Shown piece by piece: positions 1-60,949 of a DNA stretch of 60,949 nt. This DNA comes from Blautia sp. (GTDB lineage Bacteria; Bacillota; Clostridia; Lachnospirales; Lachnospiraceae), in NCBI GenBank assembly GCA_017475035.1, contig JAFVGK010000123.1, positions 1 through 60,949 on the forward strand, in the 5' to 3' direction. The notes beneath the pieces were generated by a model. It saw only the letters and a list, made by a program, of their open reading frames with translations, ran no database searches and was not told where the DNA came from. Numbering within the stretch: the first letter of the stretch is position 1; each line of letters opens with the position of its first letter. The position numbers were made by a program, and so were the translations under genes.

Positions 1-892
1 CATGGTCAGAAAAACCATTATTCGGCTGGTAGCCCTGATCCCAGTTGTAATAGATGATCCAACCGGCTTCCGGCACAACCTTCCCATCCTCTTCCCAACA
101 GCCAAGTTTCTGGAAAAGCTTAACCTGCTCTTCACAGCCACATTCCAGGGGGATGATGTCAGTCATTCCAGCCTTAATCGCGCAGGCACTCACAAATGTT
201 GCACACCAGGCATCAGAGTACGTGACCGCATATCCACGTGCACGAGGAGTATGGCTGTTATACAGGTCAATGATCTCCCTGTGCTTTCCATTGGCTTCGC
301 TGTATCCAAGCCATCCCATCGCTACTGCAATAAGCTCATCAGCGGACGGACCGGTTTTATCTTCAGCAATTGGGCCGATTTTCTCTTCTACGAAGGGTAT
401 CTCCGATTCCGCTGTCTTAGAAGAAAGCGTGTCATACTGAGTCAGGTTATTCTCTTTGATAACCGCGAGAAGCGTATCCACATATTTCGAATCCGTTGCA
501 TAACCATCCCGTTTGATGAGGTTACAGTATTCTACCGGGTCTGTAACTCCTTTCAGGTTGGCATATCTCTTCAACTGGATAAGATCAAAATATCCCTGGA
601 TTCCTTCCTCCATGGAATCATACACACGGAAAGCATCCGTGATAGTACTGGTTATTCCCGGCTCAAACTCTTCATTTGTCTGGAGGTTGACGCTTTTTCC
701 GTTCCACTTCGTCCCCGCTTTGATACCAAAGAAATTATAATATTCCTTGGCAAGTCTTGATTCTCCCCAACCGCTCTCTACGATGCACTGAGCGATGATA
801 GGGGATGCCACTTTGATCTCATACTTCGGTGCAAGTATCTGCACTACCTTTGCTACCTTTGAAATAAATGCTGTCTTCTGTCTTTTTGTCAT
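1..892 (-). CDS. Endolysin: glucosaminidase plus CHAP-like amidase (3' end outside window)
   Basis: Cleaves host peptidoglycan at the end of infection. Reading the minus strand from the ATG at 892 gives MTKRQKTAFISKVAKVVQIL and then a FlgJ/LytD-type glucosaminidase domain (about residues 15-150), with the motifs AQCIVESGWGESRLAKEYYN and IKRDGYATDSKYVDTLL. A short linker leads to a CHAP-like domain with DAWCATFVSACAIKAGMT, where the cysteine of WCA would be catalytic, and AGWIIYYNWDQG. The ORF is still open at base 1, so the C terminus is missing. The ribosome site GGAAGGGG lies upstream of 892. Holin and endolysin adjacent to each other form the usual lysis cassette. Confidence 0.88.
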   Translation of the reverse strand, partial: MTKRQKTAFISKVAKVVQILAPKYEIKVASPIIAQCIVESGWGESRLAKEYYNFFGIKAGTKWNGKSVNLQTNEEFEPGITSTITDAFRVYDSMEEGIQGYFDLIQLKRYANLKGVTDPVEYCNLIKRDGYATDSKYVDTLLAVIKENNLTQYDTLSSKTAESEIPFVEEKIGPIAEDKTGPSADELIAVAMGWLGYSEANGKHREIIDLYNSHTPRARGYAVTYSDAWCATFVSACAIKAGMTDIIPLECGCEEQVKLFQKLGCWEEDGKVVPEAGWIIYYNWDQGYQPNNGFSDH

Positions 893-928
893 TTAGATGC
901 CCCTTCCTGCCGGTACGGCATAAAATCA

Positions 929-960
929 GGCACCTGGAGTTGAAAGTTTCTCCAGATGCC
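929..960 (-). terminator. Hairpin between holin and endolysin genes
   Basis: The 11-bp arms GGCATCTGGAG and CTCCAGGTGCC (minus strand) enclose a 10-base loop and are followed by TGATTTTATG. One G-T pair interrupts the stem. The short U tract suggests a partial terminator that lowers endolysin expression relative to holin. Confidence 0.5.
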
Positions 961-975
961 TTGAGTTTGTTGATG

Positions 976-1170
976 TTACTCTAACTCCGGCAGGCCTGCA
1001 AGGGATGTGGCCAGGCTGGCAACAGCCGCCAGGGCTGCCGTTCCAAGCACAACTCCCCAGTTTACTTCGGTAATCATAGCCTGTGCCGGAAGCAGTGCCA
1101 CAAAGGTCTGAGCTGCTGTTTTTATCGCCCGGACTCCTGCGGCCTTAATCCACACTTTCCAGTCTCTCAT
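976..1170 (-). CDS. Holin, r1t-like family
   Basis: Small 64-residue membrane protein of the phage r1t-type holin family, expected to form lethal lesions in the cytoplasmic membrane that release the endolysin. The N terminus MRDWKVWIKAAGVRAIKTAA carries the conserved basic AGVRAIKT segment. Two hydrophobic stretches follow: QTFVALLPAQAMI, and WGVVLGTAALAAVASLATSL ending in AGLPELE, a typical family ending. The strong ribosome site GGAGGG precedes the ATG at 1170. It lies directly upstream of the endolysin gene in the late operon. Confidence 0.85.
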   Translation of the reverse strand: MRDWKVWIKAAGVRAIKTAAQTFVALLPAQAMITEVNWGVVLGTAALAAVASLATSLAGLPELE

Positions 1171-1212
1171 TGTATATCCCTCCTGTCACACCAGGTTCTG
1201 TGGTTCTTCCTG

Positions 1213-1533
1213 TCACACCGGGTTCTGCGGCTCCTCCATCGGAAGCTCCATGCACTCCGTGTATATCTCTTTCCCCGTTCCATTCCCGCCAAGGTCAAAA
1301 TACGGCCTGGCGAGATGCTCTACATTATTCTTATCATCAACGCTCGCCCATCCGCGCCGGATGAGCAGAATGCATTCCTGGTATAGCCGGTCATGGAGGA
1401 GAGCAAGAATTCCATCACGAAGGATTCTATCCTCTTTCCTTTCCTCCTGTAAACGTTTCCACAGCCAGCCCATGAATGCGATGAGGAGTACAATTACTTC
1501 CTGCGTAGCATACTGCTGTACGAATTTAAACAT
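1213..1533 (-). CDS. Small membrane-anchored phage protein, possibly second holin or antiholin
   Basis: 106 residues with one N-terminal membrane segment (VIVLLIAFMGWLW) followed by a charged cytoplasmic tail (KRLQEERKEDRILRDGILAL). Phage proteins of this layout sit beside holins and often act as accessory holins or antiholins, but no direct activity can be assigned here. I chose the start at 1533 (MFKFVQQYATQ) because AAGGGGTGAGG lies at the right distance. An in-frame ATG at 1554 has no ribosome site and almost touches the previous stop codon. Confidence 0.6.
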   Translation of the reverse strand: MFKFVQQYATQEVIVLLIAFMGWLWKRLQEERKEDRILRDGILALLHDRLYQECILLIRRGWASVDDKNNVEHLARPYFDLGGNGTGKEIYTECMELPMEEPQNPV

Positions 1534-1556
1534 TGGCCTCACCCCTTCTGCCATGA

Positions 1557-2594
1557 TCAGGTACAGAACCCTATCGCCACAGGCGGGCCATTTGTGACAA
1601 GGTTGGGAACCATTTTCCCTGTGTTGTCAATCCCGGCATAATAACCATTATTACTGGTTGATGTCCTGGTCCAATAGGAATACGCCGACCCGTACTCATT
1701 TGTTTTTATCCTTGCGTCATTATTTGGGAACAATCCGCTGTAAACCGGGCCTTCCGTTTCATAAGATGACCCGCCAAACAATTCCCTTGCGGAAGGGATC
1801 CAGATTCGGAAGTTATTCTCAACCATGGTCAAGGTTGTGTCATCCACGAGGCACATCGATTTTTTCTTCACCTGTTTGATTCCGGCCCTGACTTCTGCCG
1901 GTATCTTATTCCAGATTGTTCCCTCAAGCCACGCCTGCAAGCTGCTGCCGCCTATTCCAGGGCTCACATTCGTGGAGCTGTCAAACATTTTATGGCTCTC
2001 ATTCAGGAACCTGCTGATCCAGGTGATCTTTGCCTTCCCGCTTCCGTTGGCAAAGTCATCGGCATCCATTGCGGCGATCTGCATGACAACATTCCTTGTC
2101 CCATCGTAGAAAAGCTTGGTATCCCCAACCTTATACTTTTCGAGATAGGAACCGTCTTCTTCTGCCGCGAAAATCTCGTTCCAGGAATCCGCAATCGTTG
2201 AATAATCCGTTGTAGGGAACCTGCTGACCGGCAGGATGATGTAAGCCCTCCACGTCTTATCAAGGTTATACGCATCCACCAGGTTATCTGGCACAAATAC
2301 AGCGCCTTTCCTGTTGGCAATCGGTGTGTACCTCAGAGAATAATCCGCATATACGGTCGCAACTTTGTTACTTCGGATAACAAGCTGGGTCAGGTTTGCG
2401 CACTCGTAAAAAGCGTCCCTGCCAATATAAAGGTCACCCGTCCCTGCAAGGTCGACTGTCTTCAGTCCTGAATTATGGTAAAACGCATTCTCCAGGATCC
2501 TGCTGAAAGTGTCATCCTCAAAGGTTTCCAGTGTGTTGGAGACCAAAGCGTCCAGTGTGGCCTGGTCCCCGAGGACTTCCCTTGTATTCGCCAT
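1557..2594 (-). CDS. Fibre/surface protein with leucine-rich-like repeats and DUF6273 lectin-like C terminus
   Basis: Probably a distal tail or host-contact protein. Residues 1-110 look like a BspA-type leucine-rich region (FSRILENAFYHNSGLKTVDL, YIGRDAFYECANLTQLVI). Residues from about 125 form a DUF6273 domain (DSWNEIFAAEEDGSYLEKYK ... FRIWIPSARELFG ... YWTRTS) and end in VAIGFCT. The gene upstream has the same C-terminal architecture and ends in VLGFCT, so the two are paralogous in that part. The start at 2594 (MANTREVLGDQ) is set by GAGGTG. A longer reading from 2648 would overlap the preceding gene. Confidence 0.75.
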   Translation of the reverse strand: MANTREVLGDQATLDALVSNTLETFEDDTFSRILENAFYHNSGLKTVDLAGTGDLYIGRDAFYECANLTQLVIRSNKVATVYADYSLRYTPIANRKGAVFVPDNLVDAYNLDKTWRAYIILPVSRFPTTDYSTIADSWNEIFAAEEDGSYLEKYKVGDTKLFYDGTRNVVMQIAAMDADDFANGSGKAKITWISRFLNESHKMFDSSTNVSPGIGGSSLQAWLEGTIWNKIPAEVRAGIKQVKKKSMCLVDDTTLTMVENNFRIWIPSARELFGGSSYETEGPVYSGLFPNNDARIKTNEYGSAYSYWTRTSTSNNGYYAGIDNTGKMVPNLVTNGPPVAIGFCT

Positions 2595-2647
2595 ATCTTC
2601 ACCTCCTCTGCCTGCCCTGGTATGGCAGGCATACCATTTATCAATCA

Positions 2648-5446
2648 TCAGGTGCAGAACCCGAGAACAATGCCCAAGGAATCTTTTGTTGAAGTGCTTC
2701 CCTTCGAGCCATTGTTACGGACGCTCTCCATATAGGTCGGGGAGCCATAGCAGGACCTGAGCCAGTAACTTAAGCTGGTGCCATACAGGTTTTCCCTTGC
2801 CGCGTATGTCCAGTTGACGGTGTTTCCAAAGCAGGCCTCAGCATGCAAAGGGATCCACAGCTTGTCTTCACTGGTCTGGGTAACATTGCCATTGGTTGCC
2901 AGGTGGACAGAACTTTTCTTGTTCACGGTCTTTATGATGTCCTTCAGGCTGAATTTAGGCAGTACCGTGGACTGGATATAACTTCTCAGGTCAGACGCCG
3001 GCCAACCTCCAACAGAACTGCCGCTTGCGTTCATGTTATGGTTCCCGATACTGCTCGTCAGGAGCCATGTCAGTTTGGCATTGCCGGTCCCGTCAGTAAG
3101 CTCATCCTGATCCATGGCAATAATCTGGGCCAGGTATGTGTTTCCGTTATAAGTGACTTTCTTCGTGTCACCGACCCGATACTTCTCTGCATAGCTTCCG
3201 TCCTCTTCAGCAGCAAGAATTTCTTCCCAAGAGTCAGTAATGTCCTCAGTGCCGTTAAATGGATAATCTTCCATCGAGCAGATACGGTAATATTTCCATT
3301 TCTCATCGGTTTGATAGGCATTCACAAGTCCTGCCGGCACGTAAACGGAACCTTTGCGGAACTGGATCAGTGTCCCGTTGAATGCATTTGGGTTTTCCAG
3401 CGTCGCAACACTGCTGCTTCTGATGAAAAGGGTAGACATTTTTGTGCAGGTCCTGAAAGCATTTGCTTTTATGGTTACAGGCTTGTCCGTCTTCAAATCC
3501 ACGCTCACTAAGGCAGTGTCCCCGTCAAAAGCATTCGCGCCGATGTTTGTGGCAATGGTTTCTACCTCCGTCATGGACTTCATCTGGTAAAGCCCATAGT
3601 CGGCAATTTCTTCATTTGTGTCATTGATATACTCAGTCAAGGCACGGTTCGCATACAAAATGACAGGAGAAGTCATGTCAAAAAACTTCGCATAATAAGT
3701 GGTATCTCCCCCGATCGGCCCAACATCCGGATTCCATCCATTGAATCTGTACTTTGTAGCATCCCCTGTTCCGGCATATACAGGTTCACTCCCCGTATAC
3801 TTTGGGGTTGTACCATATTCTACGCCCGTGACAACCTGGAGCGTGCCGCCCCCGTCCTCCGCTTTCCTGGCGAATGTAGCGGTGTATTTTGCAGCCTCAG
3901 CAGTATAAGCGGCATAAACTGTCCTGTTCGCTTCTACGTTTTTCGTTGCGTTTGCATCAGCAGTCAAAGCATTTTTATTCCTGTTCCATCCTGCAAACGT
4001 ATAAACAACGGATACAGTCGCTGCCCTTGTAGGCCTGCCTTCATAGGCACCGTCGCCTCCATCACGGATTGTTTCAGTATAAAGGAGGCTGCTGCCGTCA
4101 TAAGTATAATATTCCAGTTTGCTGGTAAGATGTTCATAGGTTACAGTAATGTCAGGATACCGCTCCTGGATTGAAGCGATCTGCGCCCCTGTCGCGTCTA
4201 CCACCCTGAAAGTTCCTACAACCTGCGCTTTATCCAGGTTTCCTCCGTTTTCATCAATGCCACGCATGGTGTCCAACAGGCTAAGGATGAGGTCTGCTTC
4301 CTCAAGGGAGCCGAGTTCCTTTTCAAACCCAATGATACGGACCCTGGAGCCTGCCGGAATTCTTGAAACGATATCCAGTGGGTCAATCACTGCCCCATTA
4401 TTCTCCAGGCGGAGGGTAGAAATATTGTCATATCCATCTATGGTAAAATCCGTGATCCCTTTCTGGTTCCGGATCGTCAGATTTGCAAGTGTACCAGGCA
4501 GGTGAAGTGTTTTCAGGATACCGCCGTTAGGCAAGGAAATGCCGGTGATGGATGTTCCTTCAAAATAAACATGCTCAAGGCTGGTACAATGGGAGACATC
4601 TACCGGCTGTGTAAGAGCAGGACAATTCCTTACATCGAGGAACCTCAGCAGCGCATTATTCCCCAGGGTCAGCTCGGTCAGATTACCGTTGGAGTATTCT
4701 TCACTTGCATCCCCCAGCTTGATGCTCTGAATCTTTGTCGCGTTGGAGAAATTCGCACGGCCAACCTTCAGCGGAGCAAGGTCTCCTATGCTCTGAAGTT
4801 GGGAGGCAGAGTATACCGCGATTTCAGTATCGTTTACCGAATCCAACGGACAGGGAAGGGTATACTCTTTTCCTCTTTCTGCCCTTGTCTGGACAAGGTA
4901 AGAACCATATTTAATGCTAGCGTAGATATCAGCGTAAGGTGTTACGGTAATGTCACCCTTTGCATATCCCCTCAGCTCAACAAAATCGTTCAGGCTATCA
5001 CCCGCATTGTACTTCGAATCCAGGTACTTAAACCGGTTGTACAGCCACCACTTTCTCTGGGACTCCTTACTTCCCTGCAGCATCGAGAGGTACGTGGCGT
5101 TTCCCTTCTCAACCAGCGGAGCCAGATACTTAAACCAGGCATCCTCATTAAACACAGCTTCCGGCCACTTTCCCTGGTGGGATTCAAACATCTCTTCTGC
5201 TTTATCGTAGGATAAGGCGCCTGTTGACCTCAGCTGCTTATACATCGACTTAATCTCGTCATAAAACGCCTGACGAAGATTGACCCACATCACGCTCTTC
5301 TGGCTGTTAAAGATATCGGCACCAGAGGGTAAGTGGTCAATGTCTTCCAGGTTATAGGAAAAGACCAAAGCACCTTCGTTGTTAATCCCAATTGCGGTGT
5401 CCGCATCATAGAACAACCAGACGACTTTCTTTCTCATATCAGCCAT
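2648..5446 (-). CDS. CotH-like fibre protein, C-terminal half, with LRR, InlB-type repeats and DUF6273
   Basis: 932 residues beginning MADMRKKVVWLFYDADTAIG. That segment (LFYDADTAIGINNEGALVFS) normally lies inside CotH-kinase-like phage fibre proteins, not at an N terminus. The N-terminal half of the same domain is the C terminus of the upstream gene, which ends with the matching MVDSRAKNAFPSFMGS. In order: CotH-like C half (1-170), leucine-rich-like region (about 215-380), two InlB/Flg_new-type repeats (about 480-610, FAGWNRNKNALTADAN and YRFNGWNPDVGPIGGDTTYY), a BspA-like stretch, and DUF6273 (about 755-932). A strong GGAGG precedes the ATG at 5446. Likely a receptor-binding or adhesive tail component. 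Confidence 0.78.
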   Translation of the reverse strand: MADMRKKVVWLFYDADTAIGINNEGALVFSYNLEDIDHLPSGADIFNSQKSVMWVNLRQAFYDEIKSMYKQLRSTGALSYDKAEEMFESHQGKWPEAVFNEDAWFKYLAPLVEKGNATYLSMLQGSKESQRKWWLYNRFKYLDSKYNAGDSLNDFVELRGYAKGDITVTPYADIYASIKYGSYLVQTRAERGKEYTLPCPLDSVNDTEIAVYSASQLQSIGDLAPLKVGRANFSNATKIQSIKLGDASEEYSNGNLTELTLGNNALLRFLDVRNCPALTQPVDVSHCTSLEHVYFEGTSITGISLPNGGILKTLHLPGTLANLTIRNQKGITDFTIDGYDNISTLRLENNGAVIDPLDIVSRIPAGSRVRIIGFEKELGSLEEADLILSLLDTMRGIDENGGNLDKAQVVGTFRVVDATGAQIASIQERYPDITVTYEHLTSKLEYYTYDGSSLLYTETIRDGGDGAYEGRPTRAATVSVVYTFAGWNRNKNALTADANATKNVEANRTVYAAYTAEAAKYTATFARKAEDGGGTLQVVTGVEYGTTPKYTGSEPVYAGTGDATKYRFNGWNPDVGPIGGDTTYYAKFFDMTSPVILYANRALTEYINDTNEEIADYGLYQMKSMTEVETIATNIGANAFDGDTALVSVDLKTDKPVTIKANAFRTCTKMSTLFIRSSSVATLENPNAFNGTLIQFRKGSVYVPAGLVNAYQTDEKWKYYRICSMEDYPFNGTEDITDSWEEILAAEEDGSYAEKYRVGDTKKVTYNGNTYLAQIIAMDQDELTDGTGNAKLTWLLTSSIGNHNMNASGSSVGGWPASDLRSYIQSTVLPKFSLKDIIKTVNKKSSVHLATNGNVTQTSEDKLWIPLHAEACFGNTVNWTYAARENLYGTSLSYWLRSCYGSPTYMESVRNNGSKGSTSTKDSLGIVLGFCT

Positions 5447-5512
5447 CTGCACGCCTCCTTTCGTTCAGGATCCTGTTTTTGTTTACACGCATCTCATTTC
5501 CCCCTTCCCATC

Positions 5513-5546
5513 AAAAAAGGCACTCCAGCTTAAGAGCCAGAATGCC
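5513..5546 (-). terminator. Intrinsic terminator between the two halves of the CotH-like protein
   Basis: On the minus strand GGCATTCTGGCT, loop CTTA and AGCTGGAGTGCC form a 12-bp stem with only G-T imperfections, followed by TTTTTT. It lies 20 bases after the stop codon of the upstream half and before the ribosome site of the downstream half. Confidence 0.8.
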
Positions 5547-5565
5547 TCATATAGTTTCATTCTCT

Positions 5566-8500
5566 TTAGCTTGCGACAGTGCTCCCCATAAAGCTCGGGA
5601 ATGCATTTTTCGCCCTGCTATCCACCATCAGGAAAAGCTCGGTGAATACGTAATAAAAGACGGTGGAATCCAGCTCTACATAATCCGCCAGCTCTGCTTT
5701 GAACTTTGCCAGGCGGTAGGCTGCTGTGTCTTCTGTGTATTCCGTTCCGTTATAGGTAACAGGGGAAGGAAGAGCCTCTCCTGTTGCCTGCTCCTGGTCA
5801 GTAGATTTCACCCATGTGGCAAATTCCTGCAGCTGAGTGGCATCGAAGTAGTCTTCCGGATACCGGCTTTCAAAATCATTCGTCCATGACGGAATCTCCT
5901 TTCCATCCTCATCCTGGATGATGGTACTGTAATCATCGCTCTTCCAGAGAACCCGGTCCGATGTATTGTTTTTGATCTCCCAGGATTCGTCATCTTCTTT
6001 GAAGCCAAAGATGGGAAGGTCGCCTTTATCATTGTTTGCGTTGTACTTGCCCAGGAACACTGTCTCATTCGTGTCAGTATTCCTCCAGAACATGACCATG
6101 GGGAATCCGTCAATCGCCTGGCGGGTTCTCCCATCCTCTTCCTGTGAAGGGGTCTTATAGGGACAAGCATCATTATAAAGGCGGGCAAGTTCCACGTTGT
6201 TCGCTCCTTCGGAGGAAGCGACGTCTGCCTTCATAGTGAAAACCGTTCCTCCGATCGCCCCAGACCGGATCGGGAACGTCCTCTCCGTCTTTCCGTTCAC
6301 GGTCATGACAAAGCCGTTTTTATATTTCAGTTTGTAATTCTTCCGCTCATAAAACTGTGAGGAAGTTCCCTGGACATCAGCCTGGACGCCTTCTGCTGTA
6401 TAGCTTCTCGTGGGATCGAGTGGATCTACAAACACGACAGATATTGTTTTTTTATCTCCCTTGTACTGCGGCAGCTCCTTACACTCCAGGATCATATAAG
6501 GCAGGTTACTCGGAAGTTTATCAATCGATATCGCTCCGTACTCATCATAAACCGCGTTCCTCTTATACCTCTCCAGCATCAGCTCCACATCCTGCGTGTC
6601 AGCGATCCAGTTATTTGCCACCTGGATACGGCTCAGGTCGTTCTCATAAAAGCGGATACAGTATAGATCCACCGTACAGTCGTTGCTCCCCATTGTGATA
6701 TCTGCCGGAACCACCTGTGCAAAGTCATCGTCTTCCGGATACTGGATAACACCAGACATAATCCCGTTGACATAGACGTACACCAGACGGTTTTCGCTCC
6801 TTTTCTCGCCGACAAATGTGATCCGAAGGTGTTCATTCTCCTTAAACTGCATGCCCAGCTCGCTCTGCTCTGATTTCAAGGTGATCCTCTGCGGAGTCAT
6901 CTCAATTCCGCGTCCGCCGCTCATGCAGGAGAAAATGACCGAGTCATAATCCATGACCATGGAGGTTGCAAATTCCAGTTCAAATGTGAAACCAGTGCTT
7001 CTATAATCCTTCCCGAACATTTTGAAGGGGATCACAACCCTGTCATCACCTGAAATGCGAAGGACCGGAATATCAGAAGCATCATTTACCCATCCGTCAT
7101 TGGTGAAGTTAAAGCCGGTCATTTGGGCTTCGATCTCTTCATACTTCCATTCCCCTCGGTTGGACTGCGAGTTATTCCTTCCCTGGGAGGAAAGGTACAG
7201 GGAAAGAGCCTCAGTCTCTGCTTCCACATGGATCTCTGATTCTGTGATTTCCAGATGGAATTCCCTGGCAGCTTCACCCGCTTCGATCCTGATATTCATC
7301 TCTCCCGGTTCATCGGCACGGAAGGAAAAGACCTGCCGTGTCCTGTCTGCCGTCCCCTCACTTTTGAGGATATTGTTTACAAAGACACTCACATCCGTAT
7401 TCATGGAAACCGGGTTATAAACCAGATAGTCCAGGTTAATAGTGGAATACTGCGTGAAGGACTCCTTCGTCATGCTGGATACAATGATCGGCGTATCGTT
7501 CAGCTGCTCCAGGCAGATGATTTCATAATAGAGGGTATTGCTCCGCACCTCCATGCCGTTTATCTCAGCAGTAAAATAGCATTCCAGCTTGTGCATCCCG
7601 TGGCCCTGCTGAGGAATGACGAAAGACTGCTGCCGTCCCGAAACCGAAGTAACCGTTGTTGCAATCTCTTCCCCATCCAAAAGGAGATACACTGTCTTCC
7701 TCACGCTGCCGACAGGCGTATAAGGAAAGGCAATCGGGCCGGTATAAGGAACACTCGGGTCGAATGTAGAGCTATTGGAAATAGAAACCGATGTAATTGT
7801 AAAGTTGATGGTCCGGCTCTGCCCATATACATCAGAAATGGTCAGCCGGATGGAATTTGTCCCGGCTGAGAGATACGGCTTCAGGTTTTTCCTGATCACA
7901 CCCTGCTCAATCGGGCCGTTCTCAAACACATGCCCTGCGGAAGACATGATCCTTAGTGTACCGCCGCCAGTCGGCATCTCATCTTCGATAGATTCCCATT
8001 CGAATGAAACCTCACAGTCATCACCCTCCGCAATGGTTGTGGAGATCCACCCGGTCAGGTTCTTGACGGCAAGCTTTGCGGCTGTGCCTGAACCGCCTCC
8101 AGAACCGCCTCCCCCGGCAAAGCCCTCATAGGGTCCCGCGATCCGCTCCCCGTTATGGAGCAGCCAGACCAGCCCGTCCGGGTCAACCTCCAGGGCATCA
8201 GCCAGGGTCAGCATCTGGGAGTCCATCGACTGGAGCCTCTGCTGCATTTCCTCGATCCTGGTACCAAACTCCTCCACTTCATTTTCAGCGTTAGATGCCT
8301 TTTGAAGTGCCTGTGCGGAAAGGGTATCCGACTGGGTTGTAATAGTCACCAGCCTTGACATTTTCTCTTCAATCTCTGAAAGACCTGCTTCCGTCTTCTC
8401 ATCAATCTGGGCAAGGTCAGCAGATGCTGAAGCAGCACATTCTCTTGCTACTGAGGCTTCCTCTATCGCCCTTTCCTTCGCCTCGCTGGCGGAAGCCTCC

Positions 8501-8973
8501 AGCTCTATGATTCTTTCCTTCGCTTCATCGGAGGTCCTGGCTGCTTCAATGATCTCATCCGTCCGGTCAATGACGTTCACCAGTTCCCGGATCACAGATT
8601 CAGAAGGAATCGTGTCTTTATCCAGGGCTGAAGCCTCCACCCTGAGGATGAAATTTGCCGTGTTCAGTTCTTTCTCGCCGGAACGTAGCACTACCTCGTA
8701 ACGGTTGTCACCCGGGCAGGCTGTCATCTGCTGGGTAACAGGGACTGTAACCACTGCTTCTGCGATCTCCACATCTACAGAGATCCCATTGCCATCCGTC
8801 TTTGTTCCCCGGATCTGTGCCGTGGTTCCTTCCTCCAATTCAAACTCACCCCTGCTGGCAAACAGCCGGAAGTCTAATATGACATTCGAATCATACTGGT
8901 TCAGTTTCACCACCAGGGGATGGCCGTTGTGTTCATTTGGGACAACGTCCAGGTCATAAGTGTACCGGATCAT
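5566..8973 (-). CDS. Baseplate/fibre protein: BppU N terminus, coiled coil, Ig- and LamG-like domains, CotH-like N-terminal half
   Basis: 1135 residues. N-terminal BppU-like domain (MIRYTYDLDVVPNEHNGHPL ... LRVEASALDKDTIPSESVIR, about 1-130), expected to dock on the baseplate. An alanine/glutamate coiled coil follows (about 135-265), then a Gly-rich hinge (GGGGSGGGSG), Ig-like modules (about 300-600) and a LamG-like domain (about 605-760). The C terminus holds the first part of a CotH-like module (GVQADVQGTSSQFYERKNYK; VFYYVFTELFLMVDSRAKNA) and stops at GSTVAS. The rest of that module is encoded by the next gene. The start at 8973 follows AAGGAG; an in-frame ATG at 8997 overlaps the preceding gene. 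Confidence 0.8.
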   Translation of the reverse strand: MIRYTYDLDVVPNEHNGHPLVVKLNQYDSNVILDFRLFASRGEFELEEGTTAQIRGTKTDGNGISVDVEIAEAVVTVPVTQQMTACPGDNRYEVVLRSGEKELNTANFILRVEASALDKDTIPSESVIRELVNVIDRTDEIIEAARTSDEAKERIIELEASASEAKERAIEEASVARECAASASADLAQIDEKTEAGLSEIEEKMSRLVTITTQSDTLSAQALQKASNAENEVEEFGTRIEEMQQRLQSMDSQMLTLADALEVDPDGLVWLLHNGERIAGPYEGFAGGGGSGGGSGTAAKLAVKNLTGWISTTIAEGDDCEVSFEWESIEDEMPTGGGTLRIMSSAGHVFENGPIEQGVIRKNLKPYLSAGTNSIRLTISDVYGQSRTINFTITSVSISNSSTFDPSVPYTGPIAFPYTPVGSVRKTVYLLLDGEEIATTVTSVSGRQQSFVIPQQGHGMHKLECYFTAEINGMEVRSNTLYYEIICLEQLNDTPIIVSSMTKESFTQYSTINLDYLVYNPVSMNTDVSVFVNNILKSEGTADRTRQVFSFRADEPGEMNIRIEAGEAAREFHLEITESEIHVEAETEALSLYLSSQGRNNSQSNRGEWKYEEIEAQMTGFNFTNDGWVNDASDIPVLRISGDDRVVIPFKMFGKDYRSTGFTFELEFATSMVMDYDSVIFSCMSGGRGIEMTPQRITLKSEQSELGMQFKENEHLRITFVGEKRSENRLVYVYVNGIMSGVIQYPEDDDFAQVVPADITMGSNDCTVDLYCIRFYENDLSRIQVANNWIADTQDVELMLERYKRNAVYDEYGAISIDKLPSNLPYMILECKELPQYKGDKKTISVVFVDPLDPTRSYTAEGVQADVQGTSSQFYERKNYKLKYKNGFVMTVNGKTERTFPIRSGAIGGTVFTMKADVASSEGANNVELARLYNDACPYKTPSQEEDGRTRQAIDGFPMVMFWRNTDTNETVFLGKYNANNDKGDLPIFGFKEDDESWEIKNNTSDRVLWKSDDYSTIIQDEDGKEIPSWTNDFESRYPEDYFDATQLQEFATWVKSTDQEQATGEALPSPVTYNGTEYTEDTAAYRLAKFKAELADYVELDSTVFYYVFTELFLMVDSRAKNAFPSFMGSTVAS

Positions 8974-8977
8974 CTGA

Positions 8978-11122
8978 TCATCTCCTTTCCTTCTCATCAG
9001 CCGGATTCAGCATTTTTAACTCTTCAACCAGCCTTATTGTTCTCTCCTGCAAATCAGCCACCTCCTTCAGCTTTTCCTCAAGTTCTCCGACTCTCTTCTC
9101 CAAAATGGAGATCTGCCGGTCCTTCTCCTGAACCGCCTCCAACAAAAATGGCACCAACCCTACATAGTTGATGCCAAGCGTACCGCCTTCATTTTCATAT
9201 ACAAGTTCCGGTATGACCTCCTGTACCTCCTGCGCAATCAGCCCTGCAGATACATCACCGGGTGCCCTCCCGTCCTTCCAGGAAAAAGAGACGGCACGAA
9301 GAGGTCTTAATCTCTCCATACAGCCAGAAACTGTTTTTATATTCTCTTTCAGCTTTTCATCTGAATCCCAGGATGTCGGCACATGTGCTTCCACTCTCGC
9401 AGCGGAGAAAGTCATGATTGGGTTATCATAAGCGTCACGTATCCTTGTCTGGTGTGCCTGCATAAGGATACCGCCCAGGTTGATATGCCCCACACCGTCT
9501 TTATAGACGATATTGTTTGGGACACGCAGGAGCAGGGCGAGGTCATCCCCATACTGGGTAACCATGTCTATGGTGGAATAATTGTTCGTCCCCAGATTCC
9601 CGTATATGATCGCGTCATGGATCCGGACGATCTCATTACCCCAGCCAGAGGGAGTACAGACCATAAACCCGTCCGTAGGGTTGATCTTCATTAACTGGTT
9701 CCCGCCGATATCCTTTACAATGATCCCGGTGTTGTCCATCCAGATGATCTCTTTCCCATTGGCGTCATAAACCCCGAACTTCCCGTTCCCATAGTTGTTG
9801 GTGGTGCCTCCAAGCTTGATCGTACCGCCCTTCATCAGGTCCATCGAGATGTACATCTTTTTAGAAACAGGATCGTAGACGAAGCCGCGCTTCCCGTTCT
9901 TGAAGAGGGTGGCGAAAACTGTGTCTTCATCTGACCAATGTTCATCCCGTTTCTGAAGTTCACTCTCTACGTAATCCTGGTCCGTATACTCATTTTTTGC
10001 CGTCCAGTCAGAATCGTTAAAGGAATCGCCTCTCGCCCTTGCCCTAATACAGGTCTTGATCTCTTTTCCATCCATCCATATATCGCCCCTGTCATAAGGC
10101 GGTGTGGGCTGCGTGAGGAAGTTTCGTCTTTTTCCATCCGCAGTATCCTGTGCATTGGATGCCGCTCCAAGGGCAGACAGGACTGAAGCGTCCCTGATCT
10201 CCACCCAGTCATAACGCTGGGTGACAGATCCTGACGTATACATCTTCCAGTGGACGTAAGCGTCAAGGTTTGCCGAATATGGGTAATGCTCTGATTCGTA
10301 GGTTGTCCCGGTCACTTCCCCGAGACCCCAGCTTGGGATCCGGTTGTTTTGCGCAGTAATCTGTCCCCTATCCGCATAAGTGGTTCCGATGGCTTCCACA
10401 CCGGACACAGGATCGCCGTATTCCCTGGCGGCAGACAGCTTAAAGCCATAGGCATTATTGTTCGTATCATTCGTATGCCAGTACAGGTAACAGTCCAAAG
10501 CAGGGACAAATACTTTCGTAAAGGCCATATCAGCTCCAGAATAACTGCCCAGCATCTTGAATTTATCGCCGTCTTTGTAATAAATCTTCAGGTAATCACT
10601 GCTGTTGTATGTCGAAGAAAACCGGTCAAAAGTCAGGGTTGTGCCATAGGATGCATACGTCCATTTATAGGCTTTGCCTGTATCGATATCATAACAGCAG
10701 TCGCCGATGTGTTTTTTCTTCTCCGTATCGGTAGCCCACTCCTTATTGGGGCTGACGGAATAGGCACGGTCAGAGGTGTTGACCGTAGGCTTCCCGCGGA
10801 TGAAGAACCAGTCAACCTTCCCATCCATCTGATCCTGGAATTCATGGAGGTAACCCTGGACGGTATTGTCATAGGTATCAATCGCATCATTAGCGATGCT
10901 TTCTACCGTCTCGCCATTAGTAAAAGAAAAAGAATCCGCAACAATGTCTACCTTTCCTTTATCCGCATCAGCCAGGAAAAGGATCTGCTCTTTGCCATCT
11001 ATGAGGATAGGTTTTCCGTCTGCGTCTTTTTTCAGGATTTTGAAAGCGCCCGTGGTAATATTGGACGCGTCCAGGTTTACGACATCCACCTGTGCTGCGT
11101 TTAGGGTGCCGGTAGTTATATA
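8978..11122 (-). pseudogene. Minor tail protein (Tal-like), C-terminal fragment with S74 intramolecular chaperone, cut by IS
   Basis: 3' part of a tail gene interrupted by the insertion sequence. Reading from the IS edge gives ITTGTLNAAQVDVVNLDASN, exactly the continuation expected after DGRFVADYI at the end of the other fragment. About 715 residues: a collar-like repeat region, a long variable middle, and a C-terminal peptidase S74 chaperone domain (DSDEKLKENIKTVSGCMERL ... GLIAQEVQEVIPELV) with a terminal coiled coil (QISILEKRVGELEEKLKEV). S74 domains assist fibre trimerisation and are then cleaved off. An internal ATG at 11089 could start translation, but the protein would lack its baseplate-anchoring part. 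Confidence 0.82.
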
Positions 11123-11147
11123 CGTAAATTCCTGTGATTTTGAGATT
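11123..11147. repeat. Left terminal inverted repeat of the IS
   Basis: 25 bp starting CGTAAATTCCTGTGATTTTG. It matches the reverse complement of the right end except at two positions. The TSD copy TATATA abuts it at 11117-11122. Confidence 0.9.
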
Positions 11148-11307
11148 TCTCAAATTTAAAAATACATTATTATCTGTTCGTTGATAGCCTTGAAAACCGC
11201 TGTACATCGAGGTTCTTCTATTTTATAAATGCCGATTATAATACTTGATTATATTGCATTTTTGTAATATCATTGAGATATTGTAAAAATATATTTTGAG
11301 GTATTAT

Positions 11308-13536
11308 ATGGGACATTTATATAAAGAACTTAACGAAATTCCAGTTCCTGATTTTGCAAAACCAGATGGGTATAGGGTATATAGCTGGGTAGACATCGGG
11401 GGCGGTGAACGAAAAAAAATCTACATCGGAGAATATGCAAGGAAAGAAGCTGATCCTCCAACATTCTATCCATCCGAAAACTATCGCCTTTTCTTTCCGC
11501 TTGAATGGCAAAAACACTATGGTTCTGCCATGCTCCCAAAGTATCATATTTCAATTGGCAATTATTTGCTTTGTCTGGGCATAGGCCATTCCACAAAGCT
11601 GTATCAATCCCTACATTCTTCATTTGGTCCTCTATATGGAAATTTGCTAATTGATTATGCAATGTATTCTATTAAAGAAAGGTCAAATGTCGCTTATTTG
11701 TTCAAACCTGCAATGGCAAATTCGTTTCTGTTTACTTCTGAAAGAAAGGATGATGATTGGATATCCAATGTGTTCAATAATGAGATCACTATGGATATGA
11801 TACATAAATTCAAAGAAGCCTGGATCCTTCAATGTAAGAAACTGGGCATTACCGAAGTATGGTTAACTGTAGACGGTTCCAACAGTAATTACGAATCACA
11901 AGAAAGCAAACTATCACAAAAAGGCAAAGCAAAAAGTAAGAAGAATGTGGAAATCGTAAGTTATATTTGGGCTGTCAGTACCCCTTTTGGAATTCCAGTT
12001 ACATTTGCTATTAATGAGGGTGGATGTGCCGACTGTAAGGCATTTGATGAAATTCGCGTTACACTGGCGGCATATGGTATCTCTGTCAAAGGGATCATCC
12101 TTGATCGAGGATTTCTTACACATGATGTGATTAACAATATATCAAAGTCCGGTTACGACTATATCGTAAAGTTGAAAGAGGATACACATGCACAGAAGAA
12201 AATGGTCAGTGATTATGGTGACTTGATCTACTGGAACATGGAATACATTTCTGGTGAGGGAGGAAGGTTTGGCATTGTCAGTGATGACAAACGCTATATT
12301 TTTCAATCCCATACTGATGCAGCATATATTGGACTTTTCTTTGATGGAATCAATGGCTCCGAACGTAAAACTGCGCTTGCAAACAAAGTATTTCAGGAAA
12401 TATTGTCTGTTGAACAACAAATGGAACATGGGGTAAAGCCCATTGTTAGCAAGACAATGCAACGTTATATTGAAATAGTGAAAGTTCATCCAAATGATTC
12501 ACCGGAAAAACCTTTGGATACTCAATCTAAGGATGGTATACTGCCAGAGAACATGGTGCCTGATTCTGAAGCATTAGCATTCTCTTCTGATTCAGATGAA
12601 TTCATCACAACTAACAAAGAAGAGATCAGGGAAAAGCCTCAGTACAAGTGGGCGATATATGCTGAACATGCCAGGAAAGACATTTGGGTAAAGGGGTTTG
12701 ATAGCTTAGCCAGTTCTTTGAAAATGAGTCCGCGAGAAATGGACAGGGTATACCATTCCCGTGATATTTCAGAGAAGCAATATATGATAAGCAAGTCAAT
12801 GTTGGGAAATGATGTTTTTCGGTCTCACTCGGACCAGGGTGTTCAAACAAGAACTACTGTCGCATTCATCGCGACGATTCTTCGCTGCTATTATATGAGG
12901 TACTGTCAGAATGAATCGCTGAAGTTATCACGGTTTATTGAAGAAGTTGATGATAAGTTATTTTTATTGCTGTCATCTAATAGAACCTATATGCTCGTTA
13001 ATAAATTGACCGAGAAACAGATTTCCGTATTCAATTCGGCAGGTATCAAAACTGAGGATTTCAATACCATTACGGGCGAAATTAACTTAAGGATTCGTCA
13101 GAAAGGAAAGGGAGTATCTCAGTTCCACGATATGCCAAAGGACATTAGGGAAAAATACAAATTATATCCAAACAGTGAAGAGCTAACTGAACCAGTGATG
13201 TTGCCGGGTGAAGATGAACCCATTCCAAAGAACGAGAATGAAAAAGTACTCGAATCGTCCAGGGGCAAAGCAGGAAGACCACCAGGAAGAAAAAACAACA
13301 AAACCCTGGCACGTGAAGCTTCGGAAAGATCTGCAGGAACTATTCCAAAGCCAAGAAGTAAAAAAGGAAGACCACCAGGAAGTAAAAATAAGAAAACACT
13401 GGCCAGAGAAGCTGCACAAGCAGCCCAAGGAATACAAAAGCCGGAACCAAGAGGAAAAGGCAGACCAATAGGAAGCAAAGATTCTAAACCAAGGAAAAGA
13501 AGAACCAAGGCTGAACTTGATGCAGCTATTGGGTAA
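11308..13536 (+). CDS. IS4-superfamily DDE transposase with C-terminal AT-hook-like repeats
   Basis: 742 residues, RNase H-fold transposase. Candidate catalytic residues: Asp in WLTVDGSNSNYESQ, Asp in KGIILDRGFLTHDV, and Glu in YHSRDISEKQYMISK. That last stretch fits the Y-(2)-R-(3)-E-(6)-K signature of IS4-type enzymes exactly. The protein is longer than most IS4/IS1634 transposases. Its last ~100 residues hold three GRP repeats (KAGRPPGRKN, KKGRPPGSKN, GKGRPIGSKD) resembling AT-hooks, spaced about 35 residues apart in a lysine-rich tail. The start at 11308 (MGHLYKELNEIPV) has GAGG six bases upstream. Confidence 0.9.
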   Translation: MGHLYKELNEIPVPDFAKPDGYRVYSWVDIGGGERKKIYIGEYARKEADPPTFYPSENYRLFFPLEWQKHYGSAMLPKYHISIGNYLLCLGIGHSTKLYQSLHSSFGPLYGNLLIDYAMYSIKERSNVAYLFKPAMANSFLFTSERKDDDWISNVFNNEITMDMIHKFKEAWILQCKKLGITEVWLTVDGSNSNYESQESKLSQKGKAKSKKNVEIVSYIWAVSTPFGIPVTFAINEGGCADCKAFDEIRVTLAAYGISVKGIILDRGFLTHDVINNISKSGYDYIVKLKEDTHAQKKMVSDYGDLIYWNMEYISGEGGRFGIVSDDKRYIFQSHTDAAYIGLFFDGINGSERKTALANKVFQEILSVEQQMEHGVKPIVSKTMQRYIEIVKVHPNDSPEKPLDTQSKDGILPENMVPDSEALAFSSDSDEFITTNKEEIREKPQYKWAIYAEHARKDIWVKGFDSLASSLKMSPREMDRVYHSRDISEKQYMISKSMLGNDVFRSHSDQGVQTRTTVAFIATILRCYYMRYCQNESLKLSRFIEEVDDKLFLLLSSNRTYMLVNKLTEKQISVFNSAGIKTEDFNTITGEINLRIRQKGKGVSQFHDMPKDIREKYKLYPNSEELTEPVMLPGEDEPIPKNENEKVLESSRGKAGRPPGRKNNKTLAREASERSAGTIPKPRSKKGRPPGSKNKKTLAREAAQAAQGIQKPEPRGKGRPIGSKDSKPRKRRTKAELDAAIG

Positions 13537-13551
13537 AAAATATTTCAAACA

Positions 13552-13582
13552 CTGCATCACTAATCTTGGATTAGTGATGCAG
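13552..13582. repeat. Perfect 14-bp hairpin downstream of transposase
   Basis: CTGCATCACTAATC, loop TTG, GATTAGTGATGCAG. It lies 16 bases after the transposase stop with no T tract. It could end or protect the transposase mRNA, or block read-through into the element. Confidence 0.6.
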
Positions 13583-13645
13583 AAATATAATGAATACCCA
13601 GCTGACATTGGTTTATAATTTGGCGATTTATTCTGGCCAGAAATT

Positions 13646-13676
13646 AATCTCAAAATTACCGGAATTTACGTATATA
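13646..13676. repeat. Right terminal inverted repeat of the IS plus target-site duplication
   Basis: The 25-bp repeat at 13646-13670 ends TTTACG and is followed directly by the second TATATA target copy at 13671-13676. Confidence 0.9.
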
Positions 13677-15065
13677 ATCAGCCACGAAACGGCCATCCAG
13701 TGTCCAAGCGGAATGATACGGGCCGTTGATCCCATTTGCGGAAAAACCGATCCCATTTACATTGATCCGTAGGATGTTAGTTGCCGTCTTTACGGAATCC
13801 GTATCCATGATGTAGATTTCCGCAGGTTTTCGTCCCTTCGCAAATGGGATGTATTCATCACTCTCCGGATCCCCATTACAGCCAAAGACTACATAGCCAC
13901 CTGTCCCTCCAGTCAGAAGCTGTGTCGCATGGGCAATCGCCATCTGCATGGCTGACATAGTGGGCAGTTCCTGTGTCGCTTCCCTGGCCGCAATCTTTAT
14001 CCCATCAGAGAGAGATGAACGGGTCTCCCCTATCGTCATCTTTTCATAACGCTCTAACAGGACGTCATAGGTTACAGCTACAACCTTTGCCTTATAACTG
14101 ATTCCGAGCAGGGAATGCTCAACCGTCACCGTGTCACATAGGCGGAGCCTTTGCAGCGGGGCTACGCTTGCATACTCCTCCGTCTGCCACAAATGGATGA
14201 AGGAAATATCAATGGACGAGGGGGCATTCCTCACCATGTTATTTTCAATATAATCCCTTGCTGCTTCGAGAAGTTCATGATCGGTCGGCTCATCCTGCAG
14301 GTTCCCGGAAAGGTCTACCGGGATAACCATGTCATATGGATAATCCTCCCGGTTTTCCCCGTAAACTACCTGGTCCTCCAGGGTAACGACCACATCCTCG
14401 CCCCAGTCATCCTGCCCCTTCCAGAAAGGAACAATCCCGGTAAAAAGGTTTGAGGAATCCTTTGTCTCCTTCACATCCGTCAGGTTTTTGCCGTACCGGA
14501 TGGCGACTCCTGAATCTGTTCCCCTGTTCTGATGGAGTTTTACGGCAAAGTGATCCCACTCATATTCGCCGCCAAACAGGTCCAGGATACTGCCTTCCTG
14601 CCCTCCCAAGACGGATCGGAAGGTAGAAGGCTCTTCCAACTTGAAGGTTTTGTTGGCTCCGGTGGTAATATCCGTCCATGTGGTAAATGTACAGGTCCCC
14701 ACAGAATGATCGATAAGACCTTTCAAGGCTGCCGGGCAGGTTGTAGTCTCAAACGGCATGACGGTTGTCTTCGACAACTGATAGGAGACATGCCGTGCAT
14801 TCACAGTTACCTTCCCGTCCATCGGCTTAGTAATTTTGTAGATCCGAAACGGCTGGATGTCTGCGGGATTATCGCTATGCCTGGAGTAAATGATGCGTTC
14901 CAGGGAAAGGTCTTTATAACGCTTTCCCGTTACCGGATACACCATTTCCAGCTCGTATTGTCCATTTCTCTCTTCCGTCACTTTACAGGAGATGGCTTCT
15001 GACAGGCGGCCCAGGCCATTGGAGGCAAATTCGGTTTCCTCAGCGGAAAATAAAATCGGATTCAA
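13671..15065 (-). pseudogene. Minor tail protein (prophage tail / Tal family), N-terminal fragment cut by IS
   Basis: About 465 residues of the phage minor structural protein family (Prophage_tail type). It begins with TTG at 15065 behind the strong site GGGAGGTGAC, overlapping the previous stop as TTGA. Typical features are ISCKVTEERNGQYELEMVYP near the start and NGPYHSAWTLDGRFVADYI at the break. After the IS boundary the frame reads only RKFR and stops. With the other fragment the intact protein would be about 1180 residues, the tail-tip protein that follows Dit in siphophage late operons. Confidence 0.85.
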
Positions 15066-15259
15066 TGGTCGTCACCTCCCTTTGCATACTCCGCAAGCAT
15101 TTGTGCTGTCTTCTCATTTTCTTTACGATACCTGTACTTCCTGTTCTCTTCACACCACTGGCAGCCGCCATGGTTCCGGCAGGACCGGGAGACAGCCTTT
15201 GCCCCGGTATATGGTTTCCTGTATTCTTTTCCATGAATAATCGCTTTTTCAAGGCCCAT
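15062..15259 (-). CDS. Small Cys-rich phage protein between Dit and Tal genes
   Basis: 65 residues, MGLEKAIIHGKEYRKPYTGA at the N terminus, then CRNHGGCQWCEENRKYRYRK with three cysteines and a histidine that could bind a metal. I recognise it as a small protein recurrent in Clostridia prophages at this tail position; the function is unknown. The stop overlaps the TTG start of the Tal-like gene, so the two are translationally coupled. The ATG at 15259 has AAAGGAGG upstream. A second reading of the same stretch in another frame was discarded. Confidence 0.7.
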   Translation of the reverse strand: MGLEKAIIHGKEYRKPYTGAKAVSRSCRNHGGCQWCEENRKYRYRKENEKTAQMLAEYAKGGDDH

Positions 15260-15281
15260 GTTTCTGCCTCCTTTCCGCCGT

Positions 15282-15330
15282 CTTTACTTCTACGCTCCGT
15301 TTTATGCTTATACAGAGCGTAAAAGTAAAG
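15282..15330. repeat. Inverted repeat between Dit and the small Cys-rich gene
   Basis: The arms CTTTACTTCTACGCTC and GAGCGTAAAAGTAAAG can pair around a 17-base loop. There is no T tract in the minus direction, so an RNA-stability or processing hairpin is more likely than a terminator. Confidence 0.5.
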
Positions 15331-15353
15331 GTTTCTTTTTCAAAAAGTAAGTC

Positions 15354-16063
15354 TCAAATGGTCCACCACCTGGGAGTAACCTCAACTTTTGTAATGCCAG
15401 CTCCCAGACCAATATAATTTGACTTTGGCGTAAGCACCGGAAACGCATTATTTGTCCGCAGGATAACCAGGCTGTTACAGTTCGTATTCCCGCAGTATGC
15501 CTCTTCCAGTTCGCAGTCCAGGTCAATATAGGAATAACTGTGGCTGCCTATATGGACGGTTCTTCCTCCCACATTCAGGTCTCCTGCCCCATAAACCCGG
15601 ATGACCGGCTTCGCGTCAAACTGTGTTGGATTCGTTATGTATCCGCTGGCTGTGAGGCTTATCGAAGATTCCCCTTCTACCAGATACCTCTGCGGCTTGC
15701 AGGAAAAGGTAAGATCAAACGTCCCATGCTTGTTTAGTGCCAGCATTGAAGGAGTAATCCCGGAGCCAAATACAGCCATCCGGTAACAGCCCGGGTGGAT
15801 CGTATCTTCCAGCCTGTGGTAGCCCTGGTCTTTCAGGAGGTGCTCAGCCAGGGCCTGGTAATTGGAAGCAAAATCCTTCTTGATCATACAGTGATAAGTG
15901 ATATCCACGTTAGGGAACCGCTTTCCCGGGAGGATGAGTTCCCCGTTTCTCCGGGGACCTGGATGCGTTCCATATCCGGCGCAGGCTTTTCAAACGTATC
16001 CTCTCCACTGACCAGGCAGTGAAATGAATGGGAAGAAACGTTGTTATAGGTAAATGTGTTCAT
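15354..16063 (-). pseudogene. dit: Distal tail protein (Dit), frameshifted
   Basis: Hub protein linking the tail tube to the baseplate. The first frame starts at 16063 after GGAGGAGG and reads MNTFTYNNVSSHSFHCLVSG ... MERIQVPG. It then goes out of frame near 15945-15955 and ends. The second frame continues with DITYHCMIKKDFASNYQALA and keeps the Dit C-terminal sequence to WWTI at 15354. A single missing base would explain it: the expected VPGRNGELILPGK becomes VPGETGNSSS. This is a real mutation or an assembly indel. Position before the Tal gene fits Dit. Confidence 0.8.
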
Positions 16064-16084
16064 GTGCTGCCTCCTCCAGGGCAT

Positions 16085-16117
16085 AAAAATAGCCCCATCC
16101 CGAAGGAGGAGGCTATT
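16085..16117 (-). terminator. Terminator below the Rpn-like remnant
   Basis: Minus strand AATAGCC ... GGCTATT stem with central C/G-rich extension, followed by TTTTT. It separates the accessory island from the tail operon. Confidence 0.7.
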
Positions 16118-16146
16118 ATAGTAAATTATCTTGCTATTTAATGTAG

Positions 16147-16608
16147 TCATGCCGGGACCTTAATATAGTCCCTGGCTTCATCTTCGGTTAAATGAAATTT
16201 TTCCATTAACCGGGAGATGATTTCCTGCTCACTTTTTCCATCATCCCGCATTGTCTCAACAGTTCCCAAAATCTTACCTTCATTCAAAATAGCTTCACTC
16301 AAATTGCACATTCTCTCCACCTCCTGACCTAATTCCACAGTCATCGGAATCCCAAATTCGGTCTCCAGGATATCCTTCCTCTGTTCCTTCGTCTTCCCAG
16401 CTGTAAACAAAGTACTCAGAAGCTTCAGCAGCCTGTTTTCACTCTCTGTACCATCCTTGTTGACAGAGATAACCACAACATCCAGTAAGTCATAATCCTC
16501 TTCTTTCTCAACTACATTGCCTTCAATCGGCTCTGGTACCATTTTGTACTTTGTAATGGAATTTTGCTTTTTCTTTGTCGGTTCAGGACAAACCCAGATC
16601 GAATACAC
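16147..16608 (-). pseudogene. C-terminal remnant of Rpn-type PD-(D/E)XK nuclease/transposase
   Basis: About 153 residues matching the C-terminal half of Rpn (recombination-promoting nuclease) family proteins: VYSIWVCPEPTKKKQNSITK, LLKLLSTLF, ERMCNLSEAILNEGKILGTV, and the tail MRDDGKSEQEIISRLMEKFH. The N-terminal nuclease domain with its catalytic acidic residues is absent. The upstream sequence in this frame is replaced by the start of an unrelated small island gene. The only start available is GTG at 16608. Probably a dead fragment. Confidence 0.72.
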
Positions 16609-16709
16609 TTTCCTGATTTTCCCACCATCCCGGAAAACCGCATCTCCAGGTCTTCCGGTGTAGAGGGGTTTGGAAGCCTGTAAGTCCTCATTGCTTCATA
16701 CAGGTCCAT
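16512..16709 (-). CDS. Short island gene fused out of frame to the Rpn remnant
   Basis: Starts at the ATG at 16709 behind AAAGGAG with MDLYEAMRTYRLPNPSTPED, then runs into the Rpn remnant in a different frame (GKSGKCIRSGFVL) and stops. The first ~25 residues may be what remains of a small island protein. It has its own copy of the island promoter 30 bases upstream, so the chimeric reading frame is probably transcribed. No function recognised. Confidence 0.4.
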   Translation of the reverse strand: MDLYEAMRTYRLPNPSTPEDLEMRFSGMVGKSGKCIRSGFVLNRQRKSKIPLQSTKWYQSRLKAM

Positions 16710-16740
16710 GTCCGTGTTCTCCTTTCGTTTTCTTATGCGT

Positions 16741-16795
16741 ACATTACCGTAGGTCCGGCCAGGAGCCAAGCAGAATCCACGCCATAATCTGTACA
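16741..16795 (-). promoter_or_regulatory. Island promoter copy A
   Basis: Minus strand: upstream TGTACA (16790-16795), -35 TTGGCT (16764-16769), 17-bp spacer with CCGG and TACGG, -10 TAATGT (16741-16746). The same block recurs seven more times before small genes to the right. Confidence 0.75.
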
Positions 16796-16833
16796 ATCAT
16801 CCAGCCCCTTTTTTGTGTATCCCGCCTGGGAAA

Positions 16834-16857
16834 GGTGCCGCCTGTTAAAGCGGCACC
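16834..16857 (-). terminator. Terminator after the 74-residue island gene
   Basis: GGTGCCGC, loop TTTAACAG, GCGGCACC, then TTTCCC on the minus strand: a perfect 8-bp GC-rich stem. Confidence 0.65.
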
Positions 16858-16866
16858 TCCCTCCTT

Positions 16867-17091
16867 TCAGGAAAGGGTGTAGGCCTCCGGGTCTTTCTTC
16901 CAGGCTTCCTTCGCGTTCATCAGGAGGCTCCCCATGATGAACCATCCGCTGTCTTTGGTTCCCTCTTCAGGCTCTTCTTCGAGGTACTCGGCGATCTCTG
17001 TTGTGATCCCGTTGGCTTCCGCCATTGTGTACCCCATCTCCTGTGCCTTCTTAAGCGCCTCCTCAAATCCCATTGTCCTGATCCTTGCCAT
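16867..17091 (-). CDS. Island small protein, 74 residues, unknown
   Basis: MARIRTMGFEEALKKAQEMG at the N terminus, then an acidic stretch (EYLEEEPEEG) and GWFIMGSLLMNAKEAWKKDP near the end. No family recognised; probably a soluble helical protein. The ATG at 17091 follows AAAGGAG. It is a one-gene unit with promoter copy B upstream and a perfect hairpin terminator downstream, the typical cassette layout of this island. Confidence 0.65.
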   Translation of the reverse strand: MARIRTMGFEEALKKAQEMGYTMAEANGITTEIAEYLEEEPEEGTKDSGWFIMGSLLMNAKEAWKKDPEAYTLS

Positions 17092-17122
17092 GTCCGTGTT
17101 CTCCTTTCGTTTTGTTATGCAC

Positions 17123-17175
17123 ACATTACCGTAGGTCCGGCCAGGAGCCAAGTTATTTACGCGCCATAATGTACA
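17123..17175 (-). promoter_or_regulatory. Island promoter copy B
   Basis: -35 TTGGCT at 17146-17151, 17-bp spacer, -10 TAATGT at 17123-17128. The upstream box TTGTGTACATTATGG contains TGTACA at 17170-17175. Leader to the ATG at 17091 is about 25 bases. Confidence 0.78.
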
Positions 17176-17241
17176 CAATGTTTTTGGGTCGGTTTTGTCT
17201 ATGTTTTTTGGGGGCCGGGGAGGTTCCCCTCCCCTTTCCGC

Positions 17242-17559
17242 TTAAAACTCTTCCGTCCAGGTAAGCTTCATCCGGTTGAGCTCCATCACCAGCTCCGCTC
17301 CCCTCCTGATCTCATCCGCTGTCTTCAGGAGTTCTTCCGGCGAAGGATGCCCGCCCATCTTCCGGACGCTTGCCATAAGCTCCGCTTCCTGTTCCACCCT
17401 GTGCACCACCCAGTCAGTGTTCTCCGTTGTGCGTGTTTTCCATATGAAATTCAGTTCTTCGCTTTCCGGTTCTTCAAGCCCCTGGAATCCTTCCCTGGTG
17501 GTGAACCCGTGTGCCTTTGCCGCCGCCCTGATGGCCTCATTGATTGCTGCTCTGTTCAT
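17242..17559 (-). CDS. Island protein, 105 residues, unknown
   Basis: Starts MNRAAINEAIRAAAKAHGFT and ends LNRMKLTWTEEF. Predicted mainly helical, with TTENTDWVVHRVEQEAELMA in the middle. No recognisable domain. Its own copy of the island promoter (copy C) lies 50 bases upstream. A GC-rich palindrome (17220-17240) follows the stop codon. Confidence 0.6.
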   Translation of the reverse strand: MNRAAINEAIRAAAKAHGFTTREGFQGLEEPESEELNFIWKTRTTENTDWVVHRVEQEAELMASVRKMGGHPSPEELLKTADEIRRGAELVMELNRMKLTWTEEF

Positions 17560-17607
17560 GTTTTTGCTCCTTTCGTTTTGCTTTGTTTTCCGCCCCTTGC
17601 ATGTGAC

Positions 17608-17650
17608 ACATTACCGTACTGTCCGGCAGGAGCCAAGTAAAACCGGAGCC
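17608..17650 (-). promoter_or_regulatory. Island promoter copy C
   Basis: -35 TTGGCT at 17631-17636, 17-bp spacer, -10 TAATGT at 17608-17613. The upstream box reads TTGTGCAGTTTATGG, with TGCACA in place of TGTACA. Nearly identical to copy D over about 95 bases, which marks a recent duplication. Confidence 0.75.
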
Positions 17651-17698
17651 ATAAACTGCACAAACATTCTGATGTAAACCTGGTGGTATTTTCCGGTA

Positions 17699-17743
17699 AA
17701 CAGCCCGCCCGGATCAGGTTTTTCCTTCTCCCGGCGGGCTGTT
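17699..17743 (-). terminator. Hairpin after the first paralogue of the duplicated cassette
   Basis: CAGCCCGCCGGGA ... TCCGGGCGGGCTG on the minus strand, followed by TTTACC. An almost identical hairpin follows the second paralogue at 18596-18633. Confidence 0.6.
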
Positions 17744-17745
17744 CC

Positions 17746-18180
17746 TCAGTTCACTTTGAAACGGATCCCCTGGTGTGTCGTTCCTCCCCATCTGGGAGTC
17801 TCCCGGGTCACAATGCAGAATTCTTCAAAAGAGCATCCTTCCTCTACAAAAGCGTGTAGGTTTGCAATAACATCAGTGTTTTTAGCCGTGTAAGCAAAGG
17901 TTTCAATTCCCGCTTCCCGCAGTTTTTTAATGAAGCCCTCAACATCGCATTTCAGGAGGCTTTCTTCCATTTCAAATTCGCTGCTTTTGTTTGCCAGGCT
18001 TTCAATCCATGCATCAGCAGCTTTACGGGCCCCACATCCAATCGTAAATGACATGGCTTCTTTCTGCCGGTTCCAGGCCTGCATTTCTATGCTTTCAGAC
18101 CCGTAGATTTCCGCGATCTGCTTTTCCGTCCCGCATATGGCCTTTTCAATCCTCTCTTGCTCCCTTGTATACAAATCCAT
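17746..18180 (-). CDS. Island protein, paralogue 1 of a duplicated family
   Basis: 144 residues, MDLYTREQERIEKAICGTEK at the N terminus. It shares its C-terminal half with the 157-residue protein at 18640: KSSEFEMEESLLKC against NSSEFEMEEFLWDK, then AGIETFAYTAKNTDVIANLH, FVEEGCSFEEFCIVTRET and the identical ending RFKVN. Conserved cysteines, a histidine and an aromatic-rich end suggest a folded domain of ~80 residues. Family not recognised. The ATG at 18180 follows AAAGGAG; promoter copy D is 45 bases upstream. Confidence 0.65.
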   Translation of the reverse strand: MDLYTREQERIEKAICGTEKQIAEIYGSESIEMQAWNRQKEAMSFTIGCGARKAADAWIESLANKSSEFEMEESLLKCDVEGFIKKLREAGIETFAYTAKNTDVIANLHAFVEEGCSFEEFCIVTRETPRWGGTTHQGIRFKVN

Positions 18181-18222
18181 GTTTTTCTCCTTTCTGCCTT
18201 TTTTCTGCCCCTTGCATGTGAC

Positions 18223-18270
18223 ACATTACCGTACTGTCCGGCAGGAGCCAAGTAGAACCGGAGCCATAAA
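18223..18270 (-). promoter_or_regulatory. Island promoter copy D
   Basis: -35 TTGGCT at 18246-18251, 17-bp spacer, -10 TAATGT at 18223-18228, upstream TTGTGCAGTTTATGG. Nearly identical to copy C. Confidence 0.75.
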
Positions 18271-18366
18271 CTGCACAAACATTCTGATGTATACCTGGTA
18301 CCTTTATCCGCCAAAAAAGAAGCCCGGAAATGCAGCTACCTGTATTCCCCGGGCTTTCCCTGATGC

Positions 18367-18570
18367 TTATCCATGCAGTTTCCTTCCAATTTTCTTTGTG
18401 ATGGATTCCGCTTCCCTGACGAGCCTGATAACCTCTTCCATCTTCATGGCATCATCCTCTGTCCCGCCTTCCGGATCATAAAACAGCCCATGGACCTGTT
18501 CCAGCAAACGGCTGGTTTCTGCCTCTGCTTTTTCAGCTGCCTTATACAGCTTTTCTTCCACCTTTGTCAT
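18367..18570 (-). CDS. Island small helical protein, about 67 residues
   Basis: Begins MTKVEEKLYKAAEKAEAETS and ends ESITKKIGRKLHG. Strongly helical with heptad-like Glu/Lys/Ala spacing, perhaps a coiled coil. An upstream in-frame ATG at 18582 sits directly on GGAAGG and is less likely. It has no promoter copy of its own and follows the 18640-19113 gene, so it is probably cotranscribed from copy E past the hairpin at 18596-18633. Confidence 0.5.
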   Translation of the reverse strand: MTKVEEKLYKAAEKAEAETSRLLEQVHGLFYDPEGGTEDDAMKMEEVIRLVREAESITKKIGRKLHG

Positions 18571-18595
18571 GCACTGCCCCATCCTTCCTTTTTTT

Positions 18596-18633
18596 GCCCG
18601 CCGGGATCCGGTTCCTTCCTTCTCCCGGCGGGC
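18596..18633 (-). repeat. GC-rich hairpin after the second paralogue
   Basis: GCCCGCCGGGA ... TCCCGGCGGGC, an 11-bp perfect stem. In the minus direction it is followed by AAAAAAA, not T, so it is not a standard terminator. It duplicates the hairpin at 17699-17743 in sequence and position. Confidence 0.6.
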
Positions 18634-18639
18634 TGTTCC

Positions 18640-19113
18640 TCAGTTCACTTTAAACCGGAGACCCGGGTATTCGGTTTCCGCTTCTTCCCCGTAGCGGTCC
18701 TCCTTCCGCGTCACCTTGCAGAGGCCTTCGAGCGTGCAGCCCTCGGCGGCAAAAGCGTGGATGTTCTCCATGACTGCCGTGCTCTGGTTTGTGTAGGCGA
18801 ATTCAGGAATGCCCGCCTTCCGCAGGGCTTCCACGAAATCCTTCACTTCCTTGTCCCAGAGGAATTCCTCCATCTCAAACTCGCTGCTGTTGTGGATCTG
18901 GGTCATCCGGTAAGCCCTGTAGGCCTTGTTCGCCCCTGGGGCAATCGGGAACTCCATGGCGGCTTCTTCCTCGTACCAGGCTTTCATTTCTTCGGAATCC
19001 CAGCCGTAGGTGTTCAGCACCTCCTGCTTCCTTGCCTGGTGCGCTGCCCTGCGCTCCTCGAATTCGTGGCCGGTTTTTTCCAGTTCTGCGAAGTAGGTGT
19101 TTTCTGTTTTCAT
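18640..19113 (-). CDS. Island protein, paralogue 2 of a duplicated family
   Basis: 157 residues. The N-terminal half (MKTENTYFAELEKTGHEFEE ... YGWDSEEMKAWYEEEAAMEF) is charged and helical. The C-terminal half matches the 17746-18180 protein (NSSEFEMEEFLWDKEVKDFV, AGIPEFAYTNQSTAVMENIH, ending LRFKVN). The two genes share promoter type, ribosome site and downstream hairpin, so the whole cassette was duplicated and the proteins then diverged. Function unknown. Confidence 0.65.
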   Translation of the reverse strand: MKTENTYFAELEKTGHEFEERRAAHQARKQEVLNTYGWDSEEMKAWYEEEAAMEFPIAPGANKAYRAYRMTQIHNSSEFEMEEFLWDKEVKDFVEALRKAGIPEFAYTNQSTAVMENIHAFAAEGCTLEGLCKVTRKEDRYGEEAETEYPGLRFKVN

Positions 19114-19161
19114 GTCCTTTTCTCCTTTCTTTTGGCGTTTTCTCTGCTCCTTGTAAGTGAC

Positions 19162-19190
19162 ACATTACCGTACTATCCGGCAGGAGCCAA
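19162..19190 (-). promoter_or_regulatory. Island promoter copy E
   Basis: -35 TTGGCT at 19185-19190, 17-bp spacer, -10 TAATGT at 19162-19167. A further box AATGTACCAG lies about 50 bases upstream, as in copies F and H. Confidence 0.72.
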
Positions 19191-19269
19191 GTTATTTGCG
19201 CGCCATATATTCCACAATATTTCCCGCCCTGGCCTGGTACATTTTATTCTCGAAGGGGATACCCTTCTA

Positions 19270-19305
19270 CCACCAAAAGGCCGCTTTTTTGCGGCTTATT
19301 GGTGG
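19270..19305 (-). terminator. Terminator after the amidoligase gene
   Basis: Nested stems CCACCAA/TTGGTGG and GCCGC/GCGGC around an A6 loop on the minus strand, with TTTT inside the descending arm. It lies just downstream of the amidoligase stop. Confidence 0.65.
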
Positions 19306-19321
19306 CAGGAGGCTGTCTCCT

Positions 19322-20254
19322 TCATCTTCCGTTTCTCCAGGCGCTGGACCCTTCGAAGTTTCTCATGAAGTATTCCCTTGCGGTTTTGAATTCGTCCCCG
19401 ATGAACCCCAGCCGGAGCATCCAGCAGCGGAACCCGTAGGCTTCGTTGTCCCTCTGTCCTTTTTTCGGGCTTGCGCTCCGGAGCTGTTTTGCCATCTGGC
19501 TCATGGCCAGGCAAAGCTGGATCATCGCCTTGAGCTGCCCTGCGTGGAGGCCGCCCTGCTTCCCTTCGCTCTTTTCGTCGAAGTTGAAGCACCGGAATTC
19601 GATCGTGTGGTAGCGGTTGAAGTAGCTGTGGAGGTTCAGCATCCGGTACCGTGTGTAGCTGTAGTGTTCGGTCTCAACCGGGCCGTTGTACCAGCACCTT
19701 GCAAGCTCTGCGGTGGTTGCCGGCTTCTGCTTGTTGATCCTTTCAAGGAAAGCCGGGTCAACCGTCTTGCAGTACCTTGCCTGCCTGTAGCCGTCGATCC
19801 TGATCGCCTTTGTAAGCTGGTCTTCATGGCTTGCCATCAGGTTTACCAGGTTGCGGACCGTCTTCGGTGTGTGCCCGTCCCCTCCGATGTGGATGTGGAC
19901 CCCGCATCCGCGGGAAGCGCAGGACCGGCCGCCTGCCTTCCTCAGTGCCCTGATGAGCCCCTGCAGGAGCTCCATGTCCGCGTAGTGCAGGACCGGCGTT
20001 ACCATCTCCGTCTTTTCGCTGTCCGGCCCGGCAATGCTCACGTCCTTCGAGAATTTCCATTCCCTTCCGTCCGCGTCGTAGGCGCTGACCGTGCAGTAGC
20101 CGTTGCGGTGTGCGGTGTTTTCCCACCGTCCTGTCCCGAAGTAGGCGGCTGCGGCTTTCGCTGCGTTCTCCCTCGTGATGCTGTTCATCTCGACCTCAAC
20201 CCCGAAGGTCTGTGCTTTCATGTTCTCGATCTGGGCTGCTGTTGCGTTTGTCAT
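19322..20254 (-). CDS. Putative amidoligase (GS-like COOH-NH2 ligase fold)
   Basis: 310 residues of the Amidoligase_2 family, predicted ATP-dependent ligases that join a carboxyl to an amine, related in fold to glutamine synthetase. Visible motifs: FGVEVEM (17-23), CGVHIHIG (about 117-124) and YHTIEFRCFNF (about 215-225), which supply acidic, His and Arg residues for metal and ATP binding. The last ~45 residues (YGFRCWMLRLGFIGDEFK...) form an extra segment also found at the C terminus of the 23531-24772 protein. Known members occur beside gamma-glutamylcyclotransferases, as here. The substrate cannot be read from sequence. It has its own island promoter, copy F. Confidence 0.85.
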   Translation of the reverse strand: MTNATAAQIENMKAQTFGVEVEMNSITRENAAKAAAAYFGTGRWENTAHRNGYCTVSAYDADGREWKFSKDVSIAGPDSEKTEMVTPVLHYADMELLQGLIRALRKAGGRSCASRGCGVHIHIGGDGHTPKTVRNLVNLMASHEDQLTKAIRIDGYRQARYCKTVDPAFLERINKQKPATTAELARCWYNGPVETEHYSYTRYRMLNLHSYFNRYHTIEFRCFNFDEKSEGKQGGLHAGQLKAMIQLCLAMSQMAKQLRSASPKKGQRDNEAYGFRCWMLRLGFIGDEFKTAREYFMRNFEGSSAWRNGR

Positions 20255-20304
20255 GGCTTTTGCTCCTTTCGTTTTCCGTTGGTGTGTTTGCTTTTGTTAT
20301 GCAC

Positions 20305-20357
20305 ACATTACCGTAGGTCCGCGCAGGAGCCAAGTTAATAACGGGCCATAATGTACA
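20305..20357 (-). promoter_or_regulatory. Island promoter copy F (amidoligase)
   Basis: -35 TTGGCT at 20328-20333, 17-bp spacer, -10 TAATGT at 20305-20310, TGTACA at 20352-20357 within TTGTGTACATTATGG. An AATGTACCAG box lies further upstream. Confidence 0.78.
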
Positions 20358-20407
20358 CAATGTTTTCAAGCATAAACTGGTACATTTTTACCCCGTTTTT
20401 GGAACAG

Positions 20408-20429
20408 AAAAAGGAGGGATTCCCCTCCT
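20408..20429 (-). terminator. Terminator after the 60-residue island gene
   Basis: AGGAGGGGAATCCCTCCT followed by TTTTTC on the minus strand. Confidence 0.7.
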
Positions 20430-20459
20430 ATTTCTTGCTGTTTTTGTTGTACTTTTCTT

Positions 20460-20642
20460 TCACGAAAACCTGATTGTCAGCATCTTCCCGCCACCGATAT
20501 AAAAGTCATTTTCGATCAGCGGATCTTCAAAAAATGTTTCCTTTGCCTGGCCCAGGATGTCCTTTAGCCTCTCCTCCCCAAGCAGCTCCTTCATGGCTTT
20601 CTGTGTTGTTTTCTTCCCGTCCAGGTAAAAGCTTGTTTTCAT
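20460..20642 (-). CDS. Island small protein, 60 residues, unknown
   Basis: MKTSFYLDGKKTTQKAMKEL then an aspartate/glutamate-rich middle and the ending GGGKMLTIRFS. No family recognised. A clean single-gene cassette: promoter copy G upstream, AAAGGAG ribosome site, intrinsic terminator downstream. Confidence 0.6.
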   Translation of the reverse strand: MKTSFYLDGKKTTQKAMKELLGEERLKDILGQAKETFFEDPLIENDFYIGGGKMLTIRFS

Positions 20643-20684
20643 GTCTTTCTCCTTTCTGCGTATGTGTTTGCCTTTTCAAGGAGT

Positions 20685-20768
20685 ACATTACCGTACTTTC
20701 CGCATGGAGCCAAGAAGATTTAAGCCCGTAATGTACACAATGATTTCGTCCAGATTTTGTGTACATTA
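20685..20768. promoter_or_regulatory. Island promoter copy G and divergent inverted operator
   Basis: Minus-strand promoter: -35 TTGGCT at 20708-20713, 17-bp spacer, -10 TAATGT at 20685-20690. Its upstream box TAATGTACACAA (20729-20740) is mirrored exactly by TTGTGTACATTA (20757-20768) facing the plus-strand gene at 20861. This intergenic region therefore serves two divergent genes through the same box. Confidence 0.75.
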
Positions 20769-20860
20769 TGGGCCGTTATCTGCTTGCTATTTATCCCTTT
20801 TAGAGTGATTAATGTAACCAGAAAAACACACAAGGCAAAGCCAAAAAGGAGGAAGCAAAA

Positions 20861-21109
20861 ATGAAAAAAGCCTACACAGAAATCGAAGAGATCATCGAAA
20901 ACCGCATCGCAAAGCTGAACGAAGACTACGAACTTGACCGCTTTGACATCAGGGAGATCAGGCTGAAAGCCTACAAGGAAAACGGATGGAGCTACGACCC
21001 CTTCCCCGAGGATGAGGAAGAAGAACCCTGGGATCCCGACAACTGCCACTACAGAACCATGTACGACCTGCAGCTGGAAGCAGGGATGGGCTACTGGGCT
21101 TTCTTCTAA
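20861..21109 (+). CDS. Island small acidic protein on the opposite strand, 82 residues
   Basis: MKKAYTEIEEIIENRIAKLN ... FPEDEEEEPWDP ... CHYRTMYDLQLEAGMGYWAF. Very acidic, with a Trp/Tyr-rich end. No family recognised. It is the only plus-strand gene of the island and shares the inverted TGTACA box with the minus-strand unit. A possible -10 TAATGT lies at 20810-20815. AAAAGGAGG gives the start and a perfect terminator follows. Confidence 0.7.
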   Translation: MKKAYTEIEEIIENRIAKLNEDYELDRFDIREIRLKAYKENGWSYDPFPEDEEEEPWDPDNCHYRTMYDLQLEAGMGYWAFF

Positions 21110-21127
21110 AGGGGAGCCCTCCCAAGG

Positions 21128-21160
21128 GGATCCGGCGAAAGCCGGGTCCTTTCTCTCTCT
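21128..21160 (+). terminator. Terminator after the plus-strand island gene
   Basis: GGATCCGGC, tetraloop GAAA, GCCGGGTCC, then TTTCTCTCTC and TTTTT. Confidence 0.75.
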
Positions 21161-21306
21161 TTTTCCTTGTGTATAGCTGCCAGTTTCCAGGGCAGATCTT
21201 TGTCCAGTTTATGCCCAAAGAATTCCTTGCTATCCCTTGCTTCCTACGGTAAGATGTCCTTAAAATGGAGGGGGAGCCTGATTATTCCGGCGCCCCCACT
21301 TCCATT

Positions 21307-21708
21307 TCACCAGATTTCCTTTGGCGGCTCACCGCTCCCGATCTTAAACCGCAGGAGCTTCCCGTCCAGCGTCCGCATAAAAAACTCAGGGTACAGGAAC
21401 AGCTTCATGTACTTTTCCGCCATGTCGTCCGGAATACTGGCAAAGTCATCGGTGGAAAGGCCACAGAGGAAGAAGGTGCCGGGGACGATGTCGTAAACCT
21501 TCCCGTCTTCCGTTTCCAGCGACCTGTTCAGGGGATAGCCCAGGGCGATCCCGTCATCCGCATGGACAAGGCCAACCAGGTCATCCCATGGGTAGGTGCA
21601 GGCAATTGCCCCTCCGACGATCCTCCGCATTTCCTCCAGGTTATGTTCGATCTCCACAGTCTTCGGAACCTTTAAAGGTTCCACAACGAGGATCTTTATC
21701 CTTCCCAT
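21307..21708 (-). CDS. DUF3846 protein
   Basis: 133 residues, MGRIKILVVEPLKVPKTVEI then EMRRIVGGAIACTYPWDDLV, NRSLETEDGKVYDIVPGTFF and LCGLSTDDFASIPDDMAEKY. This is the pattern of DUF3846, a small family on Firmicutes plasmids, conjugative elements and phages with no known activity. Start at 21708 behind GGAGGCGG, overlapping the end of the DUF4314 gene by a few bases. It is third in the operon cyclotransferase - DUF4314 - DUF3846 driven by promoter copy H. A G-rich hairpin (21262-21300) follows. Confidence 0.75.
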   Translation of the reverse strand: MGRIKILVVEPLKVPKTVEIEHNLEEMRRIVGGAIACTYPWDDLVGLVHADDGIALGYPLNRSLETEDGKVYDIVPGTFFLCGLSTDDFASIPDDMAEKYMKLFLYPEFFMRTLDGKLLRFKIGSGEPPKEIW

Positions 21709-22175
21709 GGGCCGCCTCCTTCCTGCGGTTCCTTCACCGCTGCCCACTGCGTAAGCGGGATTCTCTCCATCAGGCCTGCAGCTTCCATGGCCTCAAAAGT
21801 TCCGCACATGTCGCAGACCATGATTTCTGCCCATCGGCTCAGGGCATGCCCGGCTGTTTTTCCTTCCATGTGGCTTCCACATCGCGGGCATCTCGTGTTT
21901 TCTTTCTTCTGCCGTTTTCCATACCAGTCCAGGGTGGTTTTTGCTTCATCCTCCGTCCGGATTTTATGGCAGCCATCCACTCCCAGAATCACATTCAGCC
22001 TGCCGCCCGAATCCCAGGCTGGGCAGACGGAGCCGGTGTCGTCCACCGCCAGCACGGTGCCCTGTGTCCCCGGTCCCGGTGCCTGCGGATCCTCCATCCA
22101 GTCAAGGACAATCCGGCACCCTGCAGGGTATTCCTTTCGGGTTCTTTCTACGATGTCATTCTCCCGCATCTTCAT
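21696..22175 (-). CDS. DUF4314 protein with C-terminal zinc ribbon
   Basis: 159 residues. The N-terminal ~75 residues match DUF4314, a small beta-barrel-like domain: YPAGCRIVLDWMEDPQAPGP, GTQGTVLAVDDTGSVCPAWD, GGRLNVILGVDGCHKI. The C-terminal part has two Cys pairs (CPRCGSHM and CDMCGTFEAM) that would form a zinc ribbon. The ATG at 22175 overlaps the stop of the cyclotransferase gene, so the two are coupled. DUF4314 usually regulates or accompanies accessory genes in mobile elements; no activity is known. Confidence 0.72.
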   Translation of the reverse strand: MKMRENDIVERTRKEYPAGCRIVLDWMEDPQAPGPGTQGTVLAVDDTGSVCPAWDSGGRLNVILGVDGCHKIRTEDEAKTTLDWYGKRQKKENTRCPRCGSHMEGKTAGHALSRWAEIMVCDMCGTFEAMEAAGLMERIPLTQWAAVKEPQEGGGPWEG

Positions 22176-22678
22176 CTCGCACCTCCCGCAAATACCCAGC
22201 TTTTCTTTACCGGCAAGGTTCTCTTCCCTCCCACGCTTTCCAGGTAGGCTTTTTCCAGGATCCTGGTGTCAAATCCGAACCTCTGGTATCCTTCCTCGCA
22301 GATGTTGTAGTAACCCTCGGAGGGGACTCCCAGGTTCCTTCTCTCATCCATGATGTAGACAAAGGCATCCACCTTTCCGAGGGCAGCCCCGTCGGCCAGG
22401 CTGTGCAGCTCCACCTTCATCCGCTCCTTCCGGTAAAATCTCGGGCACCCTTCATAGATGTCTAAATTCTGCTCGTCTTCCTCTAAAACCTTCCAGACCA
22501 GGACCGGCACCTTCCTCCGCCGCATTTTCTCAATAGTCAGGTAGCTCCCTGACTGGCTTCCTTTGAAGAGCAGCCGGTAGCCAGGGATCACTGCCGTCCC
22601 CACGTATACTGCATCGGGGCATCTCTTCAGCATCTGCCCCACTGATAAGTTGCTTCCATATGCCAGGCAAAAATCCAT
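22172..22678 (-). CDS. Gamma-glutamylcyclotransferase-like protein (AIG2/GGCT fold)
   Basis: 168 residues. It has the family signature AYGSNLSVGQM at the N terminus, GYRLLFKGSQSGSYLTIEK, and YEGCPRFYRKERMKVEL, where the Glu is the expected general acid/base. Members release gamma-glutamyl groups as 5-oxoproline from glutathione, gamma-glutamylamines or isopeptides. Beside an amidoligase of the GS-like type, it could reverse or edit the bond that the ligase makes; this is inference. Start taken at 22678 (MDFCLAYG) rather than 22690, whose ATG sits directly on GGAAGG. Confidence 0.82.
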   Translation of the reverse strand: MDFCLAYGSNLSVGQMLKRCPDAVYVGTAVIPGYRLLFKGSQSGSYLTIEKMRRRKVPVLVWKVLEEDEQNLDIYEGCPRFYRKERMKVELHSLADGAALGKVDAFVYIMDERRNLGVPSEGYYNICEEGYQRFGFDTRILEKAYLESVGGKRTLPVKKSWVFAGGAR

Positions 22679-22760
22679 GTCCTGCACCATCCTTCCGTTT
22701 TATTTTGCCTTGGCCCCGTTTCTTTCAAGAACTTGGCGCCTTCCGCCTGTGTCATGGATC

Positions 22761-22789
22761 ACATTACCGTAGGTGGCGGCAGGAGCCAA
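22761..22789 (-). promoter_or_regulatory. Island promoter copy H (cyclotransferase operon)
   Basis: -35 TTGGCT at 22784-22789, 17-bp spacer, -10 TAATGT at 22761-22766. A far-upstream AATGTACCAG-like box lies at about 22830-22842. Confidence 0.75.
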
Positions 22790-22842
22790 GTTCATTTCAG
22801 GCTGTAAAATTCACAATCTTTACTGGCCCTGTCTGGTACATT

Positions 22843-23520
22843 TTACGCTGCCGTAAGCTTCCCATCCGCAGGGTCATACCGGTAAAGATGGCCGGAAAGG
22901 ACCTCGTCCGGGCGGACCTCCATCTCATTGACATCCCGGATCATGGCTTCCATATCGTCTTTCGCAAACCCGTCCTTCTCCGGCAGGCAGAGGAATTCAT
23001 GCACCGAGGAAGGGATCAGGAGCAAAGGGCATCCCGCCTGTTCTGCGAGGCGTTCCAGGACCCCAGGGTAGAGGATTGCCGCTGCGCCATTGATGAGTCC
23101 CTCCACCGTCACCGCTTTGATCGGGCAGTACATGCCAGGGGCATCCATTCCGGTCAGCATGGCCATCAGGCTGTCAATATCCTTTATGAGTGCCGGCCTG
23201 ATGGACGGGCTGTTTGCAATGGCATCCTCAAAGAGCTGGTCCTCCCCTATCCCGAAAGCCTTCAGCAGGCTGTCATTCACTGTAATGGTTGCTGTGCCCC
23301 CAACGTACTCCCCCATCTCAATGTGGCAGGTGACGGCAAACTCCAGGAAATCCTTGTGTGGGACACCGGAAAGTTGCTCCATGTTCCGTTCCCTGTTGCA
23401 GATCTTAATGAACAGCCGTTCCTTTACTTTCCCGTAATCTGAAACCAGCTCTTCTGCGCCTGCCTGCAGTTCTTCTGCCGTGGCTCTCATTTTCTCCGCC
23501 ATCAAATTCATCCCCATCAT
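22843..23520 (-). CDS. DUF5688 protein
   Basis: 225 residues. The C-terminal ~100 residues follow the DUF5688 pattern: NGAAAILYPGVLERLAEQAG, CPLLLIPSSVHEFLCLPE, then VNEMEVRPDEVLSGHLYRYD. The N-terminal segment (YGKVKERLFIKICNRERNME, CHIEMGEYVGGTATITVNDS) is typical of the longer members. These proteins are common in Clostridia mobile elements; their role is unknown. The start at 23520 (MMGMNLMAEKM) has AAGGAGGG, ten bases after the previous stop, so it is cotranscribed with the 413-residue gene. Confidence 0.72.
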   Translation of the reverse strand: MMGMNLMAEKMRATAEELQAGAEELVSDYGKVKERLFIKICNRERNMEQLSGVPHKDFLEFAVTCHIEMGEYVGGTATITVNDSLLKAFGIGEDQLFEDAIANSPSIRPALIKDIDSLMAMLTGMDAPGMYCPIKAVTVEGLINGAAAILYPGVLERLAEQAGCPLLLIPSSVHEFLCLPEKDGFAKDDMEAMIRDVNEMEVRPDEVLSGHLYRYDPADGKLTAA

Positions 23521-23530
23521 GTTCCCTCCT

Positions 23531-24772
23531 TTATGATTCTTCACCGTAGGTATCCTGTGTGGTTTCTTCCACATCGCTTTCTTCCTCACCTGTTTCTGGA
23601 GCGGTTTCCTCCTGGCCTGCCGCATCCGCTTCATCTGTGACGGAATTCTCTGCCTTTTCTCTCTTCTGCGCTTCTTTCTTAGCCTTCAGCTTCGCATAGA
23701 ATGCATCTGCTTCTTCCTGTGTCTTGAAGGCAGCGTGGCCGGAGAGGTTCTTCATCAGCACCGCCCGCTCATGTTTGTACTCCGGGCCGACAAATCCCAG
23801 CCGGAGCAGGAAGCACCGGAAGATGTATTTCTCTGACTCTGTCTCTTTTTCCGTGGCAACCACCCGCTTCGCTTCCTTCGCCATCCTGCCGATTCCTTCT
23901 ACCAGGTGCGTATAAGCTGATGCTGTGATGGGGTCGCCTTCCGGCTTCTTAAACCAGGGGAAGGTTACCTTCTCATCTGTTACTTCGACCGGGAGGCTCT
24001 CTGCTTCCAAAGCCTTCATAAGGAGCCTGCGCTTGCTTCCAATTATCTTCTCCAGATTGGAAAGAGCCGCGTCTGTGAAAGAATCCCGCGGCATGGAGAT
24101 TTCCATCCTGGAAGGCGTTTCCTCTCCAGATGGCTCAGTGCCTTCTCCATCTTCATCATCACCAGCTGTTCCGGCTTCCCCGTTTTCTTCGTTGGAGGCT
24201 TCCGCCGTGCTTTCCCCGACAGGATCAGTTTCCGTTTCAGCAGCCTCTTCTGTTCCTGATTCTTCTTCCGACCCGCTTCCCTCTTCCGCTTCTGTTTCTT
24301 CCAACCCGGCAGCCTCCGTTGCTTCCGTTTCTTCCACCCCGGCGGTCCCTGTTGCTTCCGTTTCTTCCGTGTTGCCTTCCTCATTTGCCTCAGTAGATGA
24401 TTCTTCTGAAAGACCCGCCTGGGCTTCTTCTGCTGTATCATTGTTTACCTCAGCGCCTTCCTCCCTGGTCTGTCCTTCAGCATCTGCCCCGCTCCCTGAT
24501 TCAGCCACTTCAATTGTGTCTGGCGTGTTCTCCTCTTCCGGGGGTACCGGGCGGAATCCTTCATCGGCGAGTGCTTCCACGATCATCTCAATGAAATCTT
24601 TTTCCGTCCTCTCGTCCCAGACCAGTTCCCCATCCCTGGTGACTTTGATGGTGCCGATAATGTAAGCGCACTCCGGCATCCTTGTGTAGACTGCGTGGCA
24701 TCTTGCTTCCCTGCTGATGATGGCGACCATTCTTTTTCTTCCGCCGCCCGTTACGTTGTACTTAAGTTTCAT
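23531..24772 (-). CDS. Large acidic island protein sharing a C-terminal segment with the amidoligase
   Basis: 413 residues. N-terminal ordered part (MKLKYNVTGGGRKRMVAIIS ... DFIEMIVEALADEGF, 1-85). A ~130-residue disordered segment is made almost only of Glu, Ala, Gly, Ser and Thr. A second ordered part begins at about 225 (ISMPRDSFTDAALSNLEKII; LPVEVTDEKVTFPWFKKPEG) and ends in FRCFLLRLGFVGPEYKHERA...NLSGHAAF. That last segment aligns with the amidoligase C terminus (FRCWMLRLGFIGDEFKTARE...NFEGSSAW). The repeated acidic tract could be a carboxylate-rich ligase substrate, which is speculation. Only a diverged promoter block lies upstream (about 24819-24880). Confidence 0.7.
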   Translation of the reverse strand: MKLKYNVTGGGRKRMVAIISREARCHAVYTRMPECAYIIGTIKVTRDGELVWDERTEKDFIEMIVEALADEGFRPVPPEEENTPDTIEVAESGSGADAEGQTREEGAEVNNDTAEEAQAGLSEESSTEANEEGNTEETEATGTAGVEETEATEAAGLEETEAEEGSGSEEESGTEEAAETETDPVGESTAEASNEENGEAGTAGDDEDGEGTEPSGEETPSRMEISMPRDSFTDAALSNLEKIIGSKRRLLMKALEAESLPVEVTDEKVTFPWFKKPEGDPITASAYTHLVEGIGRMAKEAKRVVATEKETESEKYIFRCFLLRLGFVGPEYKHERAVLMKNLSGHAAFKTQEEADAFYAKLKAKKEAQKREKAENSVTDEADAAGQEETAPETGEEESDVEETTQDTYGEES

Positions 24773-24932
24773 GTCTTGGGCCTCCTTTGCAATGCGTTTT
24801 TCTTTGTTTTTGTAAGCGCATCTTACCGTTACCGGCCCATTATATCCACGCCTTTTTCCATCATATATGTGACAAAGATAACGGCAGGAACAGGGTGTAA
24901 ATTGTGCTTATTACAGTGCCTCTCCCCGGCTT

Positions 24933-27077
24933 TCAGGCACAGGGAGCAGCTTCCTTATTAGCCGTCCAGGCGATCCCGGCAAGCACAAAAAAAGCGTTAT
25001 TCAAGCAGATGCCATTCCCCCACAATTTGTACTCAGCCGAGTCCGTATGGGGATCAGACAGCCATTTCCTGACCTGCTTTTCCGTCTTCGGTTTCTTCCC
25101 ATTGATCCGCTGCCACTCGTTCCAGACTTCCATCCAGAAAGCGAGTTCTGCTTCCGATGGATCCGGGTCTGCCAGCCCATCGCACCACCAGTCCGGGAAT
25201 GCCTGGAGCCTGGCGCATTCAATCGGTGTGAGCCTCCGTACTATGTAAGACGGCTCCTCGTTCGGCGTATCATTCACGCAGGGCGGATCCTTCCAGTCGG
25301 ATGCCACCAATGTGCCAGCCTGCTCTTTCAGCGCATTGGTGAAGAAGGAGCTCTTGCTCGTAGAATAATGGGCATCATCAGCCGGTGCTGCAACAGCATG
25401 CCGGTCCACCCCGGTCAGGGTAAAACTGACATCTTCATTTATTCCGTCCCCCTGTGGGCCGTTCTTCTCTTTCCTGCCGATCATGCTTCCCTGGAGGACA
25501 TAGGTCTGCTGCTTCGCCCCAGGCTGAGCCTGCAAGGCAGCCGCCTTGTCTTTCAGGTCACGGACTTCATCCCTCTGGTTCTGTGTAAAGAAAACTACAG
25601 CCTGCTGGTTATCACCAGCCCTGGCACGCAGCGTCCCTGCTTTGCAATCCGCATAGACATGCCCGCCTACCCTTGATGCGGCGCCAGGCTCAAAGGCAAT
25701 AGCCTCTTCCTTTTCCGGTGCTACCACGCAGATTCCTCCCTGGTTGCAAGTTGGATTGCCGCCCGCCTGGTCCAGCGTCCTGCTCGTCTTCGCTTCATAA
25801 AATCCGCTGTGCGGGTTAACCGATAGCATGGCATGGGAACTCTTACTGCACACACCGAAGGCCTTAAGCTCCGGTTTCGCTACTGCCCCTGGCCCCCTCG
25901 CCTGCAGGGTTGGAGACGTCTCTTCATTGATGGCAAAGGCAAATCCTGCCTGTTCTCCTGAGTTAAAAGCTTCCTTCGCGATCCCGTAAGCCTTCGGCTC
26001 CGCTACCAGCGGCACGTTATTCCCGCCAGTTCCTGCCCTGGAACACAGTGTCTGCACCTTCCCATCCTTTTCAATCTTCAGCCTGCTGTCGCTCGGGTTG
26101 TGCTGTAAGGACATGGCTGCGGGAACCTGCGCGGCACGGAGCGTAGGCGAGACTTCTTCCCCATATCCAATGGACCTTGCCTTCGCACTGTGTTCTGTGG
26201 AAAAGCCGGCTGCCTGGAGGACTGCCGGGTGGTTCCCGTGATCCTGGGCGACAAGTGTGTTTGTCTGCTCCCTGGTAACCGCCACCCCGCTCTGTCCCTG
26301 CGTGTTCAGGCAGTACCGTCCGATTCCTCCTCGTCCACTTCCAAAAGGAGATCCCCTGCCTGCCTCTCCAGTGCCCTCTTCAACACCGGCGGCAGTTCCT
26401 TTCCACGTGCCGATGCCCTGCGGAGAATACCCAGACAGGCCGTCGGACTCAAATAGTATTTCTGGTGCACTTCCTCCTGCAAAATCGCAGACAAGGTAGA
26501 TTCTTGCGCGTCGTTGGGGGACGCCCCAGTATTGAGCGTCAAAAACTCGGTAAGCCAGGCTCCATCCGTCACCCAGGTATACGTCCGCTTTGGGCCATCT
26601 GTGATCTTCAGGCGCAGGCACCTGCACCCCTTCTTCTTTAATTCCGATGACTGCTTCGAGGACAGCCCGGAAGTCGTCTCCACCGTTGGAGGAGAAGGCC
26701 CCGGGGACATTTTCCCAGACACAGTATCTTGGATATTTTCCATCTGTTGCTTCCCTCATTTCTTTTATGATCCTGACCGCCTCAAAGAACAGGCTGGAAC
26801 GCTGCCCTTCCTGGATGCCTGCCCTTCTGCCAGCGATAGACAAATCCTGGCAAGGCGACCCAAATGTGATGATGTCCACTGGCTCCAGTTCAGAGCCGGA
26901 TAAGCTGGATACATCACCATAATGTTTCACAGACGGCAGCCGCCTGTGCGTAACCAGCACAGGGAAAGGCTCTATTTCAGAGCTCCAGGCCGGCTTAATC
27001 CCTGCAAGGATCCCTGCCAGAGGAAAACCCCCGGAACCATCAAACAGGCTGCCGAGCGTTAAATCTTTTTCATGCAT
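24933..27077 (-). CDS. C5 cytosine DNA methyltransferase with an expanded repeat-bearing target-recognition region
   Basis: 714 residues, SAM-dependent. Motifs: I (LGSLFDGSGGFPLAGIL), IV with the catalytic Cys (GSPCQDLSIAG), VI (VWENVPGAFSS), VIII (GVPQRRARIYLV), and IX/X at the C terminus (RRLTPIECARLQAFPD; GNGICLNNAFFVLAGIAW). About 350 residues separate VIII and IX, far more than one recognition domain needs. They contain at least seven TL motifs in a repeating context (EVSPTLRAA, TSPTLQARGPGAV, AGTLRARAGDNQQAVV, SFTLTGVDRHAV, AGTLVASDWKDPP). Start at 27077 (MHEKDLTLG) from GAGGAAG. Likely protects phage DNA from restriction. Confidence 0.88.
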   Translation of the reverse strand: MHEKDLTLGSLFDGSGGFPLAGILAGIKPAWSSEIEPFPVLVTHRRLPSVKHYGDVSSLSGSELEPVDIITFGSPCQDLSIAGRRAGIQEGQRSSLFFEAVRIIKEMREATDGKYPRYCVWENVPGAFSSNGGDDFRAVLEAVIGIKEEGVQVPAPEDHRWPKADVYLGDGWSLAYRVFDAQYWGVPQRRARIYLVCDFAGGSAPEILFESDGLSGYSPQGIGTWKGTAAGVEEGTGEAGRGSPFGSGRGGIGRYCLNTQGQSGVAVTREQTNTLVAQDHGNHPAVLQAAGFSTEHSAKARSIGYGEEVSPTLRAAQVPAAMSLQHNPSDSRLKIEKDGKVQTLCSRAGTGGNNVPLVAEPKAYGIAKEAFNSGEQAGFAFAINEETSPTLQARGPGAVAKPELKAFGVCSKSSHAMLSVNPHSGFYEAKTSRTLDQAGGNPTCNQGGICVVAPEKEEAIAFEPGAASRVGGHVYADCKAGTLRARAGDNQQAVVFFTQNQRDEVRDLKDKAAALQAQPGAKQQTYVLQGSMIGRKEKNGPQGDGINEDVSFTLTGVDRHAVAAPADDAHYSTSKSSFFTNALKEQAGTLVASDWKDPPCVNDTPNEEPSYIVRRLTPIECARLQAFPDWWCDGLADPDPSEAELAFWMEVWNEWQRINGKKPKTEKQVRKWLSDPHTDSAEYKLWGNGICLNNAFFVLAGIAWTANKEAAPCA

Positions 27078-27222
27078 TTTGGGCTTCCTCATCTATAAAA
27101 ATCAGTTATTTATTATTTATTAGCCAGCTACAGTCTGATGACGATCCCATAAACGAATGGCCTTCTGTTTTGTCTTTCAAACAATACCTGGATATCCTTT
27201 TCACAATACTTTTTTGTCCCTC

Positions 27223-27265
27223 TTGATAATTCATGGCTGTCCGTGTATACTAGTTGTATATACAG
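27223..27265 (+). promoter_or_regulatory. vapBC promoter and palindromic operator
   Basis: -35 TTGATA (27223-27228), 17-bp spacer, -10 TATACT (27246-27251), followed by the palindrome GTATATAC, a likely VapB/VapBC autoregulation site. Confidence 0.7.
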
Positions 27266-27282
27266 ACATGGAGGTGATGCTC

Positions 27283-27519
27283 ATGACCACAACAAGAGTG
27301 TTTCAAAGCGGCAACAGCCAGGCTGTAAGAATCCCTAAAGAACTTCGCACGGATAAAACAGAATTCTTTATCAAACGTGTCGGGGATGCTTACATCCTCT
27401 TTCCTACAGACGATCCCTGGTTTCCGCTCCGTACTACTATTGGCGCCTTCCCTGATGACTTTTTAGAAGACAGGGACCAGCCGTCCATTCTTGACCTGCC
27501 TGAACGGGAGGATTTCTGA
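27283..27519 (+). CDS. vapB: VapB-type antitoxin (AbrB-like)
   Basis: 78 residues beginning MTTTRVFQSGNSQAVRIPKE, the swapped-hairpin AbrB/MazE DNA-binding fold of VapB antitoxins. The C-terminal part (FPDDFLEDRDQPSILDLPER) is acidic and would occupy the VapC active site. The ATG at 27283 has GGAGGTG. An in-frame reading from 27157 lacks a ribosome site and crosses the promoter. The stop overlaps the toxin start (TGATG), the usual translational coupling. Confidence 0.88.
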   Translation: MTTTRVFQSGNSQAVRIPKELRTDKTEFFIKRVGDAYILFPTDDPWFPLRTTIGAFPDDFLEDRDQPSILDLPEREDF

Positions 27520-27917
27520 TGTATCTCCTTGACACAAACATATGTGCATATTTAATGCGTGGCACATACCCGTCCCTGAACAGGAAAATACTGTCTATCC
27601 CACCTTCTGAACTTGCCATATCATCCGTTACCTTGTTTGAATTGGAGTACGGTGCGGCAAAAGCAGGCTGGGGAAACAAACGCCTGGAGGATATGCATTT
27701 ATTCCTCTCTGCATTCCAGGTCATACCATTTACTGAATACGATGCTGTTGTTACTGGACGGATCCGTGCAGAGCTCGTTAAAGCCGGACAGCCTATCGGC
27801 TCATACGATATCCAGATTGCAGGCCAGGGCGTAGCCAGGGGCATCACTGTGGTCACGCACAATACAGGAGAATTCAGCAGGGTTCCGGGGATTCTATTAG
27901 AGGACTGGGTTTTGTAA
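27519..27917 (+). CDS. vapC: VapC-type PIN-domain toxin
   Basis: 132-residue PIN ribonuclease: MYLLDTNICAYLMRGTYPSL gives the first catalytic Asp, SSVTLFELEYGAAKAG the acidic Glu, and GSYDIQIAGQGVARGITVVT with HNTGEFSRVPG the last acidic group. VapC toxins cleave tRNA or rRNA and are held inactive by VapB. Length is standard. On a phage such pairs stabilise the prophage or exclude other phages. The stop lies inside the terminator hairpin. Confidence 0.9.
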   Translation: MYLLDTNICAYLMRGTYPSLNRKILSIPPSELAISSVTLFELEYGAAKAGWGNKRLEDMHLFLSAFQVIPFTEYDAVVTGRIRAELVKAGQPIGSYDIQIAGQGVARGITVVTHNTGEFSRVPGILLEDWVL

Positions 27918-27935
27918 CCCAGTCTTTTATTTATT
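27903..27935 (+). terminator. vapBC terminator, overlapping the end of vapC
   Basis: GACTGGGTT, loop TTGT, AACCCAGTC, then TTTTATTTATTT. It probably also serves thyX, which converges on it. Confidence 0.85.
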
Positions 27936-28565
27936 TCCTTTCTCCCGTATCTTAGGATTTCCACAAGGCCTTTTCTCAGGGCATCTGCCCCGAACACATC
28001 CCGGGCCTGCGTCCTCAAACAGGATAGGGGCTGTCTCTTTACACAGCTTCAGCATTTCATCCGCCAGGCACCGGATTTCCCATTGTGCGCGGTTGCAGCA
28101 TCGCAAGCTGAAGAAATGGCGCAGCTCCCTGGCGTTCATCGTCACGATGAGCGATGTCGGTACTGCCTGCGGTGTGACATACCTGGCATCTTCTGTAGGG
28201 ATGCCCGCTTCTACCATTCTCCGGTAAAGGTTCATAACATCTTCCAGGAGGCTTCCAGCTTCCACATAGAATTCCGAATTCCGTATTCTCTCCGGCATGA
28301 CCAGATCCACATCATTGATCTTCACATAGCGCTGGGACTGGACTGAGAAAGACGCCAGCCTATGGCGCGTAAGCTGTGCAAGCGCCGCCCTGGACAGACC
28401 TTCCACCCGGAACGTAAACACGGCATGTTCCAGGACGGATTCATGGCCCGATTCCATGGAGTGCTGAAGTGACCTATAGCCGTTCTGAGAATCCGTACAC
28501 ACTGCGGCAGCATCACAGCAGACACCGGAAGCCTTCGGGGTATAAGCAATCAGTTCCACCCTCAT
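27927..28565 (-). CDS. thyX: Flavin-dependent thymidylate synthase ThyX
   Basis: 212 residues. Methylates dUMP to dTMP with methylene-tetrahydrofolate, FAD and NADPH. Contains the ThyX signature RHRLASFSVQSQRY and the downstream ARELRHFFSLRCCNRAQWEI. The N terminus is canonical (MRVELIAYTPKASGVCCDAA; ESVLEHAVFTFRVEGLSRAA). The ATG at 28565 overlaps the stop of the N6 methyltransferase gene (GCATGA). It sits with nrdD and nrdG in a nucleotide-supply cluster for phage DNA synthesis. Confidence 0.95.
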   Translation of the reverse strand: MRVELIAYTPKASGVCCDAAAVCTDSQNGYRSLQHSMESGHESVLEHAVFTFRVEGLSRAALAQLTRHRLASFSVQSQRYVKINDVDLVMPERIRNSEFYVEAGSLLEDVMNLYRRMVEAGIPTEDARYVTPQAVPTSLIVTMNARELRHFFSLRCCNRAQWEIRCLADEMLKLCKETAPILFEDAGPGCVRGRCPEKRPCGNPKIREKGNK

Positions 28566-29824
28566 GCCTCCACCTCCTGCGGCTCAAAAGATGCCACCTC
28601 GTCAAAGCGGAGCTTCTGCCCATCGCGGATTACAAACACATCATCGTATCTGCCGCCTTCATGCTCAATCGCCCGCTTCACAATCACATCCACGAACTTG
28701 GGATCAAGCTCAATCCCCCTGCAAACCCTGTCCGTCTCCATGCAGGCGACCAGCGTCGAACCGCTTCCAAGGAACGGGTCAAGCACGATGCCGTTCGTCA
28801 TGGTGCTGTTTTTGATGGGATAGCTCATAAGGGTCACGGGCTTCATCGTAGGATGGTCTGGGCTGCTTTTTGGCTTGTCGTATTCCCAGACAGTTGTCTG
28901 CTTCCGGTCCGCGTACCACTGGTGCTTCCCCTTGGCCTTCCAGCCAAACAGGCAGGGCTCGTGGATCCATTGGTAGGGAGACCGTCCAAGAACCAGAGCG
29001 TTCTTCTTCCAGATACAGCAGCCGGATAAATAAAAGCCGGCGTCTTTGAAGGCTTTCCGGAAGTTCAGGCCTTCCGTGTCTGCATGCCAGACATAAATGC
29101 TGCCGTCATCGGCAAGGTTCCCGTACATGCACTGGAAAGCGGAGAACAGGAACCGGTAGAACTCTTCATCGCCCATGTTGTCATTCATGATCTTCCCGGC
29201 TGTCTCCTGGACGTCCACATTGTATGGAGGATCCGTCAGCACGAGGTTGGCTTTATCCCCGTCCATCAGACGGGCGTAGGTCCCTTCCTGTGTGCTGTCC
29301 CCACAGACAACCCTGTGTTTCCCGATCAGCCAGAGGTCTCCCGGTTTGGAGAACACCGGCTGCTTCAGTTCTGAGTCAACATCAAAGTTATCTTCCTTCA
29401 CTTTCTTGTCGTAGATATTGGAAAACAGGTTCTCGATCTCCGCCCGGTCGAAACCGGTCAGGTCCGTGTTGAACTGAGCCGCGTCCAAATCCCGCAGCAG
29501 GTCAGCTAAGAGCTGGTCATCCCATTGGCCTGTAATCTTGTTCAGGGCTATGTTCAGCGCCTTTTCCCTTTCCTTATCCACATCGACCACAGCACAGGGG
29601 ACTTCCGTGTATCCAAGGTCAACTGCTACCGTCAGCCGTTGGTGCCCTCCTATGATCGTCATGTCTGCATTTACCACCAAAGGATCCGCAAAGCCAAACT
29701 CCTCGATGGATGCCTTGATCTTCTTGTATTCCTTATCCCCGGGCTTCAGCTTTTTCCTGGGGTTGTACTCCGCCGGCTTCAAAACGGATACCGGCAGGAT
29801 TTTCAGTTCAGCCGTTTTCTGCAT
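28562..29824 (-). CDS. ParB-domain N6-adenine (or N4-cytosine) DNA methyltransferase
   Basis: 420 residues. The N-terminal ParB/sulfiredoxin-like domain (ILPVSVLKPAEYNPRKKLKP; TIIGGHQRLTVAVDLGY) is joined to a beta-class methyltransferase. Motif IV DPPYNVDVQ comes first (about residue 205) and motif I FLGSGSTLVA later, within LDPFLGSGSTLVACMETDRV. This ParB-methyltransferase fusion is common in Clostridia phages. Start at 29824 (MQKTAELK) from GGAGG. It is the second DNA methyltransferase in the window and, with MetK, suggests a phage that modifies its DNA heavily. Confidence 0.9.
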   Translation of the reverse strand: MQKTAELKILPVSVLKPAEYNPRKKLKPGDKEYKKIKASIEEFGFADPLVVNADMTIIGGHQRLTVAVDLGYTEVPCAVVDVDKEREKALNIALNKITGQWDDQLLADLLRDLDAAQFNTDLTGFDRAEIENLFSNIYDKKVKEDNFDVDSELKQPVFSKPGDLWLIGKHRVVCGDSTQEGTYARLMDGDKANLVLTDPPYNVDVQETAGKIMNDNMGDEEFYRFLFSAFQCMYGNLADDGSIYVWHADTEGLNFRKAFKDAGFYLSGCCIWKKNALVLGRSPYQWIHEPCLFGWKAKGKHQWYADRKQTTVWEYDKPKSSPDHPTMKPVTLMSYPIKNSTMTNGIVLDPFLGSGSTLVACMETDRVCRGIELDPKFVDVIVKRAIEHEGGRYDDVFVIRDGQKLRFDEVASFEPQEVEA

Positions 29825-29834
29825 CGGCACCTCC

Positions 29835-30053
29835 TTACATTCTCATCACCTCGATGAAGGGCACGAAAAAAGAGCCGAAGTAAAACCCCAGCTCTGTTTC
29901 TCCTGTGCATTCATAATATTCTTCTGTAATGGCGCACCATTCAGGGTTCTCCCCATTCACTGAGGCGAGCACCCTGTCGTCCGCGTAATCAATCTGGTGT
30001 ACCAGGACTGCCCCTGTATTCGTCAGGCAATAAACACCAATTGCTTCAGGCAT
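29835..30053 (-). CDS. Small phage protein, 72 residues
   Basis: MPEAIGVYCLTNTGAVLVHQ at the N terminus and GFYFGSFFVPFIEVMRM at the end; probably a compact beta-rich protein. Start at 30053 follows GTGAGGG. It lies between the nrdG-side genes and the methyltransferase with no terminator. Function unknown. Confidence 0.6.
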   Translation of the reverse strand: MPEAIGVYCLTNTGAVLVHQIDYADDRVLASVNGENPEWCAITEEYYECTGETELGFYFGSFFVPFIEVMRM

Positions 30054-30060
30054 TCTTCCC

Positions 30061-30222
30061 TCACCCATCCTGCATATCCATGGCATGGTACGCGGCAGTG
30101 AGGAGCCAGTAGCAGCACATGCTGATTTTCCCATCCCTGCCAAACAGGATGCACATTATAATGAGGATTGCCTCTGTCATCAGGGCAGCTTCCCTTATCG
30201 CCCTATCGTCCAGCTTTTTCAT
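30061..30222 (-). CDS. Small membrane protein, 53 residues
   Basis: MKKLDDRAIREAALMTEAIL then IIMCILFG and MCCYWLLTAAYHAM, with two hydrophobic stretches on either side of GRDGKIS, a likely hairpin in the membrane. Start at 30222 follows TTGGAGG and overlaps the end of nrdG by about 20 bases. Function unknown. Confidence 0.55.
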   Translation of the reverse strand: MKKLDDRAIREAALMTEAILIIMCILFGRDGKISMCCYWLLTAAYHAMDMQDG

Positions 30223-30685
30223 GAACGCCTCCAAAACGGATAATCCTCTGGTTCCTGCTTCCGCGGAACGCAAGCGAGATATCCTTCTCTTCTTCCAGGA
30301 ACGGCCCGTCCACTACCACATCCACATAGTGAAGCAGCGGGGAACCAGACACAGCCTCAAACCGGTACCCCGTGTACAGCCAGATATCTTTTTCAGGCAT
30401 CTCCTTCCTGATCCTTTTGAGAAACGGCAGCAGCGCCTCCTGGTTCTCCGGTTCCATCGGCTCCCCTCCGAGGATCGAAAAGCCCTGGATCCAGGAAGGA
30501 CGCAGGGCTTTGATGATTTCATCCTCGGTTTCTTTTGTAAATTGGCTGCCGTATGAGAAATCCCATGTTTCCGGGTTGAAGCAGCCAGGGCAGTGGTTCC
30601 GGCAGCCGGATACAAACAGGGACACCCTCACGCCCGGGCCGTTGGCAATGTCTGTCTTCTTTACCGCGCCGTAATTCACGGCCAT
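30203..30685 (-). CDS. nrdG: Anaerobic ribonucleotide reductase activase NrdG
   Basis: 160-residue radical SAM enzyme that installs the glycyl radical on NrdD. The [4Fe-4S] motif is CRNHCPGC within SLFVSGCRNHCPGCFNPETW. The glycine-rich FSILGGEPMEPEN follows. The start at 30685 overlaps the end of the 177-residue gene, which links it to nrdD in one transcript. Works only without oxygen, which fits an anaerobic gut host. Confidence 0.95.
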   Translation of the reverse strand: MAVNYGAVKKTDIANGPGVRVSLFVSGCRNHCPGCFNPETWDFSYGSQFTKETEDEIIKALRPSWIQGFSILGGEPMEPENQEALLPFLKRIRKEMPEKDIWLYTGYRFEAVSGSPLLHYVDVVVDGPFLEEEKDISLAFRGSRNQRIIRFGGVHEKAGR

Positions 30686-31209
30686 TCACCCAGGGGCCTG
30701 CCTGTCTCCCCTACTGCCGCCGTGCAGAAATGGAGACCGGCCGGGGCATCGGTAAAGACCTCCCTGGCGATATCCTGTGCCAGGCCGGACCAGTTGCCGT
30801 TATAGTCAGAAATGTCATCGTGGAAAAACTGGATGACTTCCGGTTTAAAGCGGATAAAACTATGCTTCGTCCCGGTGAAGTCGGTAACCTCCTTAAAATC
30901 CTGCAGGACCGGGTTGCCTTCAAAAACCGTCTTATACTGTTCGAGGATGTCGTCCAGTCCTTTCCCGTTCTCCAGGTCGAATACTGTGATGCCAAGGGAG
31001 GCATTCCCGAACTCCCTGGTCTTCGGCAGGACCCGGTCAAGCGCCAGGAACTTTTTGTGGTTCAGCACCTCGATATCAAAGGCGTACTGGTTTTTCCCGT
31101 TCTCAGGCTCATAGATGTCCCCGACATAAATGTCGGAATCATTCTGGAACAGCGCCTTTACCTTTTTCTGGAAAGCGTACCACGGGGCTTCAATCTTAAA
31201 GTTTGCCAT
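30676..31209 (-). CDS. Conserved protein encoded between nrdD and nrdG
   Basis: 177 residues, MANFKIEAPWYAFQKKVKAL then FQNDSDIYVGDIYEPENGKN and HKKFLALDRVLPKTREFGNA. No domain recognised, but the arrangement nrdD - this protein - nrdG is familiar from Clostridia phages. Its role may be tied to the anaerobic reductase, though this cannot be shown from sequence. Strong ribosome site GGAGGAATTAGC before the ATG at 31209. Confidence 0.65.
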   Translation of the reverse strand: MANFKIEAPWYAFQKKVKALFQNDSDIYVGDIYEPENGKNQYAFDIEVLNHKKFLALDRVLPKTREFGNASLGITVFDLENGKGLDDILEQYKTVFEGNPVLQDFKEVTDFTGTKHSFIRFKPEVIQFFHDDISDYNGNWSGLAQDIAREVFTDAPAGLHFCTAAVGETGRPLGEWP

Positions 31210-31258
31210 GCTAATTCCTCCTGTCGTTAAAAAGATATGTTAAAACGCTTCTTATGGC

Positions 31259-33427
31259 TCACAGATGCAGGACCCTGTCCGCAATCTCAGCCGTCCTTCC
31301 CTGGTTGAAGAAGTTCGTGCCCAGGTACCCACATACCCGGCGGCACACATTCATCCGCTTCTCATCCCGGTTGCCGCAGTTCGGGCATTCCCATACCAGC
31401 TTGCCGTCATCCTCCACAATCCTGATCTCCCCGTCATACCCGCATGCCATGCAATAATCGCTCTTGGTATTCAGCTCCGCGTACATGATGTGGTCATAGA
31501 TGAATTTCATGATCGACAGGACAGCCGGGATATTGTTCTGCATATCCGGAATCTCGACATAGGAGATTGCTCCGCCGGGTGAAAGTGCCTGGAACTCCGC
31601 TTCAAACGCCAGCTTTGAGAACGCGTCAATTGGCTCGGTCACATGGATGTGATAGGAATTCGTAATGTAATTCTTATCCGTCACATGGGTGATCTTCCCA
31701 AACCTGCGCTGCAGGCACCTGGCAAATTTATAGGTGCTGGATTCCATCGGCGTACCGTAGAGGCTGTAGCTGATATTCTCCGCTTCCCTCCACTGAGCCG
31801 TTTTCTGGTTCAGGAACTTCATGACCTTAATCCCAAAGTCATGGCCGGCAGGATCCGTATGGCTGACGTTTTTCATCCTCCAGACACACTCGCTTAGGCC
31901 TGCATAGCCCAGGGAGATAGTGCTGTAGTTATCGTAGAGGAGCTTGTCGATCTTCTCTCCCTTCTTCAGCCGTGCGATTGCCCCATGCTGCCAGAGGATC
32001 GGTGCAACGTCTGAGGGTGTCCCCAGCAGTGTCTCATGCCGAATCCGGAGCGCCTTATGGCAGAGTTCCGTCCGCTCCTCCATCAGCTGCCAGAATTTTT
32101 CTTCATCGCCATCAGAGCTGCATGCAGCATCAACAAGGTTAATAGTTACAGCGCCCTGATTATAGCGTCCATAATACTTGTGGCTGCCATCCGGATTCAT
32201 CCCCACAGTGTCTGGAGTGAGAAAAGCCCGGCAACCCATGCAGGTGTACACATCCCCATTCTTCAGCTGCTTCATGATTTTCGCGCTGATGTAGTCCGGG
32301 ACCATCCTCTTCGCTGAACACCTGGCGGCAAGCTCAGTCAGGTACCAGTACGGCGAATCCTCCGTAATGTTATCTTCATCCAGGACATAGATCAGTTTCG
32401 GGAATGCGGGGCTGACCCACACGCCGATTTCGTTCTTGATCCCCTGGTACCGCTGCTTCAGTGTCTCCTCGATAATCATCGCCAGGTCATCCCTGGCCCG
32501 GCCTTCCGGGACCTCGTCCAGGTACATAAAGACAGAGACAAAGGGAGTCTGCCCGTTTGTTGTCAGCAGCGTCTGCAGCTGGTACTGGATGGTCTGGATG
32601 CCTTTTTCGATCTCTTTCTTCACCCGGATTTCCGCCATCCGGTTTATCTCTTCTTCTGTGAATTCCTTATTGATAAAACGGTTTTCCGCTTTTATCTCCC
32701 TGCGGAATTTCTCCCTGGATACTTCCACAAACGGAGAGAGATGTGCAAGACTGATAGTCTGGCCGCCATAGCTGTTACTCGCTACCTGCGATATGATCTG
32801 TGTTGCGATGTTGCAGGCTGTCGAAAAGCTATGCGGCTTCTCAATCATCGTGTCTGTGATCACCGTACCGTTCTGCAGCATGTCTTCCAGGTTGACCAGC
32901 TCACAGTTCGTGATCGGTCCGGAGATATATCCCATGTCATGGATGTGTATAATCCCCTCGTCATGGGCTTTGATAACATCCTCCGGAAAGATGTACCTCC
33001 GGCAGATATCCTCGGACACTTCCGATGCAAGGTAATCCCTCATAGTGCTGTTGATCATCGGGTCCTTGTTCGCGTTCTCCTGCTTCGCCAGTTCGTTGTC
33101 ATGGCGCAGGATCGACAGGATCTTCCGGTCCGTTGTGTTCTGTTTCCGCAACATCTCATGGCGCAGACGGTAGTCGCTGTAACACCGGGCGAGCCGGTAG
33201 TAACCTTTTCTTTGCAGTTCATCCAGGACCATGTCCTGGATTTCCTCAACACCCACGCTCCGGCCAAGCGACTCACACTGTTTCCGTATTTTGTCCATAA
33301 TAAAACCGGCTTCCACGCCAGGGAGCCGGTCCTCTTCCGCCACCTCCGCGTTTGCCGCGCTTATGGCGTTCTCTATTTTACTGATGTCGAACGGGGCTTC
33401 ACTCCCGTCCCGTTTTATAATCCTCAT
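31259..33427 (-). CDS. nrdD: Anaerobic ribonucleoside-triphosphate reductase NrdD
   Basis: 722 residues, class III reductase making dNTPs from NTPs with a glycyl radical. N-terminal ATP-cone (MRIIKRDGSEAPFDISKIEN, 1-90) for allosteric control. The catalytic barrel includes TCMGCRAFLTPDTVGMNPDG. The C-terminal zinc site is CMACGYDG ... CPNCGNRDE, and the glycyl-radical loop RVCGYLGTNFFNQGR lies 25 residues from the end. Length is typical. Start at 33427 from GGAGATGG; the reading from 33505 runs into the previous gene. Confidence 0.96.
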   Translation of the reverse strand: MRIIKRDGSEAPFDISKIENAISAANAEVAEEDRLPGVEAGFIMDKIRKQCESLGRSVGVEEIQDMVLDELQRKGYYRLARCYSDYRLRHEMLRKQNTTDRKILSILRHDNELAKQENANKDPMINSTMRDYLASEVSEDICRRYIFPEDVIKAHDEGIIHIHDMGYISGPITNCELVNLEDMLQNGTVITDTMIEKPHSFSTACNIATQIISQVASNSYGGQTISLAHLSPFVEVSREKFRREIKAENRFINKEFTEEEINRMAEIRVKKEIEKGIQTIQYQLQTLLTTNGQTPFVSVFMYLDEVPEGRARDDLAMIIEETLKQRYQGIKNEIGVWVSPAFPKLIYVLDEDNITEDSPYWYLTELAARCSAKRMVPDYISAKIMKQLKNGDVYTCMGCRAFLTPDTVGMNPDGSHKYYGRYNQGAVTINLVDAACSSDGDEEKFWQLMEERTELCHKALRIRHETLLGTPSDVAPILWQHGAIARLKKGEKIDKLLYDNYSTISLGYAGLSECVWRMKNVSHTDPAGHDFGIKVMKFLNQKTAQWREAENISYSLYGTPMESSTYKFARCLQRRFGKITHVTDKNYITNSYHIHVTEPIDAFSKLAFEAEFQALSPGGAISYVEIPDMQNNIPAVLSIMKFIYDHIMYAELNTKSDYCMACGYDGEIRIVEDDGKLVWECPNCGNRDEKRMNVCRRVCGYLGTNFFNQGRTAEIADRVLHL

Positions 33428-33896
33428 TTGTTTCCATCTCCTTCCCGGCCTCTGCCAGGAGTTCTTCGCAGGATTTCCCCAGGTATGTCCGGCACTGGCT
33501 GTCAAGCTGTTTATAAACCGCAGCCTGCTCTTCCGCCGTCAGGTCAATGGCATACTTCTTCTCATTGTCTTCCGATTCCGTGTTCACCACAATGAATTCA
33601 ATGCAGGAATCCAGATGGCTTTTGGAAAACCCGTTCAAGCCAATAAAAAAATCATACCAGCCCTCCTGGTCGCAGTCCCCATCCATAAACTCATCCAGGG
33701 CGTGCATAGGCTTGTACCCCAGGTCTTTCCTGATCCTGTCCGCGATCCGGGAGAGGCCGCTTGTTGCCATAAGCTGGAATCCTACTGTCGGGAACCGGCA
33801 TGGGTAATCAATATAACACTGGTTCTCACCAAACACAGCCTCCGTCCCAAAGTCGATAAATACCTCATCCCTCACAAAGCCCTCACACAGAGTCAT
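33399..33896 (-). CDS. Conserved hypothetical protein next to nrdD, 165 residues
   Basis: MTLCEGFVRDEVFIDFGTEA then ENQCYIDYPCRFPTVGFQLM, DRIRKDLGYKPMHALDEFMD, GWYDFFIGLNGFSKSHLDSC. The C-terminal 50 residues are charged and helical. I do not recognise the family with confidence; similar proteins occur in Clostridia mobile elements. Start at 33896 behind AGGAGGAG. Overlaps the MazG-like gene upstream and nrdD downstream, so the operon is tightly packed. Confidence 0.65.
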   Translation of the reverse strand: MTLCEGFVRDEVFIDFGTEAVFGENQCYIDYPCRFPTVGFQLMATSGLSRIADRIRKDLGYKPMHALDEFMDGDCDQEGWYDFFIGLNGFSKSHLDSCIEFIVVNTESEDNEKKYAIDLTAEEQAAVYKQLDSQCRTYLGKSCEELLAEAGKEMETNEDYKTGRE

Positions 33897-34182
33897 GCAT
33901 CCGCTCCTCCTGCCTGACACACTTCTTAAACACCACGGCCTGTATCTCATGGTTGGGGATCTGGTACATCTCCTGGAGCTGTTCCAGAATGATGAGGACG
34001 TCCGAGATCTCTTCCACAAGGTTCTCATAGGCATCCCAGTCATCCTCTCCTGCGGCTGCCGCCCTCCTCATCTTGCTGACGGCGCGGATCAGTTCCCCAA
34101 GCTCCTCGCAGGCCACCAGCGACTGGTGATCCTCCCCATAAAATCCGATCACTTTTCCCTGTCCCGGGACATCAACCTTCAT
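33883..34182 (-). CDS. MazG-like NTP pyrophosphohydrolase family protein
   Basis: 99 residues with the EExxE...ExxD metal-binding pattern of the all-alpha NTP pyrophosphatase superfamily: CEELGELIRAVSKMRRAAAA then ENLVEEISDVLIILEQLQEM. Such enzymes hydrolyse NTPs or dNTPs to monophosphates, fitting the nucleotide-metabolism cluster. It is shorter than cellular MazG and close to phage MazG-like proteins. Confidence 0.82.
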   Translation of the reverse strand: MKVDVPGQGKVIGFYGEDHQSLVACEELGELIRAVSKMRRAAAAGEDDWDAYENLVEEISDVLIILEQLQEMYQIPNHEIQAVVFKKCVRQEERMHDSV

Positions 34183-34414
34183 CCTTCCCCTCCTTTGCTT
34201 TTTCCTTCAGAAGTGAAATCTTCTTATCCAGATAAAACCTGGCTTTCTCAAGATCCTGAATTTCCAGGGCAGGATCCTTTTTCCCTGCCCTGGAAATATA
34301 CTTGCACACTTGCCCCAGCAGGAAATCCATCTTCTTTGCCAGGATATAATCCAGCGTCTCTATCCCGCCGTCGCAATAGTGCGAAGGATGATAAACCGGG
34401 TCATTCTGAACCAT
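34172..34414 (-). CDS. DUF3310 protein (phage SaV-like family)
   Basis: 80 residues beginning MVQNDPVYHPSHYCDGGIET, the unmistakable DUF3310 opening (HPSHY..GGIE), then LLGQVCKYISRAGKKDPALE and a helical Lys-rich end. The family is widespread in phages; biochemical function not settled. Start at 34414 from GGAGGATA. Overlaps its neighbours on both sides. Confidence 0.88.
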   Translation of the reverse strand: MVQNDPVYHPSHYCDGGIETLDYILAKKMDFLLGQVCKYISRAGKKDPALEIQDLEKARFYLDKKISLLKEKAKEGKDEG

Positions 34415-34541
34415 ATGTATCCTCCTCTTCCAAATCATCATCAGGGATCACGCCATCCCAGGCACATATAGCAGAGATACACATACCTACCAGCACAACG
34501 GTAAACAGAACCAATGCCAGGTTAGCGATTGCTTTCACCAT
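34401..34541 (-). CDS. Tiny membrane protein, 46 residues
   Basis: Short gene overlapping the DUF3310 start: MVKAIANLALVLFTVVLVGM with one transmembrane segment, then an acidic tail DDDLEEEDTYGSE. GGGGGAGG precedes the ATG at 34541. The coupled overlaps at both ends argue it is real. Function unknown. Confidence 0.55.
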   Translation of the reverse strand: MVKAIANLALVLFTVVLVGMCISAICAWDGVIPDDDLEEEDTYGSE

Positions 34542-34896
34542 CTATAACCTCCCCCTTCTTCTCCATTGCCCTGCCCCTATTCGCACAGGCACGGCTGCAG
34601 TATTTCCTCTTGCGTTTATACTCCCTGCTTGCCTGGAATTCTTTTCCACAGATGGGGCAGACCGCAATCCTTGTAGACGACCAGTTTTCAGTGCTCGGGT
34701 ATTTGTGGTGGTAGTATGTCCTGCACTTTTCAGAGCAGAACCGCTTTGGCCTTCCACGGCCTGGCGTTTCAAATACCTCCCCGCACACAGGGCAGACCCG
34801 AACTTCCGGCCTGGATAGATAAGCATAGCTGTTTCTCCCTTTTGCCCTCATCAGAGCCATGATCTTTTGGATCTGGTCTTCCCCAATCCCATCCAC
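34522..34896 (-). CDS. Zinc-finger phage protein with two CPxCG...CSxxC modules
   Basis: 124 residues. Two tandem treble-clef-like units: CPVCGEVFETPGRGRPKRFC with SEKC, then CPICGKEFQASREYKRKRKY with CSRAC. These modules resemble those of phage HNH or DNA-binding proteins, but no nuclease residues are visible. The likely start is GTG at 34896 after GGGAGGGG (MDGIGEDQIQKIMALMRAKG). Probably a small DNA- or RNA-binding protein. Confidence 0.65.
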   Translation of the reverse strand: MDGIGEDQIQKIMALMRAKGRNSYAYLSRPEVRVCPVCGEVFETPGRGRPKRFCSEKCRTYYHHKYPSTENWSSTRIAVCPICGKEFQASREYKRKRKYCSRACANRGRAMEKKGEVIDGESNR

Positions 34897-35272
34897 CTGC
34901 TGCCCCTCCCTTCTGTTTTTTTTTATCTCAAGTTGCGCCGGAAATCTGCGGCTGCTGCCGGAAAATCTCATAATTTACCCGAAAAGCACCTAAATTTCGT
35001 GCTGTTTTGGATCATAAAGGCCTTTTCTGTCCGACCTGGGCAGCTTCCTCCCTGAAAACACCCCGGATACAGATGCCGCAGGCATCCGGGACCCTTAAAG
35101 GTTCATATCGCGTCATAAAGGAATACGGCCCATATCGCGTCAAAAATCCGGGACCTTTTAATTCGCGGTTTTTTACGTTTGAGGGGCCGCCGGTCTTCTT
35201 CCCGAGGGCTTTTAGAGATTTATACCGCCCCCTCCCCCATGCAAAGAACCCATCATAACAACAATAATTGTC
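34897..35272. other. Intergenic region with repeated CATATCGCGTCA
   Basis: No gene seen in ~375 bases. Two exact CATATCGCGTCA copies (35104-35115 and 35131-35142) lie 27 bp apart, each near GGGACC and an AT-rich stretch. They could be operators for the leftward operon that starts here. Divergent to it is the relBE promoter. Confidence 0.5.
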
Positions 35273-35309
35273 TTGCAATTAGCCATACAAAACGCTATAA
35301 TTATAGCGA
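35273..35309 (+). promoter_or_regulatory. relBE promoter with palindromic operator
   Basis: -35 TTGCAA (35273-35278), 17-bp spacer, consensus -10 TATAAT (35296-35301). The -10 lies inside the perfect palindrome CGCTATAATTATAGCG (35294-35309), a likely RelB-type repressor site. Confidence 0.82.
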
Positions 35310-35323
35310 AAGGTGGTGTACTT

Positions 35324-35620
35324 ATGAAAGATTCAACTGTTAGTGCAAGGGTAGAATATGATGTAAAAAACAAAGCAGAGGATATCCTGCAGCAGCTTGG
35401 TATCCCTGTTTCAGTAGTCATTAACTCCTTATACCGTCAAATCATTTTCACCCATGGTATACCTTTTCCACTTACCGTTCCTTCCGCGCCTAAAACAATG
35501 GACACACTCACAGAGGCCGAACTAAATGAAAAGCTCGAACATAGCTACCAGCAATCCCTTCACGGTGAAGGAAAACCATTTAACGAAGTCTTTGACGAAC
35601 TGGAAAGGAGCCTTGTGTGA
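35324..35620 (+). CDS. relB: RelB/DinJ-family antitoxin
   Basis: 98 residues. MKDSTVSARVEYDVKNKAED and ILQQLGIPVSVVINSLYRQI form a ribbon-helix-helix DNA-binding domain of the RelB/DinJ type. The C-terminal part (TEAELNEKLEHSYQQSLHGE) would wrap the toxin. Start at 35324 after AAAGGTGG. The stop overlaps the toxin ATG (GTGTGATGG). Confidence 0.88.
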   Translation: MKDSTVSARVEYDVKNKAEDILQQLGIPVSVVINSLYRQIIFTHGIPFPLTVPSAPKTMDTLTEAELNEKLEHSYQQSLHGEGKPFNEVFDELERSLV

Positions 35621-35952
35621 TGGATTCTTATGACATCATCATTACTCCTGATGCTTCTGCTGACCTATGGGAGCTCAGAGACTATATAGCCGATGTCCTG
35701 CTTGTCCCAGAAACAGCCTTGTCTTATGTCCAACGCATTCGTCAAAAAATAGATACCCTATCCGAAATGCCCGGCCGCATTAAACCAGTTGATGAAGAGC
35801 CATGGCACTCACGAGGTTTACGAAAAATCATTGCAGAGAATTTTTATATTTACTTCCGGGTCGATGAGCCATCCCATAAAGTCTATATCTTGAATGTAAT
35901 CTATATGAAGCGTGACCAGTTAAAGGCTATGGCAAGAATCAGAATGAATTAA
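35620..35952 (+). CDS. relE: RelE/ParE-superfamily toxin
   Basis: 110 residues: MDSYDIIITPDASADLWELR, DYIADVLLVPETALSYVQRI, KIIAENFYIYFRVDEPSHKV, ending with VIYMKRDQLKAMAR. The fold and gene order match RelE/ParE toxins, which cut mRNA on the ribosome (RelE) or inhibit gyrase (ParE). Sequence alone does not separate them. Confidence 0.85.
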   Translation: MDSYDIIITPDASADLWELRDYIADVLLVPETALSYVQRIRQKIDTLSEMPGRIKPVDEEPWHSRGLRKIIAENFYIYFRVDEPSHKVYILNVIYMKRDQLKAMARIRMN

Positions 35953-35954
35953 GT

Positions 35955-35998
35955 GACAAACTCCCTGCCGGAATCGGTCTGGGAGTTTGTCATCCTTA
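35955..35998. terminator. Bidirectional terminator between relE and the fibre genes
   Basis: GACAAACTCCC and GGGAGTTTGTC, an 11-bp perfect stem with a 15-base loop. On the plus side ATCCTTATT follows. Confidence 0.75.
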
Positions 35999-36022
35999 TT
36001 CCTAACATCATGAACATATGAA

Positions 36023-36664
36023 TCAGATGGAAACCCGGAAATCTTCCGATCCAATTGACGGGCAGAAAGTTTTCGAGATCGTTTCAAAAAATCCATATTT
36101 CCCGTCCTGTTTTCTCATACATGGCCGGTAGTCCCTTACAAGGAGCCCACCCTTGGAGATCCTGGCGTAATACCATGTGGTGTGGACTGTCCCGCCGCCT
36201 CCGGCACCAACCCGGCTGCTGCCAAGGGCAATCGTTGTGCTGTTCTCCGTGCCATCTGGCGGATTGCTCCGGACACCTGTTTTGACCTGTCCTTCGATGT
36301 CCAGCTTCAGCCGGAGATACTCCAGGTGTGCCTTGACAACCTTACCGACAACCGTATCGTGTCCGCTCACAAGGGAGGAGCTGCTGCCTGCCTTATGGTT
36401 TGTAGTAAAGTAGAACTTCCCGTCATCGCTGCCGCCCTGGAGCAGTCTCCAGCAGTTGGTGTCTTCACTTATGTAATTTCCAAAAACCGCACGCCATTTG
36501 GCAAACTGATCGAAGCTGAAGCACAGGTCAAAGGCAAGGCTGTCGTCATTTCCCGGGATCCCCGTGTCAATTCTGCTGTCCATCCCTGTGCCGACGATCT
36601 GATTCACAAACACATATGGGCTTCCCTCCATCACCATCCGCCTCAGCTCCATCATGCCGGCCAT
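36023..36664 (-). CDS. Tail/baseplate fibre protein with LamG-like fold
   Basis: 213 residues. MAGMMELRRMVMEGSPYVFV, then GIPGNDDSLAFDLCFSFDQF, NYISEDTNCWRLLQGGSDDG, ending in a typical phage adhesin tail (CMRKQDGKYGFFETISKTFC). The last stretch resembles the C terminus of LamG-like Clostridia phage proteins that display a short receptor-binding end. The start overlaps the 113-residue gene. Confidence 0.65.
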   Translation of the reverse strand: MAGMMELRRMVMEGSPYVFVNQIVGTGMDSRIDTGIPGNDDSLAFDLCFSFDQFAKWRAVFGNYISEDTNCWRLLQGGSDDGKFYFTTNHKAGSSSSLVSGHDTVVGKVVKAHLEYLRLKLDIEGQVKTGVRSNPPDGTENSTTIALGSSRVGAGGGGTVHTTWYYARISKGGLLVRDYRPCMRKQDGKYGFFETISKTFCPSIGSEDFRVSI

Positions 36665-36993
36665 GTCATCACCGCCCCATACCTGCCGTCCAGGATGTTG
36701 ATCTCGTAGATTGTGTTCTCAGCCAGGTTCTTAGCATCAAACCATTCAGGAAACTTTACACCATTCGGGAGGACAAGCACCGCGGCGGGGGACCCGGATG
36801 TGAACAGGACATCGCAGACCCCTGTGCTGCAGGGAGTGAAGCTGACCTGCTCCACCTCCCCGCAGACATACCGGCGGTTGGCTCCGGCTTCGATGGATGG
36901 CGTTCGCCCGGTTACGTAAACGGACTGTACCTCAATCAAGGCTTTGATCCCTGCGTGGTACCTCTCAAGCCCGCCGCTGTCCAAGTATCCCAT
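36652..36993 (-). CDS. Fibre-associated phage protein, 113 residues
   Basis: MGYLDSGGLERYHAGIKALI starts like phage fibre N termini, followed by a beta-rich body (CGEVEQVSFTPCSTGVCDVL; ENTIYEINILDGRYGAVMTW). Probably forms the shaft or base for the next gene product. No defined domain recognised. Confidence 0.6.
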   Translation of the reverse strand: MGYLDSGGLERYHAGIKALIEVQSVYVTGRTPSIEAGANRRYVCGEVEQVSFTPCSTGVCDVLFTSGSPAAVLVLPNGVKFPEWFDAKNLAENTIYEINILDGRYGAVMTWPA

Positions 36994-37007
36994 CCCGCCG
37001 CCTCCAA

Positions 37008-37547
37008 TCAGGACGCGAGGATCGTATCGATCTCGGAACTGGTGATTGCCGGGATGGCGATGTCGCTGTATCCCAGCTTTTCAAAGTCTCCATCCACGTA
37101 GATGTACTCGTCAAAGCCATCGTCTGTACCCCTGGGTGAAGCAATCAGATAGATCACGCCAGGTTCACCTGCAGGCGGCAGCGCCTCGACCACTGTGTAA
37201 GTCAGGCTTGTGATACCTGCAAGCGCAGCATCGATTGCATCAGACACATCGCTGGCTGTCTGGTAACCTGCGCCGTTGGCGAGCTGGTTGTTGTTGGTCG
37301 GAACCGTGATGTCCACGCCCTTGGATACTGCCTGCTGCGCAGTGCCGTTGACAGAAATGGCTTCGATCACGTTTGCCTCAGCTCCCGCTGCAATACCGGA
37401 GAGCTTCTCCTTCTCCTCCTGGGTGTAGTCATTTGTGCTGAGCACCTTGCCTTCCACCTTGTCAACCTTCCCTGCGAAAACCTCTGTCAGCTTCTGGTTA
37501 AAATACCGGAGCCCGTCCAGATCCAGATATTTCTTTACTGTCGGCAT
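37008..37547 (-). CDS. Phage head/tail fibre-like protein
   Basis: 179 residues. N-terminal MPTVKKYLDLDGLRYFNQKL and the repeat-like QEEKEKLSGIAAGAEANVIE are hallmarks of phage fibre shafts. The C-terminal end (AIPAITSSEIDTILAS) is the conserved short motif that ends many Clostridia fibre proteins. Start at 37547 behind GGGAGGG. Ends 15 bases before the next gene. Confidence 0.72.
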   Translation of the reverse strand: MPTVKKYLDLDGLRYFNQKLTEVFAGKVDKVEGKVLSTNDYTQEEKEKLSGIAAGAEANVIEAISVNGTAQQAVSKGVDITVPTNNNQLANGAGYQTASDVSDAIDAALAGITSLTYTVVEALPPAGEPGVIYLIASPRGTDDGFDEYIYVDGDFEKLGYSDIAIPAITSSEIDTILAS

Positions 37548-37564
37548 TTCTTTTCCCTCCCTCT

Positions 37565-37783
37565 TCAGTCAAATAGACTTTCAATGTCACTGCTTGTCAT
37601 TGGTTTCATATATTCATCAAGGCCATCCAGGTTTCCGGGTTCACCTTTGAGGGATGCCAGCCATTCCTCAATGGTTCCCCCATAGCCATGCATGACCGCG
37701 ATGGTATACGCGTCGTACCCCCTGAGCGTTTCCCCTTCAAAGGTACCGGTCAGGGGTTCAACTTCACCCAGTTTTCCTGTCAT
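37565..37783 (-). CDS. Small fibre-linked protein, 72 residues
   Basis: MTGKLGEVEPLTGTFEGETL, GYGGTIEEWLASLKGEPGNL, ending MKPMTSSDIESLFD. The GTIEEWLASLKGEPG segment and the SSDIESLFD end are shared with phage fibre or collar proteins. ATG at 37783 overlaps the previous stop (TGATG). Confidence 0.6.
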   Translation of the reverse strand: MTGKLGEVEPLTGTFEGETLRGYDAYTIAVMHGYGGTIEEWLASLKGEPGNLDGLDEYMKPMTSSDIESLFD

Positions 37784-38124
37784 CACACCACCTCCGGCAG
37801 GGAGTAATATGTCCCGTCAGGGATGAACGTGTACACATCCCCATTTGCAAAACAGATCTCCACATCGTAGAAATACGGGAGCGTCCTGGCGGGCACCTTT
37901 TTGCTGAGCTCCGCAGGGATCACCAGCTCCATCGTAGCGGCTGGTATCTCTATGTTTAAGAGTACCTCCCTGTCGACAGGATTCCTGCTTGATTTCAGGG
38001 CAAAGCGGATCCTGTCCCCTTCAGAGGGTGTGTACACGACTCCAGGTTTGATGAAGAAGATCACCCGGGTACGGAGGGTATCCCCCTGCGTGATTTTTAT
38101 GACGTTGTTCTTGATAGATACCAT
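37783..38124 (-). CDS. Baseplate-accessory-type phage protein, 113 residues
   Basis: MVSIKNNVIKITQGDTLRTR, VIFFIKPGVVYTPSEGDRIR, ALKSSRNPVDREVLLNIEIP, YFYDVEICFANGDVYTFIPD. A beta-sandwich pattern similar to BppU-like N-terminal domains (ligand: baseplate). Start at 38124 from GGAGGAGG. First gene of a four-gene fibre set read leftward. Confidence 0.62.
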   Translation of the reverse strand: MVSIKNNVIKITQGDTLRTRVIFFIKPGVVYTPSEGDRIRFALKSSRNPVDREVLLNIEIPAATMELVIPAELSKKVPARTLPYFYDVEICFANGDVYTFIPDGTYYSLPEVV

Positions 38125-38153
38125 TTCCTCCTCCTTTCCCCGGATGGCTCTCG

Positions 38154-38513
38154 TCAAAACTTATATTCCGGATGCAGGTCTTCCCTGCCGGTTTTCCTGC
38201 TGTGGCAGCTGTGGCAGAGTGCCTGCCAGTTGTCCCTGTCCCAGAAGAGTTTAGGATCTCCTCTATGGGGAATGATGTGGTCCACGTCCGTGGCTTTGGT
38301 GTACCTGCCCTTCTTCATACACTCTACGCAGAGAGGATGGGCTGCGAGATACTGTTTCCTCGCCGCCTGCCATTTTTTGCCATAGCCACGGGAGGAAGCG
38401 GAACGATTTTCCTCCGGGTGCTGGAATTTATGCTTCTCACAGTATTTTGTTCCCGAAGGGACAAGCTCAGGGCAGCCAGGGTGTGAACAGGGGATCCTGG
38501 GTCTCATTGGCAT
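38154..38513 (-). CDS. HNH endonuclease
   Basis: 119 residues. The N-terminal Cys/His pair region (IPCSHPGCPELVPSGTKYCE) is followed by a classical HNH: CVECMKKGRYTKATDVDHII with catalytic DVDHIIPHR, then DNWQALCHSCHSRKTGRE. This type in phages normally precedes the terminase genes and helps with DNA packaging. Here fibre genes follow instead. The start at 38513 overlaps the small Cys-rich gene. Confidence 0.88.
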   Translation of the reverse strand: MPMRPRIPCSHPGCPELVPSGTKYCEKHKFQHPEENRSASSRGYGKKWQAARKQYLAAHPLCVECMKKGRYTKATDVDHIIPHRGDPKLFWDRDNWQALCHSCHSRKTGREDLHPEYKF

Positions 38514-38671
38514 GGCGGCTTCTCCTCCCAGATTGCAGTGACGGGCGTGCCCCTATCTCCCTCCATGGCGTACGCCTTATCCGTTGTCAGGCTGCATTCC
38601 TCACGGCACTTTTCACACTTTTTCCTGTTGCATTCATAGACAAGACGCTGTGTAGCTTTCGGATCAGTCAT
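38504..38671 (-). CDS. Small Cys-rich protein, 55 residues
   Basis: Short gene: MTDPKATQRLVYECNRKKCE then KCREECSLTTDKAYAMEGDR and the end EEKPPCQ. Four cysteines in CNRKKCEKCREEC suggest a metal site. Both ends overlap neighbouring genes (ATGA-type overlaps), typical of a packed phage operon. Function unknown. Confidence 0.55.
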   Translation of the reverse strand: MTDPKATQRLVYECNRKKCEKCREECSLTTDKAYAMEGDRGTPVTAIWEEKPPCQ

Positions 38672-38894
38672 TTACCACATACCTCGCATCATAGTCGTCG
38701 CCGTCTTCCACGTTCTTCAGGAAATCCCTTCTGGCTTTCTGGATGTCCTGGATGCCAAGGTTTTTCCTGATTCTGGTGGGCCTCCCCTTCCCGTCAATCA
38801 GGACTGCGTTCACTTCAAGCGCAGCGGCATTCTCAGGAACCCGCAGAAAGATATTCATCTCCTGGACTTCCATCATTTTCTTTTTCTTCCCCAT
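38664..38894 (-). CDS. Conserved small phage protein, 76 residues
   Basis: MGKKKKMMEVQEMNIFLRVP, then ALEVNAVLIDGKGRPTRIRK and KARRDFLKNVEDGDDYDARY. Mixed alpha/beta with a basic start and acidic end. No domain recognised. Overlaps the genes on both sides. Confidence 0.6.
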   Translation of the reverse strand: MGKKKKMMEVQEMNIFLRVPENAAALEVNAVLIDGKGRPTRIRKNLGIQDIQKARRDFLKNVEDGDDYDARYVVND

Positions 38895-39207
38895 CACGTG
38901 CCTCCTTCCTGTATTTTTCCTTCAATTCTCGTGACCTTGCCATGTTTGAAGCTTTCAGTTTCTGCATTTCCTCCTGCCTCTCCAGGGAGAGCCTGTGGAT
39001 TTTGTTTTCATCAGACAAGCGGCTGTACCTTTGTATCTCTTTCCTGAGTTCCCTGTCTGTGATCGACACAAGATATCCCTTATGGCAGAACGGACAGGCG
39101 AATGTGGTTATCTCCCACTCCCCCACTTCTGTCTTCTTCAGGTGTGGCAGGAACCTGCTGCCGCATTTATCACAGCGGATACCTGCTTCTTTTATCAAAT
39201 CTCCCAT
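38833..39207 (-). CDS. Zinc-ribbon phage protein with coiled-coil tail
   Basis: 124 residues. The zinc ribbon is IRCDKCGSRFLPHLKKTEVG with ITTFACPFCHKGYLVS (two CxxC pairs). A long charged helix follows (RYSRLSDENKIHRLSLERQE...ELKEKYRKEARDG). Might contact nucleic acid or the RNA polymerase; not determined. The ATG at 39207 overlaps the end of metK. Confidence 0.65.
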   Translation of the reverse strand: MGDLIKEAGIRCDKCGSRFLPHLKKTEVGEWEITTFACPFCHKGYLVSITDRELRKEIQRYSRLSDENKIHRLSLERQEEMQKLKASNMARSRELKEKYRKEARDGEEKENDGSPGDEYLSAGS

Positions 39208-40256
39208 GGCAGCTCCTTCTTTCCGAAGTGGCCATAGCTGCTGGTCAGGTTGTAATCGATATCCAAAAGGTTCAGTGTTTTTATAATCCCTCTCGGTGTC
39301 AGGTCATAACTGCTCCTTACATACTCCTCGATAAAGGCGGGCGGCTGGTGCTCTGTCCCAAAGGTTTCCACATGGATGCCGACGGGCTCCGGCACTCCAA
39401 TCGCATAGGCAATCTGAATCTCGCATTTATCCGCCATCCCATTTACCACGATATCCCGCGCGATCTTCCTTGCCATGTAGGCACCGCTCCGGTCTACTTT
39501 GGATGGGTCCTTTCCACTGAGGGCACCGCCGCCGATATGACCGACACCACCATATGTATCACAGGCGAGCTTCCTGCCAGTCACGCCACAGTCTGCAAAA
39601 GGCCCTCCAATCACAAAACGGCCTGTTGGATTCACCAGCTTTTCAAAGTCACTGTTTAGGCCATACCAGCTGGCTGCCAGGACCATCATGCCTTCAATGA
39701 TATGGCGGAAGTCACCTGGCTCCACATCCGGACTATGCTGTACGGAGCAGAGGAAGGTCATGATTCTCCCAGTATCGTAATCGTATGATACCTGTGCTTT
39801 CGCATCTGCCCGGAACATCCTCGACGGGTGGTTCTTCAAAATCTGCAGAAACTTTGTTGCAACCGCGAATGGGATCGGAAGAAACTCAGAAGTCTCGTTG
39901 GTTGCGTAACCATACATCATTCCCTGGTCTCCCGCTCCTCCTTTATCCACACCGAGCGCGATATCCGGAGACTGCTCTTTAACCAGGATGCCGATATCTA
40001 TATCCTTCGAATAGCCAAGCCGCTCCTTTCCAATGCGTTCCAATGTCCCATCCACCAGTTTTCTGTAATCAGGGTGGTGTTCACTCGTCAATTCACCAGC
40101 AATAATAAGGTGGTTGTCCTTCAGCAGGCATTCAATAGCTACCCGGCTGTTTTTGTCGTGCTGAAGGCAGTCAGTTACAATGGCATCAGCGATCTCGTCA
40201 CAGATCTTATCCGGATGCCCGTCAGATACCTGCTCACAAGTAATGATGTTGCTCAT
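39195..40256 (-). CDS. metK: S-adenosylmethionine synthetase MetK
   Basis: 353 residues, slightly shorter than cellular MetK (~390). Converts methionine and ATP to SAM. Motifs: MSNIITCEQVSDGHPDKICD (His of the ATP site), GAGDQGMMYGYATNET, FVIGGPFADCGVTGRKLACD and GGGALSGKDPSKVDRSGAYM (P-loop-like). Active-site residues appear intact. Start at 40256 after CAGGAG. A phage-borne SAM source would feed the two DNA methyltransferases and NrdG. Confidence 0.93.
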   Translation of the reverse strand: MSNIITCEQVSDGHPDKICDEIADAIVTDCLQHDKNSRVAIECLLKDNHLIIAGELTSEHHPDYRKLVDGTLERIGKERLGYSKDIDIGILVKEQSPDIALGVDKGGAGDQGMMYGYATNETSEFLPIPFAVATKFLQILKNHPSRMFRADAKAQVSYDYDTGRIMTFLCSVQHSPDVEPGDFRHIIEGMMVLAASWYGLNSDFEKLVNPTGRFVIGGPFADCGVTGRKLACDTYGGVGHIGGGALSGKDPSKVDRSGAYMARKIARDIVVNGMADKCEIQIAYAIGVPEPVGIHVETFGTEHQPPAFIEEYVRSSYDLTPRGIIKTLNLLDIDYNLTSSYGHFGKKELPWEI

Positions 40257-40281
40257 GTTTTTATCTCCTGCCATTTCCTGT

Positions 40282-40333
40282 TTATCCACATTTCGAACGT
40301 TGTTATCCACATTTTTTAGAGTATTTATCCACA
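40282..40333. repeat. Three DnaA boxes (TTATCCACA) with 21-22 bp spacing
   Basis: Exact TTATCCACA at 40282-40290, 40303-40311 and 40325-40333, all in the same orientation and close to two helical turns apart. They fill the gap between the mazF-like gene and metK. Confidence 0.75.
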
Positions 40334-40340
40334 CAGGCTC

Positions 40341-40796
40341 TTATACCTTAATATTCAGTCCCAGTTGATCTACCAACGCAGCCTGTACTTTCTTTGCATC
40401 TTCCTCCGGGCAGACACCCAGCTTTCTCTCCAGCTGCCGTTTGTCCAGCGTCACAATCTGCTCCACCAGGACAGTGGATCGCTCCGCTTCTTTCAGAGGT
40501 GAAGCAACAACTACATGGCAGGGCAGGTTCAATCTCTTCATGTGAGTGGTCAGCGGCAGCACAATCACAGTCCCGCTGTTCAGATTGCCCTCGTCATTGC
40601 TGATGATCAGGACCGGTCTGTCTCCTCCCTGGATGTTGGTCCCATAATCTACCGGAATATGCGCGTACCAATATTCCAGCCGGTGTGGGAACACATCTGC
40701 AGATCCGACAGAAATATCTCTCCGTAAAAATACCGGCGGGCTCGCCTTGCCCAGCGGAGGTATGGCAAAGTCCCTTCTTCTGTTTTTTCTTCCCAT
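40341..40796 (-). CDS. PemK/MazF-family protein (orphan toxin-like)
   Basis: 151 residues. The MazF-fold core has YWYAHIPVDYGTNIQGGDRP (substrate loop), VLIISNDEGNLNSGTVIVLP and CHVVVASPLKEAERSTVLVE, as in PemK/MazF ribonucleases. No antitoxin gene is adjacent. Clostridia phages often carry such solitary MazF-like proteins, which may have another role. Start at 40796 (MGRKNRRRD) chosen because a terminator lies between it and the upstream ATG at 40841. Confidence 0.8.
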   Translation of the reverse strand: MGRKNRRRDFAIPPLGKASPPVFLRRDISVGSADVFPHRLEYWYAHIPVDYGTNIQGGDRPVLIISNDEGNLNSGTVIVLPLTTHMKRLNLPCHVVVASPLKEAERSTVLVEQIVTLDKRQLERKLGVCPEEDAKKVQAALVDQLGLNIKV

Positions 40797-40819
40797 TGTC
40801 TTTTTCCTTTTTCCCATAG

Positions 40820-40839
40820 AAAAAGCCCCAGGCAGGGGC
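40820..40839 (-). terminator. Short terminator upstream of the mazF-like gene
   Basis: GCCCC, loop TGCCT, GGGGC, then TTTTT on the minus strand. Confidence 0.6.
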
Positions 40840-40870
40840 ACGGGACCTCTGCTCAGGGCTTGTCAGGCAT

Positions 40871-40965
40871 AAAAAATACCGGGTACGTGTTTCTTACCCG
40901 GTTTCGTCATGATACCACTATATCAGAAATTGCAAGAGATGTCCGTCGAGCAAATCTATCATTTT
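40871..40965 (-). promoter_or_regulatory. Promoter-terminator unit 1
   Basis: Minus strand: -35 CGGACA (40940-40945), 17-bp spacer, extended -10 TG-A-TATAGT (-10 at 40917-40922). Then an intrinsic terminator ACCGGGT ... ACCCGGT plus TTTTTT at 40871-40902. Any transcript stopped there would be only about 35-40 nt. Confidence 0.65.
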
Positions 40966-40977
40966 TCTGATGGATAT

Positions 40978-41070
40978 AAAAAACCGGGTGATTTGGTTAC
41001 CCCCGGTCTGCTCATGATACCATCATATCAAAAATTTCAAGAGATGTCCGTCGAGCAAATCTATCATTTT
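40978..41070 (-). promoter_or_regulatory. Promoter-terminator unit 2 (tandem copy)
   Basis: Same design 105 bp upstream: -35 CGGACA (41045-41050), 17-bp spacer, extended -10 TATGAT (41022-41027). Terminator stem CCGGGGGTAA...CCCGG with T6 at 40978-41008. The 58-bp promoter part is 54/58 identical to unit 1. Confidence 0.65.
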
Positions 41071-41522
41071 CAGCATTTACCATAAAGCAAAGTCCGGAAA
41101 TGATCCAAGGCCCTTTTTTTCTTGGGGTAGACACTGCTTCTATCAATACCAAAATGGTCAGCAGCCATCTCAACTGCTCTTGCACTTCTGTTAATATGGA
41201 ACAGTTCAAGAATATACTGCTCATCCTCACTGAGTTTCTCCCAGGCAGGCTTAAACCACTCCATATATTCCTTTGCCTGACGGTAACGCTCCTTCAGGAC
41301 ATCAATCTCATCGATGGTATTGATCAGGCGGTTTTCCCCTGCCTTAGGATCATGCGCATGAGGGAGTCCATCCATACCGGGGCTTCCTACCCCAACCATC
41401 CTGTCAGTGAGCTTAATGATCTCCTCATCCGTGTGTTCAATGATAAAAACCATGTCATCATAAGACTCAATCGCGTCAATCGTAGCCTTCCGCTTATCCA
41501 AATAGTTCCAGCTGATATGCAT
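41070..41522 (-). CDS. ArpU/sigma-region-4-like late transcription regulator
   Basis: 150 residues. MHISWNYLDKRKATIDAIES, then a coiled region, and a C-terminal helix-turn-helix (LSEDEQYILELFHINRSARA; VEMAADHFGIDRSSVYPKKK; ALDHFRTLLYGKC). The arrangement matches DUF1492/ArpU-type proteins that switch on late genes in Gram-positive phages. It sits immediately upstream of the two promoter-terminator units, which is where a late activator or antiterminator would act. Start at 41522 from GAGGAGG. Confidence 0.75.
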   Translation of the reverse strand: MHISWNYLDKRKATIDAIESYDDMVFIIEHTDEEIIKLTDRMVGVGSPGMDGLPHAHDPKAGENRLINTIDEIDVLKERYRQAKEYMEWFKPAWEKLSEDEQYILELFHINRSARAVEMAADHFGIDRSSVYPKKKRALDHFRTLLYGKC

Positions 41523-41755
41523 TAGCATTCCTCCTCTACCATCTCCCTGACTTTCCTTAGCAAATAACCTGCGTCCAGGTCCGTCAAAAGCTCATACCAT
41601 TCTGAGTGAAAGAATTTTTCAAGACGGTTCACATCTTCCTTTGCTCCGTTGCTGTCTGGCTTACGCTTCAGCCTCAGCAAAGCAGCCTTATAATCTTCCA
41701 CCGCAGAGATAATAATCGCATTCGCCAGGTTTTCATATGCTTCCCTCAAATCCAC
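41522..41755 (-). CDS. Small helical phage protein, 77 residues
   Basis: MDLREAYENLANAIIISAVE, DYKAALLRLKRKPDSNGAKE, ending LRKVREMVEEEC. Conserved in Clostridia phages beside the ArpU-like gene. The start is probably GTG at 41755. The best ribosome site upstream (AAGGAGG) instead faces an ATG followed at once by TAG, an odd start-stop that may modulate translation. Confidence 0.6.
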   Translation of the reverse strand: MDLREAYENLANAIIISAVEDYKAALLRLKRKPDSNGAKEDVNRLEKFFHSEWYELLTDLDAGYLLRKVREMVEEEC

Positions 41756-41853
41756 AATCTTTGCTACATTGACCAGCCTCCTTTCGCTCTAAAGCACACT
41801 GGCATTACCAATCCTCCTTCCCCGTGCCAGGGCGTAATTCTACAAATAGGCAT

Positions 41854-41878
41854 AAAAAATACCGGGGCATGCCCGGGT
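41854..41878 (-). terminator. Terminator downstream of the 42 kb gene
   Basis: ACCCGGGCATGCCCCGGT followed by ATTTTTTATG on the minus strand. The tail ATTTTTTATGCC is the same as that of terminator unit 1. Confidence 0.7.
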
Positions 41879-41901
41879 TTATTCCAGCTCTATCCGCTTG
41901 A

Positions 41902-42246
41902 TCATGATGAGTCTCTTGCTTTTTTCATCTCATACACTCTTCCCCTGTACCAGAAAGGCTTCCTTTTCGGTTCTCCCCTTTTATCCGGAACATAAGAGAG
42001 TTTCGGACGGTGTGTTACAAAATCTGAATCTGTAGGAGCCACCTTAACCAGTGCTTCCCAGGCTTCCAGCCGTGTAAGGAAGAATTTCATGTCGTTGAAA
42101 TCGTGAGCGTAGATGATATAAGTCTTCCCGTTCTCCAGCATCACTGTGTACGCCTGGACAAAAAGCGCGCCTTTCAGTATCCATGAATATTCCAGATCTT
42201 TTCTGCGATTATCCCAACTCCGCTTTAACGGCTGCCATAAGCGCAT
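41902..42246 (-). CDS. Phage hypothetical protein, 114 residues
   Basis: ILKGALFVQAYTVMLENGKT then YIIYAHDFNDMKFFLTRLEA, VTHRPKLSYVPDKRGEPKRK and FWYRGRVYEMKKARDSS. Probably alpha/beta with a basic C terminus. The start at 42246 is uncertain: no good ribosome site, and the first ~20 residues overlap the helicase gene. Confidence 0.5.
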   Translation of the reverse strand: MRLWQPLKRSWDNRRKDLEYSWILKGALFVQAYTVMLENGKTYIIYAHDFNDMKFFLTRLEAWEALVKVAPTDSDFVTHRPKLSYVPDKRGEPKRKPFWYRGRVYEMKKARDSS

Positions 42247-43579
42247 CCTGTGTCACCTCTTTCTTCTGCAGAGCTTTCAAAATCCTCTCATCAATGGTGT
42301 CTTTCGTGATTATGTGTTGTATGACCACCGTACTACTTACCTGTCCCTGGCGCCATAGGCGAGCATTTGTCTGGATGTAGAGTTCCAAGGACCAGGTGAG
42401 TCCAAACCAGACCAGGGTAGAGCCGCCTGCCTGAAGGTTCAACCCATGACCAGCACTTGCTGGGTGGATAAGGCCAACTGGAATCATTTTCGCGTTCCAG
42501 CGTATGATGGCGTTCTGGGTGTCGATCTTGGAATAGCCGACTCCTATCTTACGGAGACGTGCCTCAATCCGTTCCAAATCATGGCGATACCAATAGGCAA
42601 CCAGCAGTGGCTTCCCATTCTGCGCCTCAATGATATCTTCCAGGGCATCAAGTTTTTTATCATGAACAACAAGAACCTCCCCGTCATCCTGATACACTGC
42701 TCCGTTTGCGATCTGGGTCAGCTTCCCTGAAAGGGCAGCCGCATTCGCCGCAGTGATCTCCTGATCCGTTTCCAGGCCAAGGACAAGGTCCTTTTTCAAA
42801 GAGTCGTAGACCTGTTTCTCCTTCGGCGACATAGATACTTCATAAGGGACGGAGATGAGTTCCGGCATTTGGAGGACATCGGTACACCTTAGTGAGACTG
42901 TCATATCTGAGATACGTTTATAGATTCGTTCCTCTGCGCCAGGTAGTGGCGCGTATGAATACACAACCATACCATTTGTCTTCTCCGGACGGAAGTACTG
43001 GGCCCTATAAGCCCCTATAAACCGGCCAAGTCTCTCACCGAGATCGAGCAATCTGTACTCCGCCCAGAGGTCCATAAGGCCATTGCTGCTCGGTGTCCCT
43101 GTAAGACCAACAATCCTCTTTACCTTCGGTCTCATCTTCAAAAGACTTTTAAATCTCTTTGCCTGCGAATTTTTGAAACTGCTCAGTTCATCGATCACGA
43201 GCATGTCCCACTTCCAGGCGGAACCGGAGTAATTCTCCACAAGCCATGGGACTACGTCCCGGTTTATTACATATATGTCGGAGTCAGCTTCCAGAGCATT
43301 TCTCCTCTGAGAGGCGGTTCCTACACAGATCGAGAGCCTCAATCCTTGCAGATGTTCCCACTTCTCGATCTCCTCCGCCCAGACGGCCGCAACCCGGATC
43401 GGACAGATAACAAGGACCTTTTGCACCTCAAACCGATCAAAAAGCAAGTCTTTAATTGCAGTCAAGGTTATAATCGTCTTCCCACAGCCACAATCCAACA
43501 AGATCGCTGATGCAGGATGCTCGATAATGAAATCACTGGCAAATGTCTGGTACCCGTGAAGCTGTTCACGGCTTAACAC
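42209..43579 (-). CDS. SNF2-family DEAD/DEAH-box helicase
   Basis: 456 residues. Walker A ILLDCGCGKTIITLTA, motif II DMLVIDELSSFKN (DELS), motif III VGLTGTPSSNGLMD, and the C-terminal helicase lobe with LIHPASAGHGLNLQAGGSTL and ARLWRQGQVSSTVVIQ (motifs V and VI). Phage SNF2 helicases of this size occur next to VRR-NUC nucleases and are thought to act in replication or recombination. Start taken as GTG at 43579 (MLSREQLHGYQ), which has GGAGG at the right distance. Confidence 0.9.
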   Translation of the reverse strand: MLSREQLHGYQTFASDFIIEHPASAILLDCGCGKTIITLTAIKDLLFDRFEVQKVLVICPIRVAAVWAEEIEKWEHLQGLRLSICVGTASQRRNALEADSDIYVINRDVVPWLVENYSGSAWKWDMLVIDELSSFKNSQAKRFKSLLKMRPKVKRIVGLTGTPSSNGLMDLWAEYRLLDLGERLGRFIGAYRAQYFRPEKTNGMVVYSYAPLPGAEERIYKRISDMTVSLRCTDVLQMPELISVPYEVSMSPKEKQVYDSLKKDLVLGLETDQEITAANAAALSGKLTQIANGAVYQDDGEVLVVHDKKLDALEDIIEAQNGKPLLVAYWYRHDLERIEARLRKIGVGYSKIDTQNAIIRWNAKMIPVGLIHPASAGHGLNLQAGGSTLVWFGLTWSLELYIQTNARLWRQGQVSSTVVIQHIITKDTIDERILKALQKKEVTQDALMAAVKAELG

Positions 43580-43892
43580 CTGCACCACCTCCATCCTTTG
43601 CCGGGTCGTCTCCCCCACTTGTTATATCTTCCAGGAACTGGGAAATCCCCTTCGTATCATCCAGGACCACCACATCGAAACCAAGTCTTTTGAGAACCAT
43701 GTGCCTCGCCGCCTGAAGAGGACGTGGCCTCTCGCCTGGTCTCTTCAACTCAACGAAACACATCTTCCCACCCGGGAACAAGCACAACCTGTCCGGTGCT
43801 CCACTCCAGCCGGGAGACACAAATTTCAAACAGAGGCCACCAGCCTCTTTCACCTGCTGCCGGAGAGCATTCTCTACATCTCTTTCTCGCAC
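43566..43892 (-). CDS. VRR-NUC domain nuclease
   Basis: 108 residues. PD-(D/E)XK nuclease of the stand-alone VRR-NUC type: FVSPGWSGAPDRLCLFPGGK (catalytic Asp), then MCFVELKRPGERPRPLQAAR (Glu-x-Lys) and LGFDVVVLDDTK. Stand-alone members cut branched DNA such as Holliday junctions. Start taken as GTG at 43892 behind GAGGGG; ATG at 43916 has no ribosome site. Overlaps the helicase start. Confidence 0.88.
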   Translation of the reverse strand: MRERDVENALRQQVKEAGGLCLKFVSPGWSGAPDRLCLFPGGKMCFVELKRPGERPRPLQAARHMVLKRLGFDVVVLDDTKGISQFLEDITSGGDDPAKDGGGAGVKP

Positions 43893-43939
43893 TTTTCGTT
43901 CCCCTCTCTTTCCCATCAGAAAGGGTGTGGAGGCACAAA

Positions 43940-44043
43940 GTGACGGTCGGTGAACCTCTTTTCATAAACTCTTCTATATGGGTTTTTTTATATTTTTTTC
44001 TTATATACAAAAAGTTATATATAAAGTGTCACCGACCGTCACT
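43940..44043. repeat. 15-bp inverted repeat flanking a 74-bp AT-rich segment
   Basis: AGTGACGGTCGGTGA (43940-43954) and its exact reverse complement TCACCGACCGTCACT (44029-44043). The enclosed 74 bases are nearly all A/T with runs TTTTTTT and ATATATA. It lies between the primase-helicase and VRR-NUC genes. Confidence 0.75.
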
Positions 44044-44077
44044 CTTTCCTATTATAATGTGTTCAGTTAGTCGTTTC

Positions 44078-45594
44078 TTACTCCTCCTCTTTCAACCTCA
44101 GTCCGTAAACAACTGAACCAACATTTGTTTTCCTCCGGTCAAAGCCGCGCTTCAACAGCTCGCTGTAAAAATCGCTGGTACTGCGGGTGTATTCTCCATT
44201 CCGAAGGGCATAAGCTCTATATGCCTGATAAAGCTCTCCCGACTTCTCGTTATAAGAAGCATCCACCTCGCAGCACTCCTGAAGGAAGTGCCCCATCCAG
44301 TCATTTTCTTCGCGGTACCGGTCTATGGCGGCTGTAACTGCCGAAGGAAGAACCGTTTTAAAATCTTTCTCGATGATGCGCTTCGCGCCGGACATAATCC
44401 AATCCAGGATCGCGCCCCCCGCTTTTTCCACGAGGTAGTCAGCGTAGTTTTTGATGTCAGAGGAGCCAGTAATCTTTGCATTGAAGGGGATGACAATCAA
44501 CCTTCTCCAGATACCGTCGTCACTCGCACCAATCTTCGGAAGGTGGTTGGTGTACAGGACCAACGTATGTGACGGATCAAAGCTGAATGGAGCCTTATAC
44601 TTCTTCTCCGCATAGATTTCATCCGTTGCACAGAGCTGCTTGACCATCGCTGTATTCAGTCGGACGCCTTCGGACATCTCACTGGCGATGATAAGCCTTT
44701 TTCCCTTCATTTCCGCCATTTCCGGTTTCACGTTGCGTTTGCAACTCATTGTGAGCGCATCAGCAGAGAGTTTTCCGGCATAGTTCCCAAGCACACGAAA
44801 AATCGCATTCCAAAAAGTGCTCTTCCCATTTGCCCCGTCTCCATATGCGATTATCATGTGTTCAAGGTACACACGGCCTATAGCAGCGAGTCCCACCACC
44901 TCCTGGACATATCGGATCAACTCATCATTATCATTAAAAAACAAGGACACCGCATCATTCCAAAGGCCCGCTCCATCCGAAGACGGGTCACACTCTGTCA
45001 TTTTTGTGATGAGGTCGGAGGGATCATGGGGGTGTGAGGAGCCGGTTCGAAGGTCATAAGTGGCGGAGGGCGTATTGAGGAGGTAAGGATCCCTATCCAG
45101 GTCATTGATGTTGAGCAGGAGCATGGGTTTCGCAGTATTCAGAGCAGAGACAATGTATTTGTAATCCCGTCTTTTTTTGACAAAAGACAAGTACGATACA
45201 GCCCCTATGTATGCAAAGTAAGCGCCAAGGGATGATGCGGGAACTGCCTTCTCCAGCTGCCGGCCTCCCGCCGAGATGTCTTTTTCATCAATGCCTGCTC
45301 TGACAAGAGCTTCCCTTGTAGAGGCAACCTCCCTTTGTGCATCCGCAAGCTGCATATCAAGGAATTCCTCAGCCACTCCGACTGCCATCTGCCGATCCTC
45401 GTGCCAATAGTCACCGTCGTAGACAAGATAGTCAGTTGCATCCGTGTAGCGAAGCTCGGATCCGTACTCGGCGACAAGGGCTTTCGCCTCGCCTATGTCG
45501 CTGTAATCCTCCGGTTTGAGGGAACTGCGTTCCTCCTCTCCAAAATCATCATTGTATTCAGAGGGTGGAACATACGTCTTATCCTTCTGAATGG
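44078..45594 (-). CDS. D5/VapE-like phage primase-helicase, helicase part (frame-shifted from primase part)
   Basis: Helicase half of a D5_N/P4-type replicative protein. In this frame the sequence runs from TIQKDKTYVPPSEYNDDFG, right after the A6 run at 45595-45600, to LRLKEEE. The first in-frame Met is at 45388. Walker A is IAYGDGANGKSTFWNAIFRV, Walker B-like KGKRLIIASEMSEGV, sensor I LVLYTNHLPKIGASDDGIWR. The C-terminal winged helix (STSDFYSELLKRGFDRRKTN) is complete. It unwinds DNA at the fork; with the primase half it would make a ~750-residue protein. Confidence 0.82.
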
Positions 45595-46329
45595 TTTTTT
45601 AAAGAACCTCAAGGCAGAGAACCAAATCGTCCTAAGCTCCTCCTCCGGCAGAGGCGGGTCACATTTTTCTGCTCTGAGAAGAAAAGCATTGTGGGCTTCT
45701 TCCGTATCTCCGAGCTTCTTGAGGACGCGTGCGGCAAACCGAGACATGGTTTTGTTTCTCTGGCCGGAGGGGATAGTGTCTCTCGCCACTTCTTCTTCGG
45801 CAGGAAGTATCTCCTCATCAATATTCAGCCAGCCATCCTGCCAGAGGATGTCCTCAGCATCCATCCCGGTACCAAAGATGAAGCGTGCAGCGTCAACGGC
45901 ATTATCATCGAAGAAGGGGAAATGGGCTCTGATTGCAGCCTTTACGTTGGCATATTTCTCCGCGTCTGTGGTTTCTGCAATCGGGAAATAAACGTGACCA
46001 CGGGGTCTTGGCGATAACGTCCCTTTTGGTAACATATTGTGACGGGAAGGGGCAATCGCCAGATTCACATCCGGCAAAAGGGAGGCGATCTTATCCGGGG
46101 TCATCCACTCAGAAGGATCCTCGGTCTTGTCATTGTCAAAGTCCATGACAATGCAGTCGGAAGAGAGGAAGTTGGTTTTACTCCTATAGCTGTTTTTGAA
46201 CCGCCCGCAGGTATGGTCAAAGGCGAGAGCTGCTGCCAGGTCACCAGGCGTGGCGATTTCCCGCTCATTCCTATACAGGCAGTTTTTCTCATTGCCGATA
46301 CAGTCGGCAGTATAGAGTTTGAAGTTCAT
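45493..46329 (-). CDS. Phage primase-helicase, primase part (ends after a frameshift)
   Basis: N-terminal primase half: MNFKLYTADCIGNEKNCLYR, FLSSDCIVMDFDNDKTEDPS with catalytic acidic residues, LAIAPSRHNMLPKG and PRGHVYFPIAET (conserved His), then PLPEEELRTIWFSALRFF. After the AAAAAA run (45595-45600) this frame becomes KPFRRIRRMFHPL and stops, while the -1 frame gives the expected continuation. One extra A (A7) would restore a single gene. ATG at 46329 follows AAAGGA. Confidence 0.8.
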   Translation of the reverse strand: MNFKLYTADCIGNEKNCLYRNEREIATPGDLAAALAFDHTCGRFKNSYRSKTNFLSSDCIVMDFDNDKTEDPSEWMTPDKIASLLPDVNLAIAPSRHNMLPKGTLSPRPRGHVYFPIAETTDAEKYANVKAAIRAHFPFFDDNAVDAARFIFGTGMDAEDILWQDGWLNIDEEILPAEEEVARDTIPSGQRNKTMSRFAARVLKKLGDTEEAHNAFLLRAEKCDPPLPEEELRTIWFSALRFFKKPFRRIRRMFHPLNTMMILERRNAVPSNRRITAT

Positions 46330-46519
46330 TTTTTTCCTTTCTCACCACTTGGTGGGATTTTTTTTTTAATCTGGTAAAATTGACGATGGGCTCTGCTCAT
46401 AAATTCCGTACCGTAATTATTACCAGAGAGTTTTTCTCTGCATTTTTACAGAGACGGACAAGGTGCACGTCTTGATGGAATAAAAAGCCCCTCATGACGT
46501 GCGCCTTGTCCAGAAATCG
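46330..46519. other. Noncoding stretch between RNA ligase and primase genes with a long hairpin
   Basis: No gene seen. It contains a 16-bp inverted repeat (GGACAAGGTGCACGTC at 46456-46471; partner 46496-46511, one G-T pair), a smaller CAGAGA/TCTCTG hairpin, and T- and A-rich runs before the primase ribosome site. The long hairpin begins 9 bases after the RNA ligase stop and has no U tract. Confidence 0.6.
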
Positions 46520-47566
46520 TTATTTCTTCTTTCCCCTCAACAAATACTCATTGTTGATGACCTTCATGGAGAGAGGAGCAGAGATCAAAGGAGAAAACAC
46601 AGGTTCCAGTGGCCTAATAACTATCCCCTCCTTCGGTCCTCCGTTTGGATAGGATCCTTCCGCTCGGGAGAGGAGTGCCGAAACGGAGGGATACGCCTTA
46701 AGAAGATCCTTCCCAACCTCCTCCACCGGGACCATCTGAAGATCTAATGCCTTTGTGGCCTCCTGGATTTTCTCCAGCCCTACTCGTTTACCATTTACAA
46801 GAATCGTAAATACATACCACTCCGGAGCAATCAGCCTGAGAGGATTTCCCTGGATTCCCGGCCCGCAGAACTCGCCCTGGATAGCAAGCGTCCTGATATT
46901 GTTTTCTCTCACGTACTTCTCCATCACGGTTTTTAAATCATGCCGTTTCACAAAGTCGTAAAAAGAAGATTTTTCATCATCGGCATACTCATAATTATGC
47001 CCGGTCACATGGAAACCTTCTTCATCAATTGAAACAGAGTGTGAAGAACCATCCATTTTGGTCGTGATGTAGTACTGTTTGCCCATGAACTGGTCGAGCA
47101 GCTCTGGCATAGCCTGTATCCTTGTTTCATCGGTGTGAGGGATTGATGAAGGTAAGGTTCCAATAATCGTCCCTCCGGTGGTGGCTCTTTCTTCAATTTC
47201 CCACTTCCGGACGCAAAGGACCTCTGAAACATCTTTACCGAGAATGGGTTCTCCTACTTCTGGAAATAAAGAGAGAGGCAGAAGAAGGCCCTGTGAAACC
47301 TGTCCTCTCATCTTCCTGGTTTTGATCCGGAAACCAGAGCCAAGAATCGGGCTTTCGACAAAGCAACTGTCTCGCAGAAATTCAAATTCCGTTCTGACCG
47401 GAAGGAACGAATCGATCTCAAAGTAAATCGCCAGGTCTCCCGGATGGAAAGAGCCTTTTCTAACCACACACTGCCAGCCGAGCACATGTGCCAGCTCAAT
47501 CTGGTCGGCTCCTTCAATGGAAGTGATCTCGTAAATCCTCTGGATAGAGGCAAGTTTTCTGCTCAT
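46520..47566 (-). CDS. RNA ligase (DRB0094/Rnl5-like family)
   Basis: 348 residues. N-terminal OB-fold-like domain (LASIQRIYEITSIEGADQIE; FHPGDLAIYFEIDSFLPVRT), then a nucleotidyltransferase domain with KxDG motif I: YYITTKMDGSSHSVSIDEEG. Further motifs: LAIQGEFCGPGIQG (III), PKEGIVIRPLEP (IV) and LSMKVINNEYL (V). This order, with the OB domain first, matches the DRB0094 RNA ligase family. It may repair tRNA or RNA cleaved by host defence nucleases. Confidence 0.88.
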   Translation of the reverse strand: MSRKLASIQRIYEITSIEGADQIELAHVLGWQCVVRKGSFHPGDLAIYFEIDSFLPVRTEFEFLRDSCFVESPILGSGFRIKTRKMRGQVSQGLLLPLSLFPEVGEPILGKDVSEVLCVRKWEIEERATTGGTIIGTLPSSIPHTDETRIQAMPELLDQFMGKQYYITTKMDGSSHSVSIDEEGFHVTGHNYEYADDEKSSFYDFVKRHDLKTVMEKYVRENNIRTLAIQGEFCGPGIQGNPLRLIAPEWYVFTILVNGKRVGLEKIQEATKALDLQMVPVEEVGKDLLKAYPSVSALLSRAEGSYPNGGPKEGIVIRPLEPVFSPLISAPLSMKVINNEYLLRGKKK

Positions 47567-47587
47567 GAAGAACTCCTTTTTTTTTCA

Positions 47588-49558
47588 TCAACTATCTTTA
47601 CAGTAAAAATATGCCTGGTAACCATCAGCCTTTAAACATAAGCCCGGAGCCCAGGGAGGGACTGTAGACATAAGACTACAAATCTCCTCAACGGTTGTGT
47701 TTGGATGAGCCTCCACAATCACCTCGTCATGGACATGGGCGCAGATGCGGTAGCTGCTCAACTGCTTCATTGCAAAGCAAAGGATGTCGCGGCTCAAGCC
47801 CTGGACCAGGTTTTCAACGAATTTCGGACCGTAAGATTCTATCCGCGACCAGTGTTTCGTCATATCCAGGCCCATGTAGGTGACGGACTCACCTCCGAAC
47901 CTGTTCTCTCCGATCTGAGGCTTTACGTAGCAGAGTTGGCGACCAGATGGCAGCGTGATGTAAAGCATCCCGCCACGATACTCAAAAGCCAGGCCATGGG
48001 TCTTAGTTGTTGTTCGCTGCTTAATCGCGTCCTTCACTGCCCTATCCACATCCCACCATAAAGAGACAATGTTCGGGTTTGCTTCGCGCCAGGCCGCAAC
48101 CAGTGGCTGGAGTTCTTCTTCCTTCATTCCTGCTTCAAGAGCTCCCATGGCAATCAGGGCACCGACGGATCCGCCATATCCACAGTTGTGGACGAGTTTT
48201 CCCGATACGGTAAAACGATGATGTCTTCCGGCATTTCGTATGTCATAAAGTCGAGCCGTGCGCTTATCAGCCGCCAGTTTTTCCGCTTTTCCTTGACTGC
48301 CTTCTCGGCATCTGCAATAATCTCGTCCCTGGTCAGACCTTGGGATAGTTTCAGCCTTACAACCGTTTCCGCATAAGGCCAATAATCCTGATCGAAGCGG
48401 CTGAGTACAGTGATCCGTCGATTGGCACAGTTTTCTTTCCGCGTTACAAATCTCAAATTTCCTGGTGCATAATTTCCGTTGTCGTCTATCCGATCCAATT
48501 CCAGATTTTTGTTCAACGGTCCAAACTCCCGAATCAAATAAAGTCCGGCTTCCGTCACACTCGGAAAGTCGAACTTTATTCCTCTTGCCCCATAATTTTT
48601 GTACCCAGGATCTTTTGGATTCTCGCATCTCCGTCTTGCTGCTGTAAGCCGTCTGTCCAGCCACAGCGGAATCTTTCTCGGCTGAGAACAGTTTTGACAC
48701 CCTTTGGACTTTCCGCTGATGAGGTTGTTCCTGTTCTGCCATTGAATTGCTCCGCAGCCCTGGCATTGTGTTAAGACATAACAATGGTTCTGCTTTTGAT
48801 TCCATCTTTTTTCCGGGCTTATAATCTTCACCCAGCCATATTGCTCCCCTACCATCTCCGGTTTGTATGAGATGTGCACCGCAGGAGGCGGCGAGTCCAA
48901 AGTAAACGGGCTCCTGTTGCCCCTCAATGAAGACGAGATGGTCTGGTGTGGCTGTAAGCCCTTCATATGTGATGACCTCTCGTTCTCCTCTGTACACGAC
49001 ACCACCATGATTAACCCACCCCTCTCCGTCCCACACCTTCATTGCTGTGGTTACATTTTGTATAGGGACAAGGCCGATGTCTGTCAAAACAAGTTCTCCT
49101 TCTGCGATACAGCTAAGCGTCGCTTGCTTGCCTTTCTGACGGAGGTCACCATTGATGCCGTGTTTTTCCACAGGCACATGGAACATACGACTGGCAGTCT
49201 CACAGTAGATATCCCCACCCTGCTCAAACACGTCCAGAACCCACTTTTCTCCCGCAATCCACGCAAGAACACGGGCTTCGATAGCCGAGAAGTCAGCTAC
49301 GATGAATTTGTACCCCGGGGCAGGTATGAAAGCCGTCCGTACACACTGTGCAAGAACTTCTGGAACGGAGTTATAGAGAGCATCCAGTGCTTCATAGTCG
49401 CCTTGGGAGACGAGACCCCTCGCCTCCTCCAAATCAGGAAGGGAATTCCTGTAAAGGTTTTGAAGTTGTACGATCCTTCCGCTGTTCGAAACAATGCGGT
49501 CATTGGCAAGGAACCGGTTCCTCGATCCCGCATTGATAATGTCATATGTTTTCATCAT
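47588..49558 (-). CDS. Family A DNA polymerase, C-terminal part: C half of a split intein, extein, complete intein 2, extein
   Basis: 656 residues. Residues 1-25 are a C-intein (TYDIINAGSRNRFLANDRIV-SN), then extein from SGRIVQLQNLYRN. The polymerase A motif is FIVADFSAIEARVLAW (catalytic Asp). Motif B begins RQKGKQATLS and is interrupted by a 309-residue intein (150-458), resuming CGYGGSVGALIA. Motif C is AHVHDEVIVEA. Without the N-terminal gene at 50670-51962, and without splicing, no active polymerase can form. ATG at 49558 has GAGGAAAA. Replicates phage DNA. Confidence 0.9.
   Translation of the reverse strand: MMKTYDIINAGSRNRFLANDRIVSNSGRIVQLQNLYRNSLPDLEEARGLVSQGDYEALDALYNSVPEVLAQCVRTAFIPAPGYKFIVADFSAIEARVLAWIAGEKWVLDVFEQGGDIYCETASRMFHVPVEKHGINGDLRQKGKQATLSCIAEGELVLTDIGLVPIQNVTTAMKVWDGEGWVNHGGVVYRGEREVITYEGLTATPDHLVFIEGQQEPVYFGLAASCGAHLIQTGDGRGAIWLGEDYKPGKKMESKAEPLLCLNTMPGLRSNSMAEQEQPHQRKVQRVSKLFSAEKDSAVAGQTAYSSKTEMRESKRSWVQKLWGKRNKVRLSECDGSRTLFDSGVWTVEQKSGIGSDRRQRKLCTRKFEICNAERKLCQSTDHCTQPLRSGLLALCGNGCKAETIPRSDQGRDYCRCREGSQGKAEKLAADKRTARLYDIRNAGRHHRFTVSGKLVHNCGYGGSVGALIAMGALEAGMKEEELQPLVAAWREANPNIVSLWWDVDRAVKDAIKQRTTTKTHGLAFEYRGGMLYITLPSGRQLCYVKPQIGENRFGGESVTYMGLDMTKHWSRIESYGPKFVENLVQGLSRDILCFAMKQLSSYRICAHVHDEVIVEAHPNTTVEEICSLMSTVPPWAPGLCLKADGYQAYFYCKDS
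48154..48855 (-). CDS. Homing-endonuclease-like protein nested in another frame inside intein 2
   Basis: From about 48855 this frame encodes MVGEQYGWVKIISPEKRWNQ. A zinc-ribbon module follows (TQCQGCGAIQ ... GCQNCSQP), then the phage homing-endonuclease-type core RRCENPKDPGYKNYGARGIK and LELDRIDDNGNYAPGNLRFV with TRKENCANRR. This is coding-like and recognisable, while the intein frame over the same bases is not. The frames differ by +1. The stop at 48154 lies 31 bases past the intein end, in the polymerase extein. The start is uncertain; no clean ribosome site. Confidence 0.72.
   Translation of the reverse strand: MVGEQYGWVKIISPEKRWNQKQNHCYVLTQCQGCGAIQWQNRNNLISGKSKGCQNCSQPRKIPLWLDRRLTAARRRCENPKDPGYKNYGARGIKFDFPSVTEAGLYLIREFGPLNKNLELDRIDDNGNYAPGNLRFVTRKENCANRRITVLSRFDQDYWPYAETVVRLKLSQGLTRDEIIADAEKAVKEKRKNWRLISARLDFMTYEMPEDIIVLPYRENSSTTVDMADPSVP
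48185..49111 (-). other. Intein 2 in DNA polymerase motif B (309 residues)
   Basis: Begins Cys1 in CIAEGELVLTDIGLVPIQNV. Block B is LTATPDHLVF. It ends with block F/G RLYDIRNAGRHHRFTVSGKL-VHN followed by Cys+1 of the extein. All splicing residues (Cys1, TxxH, His-Asn, Cys+1) are present. The middle ~190 residues look like a shadow reading of the overlapping endonuclease gene and carry no homing-endonuclease motifs. Confidence 0.88.
49484..49558 (-). other. Split intein 1, C-terminal fragment (25 residues)
   Basis: MMKTYDIINAGSRNRFLAND-RIVSN, matching intein block F/G, joined directly to Ser+1 of the extein. The penultimate residue is Ser, where most inteins have His. The size is typical of natural split-intein C fragments (25-40 residues). 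Confidence 0.85.
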
Positions 49559-49808
49559 TTTTCCTCTAATACGAAATTCTACTAACCTACAGTCCTGTCA
49601 ATTTATAAATTCATAAATATGTGATGAGCGCGTGGAGCGAGGCATATGGCAATATTAAATTTCTAGCCTCTTCATTTAGGTTCTAGCATGTTTTGGGAAT
49701 TAAATTGTCTTTAGGCAAAGTATCATTATCTCTTCTATTATGATTTGATCCTCATTGTGTTATGCAAAATAAACAACTTCATAATTAATAATATGTGCAG
49801 GTTCACGA
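49559..49808. other. AT-rich noncoding flank of the DUF3800 insert
   Basis: About 250 bases, markedly AT-rich against the surrounding genes. No gene or terminal repeats found. The only short plus-strand frame is a 20-codon one at about 49623, with no clear ribosome site. Confidence 0.6.
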
Positions 49809-49837
49809 TTGACGACAATTTCTGATCATGTTATATT
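49809..49837 (+). promoter_or_regulatory. Strong promoter of the DUF3800 RNA/gene unit
   Basis: -35 TTGACG (49809-49814), exactly 17 bp, -10 TATATT (49832-49837). Directed rightward, against the polymerase genes. Confidence 0.8.
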
Positions 49838-49843
49838 ATTTAT

Positions 49844-49948
49844 GCAGACATATATAAATGTGCTGTATACCTGTGTAAGTGAATTAACGTTTAAGCGATA
49901 TGTAATATCGTCACCCACAGGGCCGCCGTGAGGCGGTTTTTTTATTTT
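49844..49948 (+). ncRNA. Structured leader RNA upstream of DUF3800 (DUF3800-type RNA motif candidate)
   Basis: About 100 nt from the predicted start to a terminator. Outer stem CCTGTG (49870-49875)/CACAGG (49916-49921) encloses a 7-bp hairpin GCGATAT-GTA-ATATCGT. Then the intrinsic terminator CCGCC-GTGA-GGCGG plus TTTTTTT (49923-49943). Eleven classes of conserved structured RNAs upstream of DUF3800 genes are known from comparative work; I cannot tell which, if any, this one belongs to. Confidence 0.65.
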
Positions 49949-49960
49949 GGGGAGATAATA

Positions 49961-50656
49961 ATGGATATCTACGTCTATTCTGATGAATCTGGTGTTTTTG
50001 ATAAATTCCATAACCGCTATTTTGTATTCGGAGGGATTATATTCCTGGACAAAGGCGCTAAAGAAATCTGTTCACGTAAATACTCAAAAGCGGAAAATGA
50101 GATACGGAAATCTGCCGGATATATGCAAAGCACTGAACTGAAAGCCAATTTCGTGACAAATAAAGAAAAAGGCAAACTATTCCGTTCGCTAAATCAATAT
50201 ATAAAGTTTGCTGTCATCATAAGTCAAAATAGTATTTATGATCGTATATTTGAAAGTGCCAAGGACAAACAAAGATATCTAGATTTTGCCTTTAAAATAG
50301 CTTTAAAAAGAACTTTCGTCTCACTAATAAACGAAGGTAAAATTCTCCCAACGGAAGTTAATAATGTACGTTGCTGGATAGATGAACACACAACTGCCAC
50401 TAACGGAAAGTATGAGTTAAGAGAAGCATTGGAACAAGAATTCAAGCTCGGAACATATAACTATGACTACAGTCGTTATTATGATCCAATATTTCCTAAT
50501 ATTGATGGAGTGGAATTACATTTCTGTGATTCTAAGTCCGCTATTCTTGTTAGATGCGCGGATATTATAGCCAATAGGATATATCACTTGATAGCTAGTA
50601 ATGATATAAACAAACTTCAGAATATACATAACTTATACTTTAGCTATTTACCCTAA
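49961..50656 (+). CDS. DUF3800 protein lodged between split-intein halves
   Basis: 231 residues. The N-terminal IYVYSDESGVFDKFHNRYFV and FGGIIFLD fit the DUF3800 start (xxDESG, hydrophobic strand). RCWIDEHTTATNG lies in the middle, and the C-terminal signature is FCDSKSAILVRCADIIANRI. The fold is predicted RNase H-like with conserved Asp/Glu residues; the activity is unknown. Codon use is far more AT-rich than neighbours, a sign of transfer. The ribosome site GGGGAG lies between the RNA's terminator and ATG 49961, so expression needs read-through. Confidence 0.85.
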   Translation: MDIYVYSDESGVFDKFHNRYFVFGGIIFLDKGAKEICSRKYSKAENEIRKSAGYMQSTELKANFVTNKEKGKLFRSLNQYIKFAVIISQNSIYDRIFESAKDKQRYLDFAFKIALKRTFVSLINEGKILPTEVNNVRCWIDEHTTATNGKYELREALEQEFKLGTYNYDYSRYYDPIFPNIDGVELHFCDSKSAILVRCADIIANRIYHLIASNDINKLQNIHNLYFSYLP

Positions 50657-50669
50657 ACAGTTGCTTTTC

Positions 50670-51962
50670 CTACCCTTGAACACCTTTGGAAGCAATAGTT
50701 TCCATATTCCCCCTCCAAAGCAAAAGTTGTTTTTCTTTTGCAAGGATAAGGGGGACTTTTTCATCCGGAGAAATAAAAACCATATGTTCCTCTGTGGCCG
50801 TCACCCCATCCCAAGTGATGACTTCTTTATCCCCGCTATAGACAACACCCTCGTGATGAACCCATTCCTCTCCATCAAAGACAAGATCATCAGCGAGAAC
50901 TTCTTCAATAGGTTTCTCCAGTACGCTTCCTTCTACCGTCTTTACAAGAATCTTTGTCCCCTCTGCAAGGCAGAAACGCCCCGAGCGATTCGCGCCATAG
51001 AACTGGAACATCCCTCGGACACGTCCGTCGGAGCAAGCAGCTGTTTCCATTGCCTGGTATTTCTTCAACGAAGACTTTGCGATCTGCTGCCGGAGGTTAA
51101 GAACTGCCCGCGTTTTAGGATCATCCGTAATTTTCAGCAGTTCTTTTATAGACGCCTTATCCAAGGATGAAGCCGCCACTCCCCTCCTGTTCAGCCATTC
51201 CAGAAGCTGCTGGACTGACCTGGGATTCTCCACACCTGTTATTTCCTGGATCTGTTTTCCGATGTTTTCCTGAGAAAGAGAATCAAGCTTGATGGCGTTC
51301 TCCACCATCTTCTGATCTACCAATATCCCCCTGTCATTGATCTCCTGATCCAGCCAATACTCCTCCCAGACCTGGTCGGGGACAGGATGAGATGAGAGCT
51401 TCTTTTGTATCTGCTGCTCGACCTCGACATCTCGGACATTGTATTTTTTGAAGAGATCCCACTTATCAGGGGCGTCAGAGGGGAGATTACGGACTCGTCC
51501 ATTATTCGTTTTCGTTGCTTTACAAGGGATACAAAAATACCGGATCAGATCCTTCCCCTCGGACATCTTCTGCTTATCAAGCTTCAGGGCGGCTCCTACA
51601 CTTGCGAGGGAAAGGGGAAATCCCAAATATGCGCTCCAAATCATGGAACAGCGCCAACCCCGAGGGGATAAATAAGTCCCCCTCGGGATAAGTCCCTTAT
51701 CCCAGAGGAATCGGCTCAAACAGATTCTTTCAAAAGAGGCGTTAAATGCCCATTTGGTGATGGATGGATCCAGTAAAGCATCAATTATTTCCTGAGGAAT
51801 CTCTTCTCCCTGCGCCAGGTCATAGACAGTGACAGGTCCATTATCAATAGCCACAGCAAAAAGTAGAATCTCAAAAGACGGATCCTCAGCGTAACGGTAC
51901 ACACCAGTCTTGGCGAGGTCGGCCTCGCTGTAGGTTTCCAAGTCAATACTGAGTGTCTTCAC
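50670..51962 (-). CDS. Family A DNA polymerase, N-terminal part: 3'-5' exonuclease, palm start, N half of a split intein
   Basis: 430 residues. Exonuclease motifs: LSIDLETYSEADLAKTG (Exo I), ITKWAFNASFERICLSRF (Exo II) and YNVRDVEVEQQIQ (Exo III), of the DEDD type. The thumb/palm segment leads to MFQFYGANRSGRF and then the intein N fragment. Trans-splicing with the fragment at 49484-49558 would give GANRSGRF-SGRIVQLQN, a normal family A motif. Start taken as GTG at 51962 after AAGGAG, overlapping the DUF932 stop (GTGA). Confidence 0.9.
   Translation of the reverse strand: MKTLSIDLETYSEADLAKTGVYRYAEDPSFEILLFAVAIDNGPVTVYDLAQGEEIPQEIIDALLDPSITKWAFNASFERICLSRFLWDKGLIPRGTYLSPRGWRCSMIWSAYLGFPLSLASVGAALKLDKQKMSEGKDLIRYFCIPCKATKTNNGRVRNLPSDAPDKWDLFKKYNVRDVEVEQQIQKKLSSHPVPDQVWEEYWLDQEINDRGILVDQKMVENAIKLDSLSQENIGKQIQEITGVENPRSVQQLLEWLNRRGVAASSLDKASIKELLKITDDPKTRAVLNLRQQIAKSSLKKYQAMETAACSDGRVRGMFQFYGANRSGRFCLAEGTKILVKTVEGSVLEKPIEEVLADDLVFDGEEWVHHEGVVYSGDKEVITWDGVTATEEHMVFISPDEKVPLILAKEKQLLLWRGNMETIASKGVQG
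50673..50972 (-). other. Split intein 1, N-terminal fragment (100 residues)
   Basis: Starts Cys1 in CLAEGTKILVKTVEGSVLEK, after the extein GANRSGRF. Block B is VTATEEHMVF. Ends ETIASKGVQG and a stop codon 13 bases from the end of the DUF3800 gene. It is similar to intein 2 over its whole length (CxAEG, DGExWVxHxGVVYxG, EVIT, TATxxHxVF). Confidence 0.88.
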
Positions 51963-53026
51963 CCATTCATCTCCTTCCAGAGTCTTGGCGGCATAGTAGC
52001 AACATTCCACCCGATCGCTTCCATTTGAGTGGCACGGTCATACGATTCAACGTCCTGGGAAAATCGTGTCACAGCATTGGAGAGACCGTATAAGGAGAGG
52101 TCTCCACCCTCAATAAGGTATTTCAAAATCCCGTCCTGCTCGGGAACAGTAAGCCCATACTCCTTTCCGGTCAGCTCCACGACATCCTGGACGCGGCCAG
52201 TTATTTTTTCGTCAGCGGCTTCTCTATATTTGTCTATCATCTGATGAAAACGGGCTTCATCATATGAGGAGGAGACTGCATCCCGGATTTTTAAAAGAAA
52301 GGCAGCGTCTTCTGCCTGCTGCGCTTCCTCAGAGAAGGCCACAAACGAATCTTCCAGGCTTTTTGCCGCCCGTCCGACATGGGTCTTTCTGGTGGCAAAG
52401 TCATCTACCACTGCTCCGTTTGAGCAAACCAGGCGATACAAAAGAGGTTTGACGGAGACTGCACCTAATCCAACTTCTGAGTTACTTATAATCCCTCCGG
52501 CCTGAACCAGGTCTCCCGGACGGACTTCTCCTTCAACCCGTTTATTCAGATACTTGATAAATAGCCGCTCCGGGGTCACCTCACTCGAAACAATCTCGAT
52601 CTCATCTCTTCCCGCAAGGCAAGGAAGAACGGCTGTGGCAATCTCCAAGTTGTCAATCCGGCGATAGCGATCAGAAAGTAAAGCCCTCGCCACCTGCCCC
52701 TCCCCATAGTCAAGAGTCCTCACCATATAGGCCTGATCCCTATCCCTGAACCATTCGTTAACGTTTTCAGCCAGGAGCTCTGGCTTCTTCTCCTGCATCA
52801 GGTCATAGTATTTCGAAGGGATGTTTAGAGAAGCAGCGACCTGCCGATGGAAAAGCGGTGTGGTTCCAAAGATGATCTTCTCGTTTCTTGCTTCATTTCT
52901 GATAAAAAATGTTCTCCCATCCTCCTCCAGTCCGAAGGCTGGAGCCGGAGCAACGTAATCCCTCTTCGCTGAGTTTTGCTTTTTCAATTCCTGCAGCACC
53001 TGTGCTAACGGCCTTCCTGCTTTCAT
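51959..53026 (-). CDS. DUF932 phage/plasmid protein
   Basis: 355 residues, MKAGRPLAQVLQELKKQNSA, then LFHRQVAASLNIPSKYYDLM, RALLSDRYRRIDNLEIATAV, PLLYRLVCSNGAVVDDFATR. This is the DUF932 pattern; members sit in replication modules of phages and plasmids beside DUF2815 and polymerase genes. No enzymatic role established. Start overlaps the upstream stop (GGATGA). Confidence 0.85.
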   Translation of the reverse strand: MKAGRPLAQVLQELKKQNSAKRDYVAPAPAFGLEEDGRTFFIRNEARNEKIIFGTTPLFHRQVAASLNIPSKYYDLMQEKKPELLAENVNEWFRDRDQAYMVRTLDYGEGQVARALLSDRYRRIDNLEIATAVLPCLAGRDEIEIVSSEVTPERLFIKYLNKRVEGEVRPGDLVQAGGIISNSEVGLGAVSVKPLLYRLVCSNGAVVDDFATRKTHVGRAAKSLEDSFVAFSEEAQQAEDAAFLLKIRDAVSSSYDEARFHQMIDKYREAADEKITGRVQDVVELTGKEYGLTVPEQDGILKYLIEGGDLSLYGLSNAVTRFSQDVESYDRATQMEAIGWNVATMPPRLWKEMNG

Positions 53027-53343
53027 CCTTCCCTCCTTACTACATCTCTGATCTGTTCCATGCTGGTCCTGATCGCCTCGCGGCAGAGTCGCTGCCTCCC
53101 GTTGGTCTTCTTTATAACTTCCACAGCAATGTCATCTACATTCATGAGGATCTGCAGGTAATGGTCTTTCATTTCTTCAAGAGAGTCCCCCTCAGAGAGG
53201 GTTACGATTTTGCCATCTGCAAAGTAGGCTTCCAGGTACTGACGGATATCCGTCCCCATGTGCTCCTCCACTACATCCAGCACATCAAAGACGTTGACTG
53301 GGGTGATTAGACTACCATCCTTTAATTCCAAAACATCTGCCAT
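53023..53343 (-). CDS. Small replication-module protein, 106 residues
   Basis: MADVLELKDGSLITPVNVFD, VLDVVEEHMGTDIRQYLEAY, ending RTSMEQIRDVVRREG. Helical and acidic. Unknown family, located between DUF2815 and DUF932 with GGAGG and a coupled stop. Confidence 0.6.
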   Translation of the reverse strand: MADVLELKDGSLITPVNVFDVLDVVEEHMGTDIRQYLEAYFADGKIVTLSEGDSLEEMKDHYLQILMNVDDIAVEVIKKTNGRQRLCREAIRTSMEQIRDVVRREG

Positions 53344-53373
53344 TTCTTTCCTCCATCTTTGTCTCCTTCCAAC

Positions 53374-53410
53374 GAAAAACCGGAGAGGTCTGGAAAACCT
53401 CTCCGGTTCA
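53374..53410 (-). terminator. Terminator after the DUF2815 gene
   Basis: AACCGGAGAGGT, loop TTTCCAG, ACCTCTCCGGTT, then TTTTTCG on the minus strand, a perfect 12-bp stem. Confidence 0.85.
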
Positions 53411-53449
53411 TAGATACAAATTCTTCCGTTGATAATGATTTTTGAGTGA

Positions 53450-54019
53450 TCAGCTCAGAAAATCCTCGTCATCATCGTCCAGGTCAGAAAAATCATCTTC
53501 CGCACTGGCATGTCCGCCAAGGCGCGGGCCATCAGAGATCTTCTGAAGATTATTAAGTGAGCAGGCGATTCCTTTATTCCCGTTAGTATTGAATGCGTAA
53601 AAGGACAGGCTTGCGCGCCCATAACAACCACTGTACACCTCGTTCTCATCAATGATCGGCTGCTTATCCGCGTCAACGATTCCGGGAGCTATGGTGTTAT
53701 TCGCGTTGACGAAGTAGTAACCCGCATAGGTCTCATCATCCGGGAATTCTGCATCACCATCTCTCAGTGGCTTTTTCAGGGTTTCGTATGCCGGGACAGA
53801 CTTCCCGCTGCCTTTCAGCTTATCCTTCCCTTCCTCGTAAGCGGCTCTCATCGCTGCGTTGATCTTCTCGATTGTCTTTGTGTCTGTCTTCGGGATCCGG
53901 AACTGTCCGGAGAAGCGCGGAGTACCTCCATTGATACTCTTCGGGAGGAAAGCGTTCAGGTAGGACCAGAGGGTCTTCGGACCGGTAATTACTTTTGTAG
54001 GACTCATCATTTTTGCCAT
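53450..54019 (-). CDS. DUF2815 ssDNA-binding-like protein
   Basis: 189 residues: MAKMMSPTKVITGPKTLWSY, LNAFLPKSINGGTPRFSGQF, CYGRASLSFYAFNTNGNKGI, and an acidic tail DDFSDLDDDDEDFLS similar in style to the partner-binding tail of SSB proteins. DUF2815 is predicted to bind single-stranded DNA (OB fold). The ATG at 54019 follows AAAGGAG. Expected to coat DNA for the polymerase and the DUF2800 nuclease. Confidence 0.85.
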   Translation of the reverse strand: MAKMMSPTKVITGPKTLWSYLNAFLPKSINGGTPRFSGQFRIPKTDTKTIEKINAAMRAAYEEGKDKLKGSGKSVPAYETLKKPLRDGDAEFPDDETYAGYYFVNANNTIAPGIVDADKQPIIDENEVYSGCYGRASLSFYAFNTNGNKGIACSLNNLQKISDGPRLGGHASAEDDFSDLDDDDEDFLS

Positions 54020-54044
54020 TATTATTTTCTCCTTTTCTCTAAAA

Positions 54045-55160
54045 TCAACTAAAATCAGCTAATGGATCCACTTGCATCTCGGGCCGCTTGTCAGAGCGGG
54101 AAACAAGGGCGGGAGATCCTGGCGGACGCTTAACCAAATCACCAAGCAACTCCTGGAATGTCTTTTTTCCCAGCAGTTTCTCCATGGATGAGACAGACCG
54201 GAGCCGCACCTCGAAAGGATCATAGCCTGCGGCTTCGACTGCTTTTATAACCTTCTCCTCATCAGTAAAGATCCTATTGCTTCTTCCCTCGACCGCTTTC
54301 CAGTCATCCCAGACGTAGCCGGAAAGGGCCTTTTTCAAGGCATAGCCCTTGATATCCTCTGCCCAGCGGATCAGATCATCGATCTTCGAAAGGATCAGGT
54401 TAATCTCATCCTCTTCAAGAGTGTCTGGTCGCGCAAAGTCATACTGCGCCAGTTTCAGGTTTTCCTCCGCCCGCTTTCTACACACCGCTTTCGCCCTGCA
54501 GAACCGACACCATGGGCCGCTGGAGAACTCCCCTGCTCCCCTTGCCGCCAATGCCGCTGCGGGAGCAAGTGTGTTTTCTGCCCATGAGAGGAGATCCTCC
54601 CTTGTCAATGACCATTTAGAGTAATTACTGATCCTCGGCTGGTAGATCACGAGAGTAATCTCCTCAATCTCATACAGCGCAGAGAAAATTTCATACGCTC
54701 CCAGGGCGTAACACTTCAGCTGGGAGTTGTCCTCTGCCGACACAGACACTCCTTTCCCATATTTGAAATCCACTACGATCAGTTTCCCATCACCAACAAT
54801 CACACAGTCGGAAGTTCCAAAGCCACCAGGAACGAAACGTGAAAAGTCAATCCGCTGTTCGATACAGAGCGCTGCTCCCTCAATCTGCTCGTAGAGCTCT
54901 AAGACCGTGTCCCGGTACCCCTCTGCACACTCCTGCATCTCCTGATCGTAATATTTGAATTCAGGGCGAGGGTCGCCAGCTTCCTCTCCCATTGCTTGGC
55001 GGAGAAGAAACTCACAGAGTGAATGTGCCTCTGTCCCTTCTTCCGCGTAGACAGAGCTTTCATCCGGCGGGCCATACTCTTCTCCGAGTTTGATGGAAGG
55101 CGGACACCTGATCCACCGCTCTGATGAAGACGGACTCAGTCTTGCATGGACATCAGGCAT
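54045..55160 (-). CDS. DUF2800 PD-(D/E)XK nuclease (Cas4/RecB-like)
   Basis: 371 residues: LSPSSSERWIRCPPSIKLGE (Cys and Arg), YAEEGTEAHSLCEFLLRQAM (conserved Glu/His), LIVVDFKYGKGVSVSAEDNS (catalytic Asp and Lys in DFKYGKG), then a C-terminal four-Cys group (GPWCRFCRAKAVCRKRAEE) that fits an Fe-S cluster. DUF2800 is a RecB-family nuclease fused in function with DUF2815 in phage recombination/replication. Start at 55160 from GGAGG. Confidence 0.88.
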   Translation of the reverse strand: MPDVHARLSPSSSERWIRCPPSIKLGEEYGPPDESSVYAEEGTEAHSLCEFLLRQAMGEEAGDPRPEFKYYDQEMQECAEGYRDTVLELYEQIEGAALCIEQRIDFSRFVPGGFGTSDCVIVGDGKLIVVDFKYGKGVSVSAEDNSQLKCYALGAYEIFSALYEIEEITLVIYQPRISNYSKWSLTREDLLSWAENTLAPAAALAARGAGEFSSGPWCRFCRAKAVCRKRAEENLKLAQYDFARPDTLEEDEINLILSKIDDLIRWAEDIKGYALKKALSGYVWDDWKAVEGRSNRIFTDEEKVIKAVEAAGYDPFEVRLRSVSSMEKLLGKKTFQELLGDLVKRPPGSPALVSRSDKRPEMQVDPLADFS

Positions 55161-55470
55161 TGGCGGCCTCCTTTGCAGCCTCCAGCAAAGTTGCATAATT
55201 GGCGGGGGCAACATCCGACAACTTCGAAGCGCCAAACTGGGAAAGCAAGGCTTTCATCTCTTTGGTATGGCCCTTTCGGGACAGATCAGCCAGGACAGTA
55301 CGGACATCTTCGAGCGATATGGTTTTTTCTTCCTTCTTCTCCGTTTCCTCCTTCTCACCAATTATTGCCGTGTCCTTCTCCGGTGCTTCCTGCATCGGGG
55401 AGATCGCTTCCCTCAAAAGCCCTGCCAGCTCCTCCAGGCAATCCGCGATTTTTGTCAGTTTCTCATTCAT
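55153..55470 (-). CDS. Small replication-module protein, 105 residues
   Basis: MNEKLTKIADCLEELAGLLR, charged linker (EKEETEKKEEK), then SLEDVRTVLADLSRKGHTKE and FGASKLSDVAPANYATLLEA. The C-terminal ~50 residues look like a compact helical domain seen in other phage proteins next to DUF2800. Role unknown. Confidence 0.62.
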   Translation of the reverse strand: MNEKLTKIADCLEELAGLLREAISPMQEAPEKDTAIIGEKEETEKKEEKTISLEDVRTVLADLSRKGHTKEMKALLSQFGASKLSDVAPANYATLLEAAKEAANA

Positions 55471-55491
55471 GAAAAAATAAAAACCTCCTTC

Positions 55492-55848
55492 CTATGTTTC
55501 TGCGTCTATGATGCGAAGAGCTTCATCAAGGTGCTCTATGATCTTCTTCCGATTAAGGCGCGCTGCTTCTAAAAGCTTCTGTACATGCTCTGCTTCTTCC
55601 CGGAGATCGGAGAGGATCCTCGTCCTCTCCTCCTGCTCCGATTCAAAGTCTTTTCGGTATTCCTCAATTTCCTCTTGGAGACTGGTTTTTTCTTCCTCCA
55701 GACTGGTGAAGATATCCTGAACAAGTTCAGACATTTCTTCTCCTCCCGTCTCTTCAACTGCCTCTATCAGATCCCTGTTGGAGAGGAGTGTCTTCGTCCC
55801 TCCTGACGGAAGACAGACCTGCACTGGATAAAAGTCCTCATTTTTCAT
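55492..55848 (-). CDS. Coiled-coil protein, 118 residues
   Basis: Short ordered start MKNEDFYPVQVCLPSGGTKT, then continuous heptads (SLEEEKTSLQEEIEEYRKDF to LNRKKIIEHLDEALRIIDAE). Unknown function; start overlaps the end of the next gene upstream (AATGAAAAATGA). Confidence 0.6.
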   Translation of the reverse strand: MKNEDFYPVQVCLPSGGTKTLLSNRDLIEAVEETGGEEMSELVQDIFTSLEEEKTSLQEEIEEYRKDFESEQEERTRILSDLREEAEHVQKLLEAARLNRKKIIEHLDEALRIIDAET

Positions 55849-56119
55849 TCTGGATCTCTGCGTAGGCCTTCAGGAACTGACCGGCTCCTTCCAGCACCTT
55901 CTTCACCGTATCAAGGTCAATATCCTCAACCCTGGAAATGCTCTTCGCCATGAAATTGGTGTTGATGGAAACAGCATCACACCCCTCGGATGAGGTCTCT
56001 TCATCATCACCAGAGTTGGTATCAGGTTTTTCTTCTTCCTCAGAAGACGGATAAAAGTCATTCACTCCGCCGAAATACAGGTTGTCGATTACAATTTTGT
56101 CGATGTAGATGTCTGCCAT
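55838..56119 (-). CDS. Small acidic protein, 93 residues
   Basis: MADIYIDKIVIDNLYFGGVN, a Ser/Glu/Asp-rich linker (SSEEEEKPDTNSGDDEETSS), then SRVEDIDLDTVKKVLEGAGQ and AYAEIQNEK. No family recognised. AAGGAAAAA upstream; coupled to the coiled-coil gene. Confidence 0.58.
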   Translation of the reverse strand: MADIYIDKIVIDNLYFGGVNDFYPSSEEEEKPDTNSGDDEETSSEGCDAVSINTNFMAKSISRVEDIDLDTVKKVLEGAGQFLKAYAEIQNEK

Positions 56120-56210
56120 TTTGATTTTTCCTTTCTGTGTTTTTTTTTTCGGTTGTACTGCCCCTCATTTCATAAGTGCTGGTGCATTATTTTTCGCCAG
56201 TGCCAGGGTA

Positions 56211-56396
56211 CTAGGGCGGCTTCTTTGGCTCTTTTTCAGTGAAGCGGATGCACCCCTTACCGTATGCATTAACCAAATCCTCCTGTTTCTCGCACATGCC
56301 TAATGGGACGTTCCCTACGCTTTTCCGGTAGTTGAAGCATCTGCACTGGAAGCAGTAGTGCGTGGAATGAAGCCTTTTCCTGAAGAAAATACACAT
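56211..56396 (-). CDS. Small Cys-rich zinc-binding-type protein, 61 residues
   Basis: MCIFFRKRLHSTHYCFQCRC, FNYRKSVGNVPLGMCEKQED, YGKGCIRFTEKEPKKPP. The Cys/His spacing (HYCFQCRC ... MC ... GC) suggests one zinc site. Start at 56396 after AAGGAG. Function unknown. Confidence 0.6.
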   Translation of the reverse strand: MCIFFRKRLHSTHYCFQCRCFNYRKSVGNVPLGMCEKQEDLVNAYGKGCIRFTEKEPKKPP

Positions 56397-56401
56397 ATGG
56401 A

Positions 56402-57214
56402 TCACTCCTTCTTCAGCCATGTTCCTGTCGTTGCGGCCACCTTCCTTTCAAAAATCTCCGCCAGGGCACTGGCTACTGCTCCATCCTTTGTCATGCCAGA
56501 AAACTGATCCGCCAAATCCATGATGTCGTCCTGCTCCACTTTGCGGAAAATACGAGTAAAAACGTCTGCCTTCACTTCATACATCTGCATGAAACGTGCC
56601 ATGCCCGACAGCATGTACTTTGAAACTGACCAACTCTCACCTGCCCAGGTCCGATGGAGGATTGTAAGCATCTTTTCATACTCGTCACTTCCCAGAGCAC
56701 AGAAAGTCTTATACGCCTCACAAACTGCGGCAATATGGCCGTTTTTCCCCGATCTGCTGCCAAGATTGATTTTGAATCCGCTATCCCTGGTCGCCTGCAG
56801 AAAGCTGAGGACTCTCTTATCCTTCGCTACTTCCATAGCACGGAGCCTGTAAATCATCGAAACCGGAGCGGCGGCACCAAACTGAGCAGCGAAAAGCTCA
56901 GCTTCCCGTTCCTTCGTCAAGCCGCTGTAAACCCTACAGAAAATAGGGAAATCCTTTCCCCCATTCAGCGACATCAATGCTGCCCTCGTATGCATCCCGT
57001 CAAAAACAAAATACTTACCGTCCCTGTAAGACACCTTGACAGGATTTGCAATTCTGGGATCGAAATTCTCTGCAATAACGGCAACTCTTGCAGGATCCAG
57101 TTTTCTCTGGATGTCCGGGCACAACTGCAGGCAGGAGTTATCCAACCACATAACCTTTCCTTCATTGCCGAGATCCATGTTTTTTGCTCCTTCTGTATGT
57201 GTTCTCTTACTCAT
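56402..57214 (-). CDS. ParB-like nuclease-domain protein (DUF6551-like)
   Basis: 270 residues. Residues 25-110 are a ParB/sulfiredoxin fold (CPDIQRKLDPARVAVIAENF; FVFDGMHTRAALMSLNGGKD, the GxHTR-type box). A helical C-terminal domain follows (FKINLGSRSGKNGHIAAVCE; MLTILHRTWAGESWSVSKYM). Phage proteins of this kind act as DNA-binding regulators or adaptors. ATG at 57214 has AAAGGAGG. Confidence 0.8.
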   Translation of the reverse strand: MSKRTHTEGAKNMDLGNEGKVMWLDNSCLQLCPDIQRKLDPARVAVIAENFDPRIANPVKVSYRDGKYFVFDGMHTRAALMSLNGGKDFPIFCRVYSGLTKEREAELFAAQFGAAAPVSMIYRLRAMEVAKDKRVLSFLQATRDSGFKINLGSRSGKNGHIAAVCEAYKTFCALGSDEYEKMLTILHRTWAGESWSVSKYMLSGMARFMQMYEVKADVFTRIFRKVEQDDIMDLADQFSGMTKDGAVASALAEIFERKVAATTGTWLKKE

Positions 57215-58190
57215 GTTCCTTTCCTCCTTTGAGCTCATCCTTCAGCATTTTCATTATCTGTTCGTATCCCTGTGTGATAGATTCACTGAGTTTCGCGATG
57301 TTTTCCTCATTGATGCAGTCGGCATTTATCATTTGCAGGATGTACTCCATCCTGTGTACAAAATATTGCTTTGCGTCTTCAACGCAAGATTCTGCCTTCT
57401 CAAAATCCATGTTCTCTTCTTCCGGCACTCCTATAGGCATTGGCGCTATATAGCGCACATAATCTGGAGGAGTGGTATACTCTTCTCTGTGCATATCTGA
57501 AACGATCTGAGCGATCCCAAACCCCGGTACAATATCTCCCCAGGTGTGTTCTGGTGACGGTTTTATTGGTCCCTCCTTTGGCTTGAGGGCAGACTCAAAC
57601 TGTTCTGATTCTTCCGGAATCTCCTGCTTTTTAATCTTGTTGTATGCAGCGTTAATCGTGATATTCCCATTCCGAAGGTCATCAATAGTCTGCTTGTCTG
57701 CCTCTTTTATGATCTTCTTTGCCTTCATGATTGTGTCGCGGGACACACCTGCCATTTCAGCTAATTCTTCCCTTGTCTCTTTACTCTTCGTTTGTTCCGC
57801 AGATGTCTGCGGAACAAAACCTTTAGGCTTTCTTATCTGCCGTTTCTTTGCTTCAGCCTTCAGCTCAGCTTCCAAAGGAAGAACAAGCTCAATCCGTACA
57901 TAATCGGGTACGTTTCTTCTCGCCAGCTGATTACGAATAATCCAGAGCTTTGCTGAAGAAAAATCATCAAATTCTTTCTGGACATACTCAAATGGGATCC
58001 TGTTCTCCTGACAGATTCGATATCTGTTATGCCCGTCTACAATCGTGCCGTTCCAGACTACAAGCGGATCCCGGCAACCTTCAGAGAGAAGGCTCTTTGT
58101 AAGCAGCTCCAGTTCCATATCAGACAGTGGCGGCATGACCTTCTCTAACCCTTCGTCAATCTCCAGATTGTATAAACTCTTCTCCATCAT
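57207..58190 (-). CDS. ParB-like partition/regulator protein with HTH
   Basis: 327 residues. The ParB domain contains LSEGCRDPLVVWNGTIVDGH and NRYRICQENRIPFEYV. A KorB-type helix-turn-helix follows (TREELAEMAGVSRDTIMKAK; NGNITINAAYNKIKKQ). The C-terminal 120 residues bear conserved helices. Likely binds phage DNA for partition or control. Start at 58190 (MEKSLYNLE) after GGAGGCGG. Confidence 0.82.
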   Translation of the reverse strand: MMEKSLYNLEIDEGLEKVMPPLSDMELELLTKSLLSEGCRDPLVVWNGTIVDGHNRYRICQENRIPFEYVQKEFDDFSSAKLWIIRNQLARRNVPDYVRIELVLPLEAELKAEAKKRQIRKPKGFVPQTSAEQTKSKETREELAEMAGVSRDTIMKAKKIIKEADKQTIDDLRNGNITINAAYNKIKKQEIPEESEQFESALKPKEGPIKPSPEHTWGDIVPGFGIAQIVSDMHREEYTTPPDYVRYIAPMPIGVPEEENMDFEKAESCVEDAKQYFVHRMEYILQMINADCINEENIAKLSESITQGYEQIMKMLKDELKGGKEHE

Positions 58191-58206
58191 CGCCGCCTCC
58201 AATCGA

Positions 58207-58572
58207 TTACCTAATACTCAGCAAAGCCTTTTTTGCTGTGTTCACCCTCTTAATCGGAATTTCCCATCTCCAGGCTGAGCGGATCTCACGTTCCATACCT
58301 TCAGAAACATCATCGCCAACCACCCAGACCTCATCACACTTCTTTAACCACGTAAGACCGAACATCATGCCGAGTTCACGCTCTTCCGGGATGGAGTCAT
58401 CCAGAAACTGTGTAAAATAGAGATGGGGAGCATATGGAACACACCCCTTCTCAACTGCCATCCGGCAGGCCATCCTGGCGAGTGACTCGTTTTTGATCTG
58501 GCTTCTCCTTCTTTCTTCGGGAGAGGTGCCACCTACCGGCTTAAACGGGCTGCAGATAAATACCTTTTTCAT
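58207..58572 (-). CDS. Nucleoside deoxyribosyltransferase-like protein (DUF4406/SLOG-type)
   Basis: 121 residues with Rossmann-like pattern: MKKVFICSPFKPVGGTSPEE, KGCVPYAPHLYFTQFLDDSI, KCDEVWVVGDDVSEGMEREI. These are the N-terminal glycine-rich strand and the VWVVGDD end seen in DUF4406 and nucleoside 2-deoxyribosyltransferase-like proteins. May bind or modify a nucleotide. Start overlaps the small basic gene. Confidence 0.78.
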   Translation of the reverse strand: MKKVFICSPFKPVGGTSPEERRRSQIKNESLARMACRMAVEKGCVPYAPHLYFTQFLDDSIPEERELGMMFGLTWLKKCDEVWVVGDDVSEGMEREIRSAWRWEIPIKRVNTAKKALLSIR

Positions 58573-58720
58573 GGTGTGCTCTTTCCCCCTTCCTGATGAT
58601 GTTCTTCACAGCCTGATAAGGCGTGGGGTCTTTCTTACCAAAACTGTCTACAAGGTCGAGCTTTTCTTCCTTTCTTATTCCTGCCCTCCGAAGTTCTCTC
58701 TGTCTTTCTCTGTTTCTCAT
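58541..58720 (-). CDS. Small basic protein with DPTPYQAVKNI motif, 59 residues
   Basis: MRNRERQRELRRAGIRKEEK then DSFGKKDPTPYQAVKNIIRK. The central motif recurs in the next gene upstream (DPTAYQAIRNVKR), so the two are paralogues. It fits the operon by overlap and GAAAGGAG. Unknown function. Confidence 0.6.
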   Translation of the reverse strand: MRNRERQRELRRAGIRKEEKLDLVDSFGKKDPTPYQAVKNIIRKGERAHHEKGIYLQPV

Positions 58721-58795
58721 GGTTCACTCCTTTCGACTATGTGCTCTTATATGGATAGACTCCTAGCCTGCCTGGCTTAACGCCAACATTCAGTA

Positions 58796-58980
58796 TTACT
58801 TCTGAGAAATGGCGGGACCGCGATGTCCATCCTTATTCTGATTTTCTCTTTTCACATTGCGAATCGCCTGATAAGCTGTCGGATCATGGTAGCCTTCACT
58901 GTTCAGCAGGGCTTTTGCGATCCGTTCGCCTTCTCATAATGCTTCTTCCTGCGATTATCACTTTGTTTGGCTCGGCTCAT
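58796..58980 (-). pseudogene. Frameshifted paralogue of the small basic protein
   Basis: The first frame starts at 58980 (MSRAKQSDNRRKKHYEKANG) and stops at 58903. A second frame continues with ERIAKALLNSEGYHDPTAYQ and AIRNVKRENQNKDGHRGPAI to the stop at 58796. One inserted or missing base near 58925-58940 separates them. Confidence 0.55.
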
Positions 58981-59044
58981 TGTTTTGCTTTCCTTTCTGT
59001 GCTGCTCTGTTAACCCCTTCATAAGACTGGAGAAAATCCGCCCA

Positions 59045-59704
59045 CTACCGGAAGTACTTTTTACGAACTTTTTTAAATTTTTTTTCGACGGCATTAAGAT
59101 GGTAACGAATTGCTCTATCACTAATTCCCATAAGCTTTCCTATCTGTTCCTGAGTAACTTTTTCCCCATAGAAGAGAAATGCAATTTCCTTCTGTCTTTC
59201 TGTAAGCATCTCCATAATTTCAGGGAGCAACATTTTTCTCTTCTCCCAGATGTCTTCCTCTCTATCCAACCCCTCAGTAAAATCCGGAACACAAAGGCTC
59301 TCTTCCATCCTTAATTCGTCATCGTCCAGTGAAATCCCGTGGTGATATCCTTCATTCTTCTTTTTCTGATCCTCCAGATTCACCATGCCGAACTGGGAGA
59401 GAACGATCGGGAACGGAAGTCCCTGGAAATCCTCCTCCTTAACCTCTACTGGTTTGCCTTCTACCACCGGATACTTCATTACCTTGCAGTTGGCGACTGC
59501 ACGAGCAGTGTGGTTTCCCTCCTCGCTGTAAACGAAGAACCCGTTTTCATAAACAGTTACTGTTCCGATTCCCTCCTTCACCCGGATCAGAATCGGCTCC
59601 TCCGATTTGATGAGAGACTTGCCGACCGGTGTCCTTTCCTGCGAAGCGTCCTTGACCATAGCCTTCAGTTCTGCAAATGTGGTGTCCGCTGATATCTTCT
59701 TCAT
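59045..59704 (-). CDS. Sigma-70-region-4-like transcription regulator
   Basis: 219 residues. The N-terminal part (MKKISADTTFAELKAMVKDA; VTVYENGFFVYSEEGNHTAR) is mixed alpha/beta. The C-terminal HTH, LTERQKEIAFLFYGEKVTQE with IGKLMGISDRAIRYHLNAVE, is of the sigma region 4 / LuxR-like class. Likely an early regulator. Its start at 59704 (AAAGGACGCAGGA) lies 87 bases after a structured RNA that ends in a terminator. Confidence 0.78.
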   Translation of the reverse strand: MKKISADTTFAELKAMVKDASQERTPVGKSLIKSEEPILIRVKEGIGTVTVYENGFFVYSEEGNHTARAVANCKVMKYPVVEGKPVEVKEEDFQGLPFPIVLSQFGMVNLEDQKKKNEGYHHGISLDDDELRMEESLCVPDFTEGLDREEDIWEKRKMLLPEIMEMLTERQKEIAFLFYGEKVTQEQIGKLMGISDRAIRYHLNAVEKKFKKVRKKYFR

Positions 59705-59790
59705 TCCTGCGTCCTTTCTGCGGACGCATAAGCAGCGGATGTTTTCCCCTCCTCCTATCGGAAAGATAGGTGATATGGCGGTCAGGCGAC

Positions 59791-59907
59791 AAAAAAGCCG
59801 GACGCACACTGACAGAAGGTGTACATATCACGGCAAAGACCTACTATCTCCTAAAGAGATAAGTTGGTTTTTGCTGATATGAACATCCGCTGCCGTACGC
59901 GTCCGGC
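59791..59907 (-). ncRNA. Structured leader RNA ending in a terminator, upstream of the HTH regulator
   Basis: Minus strand. Closing stem GCCGGACGC (59899-59907)/GCGTCCGGC (59797-59805), the latter followed by TTTTTT. Inside lies a long helix CATATCA-GCAAA-ACC-...-TATCTC, loop TTTAG, GAGATA-...-GGT-TTTGC-CG-TGATATG. A competing pair ACGGCA/TGCCGT overlaps TTTGC, so two structures exclude each other, as in riboswitches or attenuators. Class not recognised. Confidence 0.6.
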
Positions 59908-59936
59908 GGTGAGATATTATTTTTATTATGAGCTTC

Positions 59937-60418
59937 ACTCATTTTTTGAGTGATTGCCTTGACGTTTTTTACTATATCCCCCTTCTAAGATAATTAAAAT
60001 GGCAGGATTTGAGTCAAAATCAGTTGTCTGAAATGCATATTTATGCACTATATTCATCCTCGTTCGCTTTATTGGTACTTTTATGCAATATTTATTGCAT
60101 ATCTATCCACACTACACTTCAAAGCCCCTCAGATTTTGACTCATATTTTGAGTTAAACCAGTTTCTGGCAAAGATTTTTTTCAGTCATATATTTCATCAA
60201 ATACCAAATAGAGTCGGAGCAACAGTATTTCTACCAGCATCCGGCTCATACAACCAGCTCTATATAACTCATAATCTGAGTGATTTCATACTCTGAGCAA
60301 TATACATCTTGACTCAAATTATGAGCCAAACCGTTTCTGAGCAAAAAAAAAGGCCGACCACCAGTATCTCTACTGATGGCCGACTCACACTTTCTGGCGG
60401 TCAACTCAAAATCTGAGT
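59937..60418. promoter_or_regulatory. Operator array: five ACTCA-N5-TGAGT palindromes
   Basis: Copies at 59937-59951, 60139-60153, 60267-60281, 60312-60326 (one mismatch) and 60404-60418; half-sites in between. The region also holds TGCAATATTTATTGCA (60083-60098). Likely the control region of the early operon, bound by a phage repressor. No gene is seen between 59908 and 60342. Confidence 0.75.
60343..60381 (-). terminator. Terminator after the rightmost HTH gene
   Basis: GGCCATCAGTA, loop GAGA, TACTGGTGGTC, then GGCC and nine T on the minus strand; 11 paired bases with two G-T. Confidence 0.85.
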
Positions 60419-60422
60419 TATT

Positions 60423-60887
60423 TCATATAACAAACGAAAGCTGATCGAGGTGCATCTTCTTCAAATACTCATTTGCTGCTTCAATACCTTCGTTACTCTG
60501 GACGCGGAGAATATTTTTTATAGCACGATGCCTTTTATCCGTGTCATCCAGTTGAAAACGTGCACGCTTAAAGAGAAGCTCGCTGATCCAATCCGGAAGT
60601 TTGAAGCATAAACACAAGATCGTCAGGAAATCCTCATTCCTGTACCTTCTTGGATCATCAAGTGCCCTGGCAAATGTACTGTCGTCCATGTTCCAAAGTG
60701 CTGCAAGCTTTGCGTTACTAATTTTATTCTTTTTCTTCAGCATGCCGACTGCCGACTTGAAGTCCCGCGGGAATAAATCTATAAATACATCTCTCGCATC
60801 CAGTTCATCAATCTGATTTTTGTTAGATTTTCTACGTAGAATCCCTTGGGGAAGGTCTTCCTCCCCCCCAGGTTTTGACTCGAACAC
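60423..60887 (-). CDS. HTH (Xre-like) regulator or phage repressor candidate
   Basis: 154 residues. The helical region DFKSAVGMLKKKNKISNAKL, AALWNMDDSTFARALDDPRR has the pattern of an Xre-type helix-turn-helix, and ends with FLTILCLCFKLPDWISELLF. The C-terminal part (RAIKNILRVQSNEGIEAANE) is helical. Only GTG at 60887 is available as a start in this frame and its ribosome site is weak, so the true start may be internal. It lies next to the operator array. Confidence 0.65.
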   Translation of the reverse strand: MFESKPGGEEDLPQGILRRKSNKNQIDELDARDVFIDLFPRDFKSAVGMLKKKNKISNAKLAALWNMDDSTFARALDDPRRYRNEDFLTILCLCFKLPDWISELLFKRARFQLDDTDKRHRAIKNILRVQSNEGIEAANEYLKKMHLDQLSFVI

Positions 60888-60949
60888 TCCGTCTATTTCG
60901 ACTTTTGCTTTTCTTCCTTAGAATGTACTTTTCTCTGATATTCCTTACG

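Follow-up and report, generated by a model that had tools for sequence, protein, structure and literature searches.

A structured RNA and a DUF3800 gene lie between the halves of a split-intein family A DNA polymerase

The window, as we call the whole stretch of 60,949 nucleotides that was analysed (Blautia sp., contig JAFVGK010000123.1), encodes a family A DNA polymerase on its minus strand as two genes. The gap between them carries an RNA and a DUF3800 gene on the opposite strand. The features of the locus are arranged as follows.

47588..48184, minus strand: polymerase C-terminal extein, 198 aa and stop (PHROG 10285, E 9e-112)
48154..49008, minus strand: HNH endonuclease ORF, 284 aa (PHROG 374, E 2.4e-26), overprinting the second intein in a different frame
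48185..49111, minus strand: second, contiguous intein, 309 aa, between KQATLS and CGYGG
49112..49483, minus strand: polymerase middle extein, 124 aa (PF00476; 46-73% identity to six split relatives)
49484..49558, minus strand: C-intein, 25 aa, ending in VSN, then Ser+1
49559..49808, no strand: 250-bp stretch from the C-half start to the promoter-like site, 32% GC, no GIY-YIG trace
49809..49837, plus strand: promoter-like site TTGACG-17-TATATT, 10/12 match, before the RNA
49837..49947, plus strand: DUF3800-I RNA (RF02969, 97.8 bits, cut-off 44.2, E 7.6e-16)
49961..50656, plus strand: DUF3800 gene, 231 aa (PF12686, 49.1 bits, cut-off 21; PHROG 30113, E 5.9e-80)
50670..50972, minus strand: N-intein, 100 aa and stop, with Cys1 and block-B TxxH (PHROG 26005 across residues 345-396)
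50973..51962, minus strand: polymerase N-half extein (PHROG 17 DNA polymerase, E 1.6e-51), C-terminal end GANRSGRF

The N-half probably starts with the GTG at 51962, the reading frame being open up to 52010, and its extein is without any Pfam match. The N-intein runs from 50972 to 50673 on the minus strand and is followed by a stop codon (50672..50670), so that the junction reads GANRSGRF^CLAEGTK...GVQG-stop. The C-half begins at 49558 (minus strand) with the 25-residue C-intein MMKTYDIINAGSRNRFLANDRIVSN, then Ser+1 and SGRIVQLQN, and the RBS-like sequence GAGGAAAA is located 5' of the ATGATG at its start. The two halves belong to separate genes, and homologues without an intein are contiguous at the site in question. 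An earlier note on this DNA had described the two polymerase genes with their 100-residue N-intein and 25-residue C-intein, and its description is correct to the base. Class 1 inteins have a nucleophile at position 1, a TxxH motif in block B and a C-terminal Asn before Ser, Thr or Cys. The split intein of the window follows these rules with Cys1, TEEH and SN^S, and Cys1, Thr60, His63, the last Asn and Ser+1 are all invariant in an alignment of four split copies. Against PDB sequences the N-intein gives one weak match, 2jmz, the intein MJ0781 (E 0.036). We take DFSAIEAR in the middle extein to be motif A-like and HVHDE in the C-terminal extein to be motif C-like.

The site of the second intein is empty in 73 of the 82 polymerase relatives, the other nine not being testable, and this intein is aligned across all 309 residues in seven other loci. 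A viral scan for it came back empty although other searches gave copies, so that such scans are lower bounds. The overprinted HNH ORF has no Pfam match at 0.001. It is 60-70% identical, at the same offset, in seven loci, and a recoding test is a further basis for it. A hidden out-of-frame HNH element has been described for ShiLan (PMC11855218). In the accessible part of that source, both cases have an HNH endonuclease hidden out of frame within an insertion whose host frame is open; the host frame of ShiLan is without intein motifs, whereas that of the window encodes a recognisable intein.

The locus might belong to a decaying phage with a dead polymerase, the halves of which no longer splice. 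A DDE transposase ORF at 11296-13536, also on the opposite strand and among tail genes, is in line with such decay, but we consider it unlikely. Both polymerase halves and the second intein are free of stops and frameshifts, the stretch coding for both the second intein and the HNH ORF is open in both frames, the catalytic residues are retained and the RBS-like sequence precedes the C-half.

The N-intein matches nine distinct contigs, six of which carry this split intein (L091, L092, L093, L099 and L102, viral; L103, a Ruminococcus MAG). L094, L095 and L104 were rejected as the same split intein, as their inteins are at other polymerase sites. Over the best segment, the N-intein is 66-69% identical to L091, L092, L093, L099 and L103 and 59% identical to L102; over 24 residues, the C-intein is 67-88% identical to the six split relatives. 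A profile of the N-intein matched, besides the genome of the window, 2 of 64 whole genomes of the genus, 5 of 391 in a class sample and 4 of 398 in a phylum sample, genome G293 being counted in both of the latter. Among the loci compared, those of L106-L108, L183 and L185-L188 resemble inteins within long, open polymerase frames, of the kind of the second intein or related to it; L109, L111, L184 and L189 were left unassigned in the comparison of whole-genome loci. The evidence for movement of the intein is mixed. Pairwise identity (rounded values) is higher for the N-intein than for the N-extein in 20 of 21 pairs but higher than for the middle extein in only 14 of 21; the respective means for N-intein, N-extein and middle extein are 59.3, 48.2 and 57.9%.

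In five of the six split relatives the gap holds a same-strand GIY-YIG-type homing endonuclease gene that overlaps both halves, and in the sixth it holds a 115-aa ORF of no known kind. The five gap genes match PHROG homing endonucleases (E 5.3e-5 for L102 to 2e-17 for L099), and two of the six have a Pfam GIY-YIG match (L092 and L099). The overlap of the endonuclease gene amounts to 28-59 nt at the N-half stop in the five relatives and, at the most upstream C-half start, to 4 nt in four of them and 14 nt in L092. DUF3800 is absent from the gaps of all six. The nearest polymerase, that of L091 (62% in the N-extein), also has no endonuclease, so the loss of the endonuclease may be unrelated to DUF3800.

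These relatives bear on how the split arose. The DUF3800 gene sits exactly between the halves and its base composition differs from the surroundings, as would be expected had its insertion divided a once contiguous intein, and the earlier note had likewise supposed that the DUF3800/RNA unit broke the polymerase. We regard this as very improbable, and that supposition is not supported: each of the six relatives shares the split site and has no DUF3800 there, a GIY-YIG-type endonuclease gene occupies the gap in five, and their half-intein ends are homologous. No contiguous intein, which the earlier note had named as evidence that would count against it, was found at this site among the loci examined. 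The polymerase without an insert, for which it had proposed to search, is common: the N-half extein runs into the middle extein in 78 of the 82 polymerase relatives, the other four are not testable and there is no exception.

Since six other contigs are split at the identical residue, assembly error is excluded by sequence comparison as the cause of the split; the DUF3800 insert gains no such backing. No other viral contig contained an exact match to 24 bases across one DUF3800 junction, the region was matched among 64 genomes of the genus only by the window's own genome, and no near-identical annotated phage was matched. Because a single contig shows the DUF3800 junction, the insert, unlike the split, may be chimeric.

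The GC content of the gap is 32-34%, compared with 49% for the whole window. This agrees with the AT-rich insert with promoter, RNA and DUF3800 gene on the other strand of the earlier note, except that its promoter is better called a promoter-like site: such sites occur at chance level by count (four in the region versus 5.9 expected from shuffles) and are not rarer than chance. Hexamers of variable quality are, by eye, at the same spot upstream of 17 of the 17 DUF3800-I RNAs compared. The RF02969 match was also recovered in a whole-window scan. The RNA has a folding z of -4.79, shows compensatory change in 13 of 29 predicted pairs (17 sequences) and has an intrinsic-terminator-like hairpin (49919-49940) as its 3' end. 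The DUF3800 gene is convergent with the polymerase N-half, the stop codons being 13 bp apart. An AlphaFold2 model of its protein has a pLDDT of 91.7 and a pTM of 0.88, and there is no PDB sequence match up to E 1.

DUF3800 is described as a family of nucleases linked to ncRNAs (PMC10910872; PMC12669027), the RNase H fold being assigned in PMC10910872. Asp8, Glu59, Asp108, Asp141, Glu160 and Asp201 are invariant in 37 sequences. Together with the position in the homing-endonuclease slot and the recurrence of the cassette at unrelated phage positions, these points would fit a functional replacement of the endonuclease, in which an RNase H-like nuclease dependent on the RNA would cut alleles without the intein and then be copied in by repair. 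We give this little credence. No clear guide-like segment was seen in 33 distinct RNAs (partly core-selected, within Rfam borders only, with L125, L126 and L128 excluded), no convincing target-site duplication or terminal inverted repeats flank the insert, with short and imperfect repeats only, and the cassette is in none of the six other split-intein gaps. Elsewhere it occupies ordinary cargo places. It is equally improbable that the DUF3800 protein and its RNA are a ribonucleoprotein homing nuclease succeeding GIY-YIG, an RNA-containing homing system inside an intein.

The cassette is found elsewhere in 15 of the 17 sources compared, in phages, satellites and plasmids. In L127 it sits between a terminase-like gene and a portal gene, a junction that is gene-free in two of the five relatives compared and holds other genes in three. 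Its recurrence at unrelated phage positions means that the cassette travels, and to this extent the earlier note's suggestion of a mobile element stands; as no convincing target-site duplication, recombinase (none was seen in the cassette) or clear guide accompanies it, a self-mobile unit does not follow, and the cassette fits cargo better.

Such cargo may be a type III toxin-antitoxin-like or superinfection-exclusion system, with the RNA controlling or neutralising the DUF3800 protein, a reading that we find possible but short of even odds. It is a version of the passenger explanation and not opposed to it. Type III toxin-antitoxin systems comprise a tandem-repeat RNA, a terminator and a nuclease gene, and tandem RNA repeats are a hallmark of ToxIN. 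The order of promoter-like site, structured RNA, terminator and gene corresponds to this, but the cassette is without tandem RNA repeats. In 29 of the 48 viral loci with DUF3800, the RNA core precedes the gene by 70-90 nt; the order varies, however, with RNA but no recognisable gene in L115, the gene preceding the RNA in L125 and L128 and a convergent arrangement in L126. The cargo places in phages are also consistent with such a function, as are weak PADLOC matches of two relatives (L170 to PDC-M04A, E 6.4e-5; L174 to IetA, E 0.029), but the window protein has no PADLOC match. A transposon screen in a Legionella isolate counts a DUF3800 gene among the essential accessory genes (PMC7811196).

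Taking these observations together, we consider it probable that the locus is a fractured polymerase gene from which the endonuclease is gone, that its slot is occupied by the DUF3800-I cassette as a passenger and that the halves are trans-spliced. A split class 1-type intein at SGR[F/Y/W]^S divides the polymerase into two genes, and the two proteins would associate and trans-splice to give one enzyme of about 650 aa, with the second intein splicing in cis. In favour of this reading, pN/pS is 0.24-0.47 against three relatives, with synonymous sites close to saturation. That active polymerase requires trans-splicing, as the earlier note held, is likewise probable. The GIY-YIG-type endonuclease in the gap of most split relatives found presumably spread the intein. 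Here it would have been lost, and the cassette of promoter-like site, RNA, terminator and gene gained on the opposite strand. No endonuclease remnant was seen in the gap of the window (best E 0.17, limit set at 10), and we therefore only infer that loss preceded gain. The slot would tolerate the cassette, because the polymerase is rejoined as protein, as long as a ribosome-binding site of its own allows the C-half to be expressed. A passenger rendered harmless by the split intein is the most likely reading of the sequences; such a passenger would serve in defence or exclusion or as a toxin-antitoxin pair, and it probably does not drive homing.

Fractured genes, reportedly described by Dassa et al. 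in 2009, combine a split intein with a homing endonuclease gene that stands free. The window shares with them intein halves in two genes, a gene in the gap and an expected trans-splicing, and differs in its family A polymerase and in having an opposite-strand DUF3800 gene and RNA and no endonuclease. A homing endonuclease between the halves is present in five of the six split relatives and not in the window. The window locus would work like a fractured gene yet without an endonuclease, and the earlier note's view of a fractured-gene layout in which the DUF3800/RNA unit takes the position of the homing endonuclease is borne out. Going by the accessible part of PMC7891396, AceL NrdHF, a split intein with an intervening putative GIY-YIG endonuclease, has the same layout as five of our six relatives, but it is a class 3 intein of 98 + 48 aa in a ribonucleotide reductase, compared with an intein of 100 + 25 aa in the window, and that part mentions neither an RNA nor DUF3800. 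DUF3800-I RNA units elsewhere have the RNA/gene order and spacing usual for them, as does the window, but lie, by eye, beside or between whole phage genes and not inside a split-intein polymerase. A literature search that covered part of the journals found no publication on DUF3800 within a split intein.

The occupant of a split-intein gap can change, from an endonuclease to an ORF of no known kind to an antisense RNA/DUF3800 cassette, and split inteins may therefore serve as a safe harbour for unrelated cargo within an essential replication gene. The seven related naturally split polymerase inteins form a set for trans-splicing work, and the locus is a place for asking whether the DUF3800-I cassette protects, kills or homes.

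On re-reading of the window sequence, the coordinates that an earlier note had proposed for the split polymerase prove to be exact. The N-half and the C-half of this family A phage polymerase are encoded on the minus strand, while the gap between them is occupied by a DUF3800-I cassette on the plus strand, consisting of an RNA (Rfam RF02969) and a protein-coding gene (PF12686).

Features of the split polymerase locus
Minus strand, directly before the N-intein: extein of the polymerase N-half, terminus ...GANRSGRF
50972..50673, minus strand: N-intein of 100 amino acids, followed by a stop codon
Between the polymerase halves, plus strand: promoter-like site
Between the polymerase halves, plus strand: DUF3800-I RNA of 111 nt (Rfam match of 97.8 bits, cut-off 44.2)
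Between the polymerase halves, plus strand: terminator-like hairpin
Between the polymerase halves, plus strand: DUF3800 gene of 231 amino acids
Opening at 49558, minus strand: C-half with a 25-amino-acid C-intein ending in VSN, then Ser+1 and SGRIVQLQN

The GC content of the interval between the halves is 32–34%, compared with 49% for the window. The stop codons of the DUF3800 gene and the N-half are separated by 13 bp, 278 bp lie between the start of the C-half and the RNA, and the C-half is preceded by an RBS-like sequence of its own. Elsewhere in the window (11296–13536, plus strand), an ORF for a DDE transposase of 746 amino acids is found among minus-strand tail-like genes, and five further positions of the window's genome give weaker matches to it.

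Searches with the N-half resulted in at least 82 loci outside the window that match the N-extein (L021 and L027 being one place). Among the matches listed, the N-extein is continuous with the middle extein in 78 of the 82, with no residue gained or lost, and the remaining four are cut or partial at this site. The site of the second intein, which is contiguous and located further along the same polymerase, is empty in 73 of the 82 loci among the matches listed, all those that can be assessed there. Because intein-free polymerases run straight across both sites, the intein borders are exact.

The split site is shared with relatives that carry an endonuclease in the gap. The N-intein searches picked up nine distinct contigs. 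In six of them, namely five from viruses (L091, L092, L093, L099 and L102) and one Ruminococcus MAG (L103), the intein is the same and occupies the same position. All six are split. L094, L095 and L104 were rejected as carriers, their inteins being located at other sites. In five of the six split relatives a same-strand gap gene matches PHROG homing endonucleases; only those of L092 (short, 79 amino acids) and L099 reach Pfam GIY-YIG, and the PHROG score for L102 is modest (E = 5.3e-5). At its start, the endonuclease gene overlaps the last 28–59 nt of the N-half, and at its end it overlaps the furthest-upstream start of the C-half by 4 nt in four relatives and by 14 nt in L092. As both halves are overlapped, the cassette of these five relatives looks translationally coupled. 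In L091, which contains the polymerase closest to that of the window (62% in the N-extein), the gap has, in the position of the endonuclease, a 115-amino-acid ORF at 2523–2870 with no clear family match (best PHROG match E = 0.072). Among the seven split polymerases, a DUF3800 gene in the gap and an opposite-strand occupant are each found in the window only. No trace of an endonuclease was seen in the window gap, which has lost the overlap coupling typical of the endonuclease-bearing relatives. Beside its split intein, L091 also has a further intein-like insertion (about 3705–4067) near residue 127 of the C-terminal extein.

Horizontal movement of the split intein is suggested, although not proven, by sequence comparison of the seven split polymerases. 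In 20 of 21 pairs, similarity is higher for the N-intein than for the N-extein (59.3 versus 48.2% on average), and the C-intein has a mean identity of 80.0%. For the middle extein the mean is 57.9%, and the N-intein is more similar in just 14 of 21 pairs as counted from rounded values; in the pair L102–L103 the N-intein is less alike than either extein. Relative to three relatives, pN/pS is 0.24–0.33 for the N-intein, 0.38–0.47 for the N-extein and 0.26–0.40 for the C-intein together with the middle extein; since synonymous sites are near saturation, these values indicate constraint and nothing further.

The DUF3800-I RNA is present in four of 98 relatives and in three of 398 genomes of a phylum sample, both counts including the window's own genome. 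It was found in 15 of 17 scanned sources (eleven from a pattern search, four known RNA-bearing genome regions and two DUF3800 contigs), L112 and L121 being without it. In 48 viral DUF3800 loci, which share some contigs with the pattern-search set, the RNA core lies 70–90 nt before the gene in 29 and after it in two, and was not seen by pattern in 17. In L125 and L128 the gene comes first, followed by the RNA; in L126 the two are convergent; and in L115 (3638–3743) the RNA has no recognisable adjoining DUF3800 gene. These arrangements favour an RNA with an activity of its own over a plain leader. Compensatory changes occur in 13 of 29 predicted pairs in a 17-sequence alignment, and the unpaired core is near-constant across 33 distinct RNAs. 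As many of these 33 were picked by their core sequence and the divergent RNAs of L125, L126 and L128 were excluded, the constant core speaks only weakly against a guide segment.

By eye, the unit is located in cargo-like places, for example next to genes that resemble those of lysins or integrases; in L127 it is flanked by a terminase-like gene and the portal gene. The terminase–portal junction was inspected in five of 1853 portal-relative records: two are gene-free (for L192 by taking the large, unnamed gene beside the small terminase as the large terminase) and three contain other genes. Satellite phages and plasmids likewise encode relatives of the DUF3800 protein. The AlphaFold2 model of this protein is confident (pLDDT of 91.7), and Asp8, Asp141 and Asp201 are among the residues that are invariant in 37 sequences. 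In two papers (PMC10910872; PMC12669027) the family is described as RNase H fold nucleases present in CRISPR loci, one of the two stating a link to ncRNA. The order of parts in the cassette is similar to that of type III toxin–antitoxin loci, but the repeats of the latter are absent. PADLOC returned no match for the window protein and weak matches for two relatives only.

The second intein overlaps an endonuclease ORF in another frame of the same DNA.

Features of the second intein
49111..48185, minus strand: second intein of 309 amino acids
49008..48154, minus strand: HNH endonuclease ORF, in another frame of the second-intein DNA

When one frame was randomly recoded with synonymous codons and stops were counted in the other, the intein frame stayed open in none of 5000 recodings that preserve the HNH protein (mean of 18.1 stops) and the HNH frame in eight of 5000 that preserve the intein (mean of 5.3 stops). 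In seven of 14 compared loci (L106, L108, L132, L133, L183, L185 and L187), the alignment covers the full length of the 309-residue intein, the HNH ORF begins at an identical 103-nt offset, and identities to the window are 60–70% in the HNH frame and 43–53% in the intein frame; the other seven (L095, L104, L107, L131, L134, L186 and L188) match only in part. The seven loci that align in full include Streptococcus and Gardnerella phages. The polymerase gene of Sodalis phage SO-1 likewise has an annotated HNH gene in a different frame, and that of Salmonella phage f18SE an HNH match. Of the precedents seen, the ShiLan element (PMC11855218) comes closest; it has no intein motifs. In L132 (Streptococcus phage PhiSdyV1524), a gene annotated as toxin TenpN (3977–4519) comes just after the intein-bearing polymerase. 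The C-terminal part of the L099 GIY-YIG endonuclease (4255–5124) resembles residues 183–255 of the overprinted HNH protein (37%), and the two perhaps share a DNA-binding module. Speculatively, overprinting of an endonuclease could be an intermediate stage on the way to a split intein: a stop would arise in the intein frame, and the endonuclease plus a new start would then give two halves.

A GIY-YIG endonuclease has already been described in a fractured gene (PMC7891396), and no fractured gene with an opposite-strand ncRNA/DUF3800 cassette in this slot was found in the literature searched on DUF3800 and split inteins. The split site and the endonuclease of the relatives are directly visible in the sequences, and the splicing, the succession of changes and the cassette's role are inferred from them. 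Most likely, two polypeptides are made from the polymerase halves, the intein halves fold together and splice the polymerase in trans, and the second intein splices in cis. The gap is probably a place where extra DNA costs the phage little; in the window lineage it would now hold cargo, and a gap endonuclease could no longer drive homing there.
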